52,200 bases of DNA, from positions 301,187 through 353,386 of the forward strand of contig JAMPHR010000003.1 in assembly GCA_023663345.1 (NCBI GenBank). Reading direction: 5' to 3'. This DNA is from Paenibacillus sp. Its GTDB lineage: Bacteria > Bacteroidota > Bacteroidia > Bacteroidales > Muribaculaceae. A model generated the notes under the pieces. The model was not told where the DNA came from. It saw only the letters and a program-made list of their open reading frames with translations, and made no database searches. How positions within the stretch are numbered: position 1 is the first letter of the stretch; each line of letters opens with the position of its first letter. Made by a program: the position numbers and the translations under genes. Below are positions 1 through 52,200 of the stretch, piece after piece.

Positions 1-76
1 TCACCGATAAGACGCTCAAAAGCAAAGTGAAATGAATTTTAAACAGTTTCTTAGATGAAGATTGAAAAATAATTAT

Positions 77-84
77 TAAATTTG
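77..84 (+). promoter_or_regulatory. -7 element of the DUF4301 promoter
   Basis: TAAATTTG matches the Bacteroidetes -7 consensus TAnnTTTG. It lies 65 nt before the ATG at 149. No TTG is seen at the usual 19-nt spacing, so the call rests on the -7 element alone. Confidence 0.5.
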
Positions 85-148
85 AGGGCACCGAAAGGTA
101 AACATCTAAATAAAACGCACAGATTATTCAATTCAAACTTATACCCAA

Positions 149-1672
149 ATGCTAAGACCTGAAGACAAAGAGCTGCTTGCTCAGAAAGGCATCAGCGAGG
201 CTGACGCCGAGGCCCAGCTCGCTCGGTTTGTAACCGGATTCCCATACCTCAAGATCAAAGATGCCGCGCGTGTTGACGCCGGAATATTCCGTCTCTCCGA
301 CGAGGAGGCCAACGCCGCTCTCGAGCGCTGGCACGAGTACCTGGCCCACGGTGGCGAAGTGTGCAAGTTTGTGCCCGCTTCCGGAGCCGCTTCGCGCATG
401 TTCAAGGCTCTGTTTGAATACGTTGACGGCGGCACCGATGAACTCAAGGAGGGCACTCCCGTAGCCAAGCTCATCGCCGACCTCGATAAACTCCCCTTCA
501 TACCCGAACTGAAAGCCGCCTGCGAGAAACTCTATGGCAAGACCCTCGACGAACTTCTCAAAGAGGGCCGTAACCGCGATGTCATAGCCGCTATCGTGGA
601 CTCGGAAGGCATGAATTACGGCGGACTCCCCAAGGGCCTGCTGAAGTTCCACAGCTATCCCGAAGGATCGCGCACTCCGGTGGAGGAACACCTCACCGAA
701 GGCGCTCAGACTGCCGCCAATTCCAAGGGGGAGGTACATCTGCACTTCACCGTGTCGGCCAACCACCGCACTCTCTTCCAGGAGAAGCTCGACGAAGTGA
801 TCCCCCAGGCCGAAGCCCGCACCGGCAAGAAGTTCTTCGTGTCGATGAGCGAGCAGAAACCCTCGACCGACACTATCGCCGCCAACCCCGACAATACCCC
901 GTTCCTCGAGGACGGACATCTGCTGTTCCGTCCCGGCGGACATGGAGCGCTGATCCAGAACCTCAACGACATCGAGAGCGCCGTGGTATTCATCAAGAAT
1001 ATCGACAATGTGGTGCCCGATGCCCGTCGTGCCGACACCATTAAATATAAAGAGATCCTCGGCGGTCTGCTCCTCGAGATCCACGACCAGATCGAGGAGG
1101 ACCTCATCGCCCTCGAGGAAAAAGTCTACACAGCATCCGACCTCAAGGGCATGGTGGACTACCTGCGCAACATCCTCAACGTCAACGACGAGCGTCTCGA
1201 CAATATGAGCGACGACGAGATCGTGGAATATCTCAAGAAGAAACTGAACCGCCCCTTGCGCGTGTGTGGCATGGTACGCAACGAGGGCGAGCCCGGCGGC
1301 GGCCCGTTCATCGCCTACAACCCCGACGGATCATCCTCTCCCCAGATCCTCGAGAGCAATCAGGTGGATACTTCCAACGAGGCATACCGCAACATGATGG
1401 CCACAGCCACCCACTTCAATCCCGTCGACCTGGTGTGCTACATCAAGGATATCCACGGCAAGAAGTTCGACCTTCCCTCCTACGTGGATCCCGCCACGGG
1501 CTTCATCTCGTCCAAGTCGAGCCACGGCAAGGAGCTCCGCGCCATGGAGCTTCCCGGATTGTGGAACGGAGCCATGAGCGACTGGAACACAGTGTTCGTT
1601 GAAGTGCCCATCTCCACCTTCAACCCCGTGAAGACTGTCAACGACCTTCTCCGTCCCGCCCACCAGGGCTAA
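149..1672 (+). CDS. DUF4301 family protein
   Basis: This cytosolic protein of 507 residues belongs to the Bacteroidetes family usually named DUF4301, for which no reaction is established. It starts at the first ATG after a candidate promoter at 77-84. A segment at residues 73-86, KFVPASGAASRMFK, resembles the glycine-rich loop ending in Arg/Lys found in sugar-phosphate nucleotidyltransferases. That is the only functional hint I see, and it is inference. There is no signal peptide or membrane helix. The gene is followed by a strong terminator-like hairpin and appears to be transcribed alone. Confidence 0.85.
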   Translation: MLRPEDKELLAQKGISEADAEAQLARFVTGFPYLKIKDAARVDAGIFRLSDEEANAALERWHEYLAHGGEVCKFVPASGAASRMFKALFEYVDGGTDELKEGTPVAKLIADLDKLPFIPELKAACEKLYGKTLDELLKEGRNRDVIAAIVDSEGMNYGGLPKGLLKFHSYPEGSRTPVEEHLTEGAQTAANSKGEVHLHFTVSANHRTLFQEKLDEVIPQAEARTGKKFFVSMSEQKPSTDTIAANPDNTPFLEDGHLLFRPGGHGALIQNLNDIESAVVFIKNIDNVVPDARRADTIKYKEILGGLLLEIHDQIEEDLIALEEKVYTASDLKGMVDYLRNILNVNDERLDNMSDDEIVEYLKKKLNRPLRVCGMVRNEGEPGGGPFIAYNPDGSSSPQILESNQVDTSNEAYRNMMATATHFNPVDLVCYIKDIHGKKFDLPSYVDPATGFISSKSSHGKELRAMELPGLWNGAMSDWNTVFVEVPISTFNPVKTVNDLLRPAHQG

Positions 1673-1697
1673 CGGCAAGGTTCCGGAAACATGATAT

Positions 1698-1763
1698 ATA
1701 GAATGTAAAGTGTGGAATCATCCGCCGCTACGCCTGATTTTACATTTTACATTCTATTTTTTG
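1698..1763 (+). terminator. Terminator after the DUF4301 gene
   Basis: Arms 1698-1720 and 1735-1757 form a 23-bp stem with a few G-U pairs and a 14-nt loop, followed by six T. The T tract runs directly into the -7 element of the next promoter. Confidence 0.75.
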
Positions 1764-1771
1764 TACCTTTG
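1764..1771 (+). promoter_or_regulatory. -7 element of the GNAT promoter
   Basis: TACCTTTG fits TAnnTTTG and sits immediately after the terminator of the previous gene. Transcription would start near 1778, which makes the ATG at 1833 the natural start of the GNAT protein and excludes in-frame starts further upstream. Confidence 0.6.
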
Positions 1772-1832
1772 CAATCATCAATTCATCTCTCCCGCTTGTT
1801 ATAATCTTACCACCAGTGTTACATTATTTATT

Positions 1833-2909
1833 ATGAGCAAGAGAGATGATATAATCCGCATCTGGCAGGAGAGCTTCAAGGATTCACGGGCGTATGTCAA
1901 CATGTACTTCGACCGTGTGTACCGCGAGGACGAAGCCCTCACCCTCACCGATGCTTCGGGAGCCACAGTAAGCAGTCTGCTTCTGCAGCACTACGCCATG
2001 AAATTTCACGGCACCGAACTGCCGGTGAGCTATGTGGCCGGAGCCGCCACCCGCCGCCAGCAACGGGGCAAGGGATACATGTCCCAGCTCATGCGCATGG
2101 CACTTAAAGCCTCGGCCGAGCGTGGCGACATGGCTTGCACGCTCATCCCCTCCACAAGCGCACTCTACTATTTCTACCGAAGATTTGGCTTCTCGACGGT
2201 ATTCTACACCAAGGAGCAGCGGTTCACCTCCATGCACTCATTTCCGGTGAAAGGCGTGTATCACACTATGGACACTCCCGCTCCGGCCGATGTTTGGGAC
2301 GCTTTCAACCGCTTCCAGCACCGTCGCGAATGTTATGTGACCCACACCCGCCGTGACCTCGACAACATACTTGCCGACCTCGAGAGCGACGGAGGCGATT
2401 TTGTGGTGATAGGCACCGACGATGAGGACCGCGGGCCCCGCATAGCCTCGATGGCTTGGGCCGTGATGCACGACGACCTGTTGCTTGTGACCGATGTCAT
2501 GGGCGAGAGCGAGGATGCACGCACAGCCGCGATGCGCCGGCTCAGGGAGTTGCATCCCGGTGTTCCGTTCCTGCTTTACGGACGACCCGGCGACACCATG
2601 GGCGGACGACTCATGCCCCGCGCGATGGCACGCATCACCAATGCCGGAATGATGCTCGAAGCAGTGGCCCAGGCCAGGCCGAAATGGGAATCCCGCATAA
2701 GGGTGACCGACCGTCTGCTCCCCGAGATCAATTCCCACACCTATATTATAGGTAAAGGCTCATGCACGGTCGATGATACATATACAGGCCCGCTCGACAT
2801 GGATGTACCCATCGATGTGCTCGCCGACGTGTCATTCTCGTCACCCGAGATCGGCGACATAATGCGCTTCCCCTCGGTGCGTCCGATGATAAGCCTGATG
2901 CTCGACTGA
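1833..2909 (+). CDS. GNAT acetyltransferase, Eis-like two-domain type
   Basis: This is a predicted acyl-CoA N-acyltransferase of 358 residues. The N-terminal half is a GNAT fold with an acetyl-CoA pyrophosphate-binding loop RRQQRGKGY at residues 74-82. The long C-terminal half fits the second GNAT-like plus sterol-carrier-like region of Eis-type proteins. The substrate cannot be told from sequence. The frame stays open upstream to 1710, but that stretch lies inside the preceding terminator and promoter, so the ATG at 1833 is preferred. EngB follows 62 nt downstream on the same strand and may be cotranscribed. The protein should be cytosolic. Confidence 0.8.
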
Positions 2910-2971
2910 AATTAGAGGTTGCCAAGATACAACCTATCGATAACGTAATCAACCAATATCCGCACTGCAAG

Positions 2972-3592
2972 ATGATCATAAACTCAGCACGTTTCGCGAT
3001 CTCCAATTCCACCCACACCCGTTGCCCCGAGGGCACCCGCCACGAGTATGCCTTCATAGGCCGGAGTAATGTGGGCAAATCCTCTCTCATCAATATGCTC
3101 ACCGGCCACAGCAAGCTCGCCAAGACCTCGTCGACGCCGGGAAAAACATTGCTCATCAACCATTTCCTCATCAATGACGAGTGGTATATCGTCGACCTGC
3201 CCGGCTACGGATTTGCCATGCGGGGCAAGCAGCAACGCGAACAGCTGGAGAAAATGATACGCGGATATATACTCGGACGCGAACAGATGACCAATCTGTT
3301 TGTACTCATCGACTCGCGCCACGAGCCCATGAAGATCGACCTTGAATTCTTCAACTGGCTCGGTGAAAACGGTGTGCCATTCTCCATAGTGTTCACCAAA
3401 CTCGACAAGCTCGGCAACGATGCCGGACGGCGCAACGTGCAGAAGTACTGCAAACGCCTCCTCGAAACCTGGGAGGAGCTGCCGCCGATCTTCATCACTT
3501 CGAGCGAGGATGGCCGCGGACGGCAGGAGCTGCTCGACTACATTGAACAGCTCAACAAGCTCCCAATGGAAATCCAGGAGCAAGAGGAATAA
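2972..3592 (+). CDS. engB: Ribosome biogenesis GTPase EngB (YihA/YsxC)
   Basis: EngB is a cytosolic GTPase needed for large ribosomal subunit assembly. The 206-residue protein has the expected size. It shows the P-loop GRSNVGKS at residues 30-37, the G3 motif DLPG at residues 75-78 followed by YG, and the G4 motif TKLD near residue 140. The N-terminus [11 protein letters not shown] matches the usual start of Bacteroidales EngB. It lies 62 nt after the GNAT gene. The stop is followed by two copies of a 14-bp direct repeat and a large inverted repeat. Confidence 0.95.
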
Positions 3593-3611
3593 GAGCCTGT
3601 CTAAAATATAA

Positions 3612-3646
3612 GCCGGACAGAATAATATATTGGCCGGACAGAATAA
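3612..3646 (+). repeat. Two 14-bp direct repeats between engB and the integrase gene
   Basis: GCCGGACAGAATAA occurs at 3612-3625 and again at 3633-3646, that is, two helical turns apart. They directly precede the inverted repeat at 3647-3712. Paired sites next to a recombinase gene could be protein-binding arms, but this is unproven. Confidence 0.6.
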
Positions 3647-3712
3647 AAAACTGTTAGGAAATATACGTTAATTTGGAGGACTCTAATCCAACGTATATTT
3701 CCTAACAGTTTT
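3647..3712. repeat. Perfect 23-bp inverted repeat upstream of the integrase gene
   Basis: Arms 3647-3669 and 3690-3712 are exact reverse complements separated by 20 nt. The left arm opens with an A run and the right arm ends in four T, so it could be a bidirectional terminator for engB. It ends only 10 nt before the integrase ATG, which leaves almost no room for a separate promoter. A recombinase or autoregulatory site is the alternative. Confidence 0.8.
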
Positions 3713-3722
3713 CTATGCACAG

Positions 3723-4982
3723 ATGGCATCAATAAAAGTGAAATTCCGCCGTCCATCGGCCGGCTCCGGCCACACTGCCGAGGGCACTATCTACTATCAG
3801 ATCATCCACCAACGGAAAGTGAGGCAACTGAGCACTTCCTACCGCATCATGAACTCGGAGTGGAACGAAAACCGCAATACTATCACCATCACGGAAGCAT
3901 CATCGCACGAACGCTACAATCTGCTCAAGGAGCTGAGACACAAAGTGCGTGGCGATCTCGAACGCCTCCACAGGATAATCAGACGCCTTGAGGAAGCCGA
4001 CCTCCCCTACACCTCCGACGATATCGTGGATGATTTCCGCGAGTACTGCAGGGAGTACACCCTGTTCAACTACATCGGCTCAGTGTCACTGAAACTGAAA
4101 AACAAAGGCAAGATCCGCACCTCGGACACCTACATAGCCACCCTCAACAGCTTCAAGCGTTTCAGAGGCGGAGTGGATATCATGCTCGACGACATCGACT
4201 CAGATGTGATCGAAGCCTACGAGGCTTATCTCATTGGCCGTGGCGTCACCTACAACACCTCGTCGTTCTACATGCGCATCCTCAGGGCCACCTACAACCG
4301 TGCCGTCGACACCGACGTCATCATGGACCGGAGGCCATTCAGGCATGTCTACACCGGAGTGGACCACACCGTGAAACGGGCTCTTCCCCTTGAAATGATA
4401 AGGGAACTCATGGAAATGGATCTCTCCTCGCGCCCCAATCTCGACTATGCCCGCGACATGTTCATCCTCAGCTTCGCACTACGTGGCATGAGCTTTGTCG
4501 ACATGGCCTATCTGCGCAAAAGCGATCTCAGCGACGGGTATCTAACATACATACGCCGCAAGACAGGCCGACGGCTCACCATAAAGTGGACCGATGAGAT
4601 GCAGAGCATACTGGGAAAGTATCCCGAGAACTCAACTCCCTACCTGCTGCCTATACTCAATAAAGCCGATTCATGTGGCGATAACGCCTACCGCTCCAAG
4701 TCGGCCAGCATAAACCGCAATCTCAAGACCATAGCGCCAACACTTGGAGTCACCATCCCCCTCACCCTCTACGTGGCGCGCCACAGCTGGGCATCGGCGG
4801 CTCGCAAGATCGGCGTGCCCATAAGTGTGATCAGCGAGGGCATGGGTCATGAGAACGAGTCCACCACACGCATATATCTGGCATCGCTCGACACCTCGGC
4901 TATCGACAATGCCAACACCATGATACTCCGGTCGATAGGTGAGGCCGGCATGGGCAACCGGCGTCAGAGCCGGAACGGATGA
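3723..4982 (+). CDS. Tyrosine recombinase (site-specific integrase)
   Basis: This is a tyrosine-family site-specific recombinase of 419 residues, of the Bacteroidetes type with an N-terminal arm-binding region, a SAM-like core-binding domain at about residues 105-205 and a C-terminal catalytic domain. Catalytic residues I can place are Arg254, Lys280, Arg353, His376 and the nucleophile Tyr385. The usual His three residues before the second Arg is Tyr350, a replacement I believe is common in Bacteroidetes enzymes. No element genes, tRNA or attachment sites lie beside it. It may therefore be a remnant, or an enzyme acting on invertible DNA as some Bacteroides recombinases do. The inverted repeat ending at 3712 is the nearest candidate target. 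Confidence 0.9.
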   Translation: MASIKVKFRRPSAGSGHTAEGTIYYQIIHQRKVRQLSTSYRIMNSEWNENRNTITITEASSHERYNLLKELRHKVRGDLERLHRIIRRLEEADLPYTSDDIVDDFREYCREYTLFNYIGSVSLKLKNKGKIRTSDTYIATLNSFKRFRGGVDIMLDDIDSDVIEAYEAYLIGRGVTYNTSSFYMRILRATYNRAVDTDVIMDRRPFRHVYTGVDHTVKRALPLEMIRELMEMDLSSRPNLDYARDMFILSFALRGMSFVDMAYLRKSDLSDGYLTYIRRKTGRRLTIKWTDEMQSILGKYPENSTPYLLPILNKADSCGDNAYRSKSASINRNLKTIAPTLGVTIPLTLYVARHSWASAARKIGVPISVISEGMGHENESTTRIYLASLDTSAIDNANTMILRSIGEAGMGNRRQSRNG

Positions 4983-5010
4983 CAGGCCCGGAGTAGCGTA
5001 TATACAAAGA

Positions 5011-5049
5011 GATCGCCGGGGCACCTGTCAGTCAGGCACTCCGGCGATC
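5011..5049 (+). terminator. Hairpin after the integrase gene
   Basis: Arms 5011-5027 and 5033-5049 pair over 17 positions with two mismatches and a 5-nt loop. The sequence after it is only weakly T-rich, so terminator function is likely but not certain. Confidence 0.45.
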
Positions 5050-5142
5050 AGTATTTATGCGTATATCAGAATCGTTTCAATTTCTTTTATCTTACCGCTG
5101 TAAGCTTCATGCTCACTTGGCGGGATTGGGAAAACCGGTGAT

Positions 5143-6186
5143 TTAGTAGTTCCACTGGCAGGCAACCATTCTCAGGCTGTTGCAAGCGATGGTACGGAAG
5201 TCAATGATCTGATTGTAACGGCAGTTTACGTAAGTAAGAGCCTGGTCAAACGATACATCGAGCATGGTCAGCTGGTTGTTGTTGCAGAGCAGACGCTGGA
5301 GGAAAGTCTGGTTAGAGAGAGTGAGCTGAGTCAGGTCGTTGTAAGAGCAGTCTACATACTGGAGGTTGGGGCAACCCTCTACGCTGAGAGTGGTAAGGTC
5401 ATTGTAGGAGCAAACGAGGTCGAGAAGAGCACGACAGTCGCGGAGTCCGAGAGTGACCATATTGTTGTCAGAGCAGATGAAAGTAGAGAGCGAGGGCAGA
5501 CCGGAAACGATGAGGTTAGAGATCTCATTGTCATCACAGTTGAGGTTCTGGAGGTTCTCTACGCCTGCGAGGGTGAGGGTGGTCAGCTTGTTATAGCCGC
5601 AATAGAGATTCTTAAGAGCGGTACAGCCTGAGATGTTGAGTGACTCGAGGTGGCAACCCTGGCAGTTAAGTGTCTGAAGGTTTGCCGAGTTGGCGAGACT
5701 GAGTTCAACAAAGAGGTTGTTGGAAACATTGAGGTTCTTAAGAAGAGGTACGTTCGAGAGAGAGATGTCAGTCAGTCGATTCTTGTAGATCGAGAGGGTC
5801 TGGAGGGCCTGGCAACCTTCGAAGTTGACTTCGGAAAGTTTGTTACGCCCTGCGTTCACTTCAGTAAGAGCGGCGCAGCCTGAAACGTTGAGAGAGGTGA
5901 GGTGGTTGCGGGATACGTCTACTTTGGAAAGGGCCTTGAATCCCGAGAGGTTGAGTGCTCCGGTGAGCTTCTTGTCCTTCCACTCGATCGCTGTCACGTG
6001 ACCGGCCTCAACGGTTACGCCTTCGATTGAGGCGACTGAGTTAGGATTGGACACCTTGAGTTCCGTTGCATTGTTTCCCTCGTTGAGGAAAGCCTTAAGC
6101 TGCTTTGCCTCGTTCTTGTCAAGATTCTGAGCAAATGCGGTCATACTTCCAAGCATAACTGCAAAAATTAATAACGCTTTTTTCAT
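5143..6186 (-). CDS. Secreted leucine-rich repeat protein
   Basis: This is a 347-residue exported protein. A Sec signal peptide (MKKALLIFAVML, ending in AFAQ near residue 20) precedes a capping region and about twelve LRR units of roughly 21 residues, at about residues 70-340. The unit reads roughly L.xLxCxxNxLxxLxVSGxxxL, and the Cys/Asn positions are strongly kept in the C-terminal half. No Cys lipobox, membrane anchor or type IX secretion C-terminal domain is visible, so it should end up periplasmic or released. LRR proteins of this type usually bind protein or glycan partners. The partner is unknown. It lies 178 nt downstream of dnaB on the same strand and probably has its own promoter. 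Confidence 0.85.
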   Translation of the reverse strand: MKKALLIFAVMLGSMTAFAQNLDKNEAKQLKAFLNEGNNATELKVSNPNSVASIEGVTVEAGHVTAIEWKDKKLTGALNLSGFKALSKVDVSRNHLTSLNVSGCAALTEVNAGRNKLSEVNFEGCQALQTLSIYKNRLTDISLSNVPLLKNLNVSNNLFVELSLANSANLQTLNCQGCHLESLNISGCTALKNLYCGYNKLTTLTLAGVENLQNLNCDDNEISNLIVSGLPSLSTFICSDNNMVTLGLRDCRALLDLVCSYNDLTTLSVEGCPNLQYVDCSYNDLTQLTLSNQTFLQRLLCNNNQLTMLDVSFDQALTYVNCRYNQIIDFRTIACNSLRMVACQWNY

Positions 6187-6364
6187 AAAACAATAGTTGT
6201 TGGTTGAGTTATTTTTACTAATCTAACACCAGCAACCGAAAAAAGGTTTTATGAACGTTGAAAAAAGTTTTTATATTTTAAATCCTTGCGCCCACAATCC
6301 CCTACCAATCAATTTTTTAACACATCTTTTATAATTCCGTTAATTTCCATACACGCTCCGGCTG

Positions 6365-7933
6365 TCAGAACGGGGCCACATCATCCGATGTTGTGGCCAT
6401 GATATCGGCCGTCCCGCCACCAAACTGTGTCCCGCCCGTGTCAAGCCCTGCCGGCAATGCCTCATCGGGCGCATTGAGGCGCGATTCGCGCTGTCCGCTA
6501 CCCACCGACACCTCTCCGTCCCAGTTCTCAAAGCGGGCATACTTGGAGGTAAACCTCATCTTCACGTCATCGACACGACCCGAACGGTGCTTTGCCACGA
6601 TGAACTCGGCGAGGCCGCGTATGTCATTGCCGGCGCCGTCAAATCCCGAGCGCAGGTAATACTCCGGTCGGTGAATGAAGCACACGATGTCGGCATCCTG
6701 CTCGATCGCACCCGACTCACGCAGGTCGCTCAGCTGAGGTCGCTTTCCATCCTTCGAGTCAGCGCCTCGCGACTCCACCGAACGGTTGAGCTGCGACAGC
6801 GCCACGATAGGTATGTTCAGCTCTTTGGCGAGCTGCTTGAGCGAACGCGAGATCATGGACACCTCCTGCTCGCGCGAGCCAAACTTCATGCCCGAGGCAT
6901 TCATCAGCTGCAGGTAGTCGATGATGATGAACGACACGTTGTGCTCCCTCACCAGCCGTCGTGCCTTGGTGCGCAACTCGAATATCGACAGCGAGGCCGT
7001 ATCATCTATAAATAGAGGTGCGCTGTAGAGGTTCTTCACGCGTGACATCAGCTGGTCCCACTCCATCTGGGTGAGCTGACCGCTCTTGATCTTCTCACCC
7101 TCGATCTCGCAGGCATTCTGTATGAGACGGTTCACGAGCTGGAGGTTGGACATCTCGAGCGAGAATATCGCCACAGGTATATTATAGTTGACCGCCATAT
7201 TCTTGGCCATCGACAGCACAAACGCCGTCTTACCCATCGCGGGACGTGCGGCGATGATGATAAGGTCGCTACGCTGCCATCCCGAGGTGAGCTTGTCAAG
7301 CTCATGGAATCCCGATTCGAGGCCCGACAGACCCGATGCTCTGTTGGCCGAGATCTGTATCTGCTCGATTGCCGAGTTGATCACCGGGTCGATCTGAGTC
7401 ACATCCTTCTTCACATTGCGCTGGGAGATCTCAAACAGCTTACCCTCGGCCTCCTGCAACAGATCGTCGACATCGTAACTCTCATCAAACGCCTGGGCCT
7501 CGATCTGCGAGGCGAAACGTATCAGCTCGCGCGCCAGATACTTCTGGGCCACGATGCGGGCATGAAACTCCACGTGGGCACCCGAAGCCACCCTCGAGGT
7601 CAGTTCGGAGATACGCAACGCTCCACCGGCTCCCTCGAGATCACCGTTGAGGCGCAGACGCTCGGTCACGGTGAGCATGTCAATGCTCTGCTGTGCCGCG
7701 CCGAGGCTCTGTATGGCCGCATATATCTTCTGATTGCCGGGATCGTAGAACGATTCGGGCTTCAGGATGTCACACACCACTGTGTAGGCATCCTTCTCAA
7801 GCATCAATGCGCCGAGCACAGCCTCCTCAAGATCATTGTCCCTTGGTGGCATACGCCCGCCGTGATCGAATTTCGACACATGCTCGGGCTTCCCGCCCCT
7901 CCTGTTATTATATGTATTATTGTCCTGTGGCAT
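6365..7933 (-). CDS. dnaB: Replicative DNA helicase DnaB
   Basis: DnaB is the hexameric helicase that unwinds DNA at the replication fork. The 522-residue protein has the N-terminal DnaB domain (residues about 30-130, including the LEEAVLGALMLE segment) and a RecA-like ATPase core. The core shows Walker A RPAMGKTA, Walker B FIIIDYLQL and the downstream VALSQLNRSVE motif. The frame stays open to a TTG at 7960, but that codon overlaps the -7 element at 7958-7965. The ATG at 7933 is therefore chosen. The gene is divergent from ispE. Confidence 0.95.
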   Translation of the reverse strand: MPQDNNTYNNRRGGKPEHVSKFDHGGRMPPRDNDLEEAVLGALMLEKDAYTVVCDILKPESFYDPGNQKIYAAIQSLGAAQQSIDMLTVTERLRLNGDLEGAGGALRISELTSRVASGAHVEFHARIVAQKYLARELIRFASQIEAQAFDESYDVDDLLQEAEGKLFEISQRNVKKDVTQIDPVINSAIEQIQISANRASGLSGLESGFHELDKLTSGWQRSDLIIIAARPAMGKTAFVLSMAKNMAVNYNIPVAIFSLEMSNLQLVNRLIQNACEIEGEKIKSGQLTQMEWDQLMSRVKNLYSAPLFIDDTASLSIFELRTKARRLVREHNVSFIIIDYLQLMNASGMKFGSREQEVSMISRSLKQLAKELNIPIVALSQLNRSVESRGADSKDGKRPQLSDLRESGAIEQDADIVCFIHRPEYYLRSGFDGAGNDIRGLAEFIVAKHRSGRVDDVKMRFTSKYARFENWDGEVSVGSGQRESRLNAPDEALPAGLDTGGTQFGGGTADIMATTSDDVAPF

Positions 7934-7957
7934 CGGTGATATCAGTTTTATATGATA

Positions 7958-7965
7958 CAAAATTA
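7958..7965 (-). promoter_or_regulatory. -7 element of the dnaB promoter
   Basis: Read on the minus strand this is TAATTTTG, a perfect TAnnTTTG. It implies a transcript start near 7950 and a short leader before the ATG at 7933. Confidence 0.6.
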
Positions 7966-7988
7966 CGCAAAATCATGAGATTTTTATG

Positions 7989-7996
7989 TACTTTTG
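7989..7996 (+). promoter_or_regulatory. -7 element of the ispE promoter
   Basis: TACTTTTG fits TAnnTTTG and lies 22 nt before the ispE ATG, giving a leader of about 15 nt. It is divergent from the dnaB element with only 23 nt between the two. Confidence 0.6.
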
Positions 7997-8018
7997 TACC
8001 ATATAAGAAAATTTTCCG

Positions 8019-8840
8019 ATGATACTTTTTCCCAATGCCAAGATAAATCTTGGGCTCGACATACTGCGCAAGCGCGATGACGGCTACCACGATATAGAGA
8101 CCGTGATGGTGCCCGTGCCATGGCACGATGTTCTCGAGATAGTCCCGGCACGGGGCGAGGACTCCACGCTCACAGTCACCGGACGCAAGGTGGACTGCCC
8201 GCCCGAAAAGAATCTGGTGATGAAAGCCTACCGAGCCTTGTGTGAAGAGGTACCGCTCCCGCCGGTGGACATATATCTGCGCAAAATCATCCCCGACGGT
8301 GCCGGACTGGGAGGCGGATCGGCCGATGCCTCGTTCACGCTCTCGGGACTCAACGATCTGTTCTGCCTCGGACTCGACAAGGCCACCCTGGCACGCATAG
8401 CATCCTCACTCGGAGCCGACTGCCCTTTCTTTATATATAATACACCTATGTTATGCACCGGCACCGGCACCGAAATGAGTCCGATGGATGTGGACCTGTC
8501 GGGACTCGATATCCTCATCGTGAAGCCCCAAGTGAGCGTCCCCACAGCCGTGGCCTATTCCCGCACTTCACCGGCCATTCCCGACGTTTCGGTGTGCGAG
8601 TTGCTCCACAGTCCACGCGCATCCTGGCAGGGACGGCTGAAAAATGACTTCGAGCCTTCGGTGTTCCAGTCTTATCCCGAGATAGCCTCGGTGAAGGACC
8701 GCATCATGTCGCTTGGTCCGGTGTACGTATCCATGTCGGGATCGGGCGCGTCGGTCTACGGACTCTTCGGGCGTGACATTTTGTCACCCTCGGTCGACGA
8801 TATGTTCCCCGGATGTGACATACTCCGCGCAAGCTTGTGA
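8019..8840 (+). CDS. ispE: 4-diphosphocytidyl-2-C-methyl-D-erythritol kinase IspE
   Basis: IspE phosphorylates CDP-methylerythritol with ATP in the MEP pathway that makes isoprenoid precursors. The 273-residue protein is of normal length. It begins with the IspE signature FPNAKINLGLDI and carries the GHMP-kinase ATP loop GAGLGGGSADAS near residue 93. A second conserved loop, MSGSGASVYG, is near the C-terminus. It is transcribed alone from a promoter shared back to back with dnaB. Confidence 0.95.
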   Translation: MILFPNAKINLGLDILRKRDDGYHDIETVMVPVPWHDVLEIVPARGEDSTLTVTGRKVDCPPEKNLVMKAYRALCEEVPLPPVDIYLRKIIPDGAGLGGGSADASFTLSGLNDLFCLGLDKATLARIASSLGADCPFFIYNTPMLCTGTGTEMSPMDVDLSGLDILIVKPQVSVPTAVAYSRTSPAIPDVSVCELLHSPRASWQGRLKNDFEPSVFQSYPEIASVKDRIMSLGPVYVSMSGSGASVYGLFGRDILSPSVDDMFPGCDILRASL

Positions 8841-8938
8841 CAAACAATATTTTCGTTTGATATATTGAACGTTATACCCCTTTCATTGTTCTATATTTTA
8901 GAGAGCCGATCCGAAGTCTGACGCCGTTGTGACGCCAG

Positions 8939-8951
8939 GCCAAAGTTTGGC
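8939..8951. promoter_or_regulatory. GCCAAAGTTTGGC palindrome upstream of grpE
   Basis: A 13-nt perfect palindrome lies 41 nt before the grpE ATG, in the 152-nt gap after ispE. Its position suits an operator of the chaperone operon. It does not match the CIRCE element. Function is inference. Confidence 0.35.
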
Positions 8952-8992
8952 AACATTTTTGCATATACATTTTTATTATAAGATATACTATC

Positions 8993-9622
8993 ATGGCCAA
9001 AGATTCACATAATAAGGACAACGCACCGCAGACCGATGAAAAGCTGCATCGTGAGAATCCCGATACCGAGACATTGGACGATGTTCAGGAAGCTGCCGAC
9101 GAGACCAACTCCCAGCTTGATGAAGCCAATGAGATGCTCGACAAGGAACTCAACGACATCGATGCCTTGAAGAAGCAGTTGCTCGACTCCCAGGCCCAGG
9201 TCGAGAAGGAGAAAAAAGAGTATCTTTTCCTCATGGCCGAGTTTGACAATTTCCGCAAACGTACCCTCAAGGAGAAAAGCGAGCTGATCAAGAATGCCGG
9301 TGAAGGCGTGCTCAAGGGACTTCTCCCCATCGTCGACGACTTTGAACGCGGACTCGAGGCAAGCGCCAAGACCGAGGATCCCGCCGAAGTGCGCAAGGGC
9401 ATGGAGCTCATATACCAGAAACTGGTTAAATATCTCGAGCAGAATGGCGTGAAGGCCATCGAATCGACCGGCAAGCCTTTTGATGCCGAACTTCACGAGG
9501 CTATCGCCATGGTGCCTGTCCCCGAAGAATCTCAGAAAAATATTGTAATCGATACTCCCACCAAGGGATATACTCTCAATGGCAAGGTGCTGCGTCACGC
9601 CAAGGTAGTGGTAGGACAATAA
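8993..9622 (+). CDS. grpE: Nucleotide exchange factor GrpE
   Basis: GrpE releases ADP from DnaK and drives the chaperone cycle in the cytosol. The 209-residue protein has a charged, disordered N-terminus, a long coiled coil at about residues 45-95 and the GrpE beta-domain ending with the family motif VLRHAKVVVG at the C-terminus. The phrase AEFDNFRKRT near residue 80 is diagnostic. dnaJ starts 9 nt after its stop, so the two form an operon. dnaK is not in the window. Confidence 0.95.
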   Translation: MAKDSHNKDNAPQTDEKLHRENPDTETLDDVQEAADETNSQLDEANEMLDKELNDIDALKKQLLDSQAQVEKEKKEYLFLMAEFDNFRKRTLKEKSELIKNAGEGVLKGLLPIVDDFERGLEASAKTEDPAEVRKGMELIYQKLVKYLEQNGVKAIESTGKPFDAELHEAIAMVPVPEESQKNIVIDTPTKGYTLNGKVLRHAKVVVGQ

Positions 9623-9631
9623 TATAAATTC

Positions 9632-10792
9632 ATGGCAAACAAACGAGACTATTACGAAGTGCTTGGAGTCGACAGGAATGCCGACGAAAAAGCCATAAAG
9701 AGCGCTTACCGCAAAAAGGCTATCCAGTATCACCCCGACAAGAATCCCGGTGACAAGGAAGCGGAAGAAAAATTCAAGGAGGCGGCCGAGGCCTACGATG
9801 TCCTGTCCAACCCCGAAAAGCGAGCAAAGTATGACCAGTTCGGTCACGATATGGGCCCGCAGGGATTCCCCGGCGGAGGCGGATTCCACGCCGGAGGCTT
9901 CTCCATGGAGGATATCTTCTCGCAATTCGGCGATATTTTCGGTGGAGCGTTCGGCAACATGGGAGGCTTCGAGTCGGCCGGTGGCCGCACACGTCGCCGT
10001 CAGCGCCGTGGCACCGATCTCCGCATAAAGATCAAGATGACCTTGGCCGAGATTGCGACCGGCGTCACCAAAACCCTCAAGATCCCCACTCTTGTCGCTG
10101 ACCCCGCATGTCACGGCACCGGAGCCAAGGACGGAACAGCGTTCCACACCTGCCCCACATGTAACGGCTCGGGCACAGTGATACGCCAGCAGCAGACTAT
10201 GTTTGGCATATCGCAATCGGCGGTTGAATGTCCGCAATGTCACGGCGAGGGTAAGATCATCCAGGAAAAATGCTCCCATTGCCACGGCGAGGGCGTGATA
10301 CGCCAGGAGGAGACTGTATCATTCTCCATTCCGGCCGGCGTGCAGGACGGACAGACCCTCACCCTGCGAGGCAAAGGCAATGCGGCTCCCCACGGCGGTG
10401 CCAACGGTGACCTGCTCATTGTGATCGAGGAAGTCAAGCATCCCGAATTGATACGTGACGGCAACGATATCGTGTACAACCTCATGCTCGATCTGCCCAC
10501 AGCAACTCTCGGCGGATCGGTCGAGGTGCCCACCATCAACGGCCGCGCCCGCATGAAGATCCCCGCAGGCACCCAGCCTGGCAAGGTGTTACGTCTGCGT
10601 GGCAAGGGTCTCCCCTCACCCGACGGTTACGGTACAGGCGACGAGCTCGTAAATGTGATGGTGTACATCCCCGAAAACCTCGGTTCTCAGGAGCAGGCGG
10701 CCATCGAGTCACTGCGCGGTAAGCCGGGTGTTACCCCCGACGAGTCGACCAAGAATAGGATCTTCTCCAAGCTCCGCCACATATTTGAATAA
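9632..10792 (+). CDS. dnaJ: Chaperone DnaJ with one zinc-ligand Cys missing
   Basis: DnaJ delivers unfolded proteins to DnaK and stimulates its ATPase. The 386-residue protein has the J domain with HPD at residues 34-36, a Gly/Phe-rich linker at about residues 74-115, a zinc-finger region and two beta-barrel substrate domains. Three of the four CxxCxGxG repeats are intact, starting at Cys174, Cys200 and Cys214. The first reads DPACHGTG, with Asp157 (codon GAC at 10100-10102) in place of the first Cys. Zinc centre I, built from repeats 1 and 4, therefore lacks one ligand. The gene follows grpE by 9 nt and ends before a very long hairpin. Confidence 0.95.
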
Positions 10793-10821
10793 GACTCTTT
10801 ATATATTAAGTTTTATATATT

Positions 10822-10900
10822 AAAGGACAAAGGTCCTCGGTAAAAACAAAAGTTTTTAGTAATTTTGACTTTTGATTTTACCGAGGACCTTTGTCCTTTT
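10822..10900 (+). terminator. Very long hairpin terminator after dnaJ
   Basis: Arms 10822-10845 and 10876-10899 pair perfectly over 24 bp. After one mismatch the stem continues another seven pairs inward. The right arm ends in TTTT. It would end the grpE-dnaJ transcript and insulate the U32 gene that starts 30 nt later. Confidence 0.8.
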
Positions 10901-10929
10901 CAGCCCGATAAACCATAACCCGCTACCCT

Positions 10930-12792
10930 ATGGCCAAGAAATCCAGTCAACCCATACCTCTCGAACTCCTCGCGCCCGCCAAAAATGCCGACACCGCCAT
11001 AAGCGCCATCATGTCGGGTGCCGATGCCGTATATATGGGTGCATCGAGCCACGGGGCACGCAAGGAGGCGGCCAACAGCATCGACGATATACGCAGGGTG
11101 ATCGAAGTGGCCCACCCGTTCAATGCCAAGGTGTATGCCACAGTCAATACCATAGTGTATGACAATGAGATCGCCGATGTTGAACGCCTCATCTCGTCAC
11201 TGTACACTGCGGGAGTGGATGCGTTGATAGTTCAGGACATGGGTATATTGCGCATGGACATCCCGCCAATCGAGCTACATGCAAGCACCCAATGCGACAT
11301 ACGCGACGTGGCCAAGGCTGAATTTCTTGCCGATGCCGGATTCTCCCGGCTGGTACTTGCCCGCGAGCTTTCGCGTGATGAGATACAGGAGATACACTCG
11401 GCTTTACCCCACATGCCACTCGAAGCATTCATCCACGGGGCATTGTGCGTGAGCTACAGTGGCGACTGCCGTGCGAGCTGCATGACCGGAGGCCGTAGCG
11501 CCAACCGTGGCGAGTGCGCCCAGATATGCCGTCTGCCCTACACGCTTACCGATCACCGGGGGCGCACACTCGTGGAGTCGAAGCATCTGCTGTCGCTCCG
11601 CGACCTCAACCGTTCCGACTCCATCTCCGAGATGGCCGATGCCGGCGTGACATCTTTCAAGATCGAGGGCAGGCTCAAGGAAGAAGGTTACGTTAGAAAC
11701 ACTGTTGCATGGTATTCCCGTATTCTCGACCGCGTGGTAGAGCAGAGCGGTGGACGATACATGCGTCAGTCGTTCGGCAAGTCGAAACCCGGTTTCAACC
11801 CGTCGCCCGACAAGTCGTTCAACAGAGGATTCACCACCTACTTCTTTTCAGGCCATGCCCCTGTCAAGGGTCTCGCATCGCTCGACACCCCCAAAGCCAC
11901 AGGACTACCGGTAGGAAAAGTGACTAAGTGTGACGCCAAGGTCATCACCGCCTCGCTGTCGGCCTCGCTCGCCAACGGCGACGGGCTCGGATACTTCGAT
12001 GCCGGCGGGCAGTTCCGAGGATTCCGCCTCAACCGCGCCGATGGCAACCGCCTGTATCCCGCCACTCCCCAGAACATCCGCCCCGGTACCACTCTCTACC
12101 GCAACCGCGATAAGGAGTGGGACGATGCCATATCCTCGGCCAAGACCTCCCGCACCATGAGTGTCGACATGAATCTCAGGTTGGCCGGAGACGATACCGT
12201 AGCACTCGAACTCACCGATGAATCCGGCTGCTCGGTAACAGCTACCATTAATATCGAAGGGATCTCACCGGCTGTCACTCCCCAGGAGTCACCACGCCGT
12301 CAGATCCTCAATAAATTGGGAGGAACAATATTCCGTGCCGGGAAAATCGTGGATCTCGCAGGCCAGTATTTCATCCCGGCCTCTCAGCTCACATCCCTGA
12401 GGCGCCGGGGCATGGAACTGCTCCTCAATGCCCATGCCATGACCTACAGTTACAGCTACCGGTTACCGGAAAAACGTGAGACACGGTTCATTTCCGACAC
12501 CGCCACAATCCACGATAATGTAGCCAACCGTCTTGCCGAACAGTTCTACCGCGATCATGGAGTCACTACATTCACTCCGGCTGTCGAGGTGAAGCGTCCG
12601 TCAGGTTCCGGGACAATGGTAATGACCACCCGCTATTGCCTGAGGCGGGAATTGGGACGGTGCCTGCTCACACCCAAAGGCAAAGAGTGGCCCGATACCC
12701 CCATGTACCTTACAAGCGGTAATGTGCGCCTGAGGGTGGAGTTTGACTGCAAGCGCTGTGGCATGAACCTCTACACCGACAGCGATCACTGA
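10930..12792 (+). CDS. U32 family protein, likely tRNA hydroxylation factor (TrhP/YegQ-like)
   Basis: The 620-residue protein belongs to the U32 (collagenase-like peptidase) family. Members of the YegQ/TrhP group work in prephenate-dependent 5-hydroxylation of tRNA uridine 34, while others (RlhA) hydroxylate rRNA. The N-terminal barrel starts with LELLAPAKNADTA. The family core ALCVSYSGDCRASCMTGG continues through a Cys-containing stretch to CRLPY, at about residues 172-200, and may bind a cofactor. An extra C-terminal region of about 200 residues is typical of Bacteroidetes members. The exact RNA target is inferred. Its last 7 bases overlap the convergent gene on the other strand. Confidence 0.85.
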   Translation: MAKKSSQPIPLELLAPAKNADTAISAIMSGADAVYMGASSHGARKEAANSIDDIRRVIEVAHPFNAKVYATVNTIVYDNEIADVERLISSLYTAGVDALIVQDMGILRMDIPPIELHASTQCDIRDVAKAEFLADAGFSRLVLARELSRDEIQEIHSALPHMPLEAFIHGALCVSYSGDCRASCMTGGRSANRGECAQICRLPYTLTDHRGRTLVESKHLLSLRDLNRSDSISEMADAGVTSFKIEGRLKEEGYVRNTVAWYSRILDRVVEQSGGRYMRQSFGKSKPGFNPSPDKSFNRGFTTYFFSGHAPVKGLASLDTPKATGLPVGKVTKCDAKVITASLSASLANGDGLGYFDAGGQFRGFRLNRADGNRLYPATPQNIRPGTTLYRNRDKEWDDAISSAKTSRTMSVDMNLRLAGDDTVALELTDESGCSVTATINIEGISPAVTPQESPRRQILNKLGGTIFRAGKIVDLAGQYFIPASQLTSLRRRGMELLLNAHAMTYSYSYRLPEKRETRFISDTATIHDNVANRLAEQFYRDHGVTTFTPAVEVKRPSGSGTMVMTTRYCLRRELGRCLLTPKGKEWPDTPMYLTSGNVRLRVEFDCKRCGMNLYTDSDH

Positions 12793-13604
12793 CAATCCAC
12801 CCACTTACCCAATATGGCCTCATACTGAGGCGTGAGCTTGAACCGCTCAATCTGGGCATCGATCGTATCGGCCAGCGACACGCTGTCCTTGTTAATTATC
12901 CAAGACTGGAACTGGTTGAAAGATACGCCGGTGGATATATGCACATCCGGGAAATCTTTCTGAAGTCTGTGGGCCACCTCCTCATTTACCACTGCACGCG
13001 GTATATCGCCGGCGGCCACAAGCATTATCAACTGCTCGGCCGAATACTGGTGAGTGTCATGTATGATGATACTGTCACCTATCTCACGCGACAGATTCTC
13101 GACCCTCTCGGCCGCAGGAGATCCATCGACCACCCACACCGTCTTTCCGGCCAGTTCAAGCGGAGATTTCATCACGGTGTCGCGACTCACAAGGACCATG
13201 CGGTCGGTGTAGACCGGCACGCTGAACCTGAACCGCTCGCGCAGTGATGCCGTGACCGGAATGTCAGCTATGACTATATCATACACTCCGTGGCTCAGCT
13301 TGTCGAGAGTCTCGCTCACCGACGACACCGGATAGTACTTCACCTTGTCGCCATACATAGCCGACATCTCCCTGAGGATCTCGTAATTCAATCCTCCAAG
13401 CGTGTCGTCATACCTGTACATCGACATCGGCGAATATGCTATAGCCACATTGATAGTGTCGGCATTACCACGGCGATACTCGTATCCGGCATGGTCATAT
13501 CCGGCACGGATATGTCTCACGGTGATGATGAAACCCAGCGCAAGTATGGCAAGCGCTATCACCAAAACCCGCCGGGGTGTAAAAAATCCTGAATGATTGC
13601 TCAT
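12786..13604 (-). CDS. Membrane-anchored solute-binding protein, SBP family 3
   Basis: This 272-residue protein has an uncleaved N-terminal membrane helix (about residues 12-29) followed by an extracellular solute-binding domain of the amino-acid type (SBP_bac_3). Motifs include IAYSPMSMYRYDD at the start of the domain and VYDIVIADIPVT in its middle. It resembles the sensor half of MltF but has no lytic transglycosylase domain. No ABC permease or ATPase is nearby, so a sensory role is as likely as transport. The ligand is unknown. It lies 76 nt downstream of the porin gene on the same strand. Confidence 0.75.
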   Translation of the reverse strand: MSNHSGFFTPRRVLVIALAILALGFIITVRHIRAGYDHAGYEYRRGNADTINVAIAYSPMSMYRYDDTLGGLNYEILREMSAMYGDKVKYYPVSSVSETLDKLSHGVYDIVIADIPVTASLRERFRFSVPVYTDRMVLVSRDTVMKSPLELAGKTVWVVDGSPAAERVENLSREIGDSIIIHDTHQYSAEQLIMLVAAGDIPRAVVNEEVAHRLQKDFPDVHISTGVSFNQFQSWIINKDSVSLADTIDAQIERFKLTPQYEAILGKWVDCQ

Positions 13605-13621
13605 GCGTATATAATTTTATA

Positions 13622-13650
13622 GCGGGCCATCCATAAGCCGGATGGTCCAC
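13622..13650 (-). other. Hairpin between the porin gene and the SBP gene
   Basis: Arms 13622-13632 and 13640-13650 pair over 11 positions with one mismatch and a 7-nt loop. No T tract follows on the minus strand. It may be a processing or attenuation site that lowers expression of the SBP gene. Confidence 0.35.
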
Positions 13651-13680
13651 TATAATATAACGCCGGTAAGCACCGAATGG

Positions 13681-15663
13681 TTAGTTAAGGAAGTTCACCG
13701 ATACTCCCATCAGGAATCGGCGTGGGTTCAGGGGATAGTGAGGTATCGAGAAATAATTGTCTCCACCGAGCTTTCCCTGGTTGACATGGGAGAACAGTAC
13801 GAAGAAACGTGCCCTCGACAACTGCATGTTGAGATAAGCGTTCATCATGGGATAGTTGCCACACTTTATCTTGTTCTGATTGTAGAATGTCATGGTCGAC
13901 GGCTGATAGGACGGAGCATAATATGAGGTATAGTAATCCATATCCACGCCCATCTGCACATCAAGCACCTTGGCTACCTTGAACTGGAGATACAGATTGG
14001 AATATATGGCGATCTGTGGCAACGGCAACACAGCCTCGTTGGACGATTTCTGATATATCACCGTGTTGCGCCAGTTCAGAGCCCTGAAACGGAAATCCTG
14101 CTGCAACCTGGCACTCAGCACCTGCACGCTTCCTCCGGCCTGCACGGGCAGACACTCCTCGTTGAAGTATATCATGTTCTGCACATTCTCCACACCCACA
14201 TTGACGCGGGTATTGGTATGTGGCACATCAAGGATACCGCCGAATCTCAGCCTGCGAGTCTTCCCGAAATCATTATGCCATATAAAGTGATTGGACACGA
14301 AATTGTTCATCAGATACGGAGCGGTTGTATTGCTGAAATGTCCGTATCCGGTGACACTCACGGTATCGCCGAGCAGTTTGATATGGGTCGACACGTTTCC
14401 GTCGGCCTTGATCTCACCTGCCGCCGGTCCGGCAACGCCAAGCTGCACGGTACCTTCATAATTCAGCAGTGTGCCCTTGGTCTTGGTGAGCTGTACGCCC
14501 ACATATATCAGATTCTCCGATGCCTTTCCCGCGATACGCTCCTCAAATGGATATGGGGTCAATCCCTCGGGTCTGTCAGGTCCCGAGAGGGGGATGGTAT
14601 CAGCCGTCTGCGTATATTTTCTCAATTCATGGGTTATGAACGCGGAAAGTCCGGCCTTGGCATACTTGTTGAATCCCTCCAGGAGAGCCACGCCGAGAGT
14701 GTTGCGTATTGAGGAGTACTGTGTGCTCTCCTCGGTCCAGTCGGCCGAGATGTAATGGTTGGCCCAGAATTTCTCGTCGCTCGAATTGGTGTTGTAGAAC
14801 TTATGGCGGTCCCCGCTGTACGACATGGTCCAGATAAAGCTCGACACCGGCACATATTCCCTGGCTATGATCGAGTCCTCATATACCGAGTCGTAAGTCT
14901 CCTTCCAGAATCCCACCTTATATCTATGGTTCATGTACAGCTGTTTACCAGCAAGACGGCTTCTTGAAGCCGACAGGTTGGTGGGGATATTCTTGGGATT
15001 GATCTTCGACATTCCGCCCTGTATCTCGGCCGGGTCGAGGATATACAGGTCATCGGTGATACCACCGTTCTCCTGATTCATCGCATTATAGGAATTGAAA
15101 TATCCCTGAAACTCGTAGCGGTCTCCCATATACGATCCAAACAGATTCCAGGTGAATGCCTTGGCGGCCTGATTGCTGTACGATCCCTTTGAGTAGGGAT
15201 AATCAATCTTCAATCCCACCTGCCCCTTGGGGCTGAAATTGCCCGAGAAGAGGAATTTGAAATAATCCTGGGCTATCTCGCGTCCACCTCCGGTGTTATA
15301 GCTCACCAGCGACATGGGTATGCGCGTGTTGTAGAACTTCTGGTCCTTTTCCGACGGTAGCCAGTAACGCTTGGCATCCTTCAGGAAAAACGGACTGATC
15401 GGCTCCTGATCCATATATATCATGTTCTTTCCGGCCGATGCCTGGTTACCCGTGGTGGCAAATGCCGGCGATATGGCCGACGGGATAGCCGAACGGTAGT
15501 AATTGTACAGCATCGTGTCGATAGTAGCAGGCGTGTGGAGTCCCAGAGGCTGCAGTATGCCCCAGGCATAGCTGGGCTCTACCTCCGGCTCCTCGGCACG
15601 GGCATAGCTCATGCTCAGGAGCGTGAGTATTATTACGATAAATATCGGAAGTCTCAGTTTCAT
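13681..15663 (-). CDS. Putative outer-membrane porin (PF14121-type)
   Basis: This is a large beta-barrel outer-membrane protein of 660 residues, of the kind annotated in Bacteroidetes as putative porin. The signal peptide MKLRLPIFIVIILTLLSMSY ends near ARA. The body is rich in alternating aromatic strands such as YRYKVGFWKE-like segments, and the chain ends in NFLN. The substrate is unknown. The frame remains open to 15699, but the ATG at 15663 starts the clear signal peptide. A strong promoter lies at 15804-15834. A second -7 match (TAAATTTG, minus strand, 15669-15676) sits almost on the start codon and is less credible. Confidence 0.8.
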   Translation of the reverse strand: MKLRLPIFIVIILTLLSMSYARAEEPEVEPSYAWGILQPLGLHTPATIDTMLYNYYRSAIPSAISPAFATTGNQASAGKNMIYMDQEPISPFFLKDAKRYWLPSEKDQKFYNTRIPMSLVSYNTGGGREIAQDYFKFLFSGNFSPKGQVGLKIDYPYSKGSYSNQAAKAFTWNLFGSYMGDRYEFQGYFNSYNAMNQENGGITDDLYILDPAEIQGGMSKINPKNIPTNLSASRSRLAGKQLYMNHRYKVGFWKETYDSVYEDSIIAREYVPVSSFIWTMSYSGDRHKFYNTNSSDEKFWANHYISADWTEESTQYSSIRNTLGVALLEGFNKYAKAGLSAFITHELRKYTQTADTIPLSGPDRPEGLTPYPFEERIAGKASENLIYVGVQLTKTKGTLLNYEGTVQLGVAGPAAGEIKADGNVSTHIKLLGDTVSVTGYGHFSNTTAPYLMNNFVSNHFIWHNDFGKTRRLRFGGILDVPHTNTRVNVGVENVQNMIYFNEECLPVQAGGSVQVLSARLQQDFRFRALNWRNTVIYQKSSNEAVLPLPQIAIYSNLYLQFKVAKVLDVQMGVDMDYYTSYYAPSYQPSTMTFYNQNKIKCGNYPMMNAYLNMQLSRARFFVLFSHVNQGKLGGDNYFSIPHYPLNPRRFLMGVSVNFLN

Positions 15664-15803
15664 GGGTACAAATTTAGCACAATTAACCCATAACTCCATG
15701 TATTATCCACAATTTTAGGGTCATATTATGGCACAAAAAAAATTATCCGTCATCCCGACGAATAATCTTCTTACCTTAAATCTAATACCATGAAAAACTG
15801 ATG

Positions 15804-15834
15804 CAAAGTTAGGGAGAGTTTCGCTAATAGCAAA
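15804..15834 (-). promoter_or_regulatory. Promoter of the porin gene
   Basis: On the minus strand TTTG (15831-15834), exactly 19 nt and TAACTTTG (15804-15811) give a textbook Bacteroidetes -33/-7 pair. The leader to the ATG at 15663 is about 130 nt. Confidence 0.75.
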
Positions 15835-15937
15835 TTTTTATGCTTAAAAACATCATCTGATTAATATTATTTAACTTTATATCAATTATTACTTAAATTT
15901 TCCTCATCAAAATTTAGGAAATCTGCTAAAAATCCCT

Positions 15938-15945
15938 TACATTTG
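15938..15945 (+). promoter_or_regulatory. -7 element of the znuA promoter
   Basis: TACATTTG fits TAnnTTTG and lies 75 nt before the znuA ATG. The upstream -33 element is weak. Confidence 0.5.
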
Positions 15946-16020
15946 CAAAAAATTTACAATCGAGTAATATCTCATTTCCGATAGGGGAAAAGCACATCAC
16001 CTCCTTCTCATTTCATTACA

Positions 16021-16920
16021 ATGAAATCATTCAATTACATATTCACTCTACTGATCACCGTAATAGCCTGCACATGGATAGCCACCGGTTGTGCCGGAGG
16101 GCCGCCCGAGCAGAGGATAGTCACCGTGAGCATCGAGCCCCAGCGATACATCCTGGAGCAGATAACGGGCGACAAGGTACAGGTGAGAAGCCTTCTCACC
16201 GAGGGAGCCAATCCCGAGACCTACGATCCATCGGTAACCCACATGTTCAACCTCGGTAAATCCATCGGATACCTGAGAATGGGCAACATAGGTTTTGAAG
16301 CCGCGATTATCGACAAGATAAGCGAGGCAAACCCCGACCTGCCCATATTCGACACATCAGCAGGAATAGTGCCCATCCTCGGCACACACTCCCATGGCGA
16401 CCATCACCACCACGACGTGATAGACCCCCACACATGGACATCGGTAAAGAATGCCAAGACCATCGCGTCCAATATGCTCCGGGCCATGGAGAAAATCGAT
16501 CCGGCCAACAAGCATTACTACCAGCGTAACTACGAGACATTCTCGGCCCGTCTCGACTCCATCGACAGCGTGATCACCTCGCGCCTCGCACCGTGCCGTG
16601 GCCACTCATTCATGGTGTGGCACCCGTCACTCAGCTATTTCGCACGCGACTACGAACTCAATCAGGTCGTAGTGGGCAATGCCGAACATAAGGAAAATTC
16701 CATCACCGACCTCCGCTCGTCCATCGACCGCGCACGCCGTGAGGGCGCATCCATATTCTTCTTCCAGAAGGATTTCGACAGCCGTCAGGTTTCGGCCATT
16801 AATTCCGAACTCGAAGCCCACGAGGTGAACATCAACCCCCTCTCCTACCGCTGGGAAGAGGAACTCCTGAAAATCGCCGATGCGATCGCCGACGCGCCCC
16901 CGGTCAAGGAGGCTGTATAA
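16021..16920 (+). CDS. znuA: Zinc ABC transporter substrate-binding lipoprotein ZnuA
   Basis: ZnuA captures zinc (or manganese) in the periplasm for an ABC importer. The 299-residue precursor has a lipoprotein signal. Both VIAC (Cys17) and ATGC (Cys24) could serve as the lipobox, so it is probably membrane-tethered. A histidine-rich loop HSHGDHHHHD near residues 122-131 followed by DPHTW is diagnostic of zinc-binding ZnuA. The downstream motif MVWHPSLSYFARDY supplies another metal-ligand His. znuC follows 35 nt later. Confidence 0.9.
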   Translation: MKSFNYIFTLLITVIACTWIATGCAGGPPEQRIVTVSIEPQRYILEQITGDKVQVRSLLTEGANPETYDPSVTHMFNLGKSIGYLRMGNIGFEAAIIDKISEANPDLPIFDTSAGIVPILGTHSHGDHHHHDVIDPHTWTSVKNAKTIASNMLRAMEKIDPANKHYYQRNYETFSARLDSIDSVITSRLAPCRGHSFMVWHPSLSYFARDYELNQVVVGNAEHKENSITDLRSSIDRARREGASIFFFQKDFDSRQVSAINSELEAHEVNINPLSYRWEEELLKIADAIADAPPVKEAV

Positions 16921-16955
16921 GAGACCGATCAAAGACTCACTCTTTACAAGGTATT

Positions 16956-17663
16956 ATGCCCGGAACTCATCCTGAAATACAACCCGACACTATAATCTCA
17001 CTCCGCGACGTGTCCCAGCGATGGGACCACCGCACCGTGCTGCAGGGAGTGGACCTCGACATACACCGGGGCGATTTCATAGCCATAACCGGCCCCAACG
17101 GTGGAGGCAAAACCACCCTCCTGCGCATCATTCTCAAGTTACTGAAGCCCACATCGGGCACTGTGACCTATCTCAACGAAGGCAAACAGGTGAAAAATCT
17201 CCCCATCGGTTATCTGCCTCAGAAAAACATGATCGACTCCCGCTTCCCCATCACTGTAAGCGAAGTCGTGGCCTCAGGTCTCATCGGAGGAAATGTCGAG
17301 AAGGACAGAATAGCCTCGCTAACCCTCGACACCCTGCGCCTGGTAGGACTTGAGGAACATTCATCAAAAAGCATCGGATCCCTCTCGGGCGGACAGCTAC
17401 AGCGCGCCCTCCTCGGCAGGGCCATCATCTCGGATCCGGGACTGCTCGTACTCGACGAGCCGTTGAGCTACGTCGACAAACGGTTTGAGCACTCCATCTA
17501 CGAACTCGTAGACCGGCTTTCCAAAACCACCACCATCCTCCTTGTATCCCACGAAATGTCCACAATAGCAGGCATGGCCAACCGTCATCTGATAGTCGAC
17601 CATGCCATACATGAGTGTCATTCGCCTCACCACTACGTCCATTACGACTGCGACGAGTGCTGA
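16956..17663 (+). CDS. znuC: Zinc ABC transporter ATP-binding protein ZnuC
   Basis: This is the ATPase subunit of a metal ABC importer, 235 residues. It has Walker A GPNGGGKTT near residues 46-54, the signature LSGGQLQRALL, Walker B LLVLDEP and the switch His in LLVSHE. The last 17 residues contain four His and three Cys, including HECHSPHH. This metal-binding tail is not a standard part of ZnuC and could sense or hand over zinc. No ZnuB permease gene follows, because the next gene is convergent. The permease must be encoded elsewhere or is shared. Confidence 0.9.
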   Translation: MPGTHPEIQPDTIISLRDVSQRWDHRTVLQGVDLDIHRGDFIAITGPNGGGKTTLLRIILKLLKPTSGTVTYLNEGKQVKNLPIGYLPQKNMIDSRFPITVSEVVASGLIGGNVEKDRIASLTLDTLRLVGLEEHSSKSIGSLSGGQLQRALLGRAIISDPGLLVLDEPLSYVDKRFEHSIYELVDRLSKTTTILLVSHEMSTIAGMANRHLIVDHAIHECHSPHHYVHYDCDEC

Positions 17664-17683
17664 ATGAAATCTGTTTAAACTTT

Positions 17684-19003
17684 TTAGAACGAGAACTGGC
17701 ACATAGCGCCGATGCGTCGCGCCCAAGCATGTGAGCCGTCACAGTTCTCACGTTTGCCGAAATTAGCCTCGGCACCTACGCTTATGCGCGGGGTCACATA
17801 GTAGAATATATTGGCGGCGCCATACATTCCATACTTATATCCGTTGGCCGGACGCTCGCCCGAAGTCATATTTCTTGCCTGGCCGAATGTCACCGAGGCC
17901 ATCACCTTGTGAGAGAAATTATAGCTCATGCCCAGGAAATAACTCCAGCTCGGCACAGTGCGGAGACGTCCGGGAGCATCCATATTCTGTATCAGGTCAT
18001 ACTCACCCATGAGGAAATCGCCACCCACATTGGAGTACGAGCGTCCTATGTTGCCGATCGCATACACTGTGAGCGGTCTCACAGGATTAGCCACCGTCGA
18101 GAGCTGCAAGCCATATCCCACGGGAGTATGATTGGTCCCGTTGACCATATCGCGGTAAGGGAGAAATCTTGTTATGGCCGAGAGGCGCACATGCTGGTCC
18201 TGGGACCACTGATACTGCACCATGGCCGCAAGATTGGGCAGAGAGGTCGATCGCGAAGCCACGTTTGTCCCGTCGTCGGGCAGTGACATCTCGGGAGTCT
18301 CCACCGAAGCGGCCACCGTTATGCCTGATTTCTTGAATGTGTGCATCCATCTCACGAGCAATGCCGAGAAATCCATGCTCATGGTCGAGCCGTTGGCATC
18401 CACTGTGGGAGCGATGGCCGATCCGTCCGAGAATGTCGAGGTGGCATAACCCACCGTCCAGTCATTCACCGTGGCGTAAGCCTTCGACAGCTTGAAGTCA
18501 CGCCCCTGATAGCCATTGAATTTGGCCTGAATATACAGCTGATACGACCCGATCCTGCTGTTGCGGCCCAGCACCCTGAAGAACAGCGAAGTGCCCGACG
18601 GAGTGGTGCCCACATGATTGCGGTTGAGCGGAGTATCCCCTACCGGCACATTATAGGGAGTGAACGCGGCTCCCGGCATCGAGTTGCCCGGATCAAAGTA
18701 CATGCGCATTCTCACCACGCCACCTATACCCATGGCCATATTGGCATCATGGCTCATGAACATGAAATATGGAGCGGCGGGATCCTGATAATTGCGGAAC
18801 TGGTCGATATAGAAATTCTCTATAAGAGAGCGCACCGAGTCATTGCCCGGCTTCTCAGTCTCCCCGCCACCCATCATGATCACATGATGATCGGAAATCA
18901 GCGAGTCAAGTACTTCCTGACGCGAGGATGGCGTGGTCGCCGATACGTTGAGGGCGGCAAGGCCCAGCCCGATTGCTAACGTCTGACGTAGGAGATGTTT
19001 CAT
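17684..19003 (-). CDS. DcaP-like outer-membrane porin
   Basis: This is a beta-barrel outer-membrane protein of 439 residues resembling DcaP-family trimeric porins. A signal peptide MKHLLRQTLAIGLG ending near NVSA is followed by a short helix-like stretch (residues 28-40) and a barrel whose last strand ends in Phe (CQFSF), as expected for barrel assembly. DcaP relatives pass negatively charged small molecules, but the substrate here is unknown. It is convergent with znuC with 20 nt between stops. I could not find a TAnnTTTG promoter in the 149 nt upstream. Confidence 0.75.
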   Translation of the reverse strand: MKHLLRQTLAIGLGLAALNVSATTPSSRQEVLDSLISDHHVIMMGGGETEKPGNDSVRSLIENFYIDQFRNYQDPAAPYFMFMSHDANMAMGIGGVVRMRMYFDPGNSMPGAAFTPYNVPVGDTPLNRNHVGTTPSGTSLFFRVLGRNSRIGSYQLYIQAKFNGYQGRDFKLSKAYATVNDWTVGYATSTFSDGSAIAPTVDANGSTMSMDFSALLVRWMHTFKKSGITVAASVETPEMSLPDDGTNVASRSTSLPNLAAMVQYQWSQDQHVRLSAITRFLPYRDMVNGTNHTPVGYGLQLSTVANPVRPLTVYAIGNIGRSYSNVGGDFLMGEYDLIQNMDAPGRLRTVPSWSYFLGMSYNFSHKVMASVTFGQARNMTSGERPANGYKYGMYGAANIFYYVTPRISVGAEANFGKRENCDGSHAWARRIGAMCQFSF

Positions 19004-19152
19004 AATCTTATATGTGTTTTGATGAATAGTTTTGTATGCTTTGCATTTATTATGGTTTTATAACACACCTCGGTTAAAAAAAGTTGCACACTGTTTATAA
19101 ATTCATTCCCATCGATGTAACAATCACCCATCTTCCACGTCTATAATATAGA

Positions 19153-19662
19153 ATGGACCGCAAAGAGTTTGAATCAATAGCCCCGGAACTCAGGGACAGC
19201 ATCGTCACAATGGTCAGGAGGATCGTGGGATCTTCCGATCCAGGCCTGCCCGACGATGTGGCCCAGGACACCCTATTGCGTCTGTGGACTCTGCGCGACG
19301 ATCTCGACAGCTACCGCAGCGTCCATGCGCTCGCCATGGTCATGGCCCGCAACCGCGCCATCGACCTGCTCCGGTCAGCCCACCCCGACAGGCATCTTCC
19401 GCTCGACGGATACGATTCCCCTGACACGGCCTACGACCCTCACCAGTCGCTCGAATACTCCGAAGCCGGCCACAGGCTGTCAGGCATACTCTCCTCTCTC
19501 CCGTCGGCCCAGCAGGCGCTCATAAAGATGAGACACATCGACGGAATGGAGATAGACGAGATAGCCGCACTGACCGGATCGTCCAACGGCGCTATTCGCA
19601 CCATGCTCTCGCGTGCCCGCAACCATATCAAGGAACTCTTTCTTCAACAAAACATGAACTGA
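19153..19662 (+). CDS. ECF-type RNA polymerase sigma factor
   Basis: This is a small sigma-70 family factor of 169 residues containing only regions 2 and 4. Region 2 shows DDVAQDTLLRLW near residues 34-45. Region 4.2 has the helix-turn-helix EIAALTGSSNGAIRTMLSRAR near residues 137-157. The next gene begins 3 nt after its stop and encodes a membrane protein, the normal arrangement for an ECF factor and its anti-sigma. No TAnnTTTG promoter is clear upstream, consistent with autoregulation through its own promoter type. The signal sensed is unknown. Confidence 0.9.
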   Translation: MDRKEFESIAPELRDSIVTMVRRIVGSSDPGLPDDVAQDTLLRLWTLRDDLDSYRSVHALAMVMARNRAIDLLRSAHPDRHLPLDGYDSPDTAYDPHQSLEYSEAGHRLSGILSSLPSAQQALIKMRHIDGMEIDEIAALTGSSNGAIRTMLSRARNHIKELFLQQNMN

Positions 19663-19665
19663 CCC

Positions 19666-20235
19666 ATGAATCATACAATAAACGACAACAACTACGCCGA
19701 GTGGGTTGACCGCTTCCTCGATGCCGGCACGACTGTCGAGCAGGAGCGTGAGCTGTATGCCTACTTCGCCCGGCCCGATCTCCCGCCCGGGGCAGAAAAG
19801 TACCGGTCTATGTTCTCCTGGTACTCCGCCCTCCCGGACACTGCCTCAACAGCTGACACCTCAGTCCCGGCCACCTCTCCTCGCTTGCGCATCCTCCCTC
19901 TCAAAACATGGCAATGGGCATCAACAGCAGCATTGGTAGCCGTGCTGTTCACCGTAGGATTCAACATGCGCTCATCTCGCGACGCCACCGACACCTACTA
20001 TTCCGAGGGATACATCCTGCGCGACGGCCAGCGCATCACCGACATGGATCTCGTGCTTTCCGAAATCGAAAGAGCCGAATCCGAGATGAACACACGCCTT
20101 GCCGTGTTTGGCACCGGCGATTCCGACGAGTTTGAAGCCTTCGACCGGCGTGCCGACGAGCTCATGACCGCCGCGTTCGACATGGACAATCCTGATGTGC
20201 GCGACCTCGTAACACGCACCTCCCTTAATTACTGA
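19666..20235 (+). CDS. Membrane protein, probable anti-sigma partner
   Basis: This 189-residue protein has one predicted membrane helix at about residues 83-100. The cytosolic N-terminal part (residues 1-80) has the acidic, helical look of Bacteroidetes anti-sigma regions, including RFLDAGTTVEQERELYAYF. The extracytoplasmic part is acidic and helical and has no recognisable fold. The role is inferred from its position 3 nt after the ECF sigma gene. It lacks the zinc-binding HxxxCxxC motif of classical anti-sigma factors. Confidence 0.65.
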   Translation: MNHTINDNNYAEWVDRFLDAGTTVEQERELYAYFARPDLPPGAEKYRSMFSWYSALPDTASTADTSVPATSPRLRILPLKTWQWASTAALVAVLFTVGFNMRSSRDATDTYYSEGYILRDGQRITDMDLVLSEIERAESEMNTRLAVFGTGDSDEFEAFDRRADELMTAAFDMDNPDVRDLVTRTSLNY

Positions 20236-20287
20236 CACCATCACCTCCTCAACCCGCATATTTTACAATAACCAACCTGTACCATAT

Positions 20288-20749
20288 ATGATACGTACCT
20301 ATATTATCGCCATTCTCCTCTCTCTGGCTTCAGCTATCCCGTTGGCAGCCCAAAGCTCGATATCCAAACTCGTCAACTCCATCGAGGACAGCAAGGGATG
20401 CGACGTTATATACCGCGAGAACCGCGATCCGGCAACCCGCAAGGTCATTTACTCCAAGCGCCTCATCACTTTCAAGGACAAGAAACTCGCCCAACGCTTC
20501 GAGGATGCATTCCGCAAGGAACGGGAAAATTCTGTGGAATACCAGTCTAACGAGGACAAGTCAGCCTCAGTCTACAAAATCCGTTTCGACGACAATAAGG
20601 GGCATTGCTCCCAGTACACATTGGTGATCGAGGGCACCGGCCATGACAAGTGTACACTTTCGGCCGAGATCCACAATGCCGCCAATGTAAGCAAGAAATC
20701 CTCCCGCCGTAGCTCCTCCCATGACACCCGCACCCGCTACCGCCGATAG
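20288..20749 (+). CDS. Small secreted protein of the sigma-factor operon
   Basis: This is a 153-residue exported protein with a Sec signal peptide (MIRTYIIAILLSLASAIPLAAQ). The mature part is small and mixed alpha/beta. It ends in a very basic, Ser/Arg-rich tail (SKKSSRRSSSHDTRTRYRR) likely to be disordered. Similar small proteins (possibly DUF5024-like) often accompany ECF sigma genes in Bacteroides, so I infer it belongs to this regulon. The function is unknown. It lies 52 nt after the anti-sigma-like gene. Confidence 0.7.
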   Translation: MIRTYIIAILLSLASAIPLAAQSSISKLVNSIEDSKGCDVIYRENRDPATRKVIYSKRLITFKDKKLAQRFEDAFRKERENSVEYQSNEDKSASVYKIRFDDNKGHCSQYTLVIEGTGHDKCTLSAEIHNAANVSKKSSRRSSSHDTRTRYRR

Positions 20750-21096
20750 GCAATACACTTCATCCCCACTATAGCTCCCCCACACTCTCCTCTCTCCCCT
20801 GTTTTTTTGTTCATACCCCCATCTTCACACGGTCCGGGATCATGGTCTACCATGGTTCCGGGCCGTTTTTCACTTTTTTGGCCCAATTTTATGTTCAATA
20901 ACATAGCCCGCCAAATGTTTTTTTAAACAATCGCAAAAAAGCCGTTGTTTCTTTGTATATATCAGCAAAATGTCATAAATTCGTGAATTTAAAATACGAA
21001 AATACTACATACCGACGTCTTTCTCTCCCCCTTTTTACCTCAAATCGGAGACATCATCATTCTAACGGAATTCTAATCCTAAATACCTAAAAATAA
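20750..21096. other. Intergenic region before the glycogen operon
   Basis: This 347-nt gap contains the terminator of the sigma-factor operon (20830-20870). The AT-rich leader of the debranching enzyme gene includes a near-match -7 element TTTCTTTG at 20948-20955. I see no small gene in it. Confidence 0.5.
20830..20870 (+). terminator. Terminator of the sigma-factor operon
   Basis: Arms 20830-20846 and 20849-20865 form a GC-rich stem with three G-U pairs and a tight loop. It is followed by five T and, further on, a second T run. Confidence 0.8.
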
Positions 21097-23031
21097 ATGA
21101 GCTATCTAAAATTTGATAAGAACCTCATGATTAATCTGGAGCAATCTCTTCCCAAGGAAATGCTCCGAACCAATCAGGCAGGGGCCTATCACTGTACGAC
21201 GATAGTTGACTGCAACACACGCAAGCAGCACGGTCTGCTCGTGGTACCGGTGCCCGAACTCGGCAACTCCTGGCACGTCATGCTATCATCGCTCGACGAG
21301 ACCGTCTATCAGCACGGAGCTCCATTCAACCTCGGCTTGCACCGATACAGCGGTGGCGTAATGAGCCCCAACGGACACAAGTACATACGCGAATTTGACT
21401 GCGAGAGCGTGCCCCGCACCACCTATCGTGTGGGCGGAGTGATTCTCACAAAGGAAAAGATCTTCATCTCCAACGAGAACCGCATCCTCATCCGCTACAC
21501 TCTCGTAGAGGCCCACTCAGCCACCACACTGCGCTTCCGCCCCGTGCTCGCATTCCGTGACGCCAACGAGCTGTGCGTGGCCAACGATGCCCTCAACACC
21601 GAGATCCCCCTCATCGACAATGGAGTGTCGGCCTGCCTCTACAACGGCTATCCCCGCCTGTTCATGCAGTTTTCCCACAAACCTCAGTGGACCTACGATC
21701 CCCATTGGTACAACGGATTCGAATACGTCAAGGACCTCGAGCGTGGCGTGCCATACACCGAGGATCTCTGGGTGCCCGGATACTTCGATGTTCCCATCAA
21801 GAAGGGCGAGAGCATAATCTTCTCGGCAGGTCTCAGCGAGGTTTCACCCCGCTCGCTCGCCAAGATGTATGAGAAAGAGATCGCACAGCGCACTTGCCGC
21901 ACCTCTTTCTTCAACTGTCTCAAGAACGCCGTCAAACAGTGCTACCTCAAGGACGGCAAGGACATGTTCCTTCTCTCGGGCTATCCCTGGGGCAAGATCC
22001 TGGCCCGCAACACCTTCATGGCACTTCCCGGAGCCACCATCGCCATCAACCACCGCGAGGATTTCGAGAAAATCGCCGAGACCGGCCTCAAGGCCCTCCG
22101 CCACTTCATGAAGACCGGCGAGCTCGATAGCCGTATCCAGGGCATCGACCTCCCCGACATCCCCCTCTGGGCCGTATGGTCGCTCCAGCAGTATTCCAAA
22201 GCATATTCCCGTGAGGAAGCCGCTGAGAAATACCTCTCCGATATCCGCTCGATCCTCGATTTCATCCTTGCTGGCAAGCATCCCTTCCTGCAGGTAGATG
22301 CCGAGACGGGAATGGTCACCACCTATGGTATCGACAAGCCCATGTCGTGGATGAACGCATCGCTGGGCGGACGCCCCATCGTACCACGCACAGGCTACCT
22401 CGTCGAGTTCAACGCCCTGTGGTACAATGCGCTCATCTTCGCCACACGCATCACCACCGGCGATGAGCAGGCAAAATATCAAGCTGTCGCCGATAAGATG
22501 GCCGAGCCGTTCATTCAGACATTCCTCAACGATTACGGCTATCTCTACGACTACGTCAACGGCTCATACGCCGATCCATCCGTGCGCCCCAACATGGCCA
22601 TCGCCATCGGCCTCGACTACTCTCCGCTCGACCGCCGTCAGCGCAAACGCGTACTCGACATTGTGACCCGCGAGCTTCTCACTCCCAAGGGTCTCCGCAC
22701 CCTCTCGCCCAAGAGCTTCGGCTACCGTCCCAACTATCTCGGCTCGCCCGAGGACCGCGAGATGGCTCTCCACAACGGTCCCGCACGTCCGTGGCTCATG
22801 GGATTCTACTCCGATGCCTACCTCAAGGTGTTCGGTATGAGCGGTGTAAGCTACGTCGACCGTATGCTCATCGGTTTCGAGGACGAGATGACCCAGGGTT
22901 GCATCGGATCACTCTCTCAGCTCTACGATGCCAATCCCCCCTACGTGGGCCGTGGCGCCATCAGCCATGTCACCAATGTGGCCGAAGTGCTCCGCACGCT
23001 CACTACCCTCAAAAAATTCATTATGGACTAA
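21097..23031 (+). CDS. Glycogen debranching enzyme (amylo-alpha-1,6-glucosidase, GH133 type)
   Basis: This cytosolic enzyme removes alpha-1,6-linked glucose branches from glycogen. The 644-residue protein has the N-terminal bacterial/archaeal GDE domain (about residues 1-260) and the C-terminal (alpha/alpha)6 GDE_C barrel. Family motifs include YPWGKILARNTFMALPG near residues 304-320 and the stretch beginning SLGGRPIVPRTG near residue 425. It opens a three-gene operon (debranching enzyme, GT4 synthase, GH57 enzyme) typical of Bacteroidetes glycogen metabolism. The GT4 gene starts 15 nt after its stop. Confidence 0.9.
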   Translation: MSYLKFDKNLMINLEQSLPKEMLRTNQAGAYHCTTIVDCNTRKQHGLLVVPVPELGNSWHVMLSSLDETVYQHGAPFNLGLHRYSGGVMSPNGHKYIREFDCESVPRTTYRVGGVILTKEKIFISNENRILIRYTLVEAHSATTLRFRPVLAFRDANELCVANDALNTEIPLIDNGVSACLYNGYPRLFMQFSHKPQWTYDPHWYNGFEYVKDLERGVPYTEDLWVPGYFDVPIKKGESIIFSAGLSEVSPRSLAKMYEKEIAQRTCRTSFFNCLKNAVKQCYLKDGKDMFLLSGYPWGKILARNTFMALPGATIAINHREDFEKIAETGLKALRHFMKTGELDSRIQGIDLPDIPLWAVWSLQQYSKAYSREEAAEKYLSDIRSILDFILAGKHPFLQVDAETGMVTTYGIDKPMSWMNASLGGRPIVPRTGYLVEFNALWYNALIFATRITTGDEQAKYQAVADKMAEPFIQTFLNDYGYLYDYVNGSYADPSVRPNMAIAIGLDYSPLDRRQRKRVLDIVTRELLTPKGLRTLSPKSFGYRPNYLGSPEDREMALHNGPARPWLMGFYSDAYLKVFGMSGVSYVDRMLIGFEDEMTQGCIGSLSQLYDANPPYVGRGAISHVTNVAEVLRTLTTLKKFIMD

Positions 23032-23046
23032 TCCCCGCTCACACCC

Positions 23047-24309
23047 ATGAAAGCATTAATGTTCGGGTGGGAATTCCCACCTCACATCCTCGGCGGTCTC
23101 GGTACTGCCAGCTACGGTCTCACTAAGGGTATGTGGGAGTGTGGCGACATGGATATCACATTCGTAATCCCCAAGCCTTTCGGCGATGAAGAACGTCACT
23201 TCGCCAACATCATCGGCATGTCCCAAGTGCCCGTGTGCTGGCGCGATGTGTCCCGCGAATACGTGCAGGAACGCATCGGAAACGTCATGGATCCCGACCT
23301 GTATTTCCGTCTCCGCGACCACATTTACGCCGATTTCAATTACATGCGCACCAACGATCTCGGTTGCATCGAGTTCTCGGGCCGCTACCCCGACAATCTT
23401 GTCGAGGAGATCAACAACTATTCGATATGCGCCGGTGTCATCGCCCGCACTCTCGACTATGACATCATCCACTCTCACGACTGGCTCACCTATCCCGCCG
23501 GCATCCATGCCAAGCAGGTTTCGGGCAAACCCCTCGTGATCCACGTTCATGCCACCGAGTTTGACCGCTCGCGAGGCAAACCCAACCCCGTGGTGTTCGG
23601 CATCGAGAAGGACGGCATGAACAACGCCGACCACATAATCTGCGTCAGCAACCTCACCCGCGAAACCGTGATCCACAATTACGGCATCGATCCTGCCAAG
23701 GTGACCACCGTGCACAACGCCGTGACCCCGCTCACCCCCGAGCAGCTCAACGTGCCCGAGCACAAGTCCAAGGACAAGATTGTGACCTTCCTCGGCCGTA
23801 TCACTATGCAGAAAGGCCCCGAGTACTTCGTCGAGGCTGCCGCCAAGGTACTCAAGAACAATCCCAACGTGCGCTTCGTGATGGCCGGTAGCGGTGACAT
23901 GATGAACAAGATGATCCTCCTCGCCGCCGAGCGTGGTATCTCGGACCGCTTCCACTTCCCCGGTTTCCAGAAAGGCAACCAGGTGTACGAGATGCTCAAG
24001 GCCTCCGATGTGTATATAATGCCTTCGGTTTCCGAGCCGTTCGGCATCTCGCCCCTCGAGGCCATGCAGATGGGAGTCCCCTCGATCATCTCCAAGCAGA
24101 GCGGTTGCGCCGAAATCCTCACCAATGTCATCAAGACCGACTACTGGGATATCGACGCGATGGCCGATGCCATCAACTCGATCGTGACCTATCCGGCCAT
24201 GTACAACCAGTTGCGTGAGGACGGTCTCGCCGAGGTTAACCAGATCACCTGGGACAAGGCCGGACAGAAAGTAATCAACATTTATAATAAGGTGCTCGGC
24301 CGTTCATGA
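23047..24309 (+). CDS. GT4 glycosyltransferase, glycogen synthase type
   Basis: This is a retaining GT-B glycosyltransferase of 420 residues that most likely extends alpha-1,4-glucan chains of glycogen. The N-terminus MKALMFGWEFPPHILGGLG carries the glycine-rich sugar-nucleotide loop. The C-terminal domain has the EX7E-type motif in SEPFGISPLEAMQMG, with Glu residues near 332 and 340. Whether it uses ADP-glucose or UDP-glucose cannot be read directly. Its place between the debranching enzyme and the GH57 enzyme supports the glycogen role. Confidence 0.88.
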   Translation: MKALMFGWEFPPHILGGLGTASYGLTKGMWECGDMDITFVIPKPFGDEERHFANIIGMSQVPVCWRDVSREYVQERIGNVMDPDLYFRLRDHIYADFNYMRTNDLGCIEFSGRYPDNLVEEINNYSICAGVIARTLDYDIIHSHDWLTYPAGIHAKQVSGKPLVIHVHATEFDRSRGKPNPVVFGIEKDGMNNADHIICVSNLTRETVIHNYGIDPAKVTTVHNAVTPLTPEQLNVPEHKSKDKIVTFLGRITMQKGPEYFVEAAAKVLKNNPNVRFVMAGSGDMMNKMILLAAERGISDRFHFPGFQKGNQVYEMLKASDVYIMPSVSEPFGISPLEAMQMGVPSIISKQSGCAEILTNVIKTDYWDIDAMADAINSIVTYPAMYNQLREDGLAEVNQITWDKAGQKVINIYNKVLGRS

Positions 24310-24343
24310 CTTGTGGCTACCTGTAATCTAATTTGTAAACCCT

Positions 24344-24360
24344 TTTAAGCTTAGCTTAAA
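24344..24360. promoter_or_regulatory. 17-nt palindrome upstream of the GH57 gene
   Basis: TTTAAGCT, one T, then AGCTTAAA form a perfect palindrome 18 nt before the GH57 ATG. It could be an operator, an RNA hairpin tuning translation of the third operon gene, or a processing site. Confidence 0.4.
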
Positions 24361-24378
24361 CAAAACATAAGAAAGAAC

Positions 24379-25827
24379 ATGAAAGCAATCTGCTTCTATT
24401 TCCAGATTCACCAGCCATTCCGTCTGAAAAGATACCGCTTCTTCGACATAGGCAACGACCACTACTACTATGATGACTTCGCCAACGACGATATCATCAC
24501 CCGCATAGCCGAGCGCAGCTACATCCCCGCTGCCCAGACCCTCCTCCGCATGATCGAGGACACCAAGGGTGCCTTCAAGTGTGCCATCTCCATCACCGGC
24601 ACCGCCCTCGAGCAGTTCGAGCAGTACGTGCCCGAGTTCATCGACCTTCTCAAGAAGCTCGCAGCTACAGGTTGCGTCGAGTTCCTCGCCGAGACCTACG
24701 CCCACTCTCTCGCTTCGCTCGCTGATCCCGAGGAGTTTGCCAATCAGGTAAAGGTTCACGACGAGAAGATCAAGGAGCTTTTCGGCCAGGAGCCCAAGGT
24801 GCTCCGCAACACCGAGCTGATCTACTGCGATGACCTCGCACCCCAGATCCTCGAGATGGGCTACAAGGGAGTGATCACCGAGGGTGCCAAGCATATCCTC
24901 GGATGGAAGTCGCCCAACTATGTCTACTCTGCGGCTTCTGCTCCCAAGCTCAAGATACTACTGAAGAACGATAAGTTCTCCGACGATATCTCCGACCGTT
25001 TCTCCAACACCTCGTGGGACGAATATCCCCTCACCGCTGACAAATACATCTCCTGGATCGCATCGACACCCGCCGAGGAGCAGATCATCAACCTCTTCAT
25101 GAACCTTGAGGTATTCGGTGATTTCCAGCCCCGCGAGACCGGTATCTTCCAGTTCCTTGAGGCCCTCCCCCGCTTCGCCGCCGAGAAGGGTATCGAGTTC
25201 TGGACACCCACCACTGCCGTAAGCAAGCTCAAGGCTGTCGACGCTCTCCCCGTGCTTCACCCCATCTCCTGGGCCGACGAGGCACGCGACACCTCGGCAT
25301 GGCTTGGCAACAAGCTCCAGAACGAGGCTTTCAACAAGCTCTACAGCGTGAGCGAGCGCGTGCGTCTCTGCGAGGACCGTCGTCTCAAGCAGGATTGGTA
25401 CTATCTCCAGGCTGCCGACCATTTCTTCTACATGTCCACCAAGAACATGCACGACGGATCGGTACACTCCCAGTTCTCGCCCTACGACACCCCCTTCGAT
25501 GCGTTCACCAACTATATGAACGTGCTCGCCGACTTCATCGTGCGTGTTGAGGAGCAGTACCCCATGTCGATCGACAACGAGGAGCTCTCATCACTCCTCA
25601 CCACCATCCGCAACCAGGAGCGTGAGATCGAGACTCTCAACAAGGAGGCCGAGTCGATGCGTAAAAACATCGAACACTTCAACGAGGAGCACCTCCTCCG
25701 CGAGCAGGAAGCCGAAAAGGCCAAGGAAACAAAAGCCAAGGCTAAGAAAGCTCCTGCCAAGAAGACCGCTGCCAAGAAGGCCAAGGCTGAAAAGGCCACT
25801 GAAGCTCCCGAAGCCAAGGCTGAATAA
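24379..25827 (+). CDS. GH57 alpha-glucan enzyme with a Lys/Ala-rich tail
   Basis: This is a GH57 family enzyme of 482 residues acting on alpha-glucans (amylase or branching activity) in the cytosol. The family's first conserved region HQP is at residues 11-13. Later conserved segments include LRNTELIYCDD and FMNLEVFGDFQPRE, which hold the likely catalytic Glu and Asp. From about residue 400 there is a coiled coil, then a histone-H1-like tail made of Lys, Ala and Pro (KKAPAKKTAAKKAKAEKA), absent from the usual GH57 core. The tail may bind polyanions or tether the enzyme. It is the last gene of the glycogen operon. Confidence 0.88.
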   Translation: MKAICFYFQIHQPFRLKRYRFFDIGNDHYYYDDFANDDIITRIAERSYIPAAQTLLRMIEDTKGAFKCAISITGTALEQFEQYVPEFIDLLKKLAATGCVEFLAETYAHSLASLADPEEFANQVKVHDEKIKELFGQEPKVLRNTELIYCDDLAPQILEMGYKGVITEGAKHILGWKSPNYVYSAASAPKLKILLKNDKFSDDISDRFSNTSWDEYPLTADKYISWIASTPAEEQIINLFMNLEVFGDFQPRETGIFQFLEALPRFAAEKGIEFWTPTTAVSKLKAVDALPVLHPISWADEARDTSAWLGNKLQNEAFNKLYSVSERVRLCEDRRLKQDWYYLQAADHFFYMSTKNMHDGSVHSQFSPYDTPFDAFTNYMNVLADFIVRVEEQYPMSIDNEELSSLLTTIRNQEREIETLNKEAESMRKNIEHFNEEHLLREQEAEKAKETKAKAKKAPAKKTAAKKAKAEKATEAPEAKAE

Positions 25828-25860
25828 TCCTCAGGCCACAATCCTGATACAATAACAGGG

Positions 25861-25900
25861 CCTGTCCGCGCGTTGTGTCATCAACAGCCGTGCGGACAGG
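25861..25900 (+). terminator. Terminator of the glycogen operon
   Basis: CCTGTCCGC (25861-25869) pairs with GCGGACAGG (25892-25900). The stem continues three pairs inward, one of them G-U. A weak T-rich stretch follows. The hairpin covers the upstream GTG at 25875, so the SprT-like gene must start further downstream. Confidence 0.6.
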
Positions 25901-25967
25901 TCTTGTCATATTCTGCATCACCGGTCATGATTCGCATTGCAGGCTTAGTGATATAACTCCTACACCA

Positions 25968-26660
25968 TTGCGCCCCACTATCGAGTACATACAGGAACGC
26001 TTCGACCGTTACAACAGCCTCATGTTCGGAGGCCGGTTGCCACGCATACCCGTGAAAATTAGCGATGCGAAATCCTATCTCGGGCAATGCGTGTCGCGGG
26101 TTGCCACTCTGCCCGACGGACGCAAGGAGCACTCCGGTTTCGAGCTTCGCATCAGCACCCGCCTCGACCTTCCGGCCGAGACCGTCGATGACACCATCAT
26201 CCACGAGATGATACACTACTTCATCCACTACAACGGTCTGCCCGACACTTCGGCCCACGGCCCCATATTCCGCTCCATCATGCACGGCATAAATGCCCGC
26301 TATGGACGGCATATCTCGGTGAGCCACCACAGCACACCCGAGCAAAGAGCGGAATCCGACTCGCGACCCGCCCTCCACGTCATAGCTGTAATGACGATCA
26401 AGGGGCTACCGGCCGGACACGTGGGCATAAAGATACTCCCGCGCACGGCTGCAAGAGTTATAGAATTTCACCGTCGCATATCATCGTCGCCCGACGTTGT
26501 AAATGTCTCGCTCTATCTGCACGACGATCCGTTCTTCAACCGTTATCCGGTATCGGTGGCACTCCGCTATCATCCTGTATCGCACAGCGAGCTGTCACCC
26601 CATCTCGACACGGCACGCCGCATCGAGATCTCGGGCAACACGCTCAAGTATGCGAAATAG
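25968..26660 (+). CDS. SprT-like zinc metalloprotease family protein
   Basis: This is a SprT-like domain protein of 230 residues with the zinc-protease motif HEMIH in IIHEMIHYFIH. Relatives include SPRTN, which cleaves DNA-protein crosslinks. The bacterial role is not established. The family start TIEYIQERFDRYN lies just after a TTG codon at 25968, which I take as the start. The frame is open to a GTG at 25875, but that lies in the loop of the preceding terminator. The C-terminal half (from about residue 125) has no zinc-ribbon Cys pairs. The gene is convergent with the AlbA_2 gene. Confidence 0.75.
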   Translation: MRPTIEYIQERFDRYNSLMFGGRLPRIPVKISDAKSYLGQCVSRVATLPDGRKEHSGFELRISTRLDLPAETVDDTIIHEMIHYFIHYNGLPDTSAHGPIFRSIMHGINARYGRHISVSHHSTPEQRAESDSRPALHVIAVMTIKGLPAGHVGIKILPRTAARVIEFHRRISSSPDVVNVSLYLHDDPFFNRYPVSVALRYHPVSHSELSPHLDTARRIEISGNTLKYAK

Positions 26661-26689
26661 ACCCGCTGTCGCGGTCTTTACTATTTTTT
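26660..26689 (+). terminator. Terminator after the SprT-like gene
   Basis: A short bulged GC stem (26660-26676) directly overlaps the stop codon and is followed by a T-rich tract ending in six T. Confidence 0.55.
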
Positions 26690-26697
26690 CTGATACT

Positions 26698-29600
26698 TTA
26701 TTTCATCTCGGTGGCACGGCGGGCACGGAACTTGGGAAGATCAACCGCCGGAATACCCCATATCGACTTGCCCTGGCGCTCGTAAGCCACGCCGTCGAGC
26801 ATCACCACCTCGGGACTCGGATCCACATCGGCCCGGTAGATGATCTTGTCGCCCACCATCTCAAATTGAGTGGTCACAAGTCCGTTGGCCAGATGCCCCA
26901 ATCTCCGGTGGACGGCATCCCTCACCAGGCGGTCAAACTTATCCTTCATCGACGTGAGGTCATAATCCTTGTGGCGGTTGTTGATATAGATGAAATCACC
27001 ATCCAGACCGGTGGCATATCCGCCATCGTCCACGCCCACATACAACCGGCCGCCACGGGCATTCATGAATCCGGCCATCACTTTCAGCAACACCGACATC
27101 TGCTCACCCGGAGCCGGAAGCATATTCTTGCCGGCAGGATATATGGCCGAACTCTTCAGCTCGGTGAACTGGTCCTCCTCGGCTATCTTCAGTGTGTCGG
27201 GCATCTGTATTTTCAGCTCCATCAGCTGATATATCTTGCGACGCAATGTACGTCTCACCTCATACACGTTGGCATTGTCAAGCATGTTGTATGACAGCAC
27301 CAGCCGTGCGAGCTGCGAGGTCTTGTCGTCGTGACGGTCCTTGGCCTTCTGCCACAGCCAATCGTTATCCCATGGCTTGTCGAGCTGGTTTATGATGCGC
27401 AACCGGGTGAGGCGTGTCTCTATATCGGGATAGTTGGATATGAACTCGCTGTTGTCGTCAAACAGTTTCTGCAATCTCTCATCATCGATCTTTCCGCTGT
27501 CGCCAAACAGCCTGATCGATTCCACCAGATCCATGCGGTTGGCGAAATAGGTCGACAGCTGCGAGTCCCCTATGAGGCGGGCCATTATGCGCCCTATGGC
27601 CAGATAATTGTAGGTCACGATATGATCCTTGCTCATCATACCCTCACGGTCAATGAGATGTATCAGCTCGCGCATGTGCTCGTTGTCGATCACCTTCATA
27701 GTGGTGAGCGACTCATCAAGACCGGCATCGATAGCCTCGTCGGTATCCTCCTCATCGGCAGGATTCCACTCCTCGCCATTGCTGTAGGTGGTCATGAGCA
27801 CCTTGAAAGCATCATGGATCTTGAATGTCTCATCGGTCCGCTCCACAAATACAGCTTTGATCAAAGGATAGGGATATATGGTATCCACCTCAGTAATTAT
27901 GAAATCCCCCTCGCGGAGAATCTCGTGACACTCCCGCTTGGAAATGAACATGGATATACCCTCATCGGTGACACACATGTACTTGTCGGCATCCACCTTG
28001 CTCACTTGAGCCAGACACTGATCACCAACGCTCAACTCATTCTTAAGGAACTCGTGGATATTGTTGCGCATCACGAAATGATAGGTTCCGTCCTCGTTCA
28101 TCCTGTCTACCGTGGCCTGATATATGTAATTATACCCGGTCTCGGGATCGATAAACACGTCGGCAAATGGAATTATAGGATATGACACAATGTCGAGCGG
28201 AGTCATCGTGCCCTCCCCCTCGAAATTGTCATCCTGTATCACCACGCGGTAGTCATATCTCGCATTGGCTATCTTTCCCGTGATGCACACCTTCACCACA
28301 TCGCCGCTGTCGGGCTTGAATTTTTCCGAGATCGACGGAGTGAGGTGCTGTACGGGAGCAAAGAGCGACTGCTCCACCTCGCGCCACAAGCGGTGAAACT
28401 GGGTGATATTGTTGCGTGTGGCATTCAGCTTCTCCTGCATACGGTCATTGAGAAGGATGCGTATCCTGGCCGGTGAGAACAGGTCGGTGGGTATGCCATA
28501 TTTCATATTGTCGCTACGCTGGATGGGAGTGAACACAAAAGCATCACCCGAGAGAGTCATCAGCGCGTTATCACCCTCATATACCCATCCATCTTTAGAA
28601 AGAGGTGCGGCCTTGGACACAGCCACCTTGGAACACAGCATGGTGATATCATCAAGATCGCTCCAGGTGAATTCCAGCGGGGACGGTTCCTTGCTGAACA
28701 GCGCCGACAGCGACTTGTAGAGCAACTGTACCGAGTTGGCTGTCGAAAGCAACGACACGTAGCGGTAGTGCATCGATCTGTACAGCTCGAGCTGGGAATC
28801 ATTATCACCCCCTCCGAGCAGCAACCGCAACGACAGCGCCTTGATCATCTGGCGTATCTCGGTGGCATCGGTATCCGAACCTGTGAGAGCGTCGATGCGC
28901 CGGCTCTCGTTGGAGATATACATGTCGAGCATCTCGATGAACGCCTTGGCAAACAGGTGCATGAAGCGACGGTTGTCATGCGACTTGCGTATGATGTCGA
29001 ATATCGCGTCGATATAGTTGGACACGCTCTTCTTTCTGAGCGAGAACAGCGCCATGGCCACACGCATCCTCTCCTCGGGATTGTACAGGTAGCCCGACAG
29101 GCGCAGGCGCTCCAGAGTATCGTCGATATATGTCTGGTCCTTGCGGTCCTTGATCAGATGCAAGGCACGCAGATAGTCACGCGTGTGGGTGATGATCTTG
29201 TTGAGGCGGTCCTGATACTCGGTGCGCTCATGGGGGGCACATTGCCTGAGATAGTCGCTCGTCTCGAGCAGATTGAGGCATATCGAATTGAACATCTCCA
29301 GCAGTTCTGTGCGGTGATGGGGCAATTTCTTACGCTCTCTCAGCACCTCGGGGTCCACATTGCGCTTCAGATCGGAATTGAGCCACTCGGTGAGATGTCG
29401 TCCCACAACATCGGCACATGTCATGACCCACAGCGGATTTCCGGCCTCAAGCTGGTCACGCACATCGGCAAGCTCGGGGAGTTTCCTGAACAGCAACCGG
29501 GGCAGATGGGCCGAGATGGCATGACTCGTATCGAGATTCAGAAATTCGTTGAGCGAGAAAAACGGTATTCCATGATTGCGTCCGCCCAGCAGCTCAAGAT

Positions 29601-30018
29601 CCATCCTCACAAGATTTATCCCCTTGACACGGCACTTTACCCGCTCATTTATCGTAAGTCTCTCGTTTCGGCCCGGATACACCCGGAACACCAGCCCGTT
29701 GGAATCCATAACCTCATGATAAAAACCGGGGGTGAGCGGTGTTTTCACTCTGAACTCATATTCCTCGCCTATGGTATAGATCTGTGGTAATATCGCGGCT
29801 ATGTCCTGCATGAACACCGGAAATCCGGCCTGGTTATATTCCTTTATTATACATTGTAATTTCGACGGGCGTTTTGTCCTTTGGAATTGAAAAGCCTTTA
29901 TGTCATATTCCTGACCTTTGTAATTGATCTGAAAATACAAGTTTCCGCCTGCTACTTTACTACCCCTGACCGGGAAAGTCAATTTCTCGAATTTTTCGTT
30001 TTTTTCTGTAGATTCCAT
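26698..30018 (-). CDS. Giant protein with OB/S1-like segments and a C-terminal Schlafen AlbA_2 domain
   Basis: This 1106-residue cytosolic protein is one uninterrupted frame. The C-terminus, about residues 947-1085, matches the Schlafen AlbA_2 domain: TELKSS, then AGFMNARGGRLYVGVDDGG. AlbA_2 domains bind nucleic acid or NTP, and in eukaryotic Schlafens the fold takes part in tRNA cleavage. Segments near residues 90-160 and 590-720 look OB/S1-like, for example VGDQCLAQVSKVDADKYMCV. The middle is mostly helical. The layout suggests an RNA-binding regulator or nuclease, by inference. No immunity or partner gene is adjacent. A -7 element lies at 30106-30113. Confidence 0.75.
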   Translation of the reverse strand: MESTEKNEKFEKLTFPVRGSKVAGGNLYFQINYKGQEYDIKAFQFQRTKRPSKLQCIIKEYNQAGFPVFMQDIAAILPQIYTIGEEYEFRVKTPLTPGFYHEVMDSNGLVFRVYPGRNERLTINERVKCRVKGINLVRMDLELLGGRNHGIPFFSLNEFLNLDTSHAISAHLPRLLFRKLPELADVRDQLEAGNPLWVMTCADVVGRHLTEWLNSDLKRNVDPEVLRERKKLPHHRTELLEMFNSICLNLLETSDYLRQCAPHERTEYQDRLNKIITHTRDYLRALHLIKDRKDQTYIDDTLERLRLSGYLYNPEERMRVAMALFSLRKKSVSNYIDAIFDIIRKSHDNRRFMHLFAKAFIEMLDMYISNESRRIDALTGSDTDATEIRQMIKALSLRLLLGGGDNDSQLELYRSMHYRYVSLLSTANSVQLLYKSLSALFSKEPSPLEFTWSDLDDITMLCSKVAVSKAAPLSKDGWVYEGDNALMTLSGDAFVFTPIQRSDNMKYGIPTDLFSPARIRILLNDRMQEKLNATRNNITQFHRLWREVEQSLFAPVQHLTPSISEKFKPDSGDVVKVCITGKIANARYDYRVVIQDDNFEGEGTMTPLDIVSYPIIPFADVFIDPETGYNYIYQATVDRMNEDGTYHFVMRNNIHEFLKNELSVGDQCLAQVSKVDADKYMCVTDEGISMFISKRECHEILREGDFIITEVDTIYPYPLIKAVFVERTDETFKIHDAFKVLMTTYSNGEEWNPADEEDTDEAIDAGLDESLTTMKVIDNEHMRELIHLIDREGMMSKDHIVTYNYLAIGRIMARLIGDSQLSTYFANRMDLVESIRLFGDSGKIDDERLQKLFDDNSEFISNYPDIETRLTRLRIINQLDKPWDNDWLWQKAKDRHDDKTSQLARLVLSYNMLDNANVYEVRRTLRRKIYQLMELKIQMPDTLKIAEEDQFTELKSSAIYPAGKNMLPAPGEQMSVLLKVMAGFMNARGGRLYVGVDDGGYATGLDGDFIYINNRHKDYDLTSMKDKFDRLVRDAVHRRLGHLANGLVTTQFEMVGDKIIYRADVDPSPEVVMLDGVAYERQGKSIWGIPAVDLPKFRARRATEMK

Positions 30019-30105
30019 AATGTTTTTATGATAGCCACAGCCGACATTCGCTCATGTCAACGGCCATGACCGGGTTATAGATTGTTTTAAAAATAAGTAA
30101 TATCA

Positions 30106-30113
30106 CAAAGTTA
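30106..30113 (-). promoter_or_regulatory. -7 element of the AlbA_2 gene promoter
   Basis: Read on the minus strand this is TAACTTTG, a full match to TAnnTTTG. It lies about 90 nt before the ATG at 30018. No TTG sits at the normal spacing. Confidence 0.5.
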
Positions 30114-30213
30114 GTAAAAATAACCCGAGCCACGATTTGCATATTATCCCTTTTCCCTCACCATGAGCGTTAATTGTTGCATATAATAGCTTCACGGTGT
30201 TAAACCACCGGTG

Positions 30214-30729
30214 TCACACAAGCGGTTTCACCACCCTGTTGCCCGGACGGTTGCTCAACGACAGCGATGTCGCCACCGTGACAGCCCCGGTAGGCAATTC
30301 CGACTTATAGGTGATGAAATAGCGTTCCGGAGCCATGAAATCAAGTATGAACGAGGCAGTGTCGACAGGCTCGCTGTCAGCCCTCCCCTCCACTATGCGC
30401 TCCCTTATCCTCACTTCAAATCCCTTTACCTCTATCGCAAGGCTCACAGCGCCACTCGCAGTAACCCCGGTAAGACCGTGACGACGCAATACCACCTGGC
30501 CGTCATCACAGCATATCAGCTCTATCTCCTGCTGGCCGTCATCATCTCCACTATCCACGTCATGTTCACGCGATATGACTCCGGCGAGCAGTATCTCCTT
30601 CACAGGCCCCGGGGCCTCGCGCCCGTTGCACAATGCCACTATCATGGCCGCTACGGTCACGGCTATGACATAGAATTCCACCGATTGGAACACTCCGGCC
30701 AGAATCAAACAATATATCGGGAATAACAT
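30214..30729 (-). CDS. Conserved Bacteroidetes membrane protein of unknown function
   Basis: This 171-residue protein has two N-terminal hydrophobic helices (about residues 1-15 and 17-34) and a soluble beta-rich domain. The domain includes the phrase FILDFMAPERYFITY, which I have seen in conserved hypothetical proteins of this phylum, and ends NRPGNRVVKPLV. No function is known to me. The frame is open to an ATG at 30747, but a perfect promoter has its -7 element at 30735-30742. Transcription then starts at about 30728-30731, leaving the ATG at 30729 as the first usable start with almost no leader. Confidence 0.65.
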   Translation of the reverse strand: MLFPIYCLILAGVFQSVEFYVIAVTVAAMIVALCNGREAPGPVKEILLAGVISREHDVDSGDDDGQQEIELICCDDGQVVLRRHGLTGVTASGAVSLAIEVKGFEVRIRERIVEGRADSEPVDTASFILDFMAPERYFITYKSELPTGAVTVATSLSLSNRPGNRVVKPLV

Positions 30730-30734
30730 AGGGA

Positions 30735-30765
30735 CAAAGATAGACATTCCACCCGAAGATTCAAA
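30735..30765 (-). promoter_or_regulatory. Promoter of the conserved membrane protein gene
   Basis: On the minus strand TTTG (30762-30765), 19 nt, then TATCTTTG (30735-30742) is an ideal Bacteroidetes promoter. The expected start point falls on or next to the ATG at 30729, which predicts a leaderless or nearly leaderless mRNA. Confidence 0.7.
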
Positions 30766-30868
30766 AAATACCGCTACAGCTACTCCTATTTATAAAATTA
30801 TATTCTTTTCCAAAACTCATCACGGACTTGTGACGTTGATATTATACACGTTTTAACACTGAATTATT

Positions 30869-32200
30869 ATGCTTACAGCTGACATTATTCCTTCTCACCG
30901 ACTGGCTCAATGGCTGCTCACCCACATCCACCGTTTCCTCGACATATTCGGTCTTGAAAAAGACAAGCTCACCGAGGAGATACTCTATGTGGCTATAATC
31001 GTATGTACGGCACTATTAATAGGATGGCTCGTAAGCACCGGCATCCGGCTCATCATACGCAAGATTGTTATGGTAAGAAATCCCGATCTGGGACATGCCC
31101 TTGTGGAAAAGCATGTGCTCGCACGCTGTTGCAGCATCATACCTCCATTGGTGATACTTGCCCTGTTGCCGTTCGCGTTCACCGGCAACTCCACCCTCAA
31201 CGTGATCATGTACCGCGGAATGCTCATATACACAACCATAGTGATATGCATGGCGATATGCACGGTCACAATATTCGTGTGGACACGTTTCGACGAGAAA
31301 CGCAACACCCGCAACCTGCCACTGCGCGGTATTCTCGACACCATAATAGGCATCGTATGGGTCATCGCGATAATAATATGCGTATCCATACTTGTGGATA
31401 AGTCTCCAGCCGCCCTGCTCACTGCCTTAGGTGCATTTGCCACCGTGCTGATGTTGGTGTTCAAGGATAGTATCCTCGGCCTGGTAGGCGGACTACAGCT
31501 CTCACAGAACGATATGCTCCACGTGGGTGACTGGATAGTGGTGCCCAACACTATAGCCAACGGTATCGTGATCGACGTGTCACTGACCACAGTGAAAGTA
31601 CAGAACTGGGACAACACCATCGTCACCCTGCCCCCCTACTCGCTCATATCAGGATCGTTCCAGAACTGGCGCGGAATGAGTGACAGCGGCGTGCGTCAGA
31701 TAGCCCGCTCGGTCATCATAGATAATTACTCGATCACAGAGGCCACCCCTGAGTTTGTTGACAAGATGGTGGCTAAATTCCCTGTACTCAAGAACTATGT
31801 GGATAAAGTGAAAACCGAAGGTAAACCGATATTCGATCCGGGACTCGCCACCATCAACGGCACCATTGATTCCAACCTCGGTCTCTACCGCGCATATCTG
31901 TGTGAATGGTTGCTAACCCATCCATCCATCTCGTCGAGCCAGCAGATACTTGTGAGGTTGCTCGCACCCAACGAATATGGCATACCTTTGCAGATATGGT
32001 GCTTCACTTCCACCACGGCATGGACCGCTTACGAGGCCATCCAGAGTGCCCTGTTTGAACACATCGCCGTGACAGCTCCGGCATTCGGACTCCAGATCTA
32101 CAACGAGACCTCGGGAGCCGACGTCCTCACCATCGACACCGTAGATGCCAAGGATGCCGCCATCTCCTCAGCTACCCCCGCCCCCACCTCATCCAAGTGA
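30869..32200 (+). CDS. Mechanosensitive channel of the MscS family
   Basis: This is an inner-membrane channel of 443 residues that would open under osmotic down-shock. Four to five hydrophobic segments occupy about residues 35-215. The MscS pore and beta domain follow, with FKDSILGLVGGLQL and then VGDWIVVPN near residues 198-230. The soluble part contains LPPYSLISGSFQNW. The length and the long C-terminal cytosolic cage fit the larger Bacteroidetes members. It is transcribed alone and is divergent from the conserved membrane protein gene. Confidence 0.9.
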   Translation: MLTADIIPSHRLAQWLLTHIHRFLDIFGLEKDKLTEEILYVAIIVCTALLIGWLVSTGIRLIIRKIVMVRNPDLGHALVEKHVLARCCSIIPPLVILALLPFAFTGNSTLNVIMYRGMLIYTTIVICMAICTVTIFVWTRFDEKRNTRNLPLRGILDTIIGIVWVIAIIICVSILVDKSPAALLTALGAFATVLMLVFKDSILGLVGGLQLSQNDMLHVGDWIVVPNTIANGIVIDVSLTTVKVQNWDNTIVTLPPYSLISGSFQNWRGMSDSGVRQIARSVIIDNYSITEATPEFVDKMVAKFPVLKNYVDKVKTEGKPIFDPGLATINGTIDSNLGLYRAYLCEWLLTHPSISSSQQILVRLLAPNEYGIPLQIWCFTSTTAWTAYEAIQSALFEHIAVTAPAFGLQIYNETSGADVLTIDTVDAKDAAISSATPAPTSSK

Positions 32201-32236
32201 TAACACGGTAACGGTAATACAAATTTCCCATATTGA

Positions 32237-32244
32237 TAGATTTG
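32237..32244 (+). promoter_or_regulatory. -7 element of the DUF2442 gene promoter
   Basis: TAGATTTG fits TAnnTTTG and lies 58 nt before the ATG at 32295. The -33 element is not evident. Confidence 0.45.
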
Positions 32245-32294
32245 TAGTATCTTTACGGAGCAGTTTCAGATTAATGAAATAACACTTATCAGTT

Positions 32295-32534
32295 ATGTGC
32301 CGATATAAAGATACAACATTGGGAATCAAGAAACTTGACTTCAATGTAAAATTTGGAGCCATGGCTGCATACCTTACTGACGGGCGAGAGATTATTGTGC
32401 CCATATCCATGTTCCCAGACATTAAGAAGCTATCCAAAGCCCAACGCGAGGATTATATGATTATGGATGATCAATATTTTTCGTTTGAATCGTCCAGCAG
32501 AATATATTCCATTAAAGATCTACTCAGATACTAA
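32295..32534 (+). CDS. DUF2442 domain protein
   Basis: This 79-residue protein matches the small DUF2442 family (pattern LDFNVKFGAMAAYLTDGREIIVP), of unknown function. Family members often sit beside DUF4160 proteins in toxin/antitoxin-like pairs, but no such partner is present here. Base composition is more AT-rich than its neighbours, which hints at transfer. It has its own -7 element and a terminator-like hairpin after it. Confidence 0.75.
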   Translation: MCRYKDTTLGIKKLDFNVKFGAMAAYLTDGREIIVPISMFPDIKKLSKAQREDYMIMDDQYFSFESSSRIYSIKDLLRY

Positions 32535-32575
32535 ATGTGTGTGTTTGAACCTAACACATACTCATAGCCTATACA

Positions 32576-32603
32576 ATGGGGCCGGCTCTTAGCCGGGCCC
32601 CAT
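32576..32603. terminator. Hairpin between the convergent DUF2442 and lrgB genes
   Basis: Arms 32576-32587 and 32591-32603 pair over 12 bp with a single bulged base and a 3-nt loop. It lies between two converging genes and probably ends transcription from both sides, although neither flank has a long T tract. Confidence 0.55.
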
Positions 32604-32605
32604 AT

Positions 32606-33298
32606 TTATACTCCCAATAACTGCAACAGGGGGCCGGCGAGGACCGAGGTGAGGACTCCGTTAAGGATTAGTCCCACGGTCGCATAAGCGCCGTAACGCT
32701 CCGACAATTGGCTAACGCGGCTCGTGCCTATGACATGAGCCGCGGTTCCCATACTTATACCCTGGGCTACGGGACTACTGATATTACCAAAACTCAACAC
32801 CCGAAGGCCGACAACCGCTCCAAGCAACCCCACGAGCACCACTATCGACGCTGTGAGCGAGGGAATACCGCCAAGATGTCCGGTGATCTCGATAGCGATG
32901 GCATTAGTCACCGACTTGGGGGCAAGCGAGATTATCACCTCGCGCGAGGCTCCCATCCATTTCGCTATCAAAACCACCGAAATTATGCCCACTATACACC
33001 CGGCCAGCTCACACATGAGTATGGGCAGGAGCTGCTTGCGGATGGTGCGCAACTGAGTGTACAACGGCAGGCCGAGTGCCACTATGGCAGGCTTGAGCCA
33101 GAACTCTATCATCGCTCCGGGGCGGGAATAGGTCTCGTAACTGATCCCTGTGATCTGCAGGAATCCGATGAGCACGGCCACGGTCACAAGCACGGGATGA
33201 AACGCTGTGATACCACTCCACTCGCGGAGCTTGATCGAGGCGAAGTACACGCCGAAAGTCAGCGCTACAAGGAATATATCACTTTCTATGAACTGCAT
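32606..33298 (-). CDS. lrgB: LrgB/CidB family membrane protein
   Basis: This is a polytopic inner-membrane protein of 230 residues, partner of LrgA. LrgAB/CidAB proteins were described as holin-like modulators of murein hydrolase activity, and some act as pyruvate or glycolate carriers. Family motifs include LAPKSVTNAIAIEITGHLGG and, near the C-terminus, GTAAHVIGTSR. The frame is open to 33340, but the ATG at 33298 gives the usual N-terminus and a 20-nt overlap with lrgA. It is last in an EamA-LrgA-LrgB operon. Confidence 0.88.
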   Translation of the reverse strand: MQFIESDIFLVALTFGVYFASIKLREWSGITAFHPVLVTVAVLIGFLQITGISYETYSRPGAMIEFWLKPAIVALGLPLYTQLRTIRKQLLPILMCELAGCIVGIISVVLIAKWMGASREVIISLAPKSVTNAIAIEITGHLGGIPSLTASIVVLVGLLGAVVGLRVLSFGNISSPVAQGISMGTAAHVIGTSRVSQLSERYGAYATVGLILNGVLTSVLAGPLLQLLGV

Positions 33299-33626
33299 GG
33301 CGGAAATATTGATGTACACGGCCGGTGACGAGGAGCACAAGAGCGGTGCTTACCACTGTGGCCACAGTGATTGCAAGCCAGGAATCGGCGATAATGTCGA
33401 AATACAGCATCAGCGCCACCCCTGGTGGAACGAAGAAAAATCCCATGTTGGAGACAAGAAACCGGCACATGGGGCCGACATCCTCAACCTTGATCGCTTT
33501 TTTCTCAAGAAGCGCGGTGAGCAACAACATTCCCAGGATACTTCCGGGAATGGAGATGCCGGTGAGCCATACGATGAGTTCACCTACGGCCAGGCATCCG
33601 AAAATGATGAAACATTGCTTTACCAT
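33279..33626 (-). CDS. lrgA: LrgA/CidA family membrane protein
   Basis: This is a small inner-membrane protein of 115 residues with four hydrophobic helices, of the holin-like CidA/LrgA family. The signature IPGSILGMLLL is near residue 25, and VSNMGFFFVPPGVALM follows near residue 58. It overlaps lrgB by 20 nt, so the two are translationally coupled. Its start overlaps the end of the EamA gene by 47 nt. Confidence 0.88.
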   Translation of the reverse strand: MVKQCFIIFGCLAVGELIVWLTGISIPGSILGMLLLTALLEKKAIKVEDVGPMCRFLVSNMGFFFVPPGVALMLYFDIIADSWLAITVATVVSTALVLLVTGRVHQYFRHAVHRK

Positions 33627-34509
33627 TTCTCAATAGTTTTTGCGGGCTTGTTACAAGCAGGAACACGGCTGCCAATATCAGTATTATTCCCAGCACAGCC
33701 TTGAATGTAAGAAATTCTCCGAATACGAGCACACCTACCAGCACTCCGGTGACAGGCTCAAGGGCTCCGAGTATCGACACCGGTACCGAACCGATGAGCT
33801 GGACGGCCACAGCCACAGTGAGTATCGACACGATCGTGGGAATGACCGACAGCCCCACGGCACATCCTATGCCGAGGGGATCGACCGGCACCGGCTGAAG
33901 CGCCGTAAGACCCTTGAGCTGAACAATGAACACCGTGAGACCAAACAGCAGGGAATAGAATGTGAGCGTAGGTCCGGCAAGCCGTTGAAGACTCGTCTTG
34001 CTTATGAGTATCATATACACAGAATAGCTGAGGGCCGACAGCATCACGAGCACTACCCCGAGCGTGGTGACATTGGCTCCCGGACCGGGATTGGCCAGCA
34101 ACATGACTCCGGCAAACGACACGGCAATGGCTATGGCTGTGACCACCGATATGCGCTGACGGTAGAATATCCACAGTATGAGCGCTATGAATATCGGTTC
34201 GACAAAAAGCATGGTGGAGGCGATGCCAACATCCATGTAATTGTACGCCTCAAACAGACCTACCGACGACAATGCGAACAGCACACCCTGCACAAACATC
34301 AGCGGTACCTGACGGCGCGAGAGCCGGAACGACGATCCGCGCTTGATCATGACAAGACCGAGCAGCACCGTCGCTATCAGGTAACGGTAGAACAGCACCG
34401 AGGGGACCGACATCCCCATCTCATACAGAGGCACAGCAAAGAGCGGGTTGGTACCGTAACTTATGGCTGCAACCGCCCCGAGAATATACCCTTTGGTAAT
34501 ACCCTTCAT
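33580..34509 (-). CDS. EamA family (DMT) transporter
   Basis: This is an inner-membrane transporter of 309 residues with about ten membrane helices in two homologous EamA halves (about residues 5-140 and 150-285). The first helix carries GAVAAISYGTNPLFAVPLYEM and the end of the second repeat LGALEPVTGVLVGVLVFGE, both typical. The substrate is unknown. DMT proteins export or import small metabolites. The 3' end overlaps lrgA by 47 nt, so the three genes form one transcript. Confidence 0.88.
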   Translation of the reverse strand: MKGITKGYILGAVAAISYGTNPLFAVPLYEMGMSVPSVLFYRYLIATVLLGLVMIKRGSSFRLSRRQVPLMFVQGVLFALSSVGLFEAYNYMDVGIASTMLFVEPIFIALILWIFYRQRISVVTAIAIAVSFAGVMLLANPGPGANVTTLGVVLVMLSALSYSVYMILISKTSLQRLAGPTLTFYSLLFGLTVFIVQLKGLTALQPVPVDPLGIGCAVGLSVIPTIVSILTVAVAVQLIGSVPVSILGALEPVTGVLVGVLVFGEFLTFKAVLGIILILAAVFLLVTSPQKLLRNGKAMFHHFRMPGRR

Positions 34510-34582
34510 TTCAAAAAAAATATTTGGAAACTCTTTTTATCTATCGGAAAACGAGCACCGCATGTCAGAGCGGAGCCGGCAA

Positions 34583-35611
34583 TCATTGCCTGGGTGCCAC
34601 CTCACACTCCATGAAAGGCTTCATGAGAGTATTGAGCTGAAGATGCTCTACAAGGAAGCCGTCGTGGCCAAACGGCGAGTGGATCTCGGCATACACCGCC
34701 TTGGGGATACGTGCCGCGAGAGCAATCATGTCGGACGGCGGGAACACTATATCGGTAGTCAGACCTATCACAAGTGTCTTGGCCTTGATGGTCGAGAGCG
34801 CGGCATACATGCCTCCACGTCCGCGACCCACATCGTGAGTGTCAAACGAATCGAGGATCGCGTGGTAGGAATAGGCATCGAAACGTCTCACCAGTTTCTC
34901 ACCCTGGTAACGCTGATAGGACACGGCCCTGCGTGTCACCGGCATCTCCTCGGCGTCGCGCTGGGTGATGTTGTAGCCCATGGGACCGCGGTAGCTGAGC
35001 AGACCGATGGCACGCGCGGCGGCAAGTCCGGCGGCTCCGGCATCGGGGCGAGGTTCGCCATAAGTAGCATCAGCTTCGATACACATGCGCTGTGTCTCAT
35101 CAATAGCTATGGTCCAGGGGGTCGCAACGCCGTCGGTTGCCATCAGGGCGAGACGGTCGAAGCGGTCGGGCTCCATCACGGCCCACTCCACAGCCTGGAA
35201 TCCACCCACCGAGCACCCCACAAGGGTGTGGATGCGGCCTATGCCGAGGGCATCGGCGAGCACACGGTGGGCATTAACTATATCACGGATAGTGTATTTG
35301 GGAAAGTCGGCATAGTAAGGCTTGCCGGTCTCGGGATTGACATGCAGAGGTGCCGTAGTGCCGTAGGGTGAACCGAGAATATTGGCGCACACGATAAAGT
35401 ACCGGGCCGGGTCAAGAAATTTACCCTCCTCCACAGTGTGAGGCCACCAGTCGGCCACATCGCTGTTGGCAGTGAGAGCGTGGCATACCCACACCACATT
35501 ATCCCCCTTCTCGTTGAGAGTGCCATAAGTGTGATAGGCTATGCGCAACTTGGGGAGCGTGCCTCCGAATTCCAGCCTGAACGGCTCGGAATGATCGTAA
35601 TACTTTACCAT
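34583..35611 (-). CDS. metX: Homoserine O-acetyltransferase MetX
   Basis: MetX acylates homoserine in the first committed step of methionine synthesis. The 342-residue alpha/beta hydrolase has the family phrases ALTANSDVADWW and NILGSPYGTTAPLH. The nucleophile elbow is GCSVGGFQA, with Ser as nucleophile, and the C-terminal SPFGHDGFL gives the catalytic His. The frame is open to 35641, but the -7 element at 35639-35646 covers that codon. The ATG at 35611, preceded by AAAAGG, is chosen. A homoserine O-succinyltransferase specificity cannot be excluded by eye. Confidence 0.9.
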   Translation of the reverse strand: MVKYYDHSEPFRLEFGGTLPKLRIAYHTYGTLNEKGDNVVWVCHALTANSDVADWWPHTVEEGKFLDPARYFIVCANILGSPYGTTAPLHVNPETGKPYYADFPKYTIRDIVNAHRVLADALGIGRIHTLVGCSVGGFQAVEWAVMEPDRFDRLALMATDGVATPWTIAIDETQRMCIEADATYGEPRPDAGAAGLAAARAIGLLSYRGPMGYNITQRDAEEMPVTRRAVSYQRYQGEKLVRRFDAYSYHAILDSFDTHDVGRGRGGMYAALSTIKAKTLVIGLTTDIVFPPSDMIALAARIPKAVYAEIHSPFGHDGFLVEHLQLNTLMKPFMECEVAPRQ

Positions 35612-35638
35612 GCCTTTTGCAATTATATTTTCAAACTG

Positions 35639-35646
35639 CAAAGGTA
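35639..35646 (-). promoter_or_regulatory. -7 element of the metX promoter
   Basis: Read on the minus strand this is TACCTTTG, matching TAnnTTTG. It predicts a start near 35632 and a leader of about 20 nt. Confidence 0.55.
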
Positions 35647-35686
35647 CATAATTTCATACGAATCTTACCCCCAAACAACTCTCTAT

Positions 35687-35744
35687 TTTACATATTTCCG
35701 GCATAATGGGAATATGTATGGCATTATGCGGAAATATCTGTAAA
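35687..35744. terminator. Hairpin between the GNAT toxin-like gene and metX
   Basis: Arms 35692-35708 and 35722-35737 pair over 16 bp with one bulged G. TTTA/TAAA flanks extend the stem. A competing pairing of CATATTTCC with GGAATATG is possible within it. It probably ends the GNAT operon transcript, but there is no long T tract. Confidence 0.45.
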
Positions 35745-35792
35745 ATTATTCTACAGATTCAATAATTAAAGTCTTGAATCTGAAAAAATCTA

Positions 35793-36305
35793 CTATTCAA
35801 ATTCCATCATGTCAAAAAACATCAGCCGGGTATGATCATTGACATCTTTTTCTGACAACAGCTTGAAATAATTATTTTGATAAAACCCTATAGCCGACAT
35901 ATAAGCATCCACAGTAAGAAACCTAAATGCAGAATAATTGGGATTCTCATTAAGCATTCCCTTCAAAAGATTCATTAGGTCAGTACCCAGGTTCTGCCCC
36001 CTGTAAGCAGCAGACACTGCAAAGCGTCCTATTTTGATTGCGGGATAACTACTGAAGTGCTTACCGTATGGGAAACCTTTCTTAATTTTTCTCCATTGAC
36101 TATTGGTGACCTCCTGCTGGCTAATCTTATCATTCAGAATACAAAAATAAGTTGCAATATTCCCGTCATCCTCAAGTACAAATGTGTTGGCTATGCGTTT
36201 TTCTGAAAAATTCAACGCATCTTCCACAAGAAATCCGTTAAGGTCGAGATCTCCACAATCGAAATTCGACACATCCAAGGCTGGAGAGAGTCTTACAAGC
36301 CTCAT
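35793..36305 (-). CDS. GNAT acetyltransferase, toxin-like
   Basis: This is a single-domain GNAT of 170 residues resembling TacT/AtaT-type toxins that acetylate aminoacyl-tRNA. The N-terminus has NFDCGDLDLNGFLVEDALNF, which matches the FxCGxxxLDxFL pattern of that group. The acetyl-CoA loop reads AAYRGQNLG, and the end holds VDAYMSAIGFYQNNYFK with the conserved Tyr. The start codon directly abuts the stop codon of a 56-residue upstream gene, the normal antitoxin-toxin order. It is more AT-rich than flanking genes. Toxicity is inferred. Confidence 0.8.
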   Translation of the reverse strand: MRLVRLSPALDVSNFDCGDLDLNGFLVEDALNFSEKRIANTFVLEDDGNIATYFCILNDKISQQEVTNSQWRKIKKGFPYGKHFSSYPAIKIGRFAVSAAYRGQNLGTDLMNLLKGMLNENPNYSAFRFLTVDAYMSAIGFYQNNYFKLLSEKDVNDHTRLMFFDMMEFE

Positions 36306-36476
36306 TTATATGCAGATTGTAATTCTTTCCTTAGCCTTAGCCACGGCCTCTTTCAATCTTCTTGTATTTTCAGCGCGTTGCTCTCCTGAGAGGCTCTCGA
36401 CCTCCATTTTGAGTCGCTCAAAGCGGATAGCGTCAGCACCGGTCAATATAGGGGTTTCAGCGATCGGTCTTGCCAT
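36306..36476 (-). CDS. Small protein, probable antitoxin of the GNAT toxin
   Basis: This 56-residue protein has sequence MARPIAETPILTGADA at the start and ends KAKERITICI. It is helical and charged, and its TAA is followed with no gap by the ATG of the GNAT gene, so the two are translationally coupled. A purine-rich ribosome site AAGGAG lies 9 nt before its ATG, unusual in this window. Small proteins starting MARPIxETPxLxGxDA precede GNAT toxins in many Bacteroidetes. The antitoxin role and any DNA binding are inferred. Confidence 0.75.
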   Translation of the reverse strand: MARPIAETPILTGADAIRFERLKMEVESLSGEQRAENTRRLKEAVAKAKERITICI

Positions 36477-36505
36477 AATTGTATCTCCTTCATTAAATCA
36501 GTTCA

Positions 36506-36513
36506 CAAAGGTA
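36506..36513 (-). promoter_or_regulatory. -7 element of the GNAT toxin/antitoxin promoter
   Basis: Read on the minus strand this is TACCTTTG, a TAnnTTTG match 29 nt before the ATG at 36476. It fits a short leader with the AAGGAG ribosome site. Confidence 0.55.
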
Positions 36514-36605
36514 TAACAAATATCCGACATTATTGGATTTTATCGCATAAAAATCAATCATTTACGTATACATTTCAATCCATCGGATATGAAACACCGT
36601 CTTAA

Positions 36606-37409
36606 TCAATCCTCAATCTGCCGGAAGCGGTCGCGGGTGAGGGAGTATTTCTGAGGTTTGAGACGGTCGGAGATAAGGAAGCGTAGCTTGCAGTATCTCA
36701 TGCGACGGTATTTGGTCCACACCCACAGGCGCAAGAAGTCCTTGACGGTGGGTTTCCAATGCCTTGCCCGGCAGTTCTCGGCATAGGCATCGAGTGTCAT
36801 CTCGGTAGACACTCCGTAAGCGTCATAGATAGAGATGTATTTCGCCACCTTACGGAATGATCCGCCATCCTCGTACAGCTTACGGAAAAACACATAATCG
36901 GCCAATCGGCGGAACTCGGTGTTGAACGGACGTTCCTTCAATAACGACGTGCGGGTAAATGAGCTCTGATGACAGAAAGGCATGGCATGGTCTATCACAT
37001 CCACCTTAAATGGATGAAATCTCTTGTATCCGCCCGAAAAATGAATCAGGTTGGAACCATATATCACATCCTCATCATAATGCTTTCCGGCAAACACCTC
37101 CTCGAGTACACGATTGTCGAAAAAGACATCTCCGGCATTCATGAAGTTGACATAATCGCCGGTGGCATGACGCACGGCCTTGTTCATGGCCTGGTAGATG
37201 CCACCGTCGGGCTCCGAGACCCAATAGGTGATGCGGTCGGAATACTTGCGTATTATATCGACCGTGCCGTCGGTCGAACCGCCGTCGATCACAATATATT
37301 CCATATCGGGATAAGTCTGGCCCACCACCGAAAGCAATGTCTTTTCGATAAATTGAGCGGCGTTATAGCACACGGTCACAACCGTGATCTTATGGGGTTG
37401 AGTGTTCAT
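36606..37409 (-). CDS. Glycosyltransferase family 2
   Basis: This is an inverting GT-A glycosyltransferase of 267 residues, probably acting on a lipid-linked surface glycan at the cytosolic face of the membrane. It begins ITVVTVCYNAAQFIEKTL. It has the nucleotide-sugar site DGGSTDGT near residue 42, WVSEPDGGIYQAMNKA near residue 63 and the metal-binding region NAGDVFF. It lies 19 nt downstream of a GT4 gene, so the two are cotranscribed. Donor and acceptor are unknown. Confidence 0.9.
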   Translation of the reverse strand: MNTQPHKITVVTVCYNAAQFIEKTLLSVVGQTYPDMEYIVIDGGSTDGTVDIIRKYSDRITYWVSEPDGGIYQAMNKAVRHATGDYVNFMNAGDVFFDNRVLEEVFAGKHYDEDVIYGSNLIHFSGGYKRFHPFKVDVIDHAMPFCHQSSFTRTSLLKERPFNTEFRRLADYVFFRKLYEDGGSFRKVAKYISIYDAYGVSTEMTLDAYAENCRARHWKPTVKDFLRLWVWTKYRRMRYCKLRFLISDRLKPQKYSLTRDRFRQIED

Positions 37410-37428
37410 CAGTCAGGAAAATGTTGAG

Positions 37429-38511
37429 TCAGACAGTGCGGGAATACACGGCCGCAGTCTCGCGAGCCATCTTATCCCATGAATAAGAGGAAAGTATCTC
37501 ACGTCCGCGGGCTACAAGTGTCGCACGCAGATCGGCATCGGCAATAAGCCGGCCCACCGTATCGGCAATACTGCCGATATCGTAGGGATCGAAATATGCT
37601 CCGCCGTCGCGCGCTACCTCGGGGAAACAGCTGGCATCACTCAAGGCGAGCGGACACCCGGTAGCGTAGGCCTCGAGGATGGGGATTCCGAATCCCTCGT
37701 AGAGCGACGGATACACGAAACACAAAGCGTGACTGTAGAGATAGGTGAGCTGAGGCTCGCTCACAAATATGCTGCGCGTGCATCCGGCGATACCGAGCCT
37801 GTCGATCATGGCCTGCTCCTTGGAGTCAAACGGCACTCCGGTACATACGAGCTCTATGTCGGGGTTCTCGCGGTGGATCAGCGAGAAAGCCTCGCAGAAG
37901 CGGTCAAAGTTCTTATAACCGAAACGCCCGCCAACATACAGGATGTAACGTGACGGAAGACCGGGTACACTCTCCTCGCGCGAGGTCTCGAGTCCATAAC
38001 CCTGATACACCACGTCGATCCTGTCATCGGGAATCCCATACAGCTCCATGAGATCCTTTTTGGTATTGTTGCTTATGGCAATGATACGTGAGGCGTTCAT
38101 CACGGTGAGCTTTTTCATCTCGGCTGTGTGGTCCCTTTCAGGAAACATATCGGCAAACTTTTCATGTATCATGTCATGGACTGTGATCACATAAGGGCGC
38201 TTCACCGATTTCAGGAAATAGGGATTGTAATAGGTGGGATGGAATATGTCGTATTTACCTTTCTCCAACACACGGCGCGATATGGACTCGTTGATGCGGT
38301 AGGCTTTTTTCCCTTTTTTCATGAAGCGTGGCAACCACATAGTGGAGGCCCACATGCCTGGGACCGATTTCAGATATACATTGGACGACAGCACCACAGG
38401 ATTCCTGAAATGATAGCCTTCAGGCAAGCGGGTCATGAGCTCGGCGAAGTATCGGGAGATACCTCCAAACTTCTGATCGATAAATGTCTGATAATCGTAT
38501 AAAATCTCCAT
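37429..38511 (-). CDS. Glycosyltransferase family 4 (GT-B fold)
   Basis: This retaining GT-B glycosyltransferase of 360 residues resembles mannosyltransferase/WbaZ-type enzymes. The N-terminal domain starts with YDYQTFIDQKFGGISRYFAE. The C-terminal domain has YVGGRFGYKNFDRF near residue 192 and the EX7E motif in YEGFGIPILEAYATGCP. With the GT2 gene it forms a small glycan operon. Only two transferases and no polymerase or flippase are present, so it may complete a larger pathway encoded elsewhere. Confidence 0.9.
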   Translation of the reverse strand: MEILYDYQTFIDQKFGGISRYFAELMTRLPEGYHFRNPVVLSSNVYLKSVPGMWASTMWLPRFMKKGKKAYRINESISRRVLEKGKYDIFHPTYYNPYFLKSVKRPYVITVHDMIHEKFADMFPERDHTAEMKKLTVMNASRIIAISNNTKKDLMELYGIPDDRIDVVYQGYGLETSREESVPGLPSRYILYVGGRFGYKNFDRFCEAFSLIHRENPDIELVCTGVPFDSKEQAMIDRLGIAGCTRSIFVSEPQLTYLYSHALCFVYPSLYEGFGIPILEAYATGCPLALSDASCFPEVARDGGAYFDPYDIGSIADTVGRLIADADLRATLVARGREILSSYSWDKMARETAAVYSRTV

Positions 38512-38586
38512 TACACAGAGTCCAATTGATGATATTTTGCAAAGATAGCAATAATATTCAATATTGCAAAAGCCATCACCGGGAGA

Positions 38587-39141
38587 TCATATACGCACCT
38601 TGCGGAATTTGATCCTGCGACGCTTGCGACGGTCCTTGCTTCCCGCCGGACGTTCGGAGTGATGAACGGGTTCTTTTGCATCCGTCTTCGGGGCAGATAA
38701 TTCCACCGATGAAATCTCCTTTTCAACAACCACAGGAGTGTAAGATCTTGTTTCCTGTGTTGCCACGGCATTTTGCTCTGCTGTTGTGACCTCAACTGCC
38801 ACCGGTGATTCCTCGCTGGTCGACACGGGTTGTAGATTCTGAGTCAGACGTTGAGCCTCCTCCCGAGTGTTCTTGCGGATGCGCGCACGCTCCCTGGCAC
38901 GGCGCGAGCGCTCAATGGCCACATCGATCTCCTGACGGAGAAACGCAAAGGCCGTGCGCATGGACGCATCGGCGATCGACACAGCATCAAGTCCTCCTGA
39001 AAGGTAGGCATCGAGTGCGGAAATCATTACGTCGGCCGACTCGGCATCGGGAAGAAAAACCTTGAGGATACGGTCGACAAAACGCTTATAAGCATTGCGG
39101 GAGATGGAGAGTCCAGAGGGATAGATGGCTGTCTTTTTCAT
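38587..39141 (-). CDS. DUF6291-like protein with a long basic tail
   Basis: This is a 184-residue cytosolic protein. Residues 1-75 resemble the DUF6291 fold seen in phage and plasmid replication regions (AYLSGGLDAVSIADASMRTAFAFLRQEIDV-like pattern, shown here only in part). A charged helix (residues 75-100), a low-complexity linker and a very basic C-terminus (DRRKRRRIKFRKVRI) follow, suggesting nucleic acid binding. Its promoter lies inside the left copy of the 58-bp repeat. It precedes the two glycosyltransferase genes on the same strand, 75 nt apart. The function is unknown. Confidence 0.6.
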   Translation of the reverse strand: MKKTAIYPSGLSISRNAYKRFVDRILKVFLPDAESADVMISALDAYLSGGLDAVSIADASMRTAFAFLRQEIDVAIERSRRARERARIRKNTREEAQRLTQNLQPVSTSEESPVAVEVTTAEQNAVATQETRSYTPVVVEKEISSVELSAPKTDAKEPVHHSERPAGSKDRRKRRRIKFRKVRI

Positions 39142-39165
39142 GGCATTTCAGTTTTATAAGTGATC

Positions 39166-39230
39166 ATATCTGTACCACAAAATTACTCATCGCCACACCC
39201 CAAAAAGGTGCGATAATGTCGCGTAGTCAA
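39166..39230. repeat. Left copy of the long direct repeat flanking the AT-rich cassette
   Basis: Positions 39173-39230 are identical (58 of 58) to 41387-41444. Including the seven bases before, the match is 64 of 65. The repeat contains a minus-strand -7 element and the string GGTGCGATAATGT (39207-39219), which resembles the XerC arm of E. coli dif with one base missing. It marks the left boundary of the 2.2-kb cassette. Confidence 0.9.
39178..39185 (-). promoter_or_regulatory. -7 element of the DUF6291-like gene promoter, inside the repeat
   Basis: Read on the minus strand this is TAATTTTG. It gives a leader of about 30 nt to the ATG at 39141. The same element is present in the right repeat copy at 41392-41399, where it would read leftward into the cassette. 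Confidence 0.5.
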
Positions 39231-39317
39231 CATTTATACTCAATCTTAAAAATTACAATAAAAATACACAATTTAATTACAAATTAAAATTAATACAAAT
39301 TTTATAGTTTTATTTTA

Positions 39318-39348
39318 TTGCATATATGTATTTTTTAATATATATTTG
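39318..39348 (+). promoter_or_regulatory. Promoter of the bacteriocin-like cassette
   Basis: TTG at 39318-39320, 20 nt, then TATATTTG at 39341-39348 form a good Bacteroidetes promoter. The predicted leader to the ATG at 39410 is about 55 nt. Confidence 0.65.
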
Positions 39349-39409
39349 CGTAAAAGTTTAAATATAGATGAAATCCACCATTCATAAACCTCTATAAAGA
39401 ATATTAATT

Positions 39410-39739
39410 ATGAATTTAAAATCACGAGAATGCCCTCATTGCCATCGTCTAGTATCAATCAATGTATGTTCAAAATATTTCATACATGGTACAGCATACA
39501 CGGTACAATGTAACCACTGTAATACGAAATTGGCCCTTATCAAAGAACCAATTCCATTTAAATGGTGTCCTATTGCAGGATTTCTATGCGTCGTAATTCC
39601 TGCCGAATATTTTTTATATGTTCTGAAAATAGGATTCACAAAATCAATGGCATATGCTACTTTATGTGGCATATTCGGCCTTATCATATGTATGGCGCTT
39701 ACATTAAAAGGAATACGATTTAATATCCCCAAATCTTAA
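39410..39739 (+). CDS. Zinc-ribbon membrane protein (CxxC-22-CxxC), first cassette gene
   Basis: This 109-residue protein has an N-terminal zinc ribbon with Cys8/Cys11 and Cys34/Cys37, and two membrane helices at about residues 54-72 and 78-98. The layout resembles the small cxxc_20_cxxc proteins (TIGR04104 type), which I recall from peptide-related loci in Firmicutes. It could serve in regulation, immunity or peptide handling. Nothing decides between these. It is 17 nt upstream of the glycine-rich peptide gene and shares its promoter. Codon use is strongly AT-rich compared with the chromosome around it. Confidence 0.75.
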   Translation: MNLKSRECPHCHRLVSINVCSKYFIHGTAYTVQCNHCNTKLALIKEPIPFKWCPIAGFLCVVIPAEYFLYVLKIGFTKSMAYATLCGIFGLIICMALTLKGIRFNIPKS

Positions 39740-39756
39740 ATTTAAATTCATAACCA

Positions 39757-40026
39757 ATGGTAAAGAACCTAAAAAAGTTTTTTGCATTTGCCATCGTATG
39801 TGCTATTTCTAGCACTACAGCATTTGCACTAAAAGAAAAACAGACTAATAATGCCAAAGTATTCGTTGGCATTGGTTATTTAGTAGCAAAAAATGGAGCA
39901 TCTCCAGAAGCAGGAGCTATATTGGGCGTAGCTGGAGTTATTCAAGGAGGTATTGACGGAGCCGTTTATGGCGCAGTCTTTGGTGGCCCTGTCGGATTTA
40001 CGGTTGGCCTTGGAGTTGGTCTTTAA
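39757..40026 (+). CDS. Secreted glycine-zipper peptide, putative bacteriocin precursor
   Basis: This 89-residue precursor has a clear Sec signal peptide: basic KNLKK, a hydrophobic core and AFA before Leu25. The predicted mature part is 65 residues with 16 Gly, no Cys, no aromatic cluster and almost no charge after residue 35. It carries a GxxxGxxxG zipper in GAVYGAVFGG and ends GLGVGL. Such glycine zippers let helices pack in membranes, as in class II bacteriocins and ColV-type microcins. There is no double-glycine leader. The partner SpoIIM/DUF95 gene downstream supports a bacteriocin, possibly circularised, but this is inference. Confidence 0.75.
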   Translation: MVKNLKKFFAFAIVCAISSTTAFALKEKQTNNAKVFVGIGYLVAKNGASPEAGAILGVAGVIQGGIDGAVYGAVFGGPVGFTVGLGVGL

Positions 40027-40081
40027 TCAAATCTGAGGATTACTATACGCCATAAATAATCCGATAAAGCATTCTTACAAC

Positions 40082-40097
40082 TATCTATATATAGATA
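40082..40097. repeat. Perfect 16-bp palindrome
   Basis: TATCTATA followed by TATAGATA lies 56 nt after the peptide gene, just before the larger hairpin. It may be an operator or part of the same RNA structure. Confidence 0.4.
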
Positions 40098-40104
40098 TTA
40101 AAGT

Positions 40105-40170
40105 ATTACGATAGTTCAATAAAATTTGCAACATGTTGAATTATACAAATTTTCATTGTTCTATCGTAAT
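40105..40170 (+). other. Imperfect hairpin between the peptide gene and the SpoIIM gene
   Basis: ATTACGATAG (40105-40114) pairs with CTATCGTAAT (40161-40170), and inner segments continue the stem with mismatches. A ten-base palindrome CAACATGTTG sits at 40129-40138. It could partly terminate or process the transcript so that the peptide is made in excess over the membrane proteins, a common design in bacteriocin operons. Confidence 0.5.
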
Positions 40171-40223
40171 TTATTAAATATCCTTTATTTACACAGATGT
40201 AGTTATTTGAATTTTAAGATCTC

Positions 40224-40763
40224 GTGAAAATACAATTAAAACATAACTACTATAATTATTTTGTGATACTTTGCCTAATATACATCATTGCATTATTAAT
40301 AGGGTTGAGCTTTGGAATAGAAGAATTTAATACAATTGGCACAATTAATAATTTTGACATCGATATTCCAGAATTAGAGATTTCAAATTCTCATGATGCT
40401 TTTTTTAGTATATTAAAACACAACTTTATTGTATCGATTAAGTCTTTACTATTAGGGCTACTCAGCTTTGGTGTCCTTCCATTGGTTCTATCTTTTTATA
40501 ATGGCTTCATCTTCGGTAATATTATCGGTAGTAGTTCTCATATTTTAACCTCTGAGGACATATTATGGGCAACATTACCTCATTCATTTGAATTTATTGG
40601 GATGAATCTATTTGGAGTTGTTGGATTTTATTTTTGTTCTGAATATGTTGAAAATAATAGGTTCCCTAAAATAAAAAAAATACTATCAATGATCTTTGTT
40701 GCAACCATTATCATTGTATTAGCCGCATTATTCGAAAGTTATATATCTATTAGATTTAATTAA
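40224..40763 (+). CDS. SpoIIM/DUF95 family membrane protein of the cassette
   Basis: This polytopic membrane protein of 179 residues fits the SpoIIM (PF01944, formerly DUF95) family. It has FYNGFIFGNIIG near residues 91-102, matching the family FNGFxxG motif, and LPHSFEFIGMNLFG near residue 117, matching the HGxxE motif. DUF95 proteins occur in nearly every circular bacteriocin cluster, where they take part in maturation, export or self-protection. The start is a GTG at 40224, since no in-frame ATG precedes the first helix. The next gene starts 1 nt after its stop. Confidence 0.75.
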   Translation: MKIQLKHNYYNYFVILCLIYIIALLIGLSFGIEEFNTIGTINNFDIDIPELEISNSHDAFFSILKHNFIVSIKSLLLGLLSFGVLPLVLSFYNGFIFGNIIGSSSHILTSEDILWATLPHSFEFIGMNLFGVVGFYFCSEYVENNRFPKIKKILSMIFVATIIIVLAALFESYISIRFN

Positions 40764-40764
40764 A

Positions 40765-41322
40765 ATGAAAGCATATATTTCATTAGTAATTATCATACTA
40801 TCATCTTTAAGCGCATACTTTATAACAGAATATGCCAACAATTTGCAACTATGTACATATGGAATAAACAATATTCCCAATAGTTATAAGATATTATTTG
40901 GTATTTCTAAAATCACTAGCGCTCTTGTTCCTATTGTCATAATCAGTTTTATCATTATTACCACGACAATAATACTTAATGATATATTTGACTATCGACT
41001 TTCCTTAAAATTCATATTTCAAGTTGTTGGTTTTTCTTACATCCCAATGCTATTGTACTATTACTTTTTCTGGATTAATTTAATTCAGTATTGTAATACA
41101 AGTAATATTAGAAATACTGATGAATTTGTAAATATGAAATTTATATTCAACCTGCAATTAAGCGATTTTTCTTTAATTAATTTAGCCTGTTGGGGATATT
41201 TATTTATATTTATCATATATAATCTTATAAAACATAAGATTAATATTTCGCATACAATCATAGCGACATTATTACCTTCTGCAATTATGCTATCTGTATA
41301 TTATACAATATCATTTGCTTAA
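40765..41322 (+). CDS. Polytopic membrane protein of the cassette (possibly YIP1-like)
   Basis: This 185-residue protein has about five hydrophobic helices and little else. The central segment FIFQVVGFSYIPMLLYYYFFW is reminiscent of YIP1-type membrane proteins, but I do not assign the family firmly. It begins 1 nt after the SpoIIM gene and must be cotranslated with it. In circular bacteriocin clusters a small hydrophobic protein next to the DUF95 gene often gives immunity, so that role is a reasonable guess here. Confidence 0.65.
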   Translation: MKAYISLVIIILSSLSAYFITEYANNLQLCTYGINNIPNSYKILFGISKITSALVPIVIISFIIITTTIILNDIFDYRLSLKFIFQVVGFSYIPMLLYYYFFWINLIQYCNTSNIRNTDEFVNMKFIFNLQLSDFSLINLACWGYLFIFIIYNLIKHKINISHTIIATLLPSAIMLSVYYTISFA

Positions 41323-41379
41323 ATCTATATAAAAATGAGTTTTAATGCATCAATGTATTTTTGCAATGATTAAATCATA

Positions 41380-41444
41380 ATATCTATACCACAAAATTAC
41401 TCATCGCCACACCCCAAAAAGGTGCGATAATGTCGCGTAGTCAA
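41380..41444. repeat. Right copy of the long direct repeat flanking the AT-rich cassette
   Basis: Positions 41387-41444 repeat 39173-39230 exactly, and 64 of 65 bases match when the preceding seven are included. GGTGCGATAATGT lies at 41421-41433. The base composition changes from AT-rich to GC-rich shortly after this copy, so it is the right end of the cassette. Confidence 0.9.
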
Positions 41445-41474
41445 AAAAATTATCATTTACATAAAAACTCCTCA

Positions 41475-41506
41475 TTTGCTTCGGCCCCATAATTTTCGTA
41501 ATTTTG
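41475..41506 (+). promoter_or_regulatory. Promoter of pyk
   Basis: TTTG (41475-41478), 20 nt, then TAATTTTG (41499-41506) form a good Bacteroidetes promoter. It lies just outside the cassette repeat. Confidence 0.65.
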
Positions 41507-41625
41507 CAGTCTGAATTGATCCTGACCCCTATTTTCCCCGGTGCCACCGGCATTACATATGCAGATAAGGAGTCCCGGTCACATTCATTCTTGTTCAACC
41601 AACCAGCATTTTATATCGAAAGCCT

Positions 41626-43062
41626 ATGCTCCACAAAAGCACTAAAATTATTACCACCGTCTCGGACCGCCGTTGTGATGTAGAATTTATACGTAGCCTG
41701 TTCGAGGCCGGAATGAATGTCGTGCGCATGAATTCAGCCCACCTCGGAGCCGAAGGGATGACCCGCATAGTGGAGAACTGCCGTGCCGTGTCGTCGCGCA
41801 TAGGTATCATGATCGACACCAAAGGCCCGGAGATACGTACCACAGTAAACGCCGAGCCCAACGACAAGATAATGTTCAGCGAGGGTATGGAGGTGGAATT
41901 CTGTGGCAACACCACCGAGTCAACCACAGCCGGAAGGATATGCCTCAATTATGCCGACATAGCCCGCGACATCAACCCCGGAATGCATTTCCTCATCGAC
42001 GATGGTGAGCTTGACTTCCTGATACTCGACGTCGATGCCACCACCGGCATAATCAAAGCCCGGTGCCTCAATGACGGCGCTCTCGGATCGCGCAAGAGCG
42101 TCAATGTGCCCGGAAGCGATATCCAGCTCCCCGCTCTCACCGAGCGCGACAAGGCTACCTTGGCTGTAGCGGCCTCGCTTGGCGTGGATTTCGTGGCCCA
42201 CTCGTTCGTGAGATCGGCCGATGATGTGCATGCCGTGCAGAACGAGCTCGACCGTCTCGGATCCGACATGAAGATCATCTCCAAGATTGAGAACCAGCAG
42301 GGTGTGGATAATTTCGACTCCATCCTGGAGGCTTCCTACGGTATAATGATCGCGCGAGGCGACTTGGGTATCGAAGTGGCCGCCGAACGCATCCCGGTGA
42401 TCCAGCACGAGATGATAGCCAAGTGTATCGCCAACCATCATCCGGTGATAGTGGCTACCCAGATGCTCCACTCCATGATCACCAATCCGCGCCCCACCCG
42501 CGCCGAGGTCAGCGACATAGCCAATGCGGTGTATCAGCGCGCCGACTGCCTGATGCTGTCGGGCGAGACTGCCAACGGCCGCTATCCCGTGGAGGCGGTG
42601 ACCACCATGGCACGTGTGGCCCGCGAGGTAGAAGCTTCGCTCACAGCCACCATCACAAGCGACTCAATCCCCCAACTCGCCGACGAGCATGTGACATCGT
42701 TCCTGGCCCGCCAGGCTGTGGTGTCGGAACGCGAGATCGGCACCAAGGCCATTATCGCCAATGCTCTCCACGGACGCACCGCCCGCTTCATCGCATCATT
42801 CCGCGGAGCATGTCCTGTATATGCCATCTGCTACCGTCGCCGCACCATGCGCTGGCTCAGCATCTCCTACGGCATAAAGGCTTACTATTACAAGGATTAT
42901 ACCTGTCAGCAGCGCTATCCGCTCGCCGCCCTGCGCGACTTCATCAAGCAGGGATTGCTCCTCCCCACCGACCGCATCGCGTTCCTCGGAGCCATCAACG
43001 GCACTGGCGCAACATTCCTTGAGGTCAACTCGGTACAGGCGATCCTCGATTACGGGGACTGA
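41626..43062 (+). CDS. pyk: Pyruvate kinase
   Basis: Pyruvate kinase makes pyruvate and ATP from phosphoenolpyruvate and ADP at the end of glycolysis. The 478-residue protein starts with the barrel strand TKIITTVSDRRCDVEFI and AGMNVVRMNSAH. The active-site stretch has KIENQQGVDNF (Lys near 223) and IMIARGDLGIE. ATQMLHSMITNPRPTRAEVSD follows in the usual place. The C-terminal regulatory domain is present. It is transcribed alone and ends before a bidirectional hairpin. Confidence 0.95.
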   Translation: MLHKSTKIITTVSDRRCDVEFIRSLFEAGMNVVRMNSAHLGAEGMTRIVENCRAVSSRIGIMIDTKGPEIRTTVNAEPNDKIMFSEGMEVEFCGNTTESTTAGRICLNYADIARDINPGMHFLIDDGELDFLILDVDATTGIIKARCLNDGALGSRKSVNVPGSDIQLPALTERDKATLAVAASLGVDFVAHSFVRSADDVHAVQNELDRLGSDMKIISKIENQQGVDNFDSILEASYGIMIARGDLGIEVAAERIPVIQHEMIAKCIANHHPVIVATQMLHSMITNPRPTRAEVSDIANAVYQRADCLMLSGETANGRYPVEAVTTMARVAREVEASLTATITSDSIPQLADEHVTSFLARQAVVSEREIGTKAIIANALHGRTARFIASFRGACPVYAICYRRRTMRWLSISYGIKAYYYKDYTCQQRYPLAALRDFIKQGLLLPTDRIAFLGAINGTGATFLEVNSVQAILDYGD

Positions 43063-43103
43063 TGGTATTAGGAAGATTCAAGGTTCCATCTCTGAAAAAA
43101 ATT

Positions 43104-43137
43104 ACCTCTGCCACAACTATCCCGATGTGGCAGGGGT
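43104..43137. terminator. Bidirectional terminator between pyk and the DUF3990 operon
   Basis: Arms 43104-43115 and 43126-43137 pair over 12 bp with one G-U pair and a 10-nt loop. On the minus strand seven T follow the stem, so it terminates the DUF3791/DUF3990 operon well. On the plus strand the tail is AT-rich. Confidence 0.7.
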
Positions 43138-43175
43138 AAAATATTTCTATTTTGGCATTATTACACAGCCATGAA

Positions 43176-43406
43176 TCATGATACGGGTGGATGCTTTTCC
43201 TTATATTCCTCCCATACCAATGTCGCGAGATATTTGTCACTCCTGCATTGCAGATCAGCAACACCGTCCTCAATCAACGACGCTGTTTCGGACTTATAAT
43301 AAATGTCAGTGGCTTTTTTTAACGGGATTCCGAACAATTCGCACATGCTTAGTATTATACCTGCGCATTTGCTACCACGGAACACGAGCCGGCTCTCCTC
43401 TGTCAT
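43176..43406 (-). CDS. Small DUF3791-like protein, third gene of the DUF3990 operon
   Basis: This 76-residue protein has the pattern ELFGIPLKKATDIYYKSETASLIED. The same pattern is in the protein at 51513-51740 (GMELTEAISTFHNSETFSKLED), also paired with DUF3990. I take it as a DUF3791-like antitoxin candidate. The ATG at 43406 overlaps the DUF3990 stop by four bases (ATGA), which marks it as the start although the frame is open further upstream. The function is inferred from the repeated pairing. Confidence 0.7.
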   Translation of the reverse strand: MTEESRLVFRGSKCAGIILSMCELFGIPLKKATDIYYKSETASLIEDGVADLQCRSDKYLATLVWEEYKEKHPPVS

Positions 43407-43879
43407 AATCTTAAGCTTTCTATATGGACAAGACACCTGTCCAACATTTCCTGAGAACGGATACAATACTGGATATTAGGCTTCTCGTACTTTAACAACC
43501 CCAATGTTTCATTCTCGGAAAGTTCTCCGGCAAAATAGCGGTCAAGCGTCATGATCACCTTATCATCAGCAATGCCACCTATAATCAGGTCATATCCGGT
43601 ATCATCCTTTCCGGCACGGCATTTTGAGACGAAATCAAGCCATGCTTTGTCATAGGAATCAAACTTAAGGACTGACCATTCCGATAGATTTATGTCATCG
43701 AACTCATAAGTATTCAGCCAAGCGGGCTTATTTCTGCGCAGAAACCTCTGACCATATCTCACTGCCTGCTCATGAATGGAGGTGAGATAGAATCCTTTGC
43801 CAAAATCAAGATACGGACGAGAATGGTCTGTATCCGGGCGCTCAACAGGCAAATCGGACGAATGGTACAGCTTCATCAT
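43403..43879 (-). CDS. DUF3990 protein, predicted ADP-ribosyltransferase-fold toxin
   Basis: This 158-residue protein of the DUF3990 family is related to ADP-ribosyltransferase folds. The N-terminus KLYHSSD gives the first-strand His, and DFGKGFYLT near residues 26-34 gives the Tyr of an H-Y-type active site. The third catalytic residue is not obvious. The core phrase YDLIIGGIADDKVI is shared with the homologue at the right end of the window (YDIVIGPVADDTI). Both sides overlap small DUF3791-type genes by four bases. A toxin acting on protein or nucleic acid is likely, but unproven. Confidence 0.8.
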   Translation of the reverse strand: MMKLYHSSDLPVERPDTDHSRPYLDFGKGFYLTSIHEQAVRYGQRFLRRNKPAWLNTYEFDDINLSEWSVLKFDSYDKAWLDFVSKCRAGKDDTGYDLIIGGIADDKVIMTLDRYFAGELSENETLGLLKYEKPNIQYCIRSQEMLDRCLVHIESLRL

Positions 43880-44100
43880 TGCAATACTCCTTTCTCCCTC
43901 ATATAGCTTGTGATATCATCAATCAGGTAGCGGGAACTGAACGTATGGAGCACATCATAGGAAGGTATTATATAATCATAAAGAATACCTGACCTAACGA
44001 GCCGGTCATACACATCGCCCTGAGTCATATTAAGAACATGAGCGAGTTTGCTGATACAATAGGTCACAAACTCGAGTGTCTTTTTATCCATATACGACAT
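43876..44100 (-). CDS. DUF3791 protein, first gene of the DUF3990 operon
   Basis: This 74-residue helical protein matches DUF3791 (FVTYCISKLAHVLNM, GDVYDRLVRSGIL, then SYDVLHT). Proteins of this family sit upstream of DUF3990 in many gut bacteria and probably act as antitoxin. Its stop overlaps the DUF3990 ATG by four bases. The start is uncertain: ATG at 44100 is used here, while ATG at 44091 (MDKKTLEFV) is equally plausible. Confidence 0.75.
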   Translation of the reverse strand: MSYMDKKTLEFVTYCISKLAHVLNMTQGDVYDRLVRSGILYDYIIPSYDVLHTFSSRYLIDDITSYMREKGVLQ

Positions 44101-44111
44101 CAAATTAATAA

Positions 44112-44156
44112 AAAAATGAAGCGTAACAGATGCTGTACTGCATACGCTCCATTTTT
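44112..44156 (-). terminator. Terminator after guaA
   Basis: Arms 44112-44125 and 44143-44156 pair over 14 positions with one mismatch. The minus-strand T tract of seven T ends the guaA transcript before the DUF3791 gene. Confidence 0.7.
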
Positions 44157-44165
44157 ATATAACTA

Positions 44166-45689
44166 TTATTCCCACTCTATAGTTGCCGGGGGTTTTGAGG
44201 AGATGTCGTAGCATACGCGGTTGACGCCACGCACCTTGTTGATGATATCGTTGCTCACCTTGGCCATGAAGTCGTAGGGAAGATGTGCCCAGTCGGCAGT
44301 CATTGCGTCGGTCGATGTCACGGCACGGAGAGCGATCGCACGCTCATAGGTGCGCTCATCGCCCATCACGCCTACGCTCTGGACGGGGAGCAGGATAGCT
44401 CCGGCCTGCCAAACCTTGTCGTAAAGATCCCAGTCGCGGAGGCCCTGGATGAAGATATCGTCGGCATCCTGGAGGATACGCACCTTCTCGGGAGTGATGT
44501 CGCCGAGGATACGAACGGCCAGACCGGGTCCGGGGAAGGGATGACGCTTGATAAGGTGTTCGGGCATACCGAGTTGACGGCCTACGGAACGAACCTCGTC
44601 CTTGAAAAGCAGACGCAGAGGCTCGCAGAGCTTAAGGTTCATCTTCTCGGGGAGACCACCCACATTGTGGTGGCTCTTGATGGTGGTACCGGTGATGGAA
44701 AGAGACTCGATGCAGTCGGGGTAAATGGTACCCTGGGCAAGCCATTTCACATCCTTGATCTTGTGGGCTTCCTCATCAAACACGTCGATGAATCCCTTGC
44801 CGATGATCTTGCGCTTGCGCTCGGGCTCGGTGACGCCGGCGAGCTCGCTGAAGAATTTCTCGGAAGCGTCGACCCCGATCACGTTGAGGCCGAGGCACTC
44901 GTAATCGTGGAGCACGTTGCGGAACTCGTTCTTGCGCAACATGCCGTGGTCAACGAAAATGCAGGTGAGGTTCTTGCCGATGGCTCGGTTGAGGAGCACG
45001 GCAGCTACCGAAGAGTCCACACCGCCACTGAGACCAAGCACCACCTTGTCGTCGCCCAGCTGCTCGCGGAGCGACTTCACGGTCGACTCGATGAACGACT
45101 CGGCAGTCCAGTCGCGCTTGCCACCACAGATGCCTACCACGAAATTGTTGAGGATCTGGGTGCCACACTCGGAGTGGAACACCTCGGGGTGGAACTGTAC
45201 GCCCCATGTCTGCTCGCCCTCTACCTGATAAGCCGCGATGCGCACCTTGTCGGTCGATGCGATCACACGGAAATTGTCGGGTATCGAGGTGATGGTGTCG
45301 CCGTGGCTCATCCACACCTGAGCGCCTACAGGGATATCGCGCATCAGGGGATTCTCCTTGTCGATGCTCGAGAGATGGGCACGTCCGTACTCGCGTGAAG
45401 GGGCCGGCTCTACCGATCCGCCCGATGTGTAAGCGATGAACTGGGCACCGTAGCAGATGCCGAGCACAGGGAGGTGTCCGCGCAGACGCGACAGTTCGGT
45501 ACGGAACGCCTTCTCGTCATAGACCGAGAAGGGCGATCCCGACAGGATGACACCTATCACCGAGGGGTCGTCGTAGGGGAACTTGTTGTAGGGAACGATC
45601 TCGCAATACTCGCCAAGCTCGCGGATGCGCCGCCCTATGAGCTGGGTAGTCTGTGAGCCGAAGTCGAGGATAATGATTTTTTCCTGCAT
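44166..45689 (-). CDS. guaA: GMP synthase (glutamine-hydrolysing)
   Basis: GuaA converts XMP to GMP with glutamine and ATP in purine synthesis. The 507-residue protein is of normal length. The class I glutamine amidotransferase domain carries the Cys nucleophile in GICYGAQF (about residue 78) and His in [10 protein letters not shown]. The ATP pyrophosphatase domain has the P-loop [11 protein letters not shown] near residue 221. The C-terminal dimerisation domain ends KPPATIEWE, the family terminus. It is divergent from kdsC. Confidence 0.97.
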
Positions 45690-45722
45690 TTCTTAAAAAT
45701 TCTGAGAATTGATTGGTGAGTG

Positions 45723-45730
45723 CAAAGTTA
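45723..45730 (-). promoter_or_regulatory. -7 element of the guaA promoter
   Basis: Read on the minus strand this is TAACTTTG, matching TAnnTTTG. It lies 34 nt before the ATG at 45689. Confidence 0.5.
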
Positions 45731-45743
45731 GCAATAATTTTAG

Positions 45744-45751
45744 TAATTTTG
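45744..45751 (+). promoter_or_regulatory. -7 element of the kdsC promoter
   Basis: TAATTTTG lies 26 nt before the ATG at 45777, giving a leader of under 20 nt. It is divergent from the guaA element. Confidence 0.5.
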
Positions 45752-45776
45752 TATCCTAATTTGCGATAATATAGGT

Positions 45777-46256
45777 ATGAAGGATATAAAACTGTTTCTC
45801 ACCGATGTGGATGGCACTCTCACCGACGGCGGGATGTACTACACCTCCACGGGCGACACGATGAAGAAATTCAACACCCGCGACGGCATGGGGCTGCAGT
45901 TGCTCCAGCGCGCCGGGGTGAAGGTGGGGATAATCACGAGCGAGACCACTGACATTGTGACCCGCCGGGCCGAAAAACTGGGGCTCGACTACTTGGTGCA
46001 AGGAAAGCGCGACGGAGGCAAGCTCGCGGCCGCCACTGAGATATGCAACGAACTTGGGATCACTCTCGACCAGACGGCCTACATAGGTGACGATGTGAAC
46101 TGCGCCGAACTGTTGAGCAATGCCGGCACAGCCGCCTGTCCGGCCGACGCCATGCCTCAGGTGAAACGCATCCCGGGCATACGGGTGATGTCGCTGAAAG
46201 GTGGCGAGGGGTGCGTGAGAGAATTTATCAACCTGCTACTCGGCGAGGAGCTGTGA
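45777..46256 (+). CDS. kdsC: KDO 8-phosphate phosphatase KdsC (HAD family)
   Basis: KdsC removes phosphate from 3-deoxy-D-manno-octulosonate 8-phosphate on the way to lipopolysaccharide KDO. The 159-residue protein is the capless C0-type HAD. The motif I aspartates are in FLTDVDGTLTDG (residues 10 and 12), motif II is in GIITSE, a Lys is in QGKRDGGK and motif IV is in YIGDDVNCAEL. A related HAD of nonulosonate pathways is possible, but the context gives no such genes. The YhhQ gene follows 80 nt downstream after a short tandem repeat. Confidence 0.85.
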   Translation: MKDIKLFLTDVDGTLTDGGMYYTSTGDTMKKFNTRDGMGLQLLQRAGVKVGIITSETTDIVTRRAEKLGLDYLVQGKRDGGKLAAATEICNELGITLDQTAYIGDDVNCAELLSNAGTAACPADAMPQVKRIPGIRVMSLKGGEGCVREFINLLLGEEL

Positions 46257-46267
46257 GCGGGAGTGAT

Positions 46268-46325
46268 GAGTTTATAGGTTTATGAGTTTATAGGTTTACA
46301 AGTTTATAAGTTTAAGGGTTTAAAC
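46268..46325. repeat. Tandem octamer repeat between kdsC and yhhQ
   Basis: About seven head-to-tail copies of an 8-mer RRGTTTAW (for example GAGTTTAT, AGGTTTAT, AAGTTTAA) fill 46268-46325. Equivalently, the 16-mer GAGTTTATAGGTTTAT is repeated about three and a half times. It lies directly upstream of yhhQ and could vary in copy number by slippage. Confidence 0.85.
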
Positions 46326-46336
46326 GGATTGTTTTA

Positions 46337-47026
46337 ATGAAAGAAGCTAAGATATCAGTTACATTCCTGTTGCTTGCGGTGACGTTCTGCGTGTGCCTCA
46401 TAGTGAGCAACCTTATGGAGATAAAGACCGTGGATCTGGGACCGCTCACCATCACGGCGGGCGTGATAGTATTTCCCATCTCCTATATCCTCAACGACTG
46501 CATCGTGGAGGTGTACGGCTTTGCCAAAGCCCGCCTGGTGATATGGCTCGGGTTCGGCATGAACCTGCTCGTGTCGCTCCTGCTGCAATTGGGTATATGG
46601 CTCCCCGGAGCCGAATCATGGACCGGGCAGGAAGCCATGACCATGATATTCGGAGCCGTACCGAGGATCTTCGCGGCAAGCTTCATAGCATTCCTGTGCG
46701 GATCGATGGTAAATGCCTACGTGATGTCGCGCATGAAGCTCTCGGCCGGCGGTGACGGACGCGGATTCTCGCTCAGGGCCATAATCTCGTCGCTGTGGGG
46801 CGAGGGGGTCGACTCGGTGATATTCTTCCCTATAGCCTTCGGAGGCGTGCTGGCGTGGAACGAAATAGGGATGCTCATCGCCACACAGACAGTGCTCAAG
46901 ACTCTCTACGAAGTGCTGATCCTGCCGGTGACGATGCGTGTAGTGAAGGCCCTGAAAGAATATGAGGGAGCGGAGGAGACGACGGCTCCCAAGTCGTACA
47001 AATGGTGGAAGATCAACGAATTGTAA
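46337..47026 (+). CDS. yhhQ: Queuosine precursor transporter (YhhQ family)
   Basis: YhhQ proteins import queuosine precursors such as preQ0 for tRNA modification. The 229-residue inner-membrane protein has about six helices. Family motifs are LLLAVTFCVCLIVSNLMEIK near the N-terminus and PISYILNDCIVEVYGF near residue 47. SLWGEGVDSVIFFPIAF occurs in the second half. The YjjG-type gene begins 5 nt after its stop. Precursor specificity cannot be told. Confidence 0.9.
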   Translation: MKEAKISVTFLLLAVTFCVCLIVSNLMEIKTVDLGPLTITAGVIVFPISYILNDCIVEVYGFAKARLVIWLGFGMNLLVSLLLQLGIWLPGAESWTGQEAMTMIFGAVPRIFAASFIAFLCGSMVNAYVMSRMKLSAGGDGRGFSLRAIISSLWGEGVDSVIFFPIAFGGVLAWNEIGMLIATQTVLKTLYEVLILPVTMRVVKALKEYEGAEETTAPKSYKWWKINEL

Positions 47027-47031
47027 CCGAG

Positions 47032-47793
47032 ATGACCCACAACGAGAGATTACGCGACCTCTTCAGCCGGGCCACATGGGTGTGGCTCGACCTGGACGAT
47101 ACGCTGATAGATTTCAAGGCCAATTCGGCCGAGGCCCTCAGGCTCACCTACAGCCATTTCGATCTGCGAAGATATTTTCCCACCCTTGAGGAATGGACCG
47201 AAAGCTACATGAGGCACAACCATGCCCTGTGGGAACGCTACAACCGTGCAGAAATCACCCAGAAATACCTGAGGGTACACAGGTTTCTCGACCCCATAGC
47301 CGAGCGCACAGCCATGACCGAGGAGGAATTTGCCGGAATGGCCGCCGAAATGGACCGCAAGTATCTCGACTTTCTGGCCGCTCAGAAGAATCTCGTGGAC
47401 GGCGCGATGGAGCTGGTGGACACGCTGAGGGAGTATAATTATAAAATAGGTGTGCTGTCCAACGGTTTCAGCGATGTGCAACACCGCAAGATACGCACCG
47501 CCGGACTCGAGGGGAAGATAGACCTGACCGTGCTGAGCGACGACATAGGCGTGAACAAGCCCGACATCAGACTCTACCGCCATGCCATGGAGCTGGCCGG
47601 CGACACCGATCCCGGCCATCACCTGATGATAGGCGACAATCCGTCGACCGACATAGCCGGAGCCGTCGGGGCCGGATGGGAAGCCATACTGCTGGCTCCC
47701 GACGATAATGGAGCCGAGCGGGAGCGCGGATACCTCGTGACCGACTCGCTCAGGCCGCTCGCAAGGGCCGGAATTGCCGCCCGAAAAGCGTAA
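47032..47793 (+). CDS. YjjG-type HAD nucleotidase
   Basis: This is a HAD-superfamily phosphatase of 253 residues resembling YjjG, which hydrolyses non-canonical pyrimidine nucleotides. The motif I aspartates are Asp20 and Asp22 in WLDLDDTL. The helical cap spans about residues 30-110. Motif II is in VLSNGFSD, the Lys is in VNKPDIRLY and motif IV is in MIGDNPSTDI. The ATG at 47032 lies 5 nt after the yhhQ stop. An in-frame ATG at 47002 lies inside yhhQ and is less likely. The substrate is inferred. Confidence 0.85.
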   Translation: MTHNERLRDLFSRATWVWLDLDDTLIDFKANSAEALRLTYSHFDLRRYFPTLEEWTESYMRHNHALWERYNRAEITQKYLRVHRFLDPIAERTAMTEEEFAGMAAEMDRKYLDFLAAQKNLVDGAMELVDTLREYNYKIGVLSNGFSDVQHRKIRTAGLEGKIDLTVLSDDIGVNKPDIRLYRHAMELAGDTDPGHHLMIGDNPSTDIAGAVGAGWEAILLAPDDNGAERERGYLVTDSLRPLARAGIAARKA

Positions 47794-47837
47794 AGCGGTG
47801 AAAAAGTGAAATTTAAGAAAAATAAAACCGCTTAAGG

Positions 47838-47869
47838 TTTTGTCAATTCAAAAAAAGTTGCGATATTTG
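47838..47869 (+). promoter_or_regulatory. Promoter of the HU gene
   Basis: TTTTG (47838-47842), exactly 19 nt, then GATATTTG (47862-47869) gives ideal spacing with one mismatch in the -7 element. The leader is about 70 nt. Confidence 0.6.
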
Positions 47870-47946
47870 CACCTGCAAAACTCGAGACCCCCTCGAGGAA
47901 AAGCTATATTGAAGTGTATTAACTAATTATAAATTCACCTTTAGAA

Positions 47947-48231
47947 ATGACTAAAGCCGACATCGTAAACGAGATTTCCAAGTCCACCGGCATCGACAAG
48001 GCCAATGTACTTGAGACCATCGAGAAGTTCATGGAGACCGTAAAGGATTCACTCTCTCACGGCGAGAGCGTATATCTGCGCGGATTTGGCAGCTTCATCA
48101 CCAAAGTACGTTCGGAGAAGACAGCCCGCAACATCTCAAAGAACACCACCATCATCATCCCCGAGCACCGCATCCCCGCTTTCAAGCCCGCCAAGGTGTT
48201 CATGGAGGAGGTCAAGAACAACCTTGACTAA
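47947..48231 (+). CDS. HU family DNA-binding protein
   Basis: This is a histone-like nucleoid protein of 94 residues that bends DNA as a dimer. The N-terminal helices begin MTKADIVNEISKSTGID. The dimer/arm junction reads VYLRGFGSFITKVR near residue 46, and the beta arms hold the DNA-intercalating Pro in IPEHRIPAFKPAKVF. It is probably cotranscribed with the 29-residue mS38-like gene 53 nt downstream. Confidence 0.95.
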   Translation: MTKADIVNEISKSTGIDKANVLETIEKFMETVKDSLSHGESVYLRGFGSFITKVRSEKTARNISKNTTIIIPEHRIPAFKPAKVFMEEVKNNLD

Positions 48232-48284
48232 TAACCGAAAGAACAGAAATCCAAAATAAGTCTAATCATTAACTCATAGCAATC

Positions 48285-48374
48285 ATGCCAAGCGGAAAAA
48301 AACGTAAAGGCCACAAGATGGCTACCCACAAGCGCAAAAAGCGTCTTCGCAAGAACCGTCACAAGAAAAAGTAA
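48285..48374 (+). CDS. 29-residue AURKAIP1/COX24 (mS38-like) protein
   Basis: This tiny protein is almost entirely Lys, Arg and His. It begins MPSGKKRKGHKMATHKRKK and ends LRKNRHKKK. It matches the AURKAIP1/COX24 domain shared with the mitochondrial ribosomal protein mS38, and the same mini-gene sits after HU in other Bacteroidetes. It is most likely a ribosome-associated protein. Its place between HU and RNase G/E fits an RNA-linked role. Confidence 0.8.
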   Translation: MPSGKKRKGHKMATHKRKKRLRKNRHKKK

Positions 48375-48407
48375 TTGACGGCCCGACGCTTTAACAAGAA
48401 GCGTTGC

Positions 48408-48491
48408 GCAACGAACACGAAGAACAAACTCACAGCCGGGCTCGCTCACAGTGAAGGTTCCCGCGCCAAGGTTTGTTCTTTGCGTTGTTGC
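48408..48491 (+). ncRNA. Large structured leader upstream of the RNase G/E gene
   Basis: A long stem forms between 48408-48429 and 48471-48491, about 21 pairs with one bulge and one mismatch. The outer GCAAC/GTTGC and inner AAGAACAAAC/GTTTGTTCTT parts are perfect. The 41-nt apical region can form a second small stem (48430-48433 with 48451-48454). It lies 157 nt before the RNase G/E start in a GC-rich region without a gene. It may be an autoregulatory target of the nuclease or a separate small RNA. No known Rfam family is recognised. Confidence 0.4.
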
Positions 48492-48647
48492 TAACCTACT
48501 GAAATATGAGGCCGGCGGCATCTCCTCCACACTGTTGAGGGTGATCCATCCCCCCGGCCTGACCCGCTCCCCGCCTCGCGCCCCGCTCCTGCCGGGCCCA
48601 AGGCTCTCTTAAACAACCATCCTATAACAAGGAACATTCAAGGAATC

Positions 48648-50270
48648 ATGAAAAGTGAACTAATCGTCGACGTCCAGCCCACCGAGGTCTCAATAGCCTT
48701 GCTGGAGGATTCGCGCCTCGTGTCATTGCAGAAGGAGGCGCGAAACATTGCCTACGCGGTCGGCGACATCTACCTGGCTAAAGTGAAAAAGCTCATGCCG
48801 GGCCTGAACGCCGCCTTCGTCAACGTTGGCTACGAGAAGGACGCTTTTCTTCATTACCTGGATCTTGGTTCGCAATTCTCTACCTACTCGGCGTTTCTGA
48901 AGAACGTGCTGGTCGACCGCAAGACCGACGCATCGGTATCGAAAATGAAACGCCTCCCCGACATCGACAAGCACGGCACGATCCCCAATGTGCTCCAGCC
49001 CGGCCAGGAGCTGCTGGTGCAGATAGTGAAAGAGCCGATCTCATCGAAGGGCCCCCGCCTGACCACCGAAATCACCTTTACAGGCCGATATATGGTGCTG
49101 ATACCATTCGGCGACAAAATATCGGTTTCAACTAAAATCAAGACTACGGAGGAAAAACTGCGTCTGCGCCAGCTGATCGACAGTATCCGTCCCAAGAACT
49201 TCGGCATCATCATACGCACATCGGCCGAAGGAAAAAGCGTGAGGGATCTCCACCACGAGCTGCGCACACTGCTGCGCTGCTGGGAGGAAACCGTGGCCAA
49301 AGCCAGGACAGCTACCGCTCCGGCCCTCATATTTGAAGAGGAAAGCCGCATCGTGGGTATGCTGCGTGACGTGTTCAGCCCCACCTTCGAGAGCATCCAT
49401 GTCAACGACAAGGAGACATACCGCCAGATAGCCAAATACGTGGAACTGATCTCGCCCGAGAGCAAGGACATAGTGAAGCTATACGAGAGCGATGTCCCCA
49501 TCTTTGACCACTTCAATATCACACGGCAGATCAAGTCGTCATTTGGCAAGACGGTGTCGTTCAAATCGGGCGCCTACGTAATCATCGAGCACACCGAGGC
49601 TCTCCACGTAATCGACGTAAACTCGGGCAACCGCTCCAAGGCCGCTCCCGACCAGGAGAGCAATGCACTGGAGGTCAACCTCAGAGCCGCCGACGAGATC
49701 GCACGCCAGTTGCGTCTGCGCGACATGGGCGGCATCATCGTGGTCGACTTCATCGACATGAACAAGGCCGAGAACCGCCAGAAGCTCTACGAGCACATGC
49801 GCGAGGTCATGGCCAACGACCGTGCCCGCCACAACATCCTGCCTCTGAGCAAATTTGGTCTCATGCAGATCACCCGCCAGCGAGTGCGCCCGGCCCTTGA
49901 CATCATCACAAGCGAGGATTGCCCCTCATGCCACGGCAAGGGGGAAGTGCAGCCATCGCTCCTGTTCACCGACACTCTCCACGAGAAGCTCGATTATCTG
50001 GTGAACACACTCAAGGTCAAGGATTTCGTCCTGTATGTGCACCCCTATGTGGCCGCCTACCTAAAGAAAGGCTTCCCCTCGCTCTACCGCAAGTGGCAGT
50101 GGGAGTTCGGATTCAAATTCCGGGTTGTCCCCGACGAGTCCCTCGCATATCTGCAGTACCGCGTGATCGACCACGAGCGCAACGAGATAGACCTTAAAGA
50201 AGAAAAGGACATTGCCTCATCGGCGTCCAAATCTAAAGCCAGAACCAAGAACCGAAACAAGGAAGAATAG
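48648..50270 (+). CDS. rng: Ribonuclease G/E family endoribonuclease
   Basis: This single-strand-specific endoribonuclease of 540 residues processes rRNA and mRNA. An S1 domain (about residues 38-130) contains GDIYLAKVKKLMPGLNAAFVNVG. The catalytic DNase I-like domain has the metal aspartates in HVIDVNSG (near 325) and VVDFIDM (near 366). The Zn-link motif CPSCHGKG is near residue 425. The C-terminal tail is short, so it is the G-like form without the RNase E scaffold. A long structured leader precedes it and a strong terminator follows. Confidence 0.93.
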   Translation: MKSELIVDVQPTEVSIALLEDSRLVSLQKEARNIAYAVGDIYLAKVKKLMPGLNAAFVNVGYEKDAFLHYLDLGSQFSTYSAFLKNVLVDRKTDASVSKMKRLPDIDKHGTIPNVLQPGQELLVQIVKEPISSKGPRLTTEITFTGRYMVLIPFGDKISVSTKIKTTEEKLRLRQLIDSIRPKNFGIIIRTSAEGKSVRDLHHELRTLLRCWEETVAKARTATAPALIFEEESRIVGMLRDVFSPTFESIHVNDKETYRQIAKYVELISPESKDIVKLYESDVPIFDHFNITRQIKSSFGKTVSFKSGAYVIIEHTEALHVIDVNSGNRSKAAPDQESNALEVNLRAADEIARQLRLRDMGGIIVVDFIDMNKAENRQKLYEHMREVMANDRARHNILPLSKFGLMQITRQRVRPALDIITSEDCPSCHGKGEVQPSLLFTDTLHEKLDYLVNTLKVKDFVLYVHPYVAAYLKKGFPSLYRKWQWEFGFKFRVVPDESLAYLQYRVIDHERNEIDLKEEKDIASSASKSKARTKNRNKEE

Positions 50271-50322
50271 CGATTCTCCTGTCTCATAGACCCAACAAGT
50301 CTTTTAACCCCCAACCAAATAT

Positions 50323-50363
50323 AGTCTCCCGCCCCATCATCATCGGAGCGGGAGACTTTTTTT
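50323..50363 (+). terminator. Terminator after the RNase G/E gene
   Basis: AGTCTCCCGC (50323-50332) pairs with GCGGGAGACT (50348-50357), with extra CC/GG pairs inside, and is followed by a run of seven T. It is a textbook intrinsic terminator. Confidence 0.9.
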
Positions 50364-50446
50364 CGCAAGTTCCGGATCAACGCGGAAGAACTTTACATGG
50401 AGGCCCGACGTTGTAGAAATAACGACACTACAAACATAAATACATA

Positions 50447-51013
50447 ATGAAACAGGAAATAAGCGCCCGCACAATCATCGCCCCTCAGCCGGTGTTGATT
50501 GTGGCTACGTATGACGAGAACGGCGTGCCCGATGCCATGAACGTGGCTTGGGGCGGACAGAGCTGGAGCAACGAAGTGGCCCTGAACATATCGAGCAACC
50601 ACCAGACTACCGAGAACCTGCGCAAGCAGAAAGCATTCACCCTCAGCATCGGCACTGCCGAGACACTCAAGGAATCGGACTATTTCGGCATTGTAACCGG
50701 CAAGAAAGTCAGCAAGGTTGAGCACTTGGGCATTAAATACTCCCATGGAGCAAAGGTCAATGCCCCTATACTCGAGCCGTTCCCCCTGAACATGGAATGT
50801 GAAGTGGAATCCATCACCGACAACGGCGAAGACGGCGTGCGTGTATTGGCAAGGATAGTCAGGACAGTGGCCGACCAGTCAATACTCGATGCCGACGGCA
50901 AGGTCGACTATTCGCGCCTCAACCCCATAATGTATGACTCGGAAACCCTCTCCTATTACACCCTCGGCCAGCGCATAGGCCATGCTTTCCACGATGGCGC
51001 AGAGCTGAAATAG
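50447..51013 (+). CDS. Flavin reductase family protein
   Basis: This 188-residue protein of the FMN-binding split-barrel flavin reductase family probably binds FMN and reduces flavin or a small substrate with NAD(P)H in the cytosol. The start reads ISARTIIAPQPVLIVATYDE, and MNVAWGGQSWSNEVALNIS follows near residue 27, as in Bacteroidetes members. Its 3' end is part of an imperfect 35-bp tandem duplication that continues past the stop codon. Confidence 0.85.
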   Translation: MKQEISARTIIAPQPVLIVATYDENGVPDAMNVAWGGQSWSNEVALNISSNHQTTENLRKQKAFTLSIGTAETLKESDYFGIVTGKKVSKVEHLGIKYSHGAKVNAPILEPFPLNMECEVESITDNGEDGVRVLARIVRTVADQSILDADGKVDYSRLNPIMYDSETLSYYTLGQRIGHAFHDGAELK

Positions 51014-51044
51014 GCCATGCCTTCCTCTGTGGCATAGAACAGAA
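50975..51044 (+). repeat. Imperfect 35-bp tandem duplication at the end of the flavin reductase gene
   Basis: Units 50975-51009 and 51010-51044 match at 27 of 35 positions, both opening with ATAGGCCATGC. The stop codon falls at the start of the second unit. This looks like an old duplication that created a pseudo-coding 3' untranslated stretch. Confidence 0.65.
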
Positions 51045-51512
51045 ATAGGCATTACGAAATTCTTACCTGCAAATCTATCTGTCAAAACGTACCAATCAAG
51101 CGGGTGTCGCCGGTGCATCACCGACGACACCCGTCTTCATATCGTATCGGACTGATTGGCATTACAATATGTCAGTAAGTCCATGAAAATAAAAAACTAC
51201 CGAAGCAGAAAAACAATGTGGGCGCAAAATCCTACCGGTCAAACGGCAAAAGCCCCATTGATATATGAAATTATAAACCTCCAACAGCATCGTTATATTT
51301 GGATAGCAATAATAGTCTGATTTTCGACTGTTTCCGGCGTTAAAAATTGCTACAGACTGCCACCTCAGAGCAGAGGGCACTACTTAGGCTGGTACTTGGG
51401 TTGTACTTATATCCTACGCGCGTCCAACTTATATCCTCTACTTATCTTACATCCTTACATTCAACTCTTGTCTCCTGTATTGTTACCTTTTGATTTTGTA
51501 GAATAATACCGG
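51014..51512. other. Intergenic region at the right side of the window
   Basis: These 499 nt hold the second unit of the 35-bp duplication, a hairpin (51101-51133) and an AT-rich part with a twice-repeated ACTTATATCCT near 51405-51436. I find no convincing gene or promoter. Confidence 0.5.
51101..51133 (+). terminator. Hairpin after the flavin reductase gene
   Basis: CGGGTGTCG (51101-51109) pairs with CGACACCCG (51125-51133), with five more pairs inside a one-base mismatch and a 3-nt loop. Only a short T-containing tail follows. Confidence 0.55.
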
Positions 51513-51740
51513 TTATGGCACAAGACGGCCATTCTTCAGTTCCGACAGCAGTAAGTCATAGACGTATGCCGGACTTTCGATATACAATCCTGTGGAAAAG
51601 TCCTCCAATTTGGAAAATGTTTCTGAATTGTGGAAAGTCGAGATTGCTTCCGTCAATTCCATTCCTTCCCGTTCCACAAGATAGCGGACAACATCGGCTG
51701 ATATGCCCTCAAATAAAAAACGTGCGTTGCGGTCTTTCAT
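51513..51740 (-). CDS. Small DUF3791-like protein paired with DUF3990
   Basis: This 75-residue protein has the pattern VVRYLVEREGMELTEAISTF followed by NSETFSKLED and SPAYVYDLL. It is a relative of the protein at 43176-43406, and like it starts in a four-base ATGA overlap with the end of a DUF3990 gene. It is a candidate antitoxin or regulator of that protein. The function is inferred only from the conserved pairing. Confidence 0.7.
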   Translation of the reverse strand: MKDRNARFLFEGISADVVRYLVEREGMELTEAISTFHNSETFSKLEDFSTGLYIESPAYVYDLLLSELKNGRLVP

Positions 51741-52200
51741 AGTTTCTTCAGCATTTTGATCGCTGCCTCCGTATGGAAAAAGTATTGTGATGTTACTTGT
51801 GAGAATGTAAGTTCCTTTACAAGTTGTTCTTCTGATATGAAATTTTCCGTAAACATACGGAGCAGACGTGCAATTGTATCATCAGCAACCGGACCAATCA
51901 CAATGTCGTAATCATGGCATGGCTGCGAAACATTTATATCGCGGTTGGACATAACAAACCTCGCCCACTCCTCGTCAGGAGCATTGAAAGTCTTTATCTT
52001 CAACCCTATTGTGATAGCTTTTTCCAGATCAAACTCAAAGGCTGTCAATGTAGGTACACCCTTGAACATTTTTACTGTTCTTGCCGCCATCCTTTCAGCC
52101 TGATGCCGAATGTCGGTAAAATAGAAACCTTTTCCGAAATCCTTATAAGGACGACACTTTTCGAGGTCAATCCTGTCTATTGCCATGTTTGAGCCGTGGT
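51737..52200 (-). CDS. DUF3990 protein, partial (5' end beyond the window)
   Basis: This is the second DUF3990 homologue in the window. An ATG exists at 52186, but the frame continues upstream as HGSN directly before it, matching the family start YHGSN. The true start therefore lies outside the window and the gene is cut. DFGKGFYFT is present about 16 residues after that Met. The core YDIVIGPVADDTIARLLRMF aligns with the copy at 43403-43879. The two copies are clearly different in sequence, so this is not a recent duplication. Confidence 0.75.
   Translation of the reverse strand, partial: HGSNMAIDRIDLEKCRPYKDFGKGFYFTDIRHQAERMAARTVKMFKGVPTLTAFEFDLEKAITIGLKIKTFNAPDEEWARFVMSNRDINVSQPCHDYDIVIGPVADDTIARLLRMFTENFISEEQLVKELTFSQVTSQYFFHTEAAIKMLKKL

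What the first reader, a model, noticed from the sequence alone, without database searches (positions are those of the whole stretch)
39166..41444. AT-rich bacteriocin-like cassette bounded by direct repeats
Between two identical 58-bp repeats the DNA becomes visibly AT-rich. It encodes, in one direction, a CxxC zinc-ribbon membrane protein, a Sec-exported glycine-zipper peptide, a SpoIIM/DUF95 membrane protein and another polytopic membrane protein. From established knowledge, DUF95 proteins accompany circular bacteriocin precursors in Gram-positive bacteria. A peptide plus DUF95 plus a hydrophobic protein is their minimal logic. I know of no described circular or DUF95-linked bacteriocin in Bacteroidales, so this may be a new class of antagonistic or signalling peptide system.
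Basis: partly seen in the sequence, partly recalled or inferred. Interest (0 to 1): 0.88.

Follow-up and report, generated by a model that had tools for sequence, protein, structure and literature searches.

The report
SpoIIM-linked bacteriocin-like peptide cassette
A small AT-rich gene cassette in a gut-type Gram-negative bacterium pairs a tiny, probably exported glycine-rich peptide with the kind of membrane proteins that Gram-positive bacteria use to release ring-shaped antimicrobial peptides, and similar gene sets turn up in distant relatives, so it may be an overlooked family of bacterial warfare or signalling peptides.

Summary
Between two identical 58-bp repeats lies a 2.1-kb island at 28% G+C (surroundings 53%) with four same-strand ORFs; the 40224-40763 product matches SpoIIM/DUF95 (PF01944, 57 bits). 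Short stand-alone SpoIIM genes turned up in seven other genomes of the same phylum. Seven of these eight loci have a small peptide gene with a hydrophobic, signal-like start near SpoIIM, and all eight have a polytopic neighbour, in three a sub-threshold Yip1 match. Under criteria set after the first peptides were seen, the peptide appears in 6 of 8 short-SpoIIM loci and 0 of 30 long-SpoIIM loci. Some loci add an M48 protease, a regulator or exporter genes. Published Firmicutes circular-bacteriocin clusters combine precursor, SpoIIM and ATPase, often Yip1, rarely M48. Best reading: a bacteriocin-like peptide production/export cassette, a new variant of the SpoIIM-linked kind. Circularisation and killing are untested; the peptide matches no bacteriocin model and no ATPase gene lies in the cassette, so it is not filed as a circular bacteriocin. 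The repeats are not specific cassette ends: each is a copy of the neighbouring gene's promoter, one of 41 such sites in this genome.

The parts
39157..39230 (.). left direct repeat (58-nt identical core 39173-39230); contains, on the - strand, the promoter-like motif CGACATTATCGCACC-N21-TAATTTTG of the gene 38587-39141
41371..41444 (.). right direct repeat (identical core 41387-41444); a copy of the same - strand motif with no ORF of the 184-aa family behind it
39318..39348 (+). putative cassette promoter TTG-N20-TATATTTG (Bacteroidota-type consensus, recalled)
39410..39739 (+). 109-aa protein with two CxxC pairs and two predicted TM segments; a protein of like architecture in G1000 shows no sequence similarity beyond shuffles
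39757..40026 (+). 89-aa peptide precursor: signal-like leader (39757-39828, ends AFA; cleavage site by eye), glycine-zipper core of 65 aa (39829-40023)
40105..40170 (+). predicted RNA stem-loop between peptide gene and membrane-protein genes (possible attenuator)
   Evidence: 204-nt stretch: z -2.2, 7 of 200 shuffles fold as well
40224..40763 (+). short SpoIIM/DUF95 membrane protein, 179 aa, GTG start
   Evidence: PF01944 57.2 bits; short|long split support 0.98
40765..41322 (+). 185-aa polytopic membrane protein (5 predicted TM), weakly similar to its counterparts in G595, G1061 and G522; 1 nt after SpoIIM
   Evidence: no Pfam match of its own at E<=1
38587..39141 (-). context only: 184-aa gene whose promoter is the left repeat; a multicopy family in this genome

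Best explanation
The cassette makes and releases a bacteriocin-like membrane-active peptide. The 89-aa precursor carries a signal-like leader; the glycine-zipper core of about 65 aa is released and acts on the membranes of competing cells, possibly after head-to-tail closure as in Gram-positive relatives. SpoIIM and the neighbouring polytopic (Yip1-like) protein form a membrane complex that exports the peptide and/or protects the producer. In related loci an M48 metalloprotease is the likely leader peptidase; the window cassette lacks one and would rely on signal peptidase or a protease encoded elsewhere. Shown: gene content, SpoIIM identity, recurrence of the gene set, similarity of the window peptide to four of the six other peptides, dN/dS well below 1 for SpoIIM, Yip-like and M48 genes in one pair of genomes. 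Inferred: export, processing, antagonism, immunity. Not shown at all: circularity.
For: Eight short stand-alone SpoIIM loci in eight genomes of one phylum, the window included. Seven of 8 have a 73-106 aa peptide gene with a hydrophobic N-terminus on the same strand, 5' of SpoIIM within 1.5 kb; the eighth, G522, is a near relative of G1061 that lacks the stretch holding the peptide gene. Fixed criteria: 6 of 8 against 0 of 30 long-SpoIIM loci, either strand. Window peptide core against those of G378, G1061, G1133: above all 1000 shuffles; G1000 P 0.009. GxxxG pairs enriched in 4 of 7 peptides (P 0.006-0.03). All 8 have a polytopic neighbour; 3 of 8 give Yip1 hits below the cut-off, E 1.1e-4, 3.8e-4, 0.0037. 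M48: Pfam over cut-off in G522, G1133 and as a fragment in G378, HtpX models below cut-off in G1061. A regulator gene upstream in G1061, G1133, G595, and a sub-threshold fragment in G522. G920 is flanked by MacB, HlyD, ABC ATPase and OEP genes. dN/dS 0.10-0.30. Papers: Firmicutes cyclised-bacteriocin clusters have precursor + SpoIIM + transporter, commonly Yip1, two with M48 (PMC8659200, passages and section 2.5); cyc cluster with DUF95 and YIP1 (PMC8534725, passages).
Against: No ABC ATPase in the window cassette, although circular-bacteriocin clusters are described as all having one. No match of the tested peptides to any bacteriocin model. G920 and G595 peptides show no similarity to the window peptide, and the G920, G1000 and G595 peptides show no GxxxG enrichment (P 0.59, 0.75, 1.0). 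The window Yip-like protein has no Pfam match and only weak similarity to three of seven counterparts (z 3.0-4.6), two of which are close relatives of each other. A clear signal-peptidase site is seen only in the window peptide (by eye). No close relative of the cassette was found in 297 family genomes, plasmids, phages, or pattern-based scans of viral and genome contigs, so its own selection could not be measured. Single-sequence structure models are poor (mean pLDDT 53.5 and 54.8). No activity data.
Confidence: 0.57

Rival explanations
1. Membrane-remodelling or vesicle-forming complex: SpoIIM and Yip1-like proteins act on the cell's own membrane, and the small glycine-zipper protein is a structural or membrane-inserted subunit, not a secreted weapon.
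For: SpoIIM-paralog/Yip1/small-membrane-protein cassettes in archaea have been read that way (PMC5898192, section 3.3 read). Two peptides give sub-threshold hits to envelope glycine-zipper domains (PF05433 E 0.11, PF13488 E 0.07).
Against: Regulators, M48 protease or MacAB/TolC-type genes lie beside several loci; the gene set is rare and patchy (4 of 296 phylum genomes including the own), unlike housekeeping. The archaeal loci themselves include a SalXY-type ABC transporter.
Confidence: 0.22
2. Peptide pheromone: the released peptide is sensed by the producer population rather than killing competitors.
For: Response regulator or LytTR genes upstream of the peptide in G1061, G1133 and G595.
Against: No histidine kinase or receptor was noticed next to them (ORF lists read by eye, not scanned); no regulator in the window cassette; hydrophobic glycine-zipper cores suggest membrane activity.
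Confidence: 0.11
3. Chance assemblage of unrelated small membrane-protein genes in AT-rich horizontally acquired DNA.
For: AT-rich island; no close homologues; the extra genes (M48, CxxC protein, small TM protein) differ between loci and two peptides are unlike the rest.
Against: Peptide-(M48)-SpoIIM-polytopic order recurs in different flanks; 6 of 8 against 0 of 30; dN/dS 0.30 or less for three genes.
Confidence: 0.07

Closest known systems
Head-to-tail cyclised (circular) bacteriocin clusters, mostly of Firmicutes (AS-48, leucocyclicin Q, cerecyclin type)
   Same: small hydrophobic peptide precursor, SpoIIM/DUF95, polytopic/Yip1-like protein, occasional M48 protease
   Different: no ATP-binding gene in the cassette, no match to circular precursor models, signal-like leader, CxxC membrane protein; phylum not among those reported for circular precursors (Firmicutes 6925, Actinobacteria 2, Thermotogae 1; PMC8534725)
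Archaeal arCOG01996 (SpoIIM paralog)-Yip1-small membrane protein cassettes (PMC5898192)
   Same: three- to four-gene cassettes of SpoIIM-like, Yip1-family and fast-evolving small membrane proteins, some loci with SalXY ABC transporters
   Different: archaeal; read by their authors as membrane remodelling; no signal-like glycine-zipper precursor mentioned in the section read
Leaderless bacteriocin clusters with Yip1/PH proteins (PMC11580447, passages)
   Same: small membrane-active peptide with Yip1-type neighbours
   Different: no SpoIIM as class-defining protein; no leader
Class IIb/Blp-type glycine-zipper bacteriocins (recalled)
   Same: GxxxG-rich hydrophobic peptide cores
   Different: double-glycine leader and C39 peptidase-ABC exporter there (recalled); none seen here; no Pfam or NCBIfam match

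Membership tests
Circular (head-to-tail cyclised) bacteriocin system | SpoIIM/DUF95 membrane protein in the cluster | tested here: met
   PF01944 57.2 bits
Circular (head-to-tail cyclised) bacteriocin system | ATP-binding (ABC) protein in the cluster | tested here: not met
   none of the four cassette ORFs matches an ATPase family; in the other seven loci flanks were read by eye, and only G920 was scanned and shown to have one, a few kb away
Circular (head-to-tail cyclised) bacteriocin system | precursor matching known circular bacteriocin models | tested here: not met
   no bacteriocin match at E<=1 in Pfam or NCBIfam for the window peptide nor for those of G1061, G1133, G1000, G378; G920 tested in Pfam only, G595 not tested
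Circular (head-to-tail cyclised) bacteriocin system | N-to-C peptide bond in the mature product | not testable with these tools
   needs mass spectrometry
Circular (head-to-tail cyclised) bacteriocin system | accessory Yip1-family protein (common, not universal) | tested here: inconclusive
   below-cut-off Yip1 matches in 3 of 8 loci; none for the window protein, which resembles the G595 one at z 4.6
SpoIIM (PF01944) | score over the curated cut-off | tested here: met
   57.2 against 26.9 bits
TIGR04104 cxxc_20_cxxc | score over the curated cut-off of 45 bits | tested here: not met
   window protein no match at E<=1; G1000 protein 21.6 bits
Known anti-phage defence system | match to a PADLOC model | tested here: not met
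   no match for the four window proteins at E<=0.1

The most novel reading that the evidence does not exclude
A phylum-wide, so far undescribed class of Gram-negative, SpoIIM/Yip1-dependent glycine-zipper peptides, some with a dedicated M48 protease that could be the long-sought maturation/cyclisation enzyme of SpoIIM-linked bacteriocins.
Probability: 0.3. Interest if true: 0.85.

Novelty: new variant of a known kind. Interest (0 to 1): 0.63.

Why it matters
SpoIIM-linked circular bacteriocins are described almost only from Firmicutes: one survey counts 6925 precursors there against 2 in Actinobacteria and 1 in Thermotogae (PMC8534725, passages); a rumen survey assigns nine of ten to Lachnospiraceae and names a Clostridium for another (PMC13289728, section read); a RiPP survey of Bacteroidales never uses the word 'circular' (PMC10352776, passages). 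If the reading is right, Bacteroidota carry a related peptide weapon or signal. The enzyme that matures circular bacteriocins is unknown (PMC8659200); loci with peptide-M48-SpoIIM-polytopic protein in a compact operon would make it directly testable in a Gram-negative laboratory host.

Tried and rejected
Rejected: the 58-bp repeats as a unique attachment site. They hold the promoter of the leftward gene; 10 of 10 paralog loci fetched share the motif upstream, and 41 sites exist genome-wide. The exact 58-nt duplication still needs an explanation. No empty site could be shown: in the five best pyk-bearing relatives (L008-L012) none of the 1.5-kb stretches upstream of pyk holds the motif (one search had shown the wrong side of pyk for three of them). 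Rejected as relatives: the G175 hit (an export permease by eye), G936 (another membrane protein by eye, below cut-off), G914 (truncated ordinary long SpoIIM at a contig end). G034, G725, G836 and the second matches of G424 and G443 were weak or broken and not inspected. Led nowhere: searches for close relatives in viral contigs, genome contigs, plasmids and phages (one search found only matches on haloarchaeal plasmids, two of four annotated SpoIIM); the G378 SpoIIM over 114 genomes of its order gave itself and three matches in long frames; a peptide-profile search of 324 genomes of G522's family gave 4 hits, all judged unrelated (three in a 459-aa protein, one in a 285-aa frame), so it added no new locus; PDB profile searches; Rfam; PADLOC. 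Structure models were too poor for a fold search, so none was run; SpoIIM was never folded.

Errors corrected: the first control and first tree read 10 of 30 long loci on the wrong strand; both were redone (0 of 30; split support 0.98). The peptide criteria were set after seeing the first peptides; one of the six passing (G378) overlaps a longer ORF in another frame. The 30 control loci are the best-scoring ones that fetched, not a random draw. Long branches could by themselves produce part of the short|long split.

Not in print: searches of the held open-access library showed no SpoIIM-linked bacteriocin in Bacteroidota, in listings or in what I read (passages of PMC8659200, PMC13289728, PMC7132975, PMC8534725, PMC10352776, PMC11580447, PMC5898192, and one section each of PMC8659200, PMC13289728 and PMC5898192). 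Other papers were seen as listings only. Subscription papers and preprints were not searched.
Full report
What is there. The window holds a 2140-nt island (39231-41370) at 28.0% G+C; 914 other windows of that size average 53.0% with a minimum of 45%. It is bracketed by two identical 58-nt direct repeats, the only two copies in the held genome. Four ORFs run on the + strand: a 109-aa CxxC-CxxC protein with two hydrophobic segments, an 89-aa peptide, a 179-aa SpoIIM protein and a 185-aa polytopic protein starting 1 nt after the SpoIIM stop. A promoter of the TTG-N20-TAnnTTTG type lies about 60 nt before the first ORF, and a 66-nt stem-loop lies between the peptide and SpoIIM genes (the 204-nt stretch has z -2.2, 7 of 200 shuffles fold as well).

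Families. Of the four, only SpoIIM has a confident family: PF01944, 57.2 bits against a cut-off of 26.9. The peptide has no credible match in Pfam, NCBIfam, PADLOC or PHROGs. Its core has 8 GxxxG pairs against 3.6 expected (P 0.006).

Relatives. A protein search of 297 genomes of the family gave the window and two weak hits, of which one was inspected and rejected. PF01944 over 296 genomes of the phylum hit 98; the only matches in open frames of 208 aa or less were the window, G522, G595 and G378. Over 393 genomes of the order it hit 62; over the cut-off the short ones were the window, G920 and a truncated ordinary gene in G914. Of 60 genomes in G920's family 6 hit, with G920 and G1000 short. 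A search of 150 genomes of G522's genus with its own SpoIIM gave G522, G1061 and G1133. The G378 SpoIIM over 114 genomes of its order gave itself and three matches in long frames. That makes eight short loci in eight genomes. Samples overlap and queries differ, so this is not a frequency estimate.

Gene content of the eight loci (ORF lists; family checks in 45, 62, 63, 95, 125). Peptide gene with a hydrophobic N-terminus, same strand and 5' of SpoIIM: 7 of 8 (73-106 aa). Polytopic neighbour (185-267 aa): 8 of 8, with Yip1 matches below the cut-off in G920, G1000 and G595. M48 protease: G522, G1061, G1133, and a fragment in G378. Response regulator or LytTR protein upstream: G1061, G1133, G595, and a sub-threshold fragment in G522. 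CxxC membrane protein: window and G1000. MacB, HlyD, ABC ATPase and outer-membrane efflux protein around the cluster: shown in G920 only, the others being read by eye. In G522 the cluster is 91% identical in DNA to that of G1061 over 2.2 kb, but a stretch holding the end of the regulator, the DUF6625 gene and the peptide gene is missing. In that pair dN/dS is 0.10 (M48), 0.30 (SpoIIM) and 0.17 (Yip-like).

Controls. With fixed criteria (60-130 aa, signal-like start, core glycine 15% or more, hydrophobic core, within 1.5 kb) the peptide appears in 6 of 8 short loci and 0 of 30 long-SpoIIM loci on either strand. The criteria were chosen after seeing the first peptides, the window itself is among the 8, and the 30 are the best-scoring loci that fetched. 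The misses are G522 (gene absent) and G595 (12% glycine). Against 1000 composition-preserving shuffles the window core resembles those of G378, G1061 and G1133 (P 0.001, the floor) and G1000 (P 0.009), but not G920 or G595. GxxxG pairs are enriched in 4 of 7 peptides (window, G378, G1061, G1133) and not in G920, G1000 or G595. A tree of 8 short and 30 long SpoIIM domains separates the two sets with support 0.98.

Mechanism. SpoIIM is called the class-defining membrane protein of circular bacteriocins (PMC13289728); its removal from the leucocyclicin Q cluster left mature peptide inside cells (PMC7132975 passage). Firmicutes clusters commonly include a Yip1 protein and in two cases an M48 peptidase, and the leader-cleaving or cyclising enzyme is unknown (PMC8659200). 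The loci here combine these protein types with a small, mostly glycine-zipper precursor. I therefore read the cassette as a bacteriocin-like peptide production, export and self-protection unit. Export by SpoIIM with its polytopic partner, processing by signal peptidase or M48, and membrane attack are inferences. Circularity is possible but unsupported. The absence of an ATP-binding gene and of any precursor-model match fails two features used to define circular bacteriocin clusters (PMC8534725 passage; PMC13289728), so it is not filed as one.

Main rival. Archaeal cassettes of a SpoIIM paralog with Yip1 and small fast-evolving membrane proteins were interpreted as membrane remodelling (PMC5898192 section 3.3). 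The same reading could apply here; the signal-like peptide, regulators, proteases and exporter genes in several loci favour a secreted peptide.

The repeats. Each repeat is a copy of the promoter of the leftward gene 38587-39141. That gene has ten scored paralogs in this genome, and all ten fetched loci have CGACATTATCGCACC, one with a mismatch, upstream. The motif has 41 sites at up to one mismatch, none for the reversed control, and 40 of the 41 have TAnnTTTG 20 or 21 nt further on (the 41st ends at a contig end). The right-hand copy has no such gene behind it. The exact 58-nt identity points to a local duplication linked to insertion of the cassette, but not to how it happened; no empty site was found in five relatives.

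Limits. Structure models from single sequences were uninformative.

Noticed in passing
own genome, e.g. window 39207-39222 (-) and 41421-41436 (-); L067-L076, L136-L162: A strict promoter-like motif CGACATTATCGCACC-N20/21-TAnnTTTG at 41 sites in one genome (reversed control 0); 13 sites precede the 184-aa paralog family, 15 precede a MKPTSHKVTHL family, the rest precede mixed genes or none found. Looks like a lineage-specific regulon with its own activator or sigma factor.
   Followed up: partly
window 38587-39141 (-): 184-aa protein of an expanded family: 11 scored matches in this genome, found in 18 of 297 family genomes, 16 of them of the same genus (own included); no known domain.
   Followed up: partly
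window 43403-44103 (-): DUF3990-DUF3791 gene pair (157.6 and 76.6 bits) between pyk and guaA, a possible toxin-antitoxin type pair.
   Followed up: partly
L132:7963-9492 (-) and window 44166-45689 (-): In G1000 the peptide cassette sits right beside guaA, converging on it; in the window guaA is 2.7 kb away in the same orientation. Possibly a shared insertion area, possibly coincidence.
   Followed up: no
L107 (G522) against L133 (G1061): G522 lacks the stretch with the peptide gene but keeps M48, SpoIIM and Yip-like genes open; possibly an immunity-only remnant.
   Followed up: partly
L110, L113, L114 (G920): Peptide-SpoIIM-Yip1-like cluster flanked by MacB, HlyD, ABC ATPase and OEP genes, with transposase genes in between (by eye).
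   Followed up: partly
window 35793-36476 (-): GNAT acetyltransferase with a small upstream ORF, a layout like GNAT toxin-antitoxin pairs; only the GNAT domain was confirmed.
   Followed up: partly
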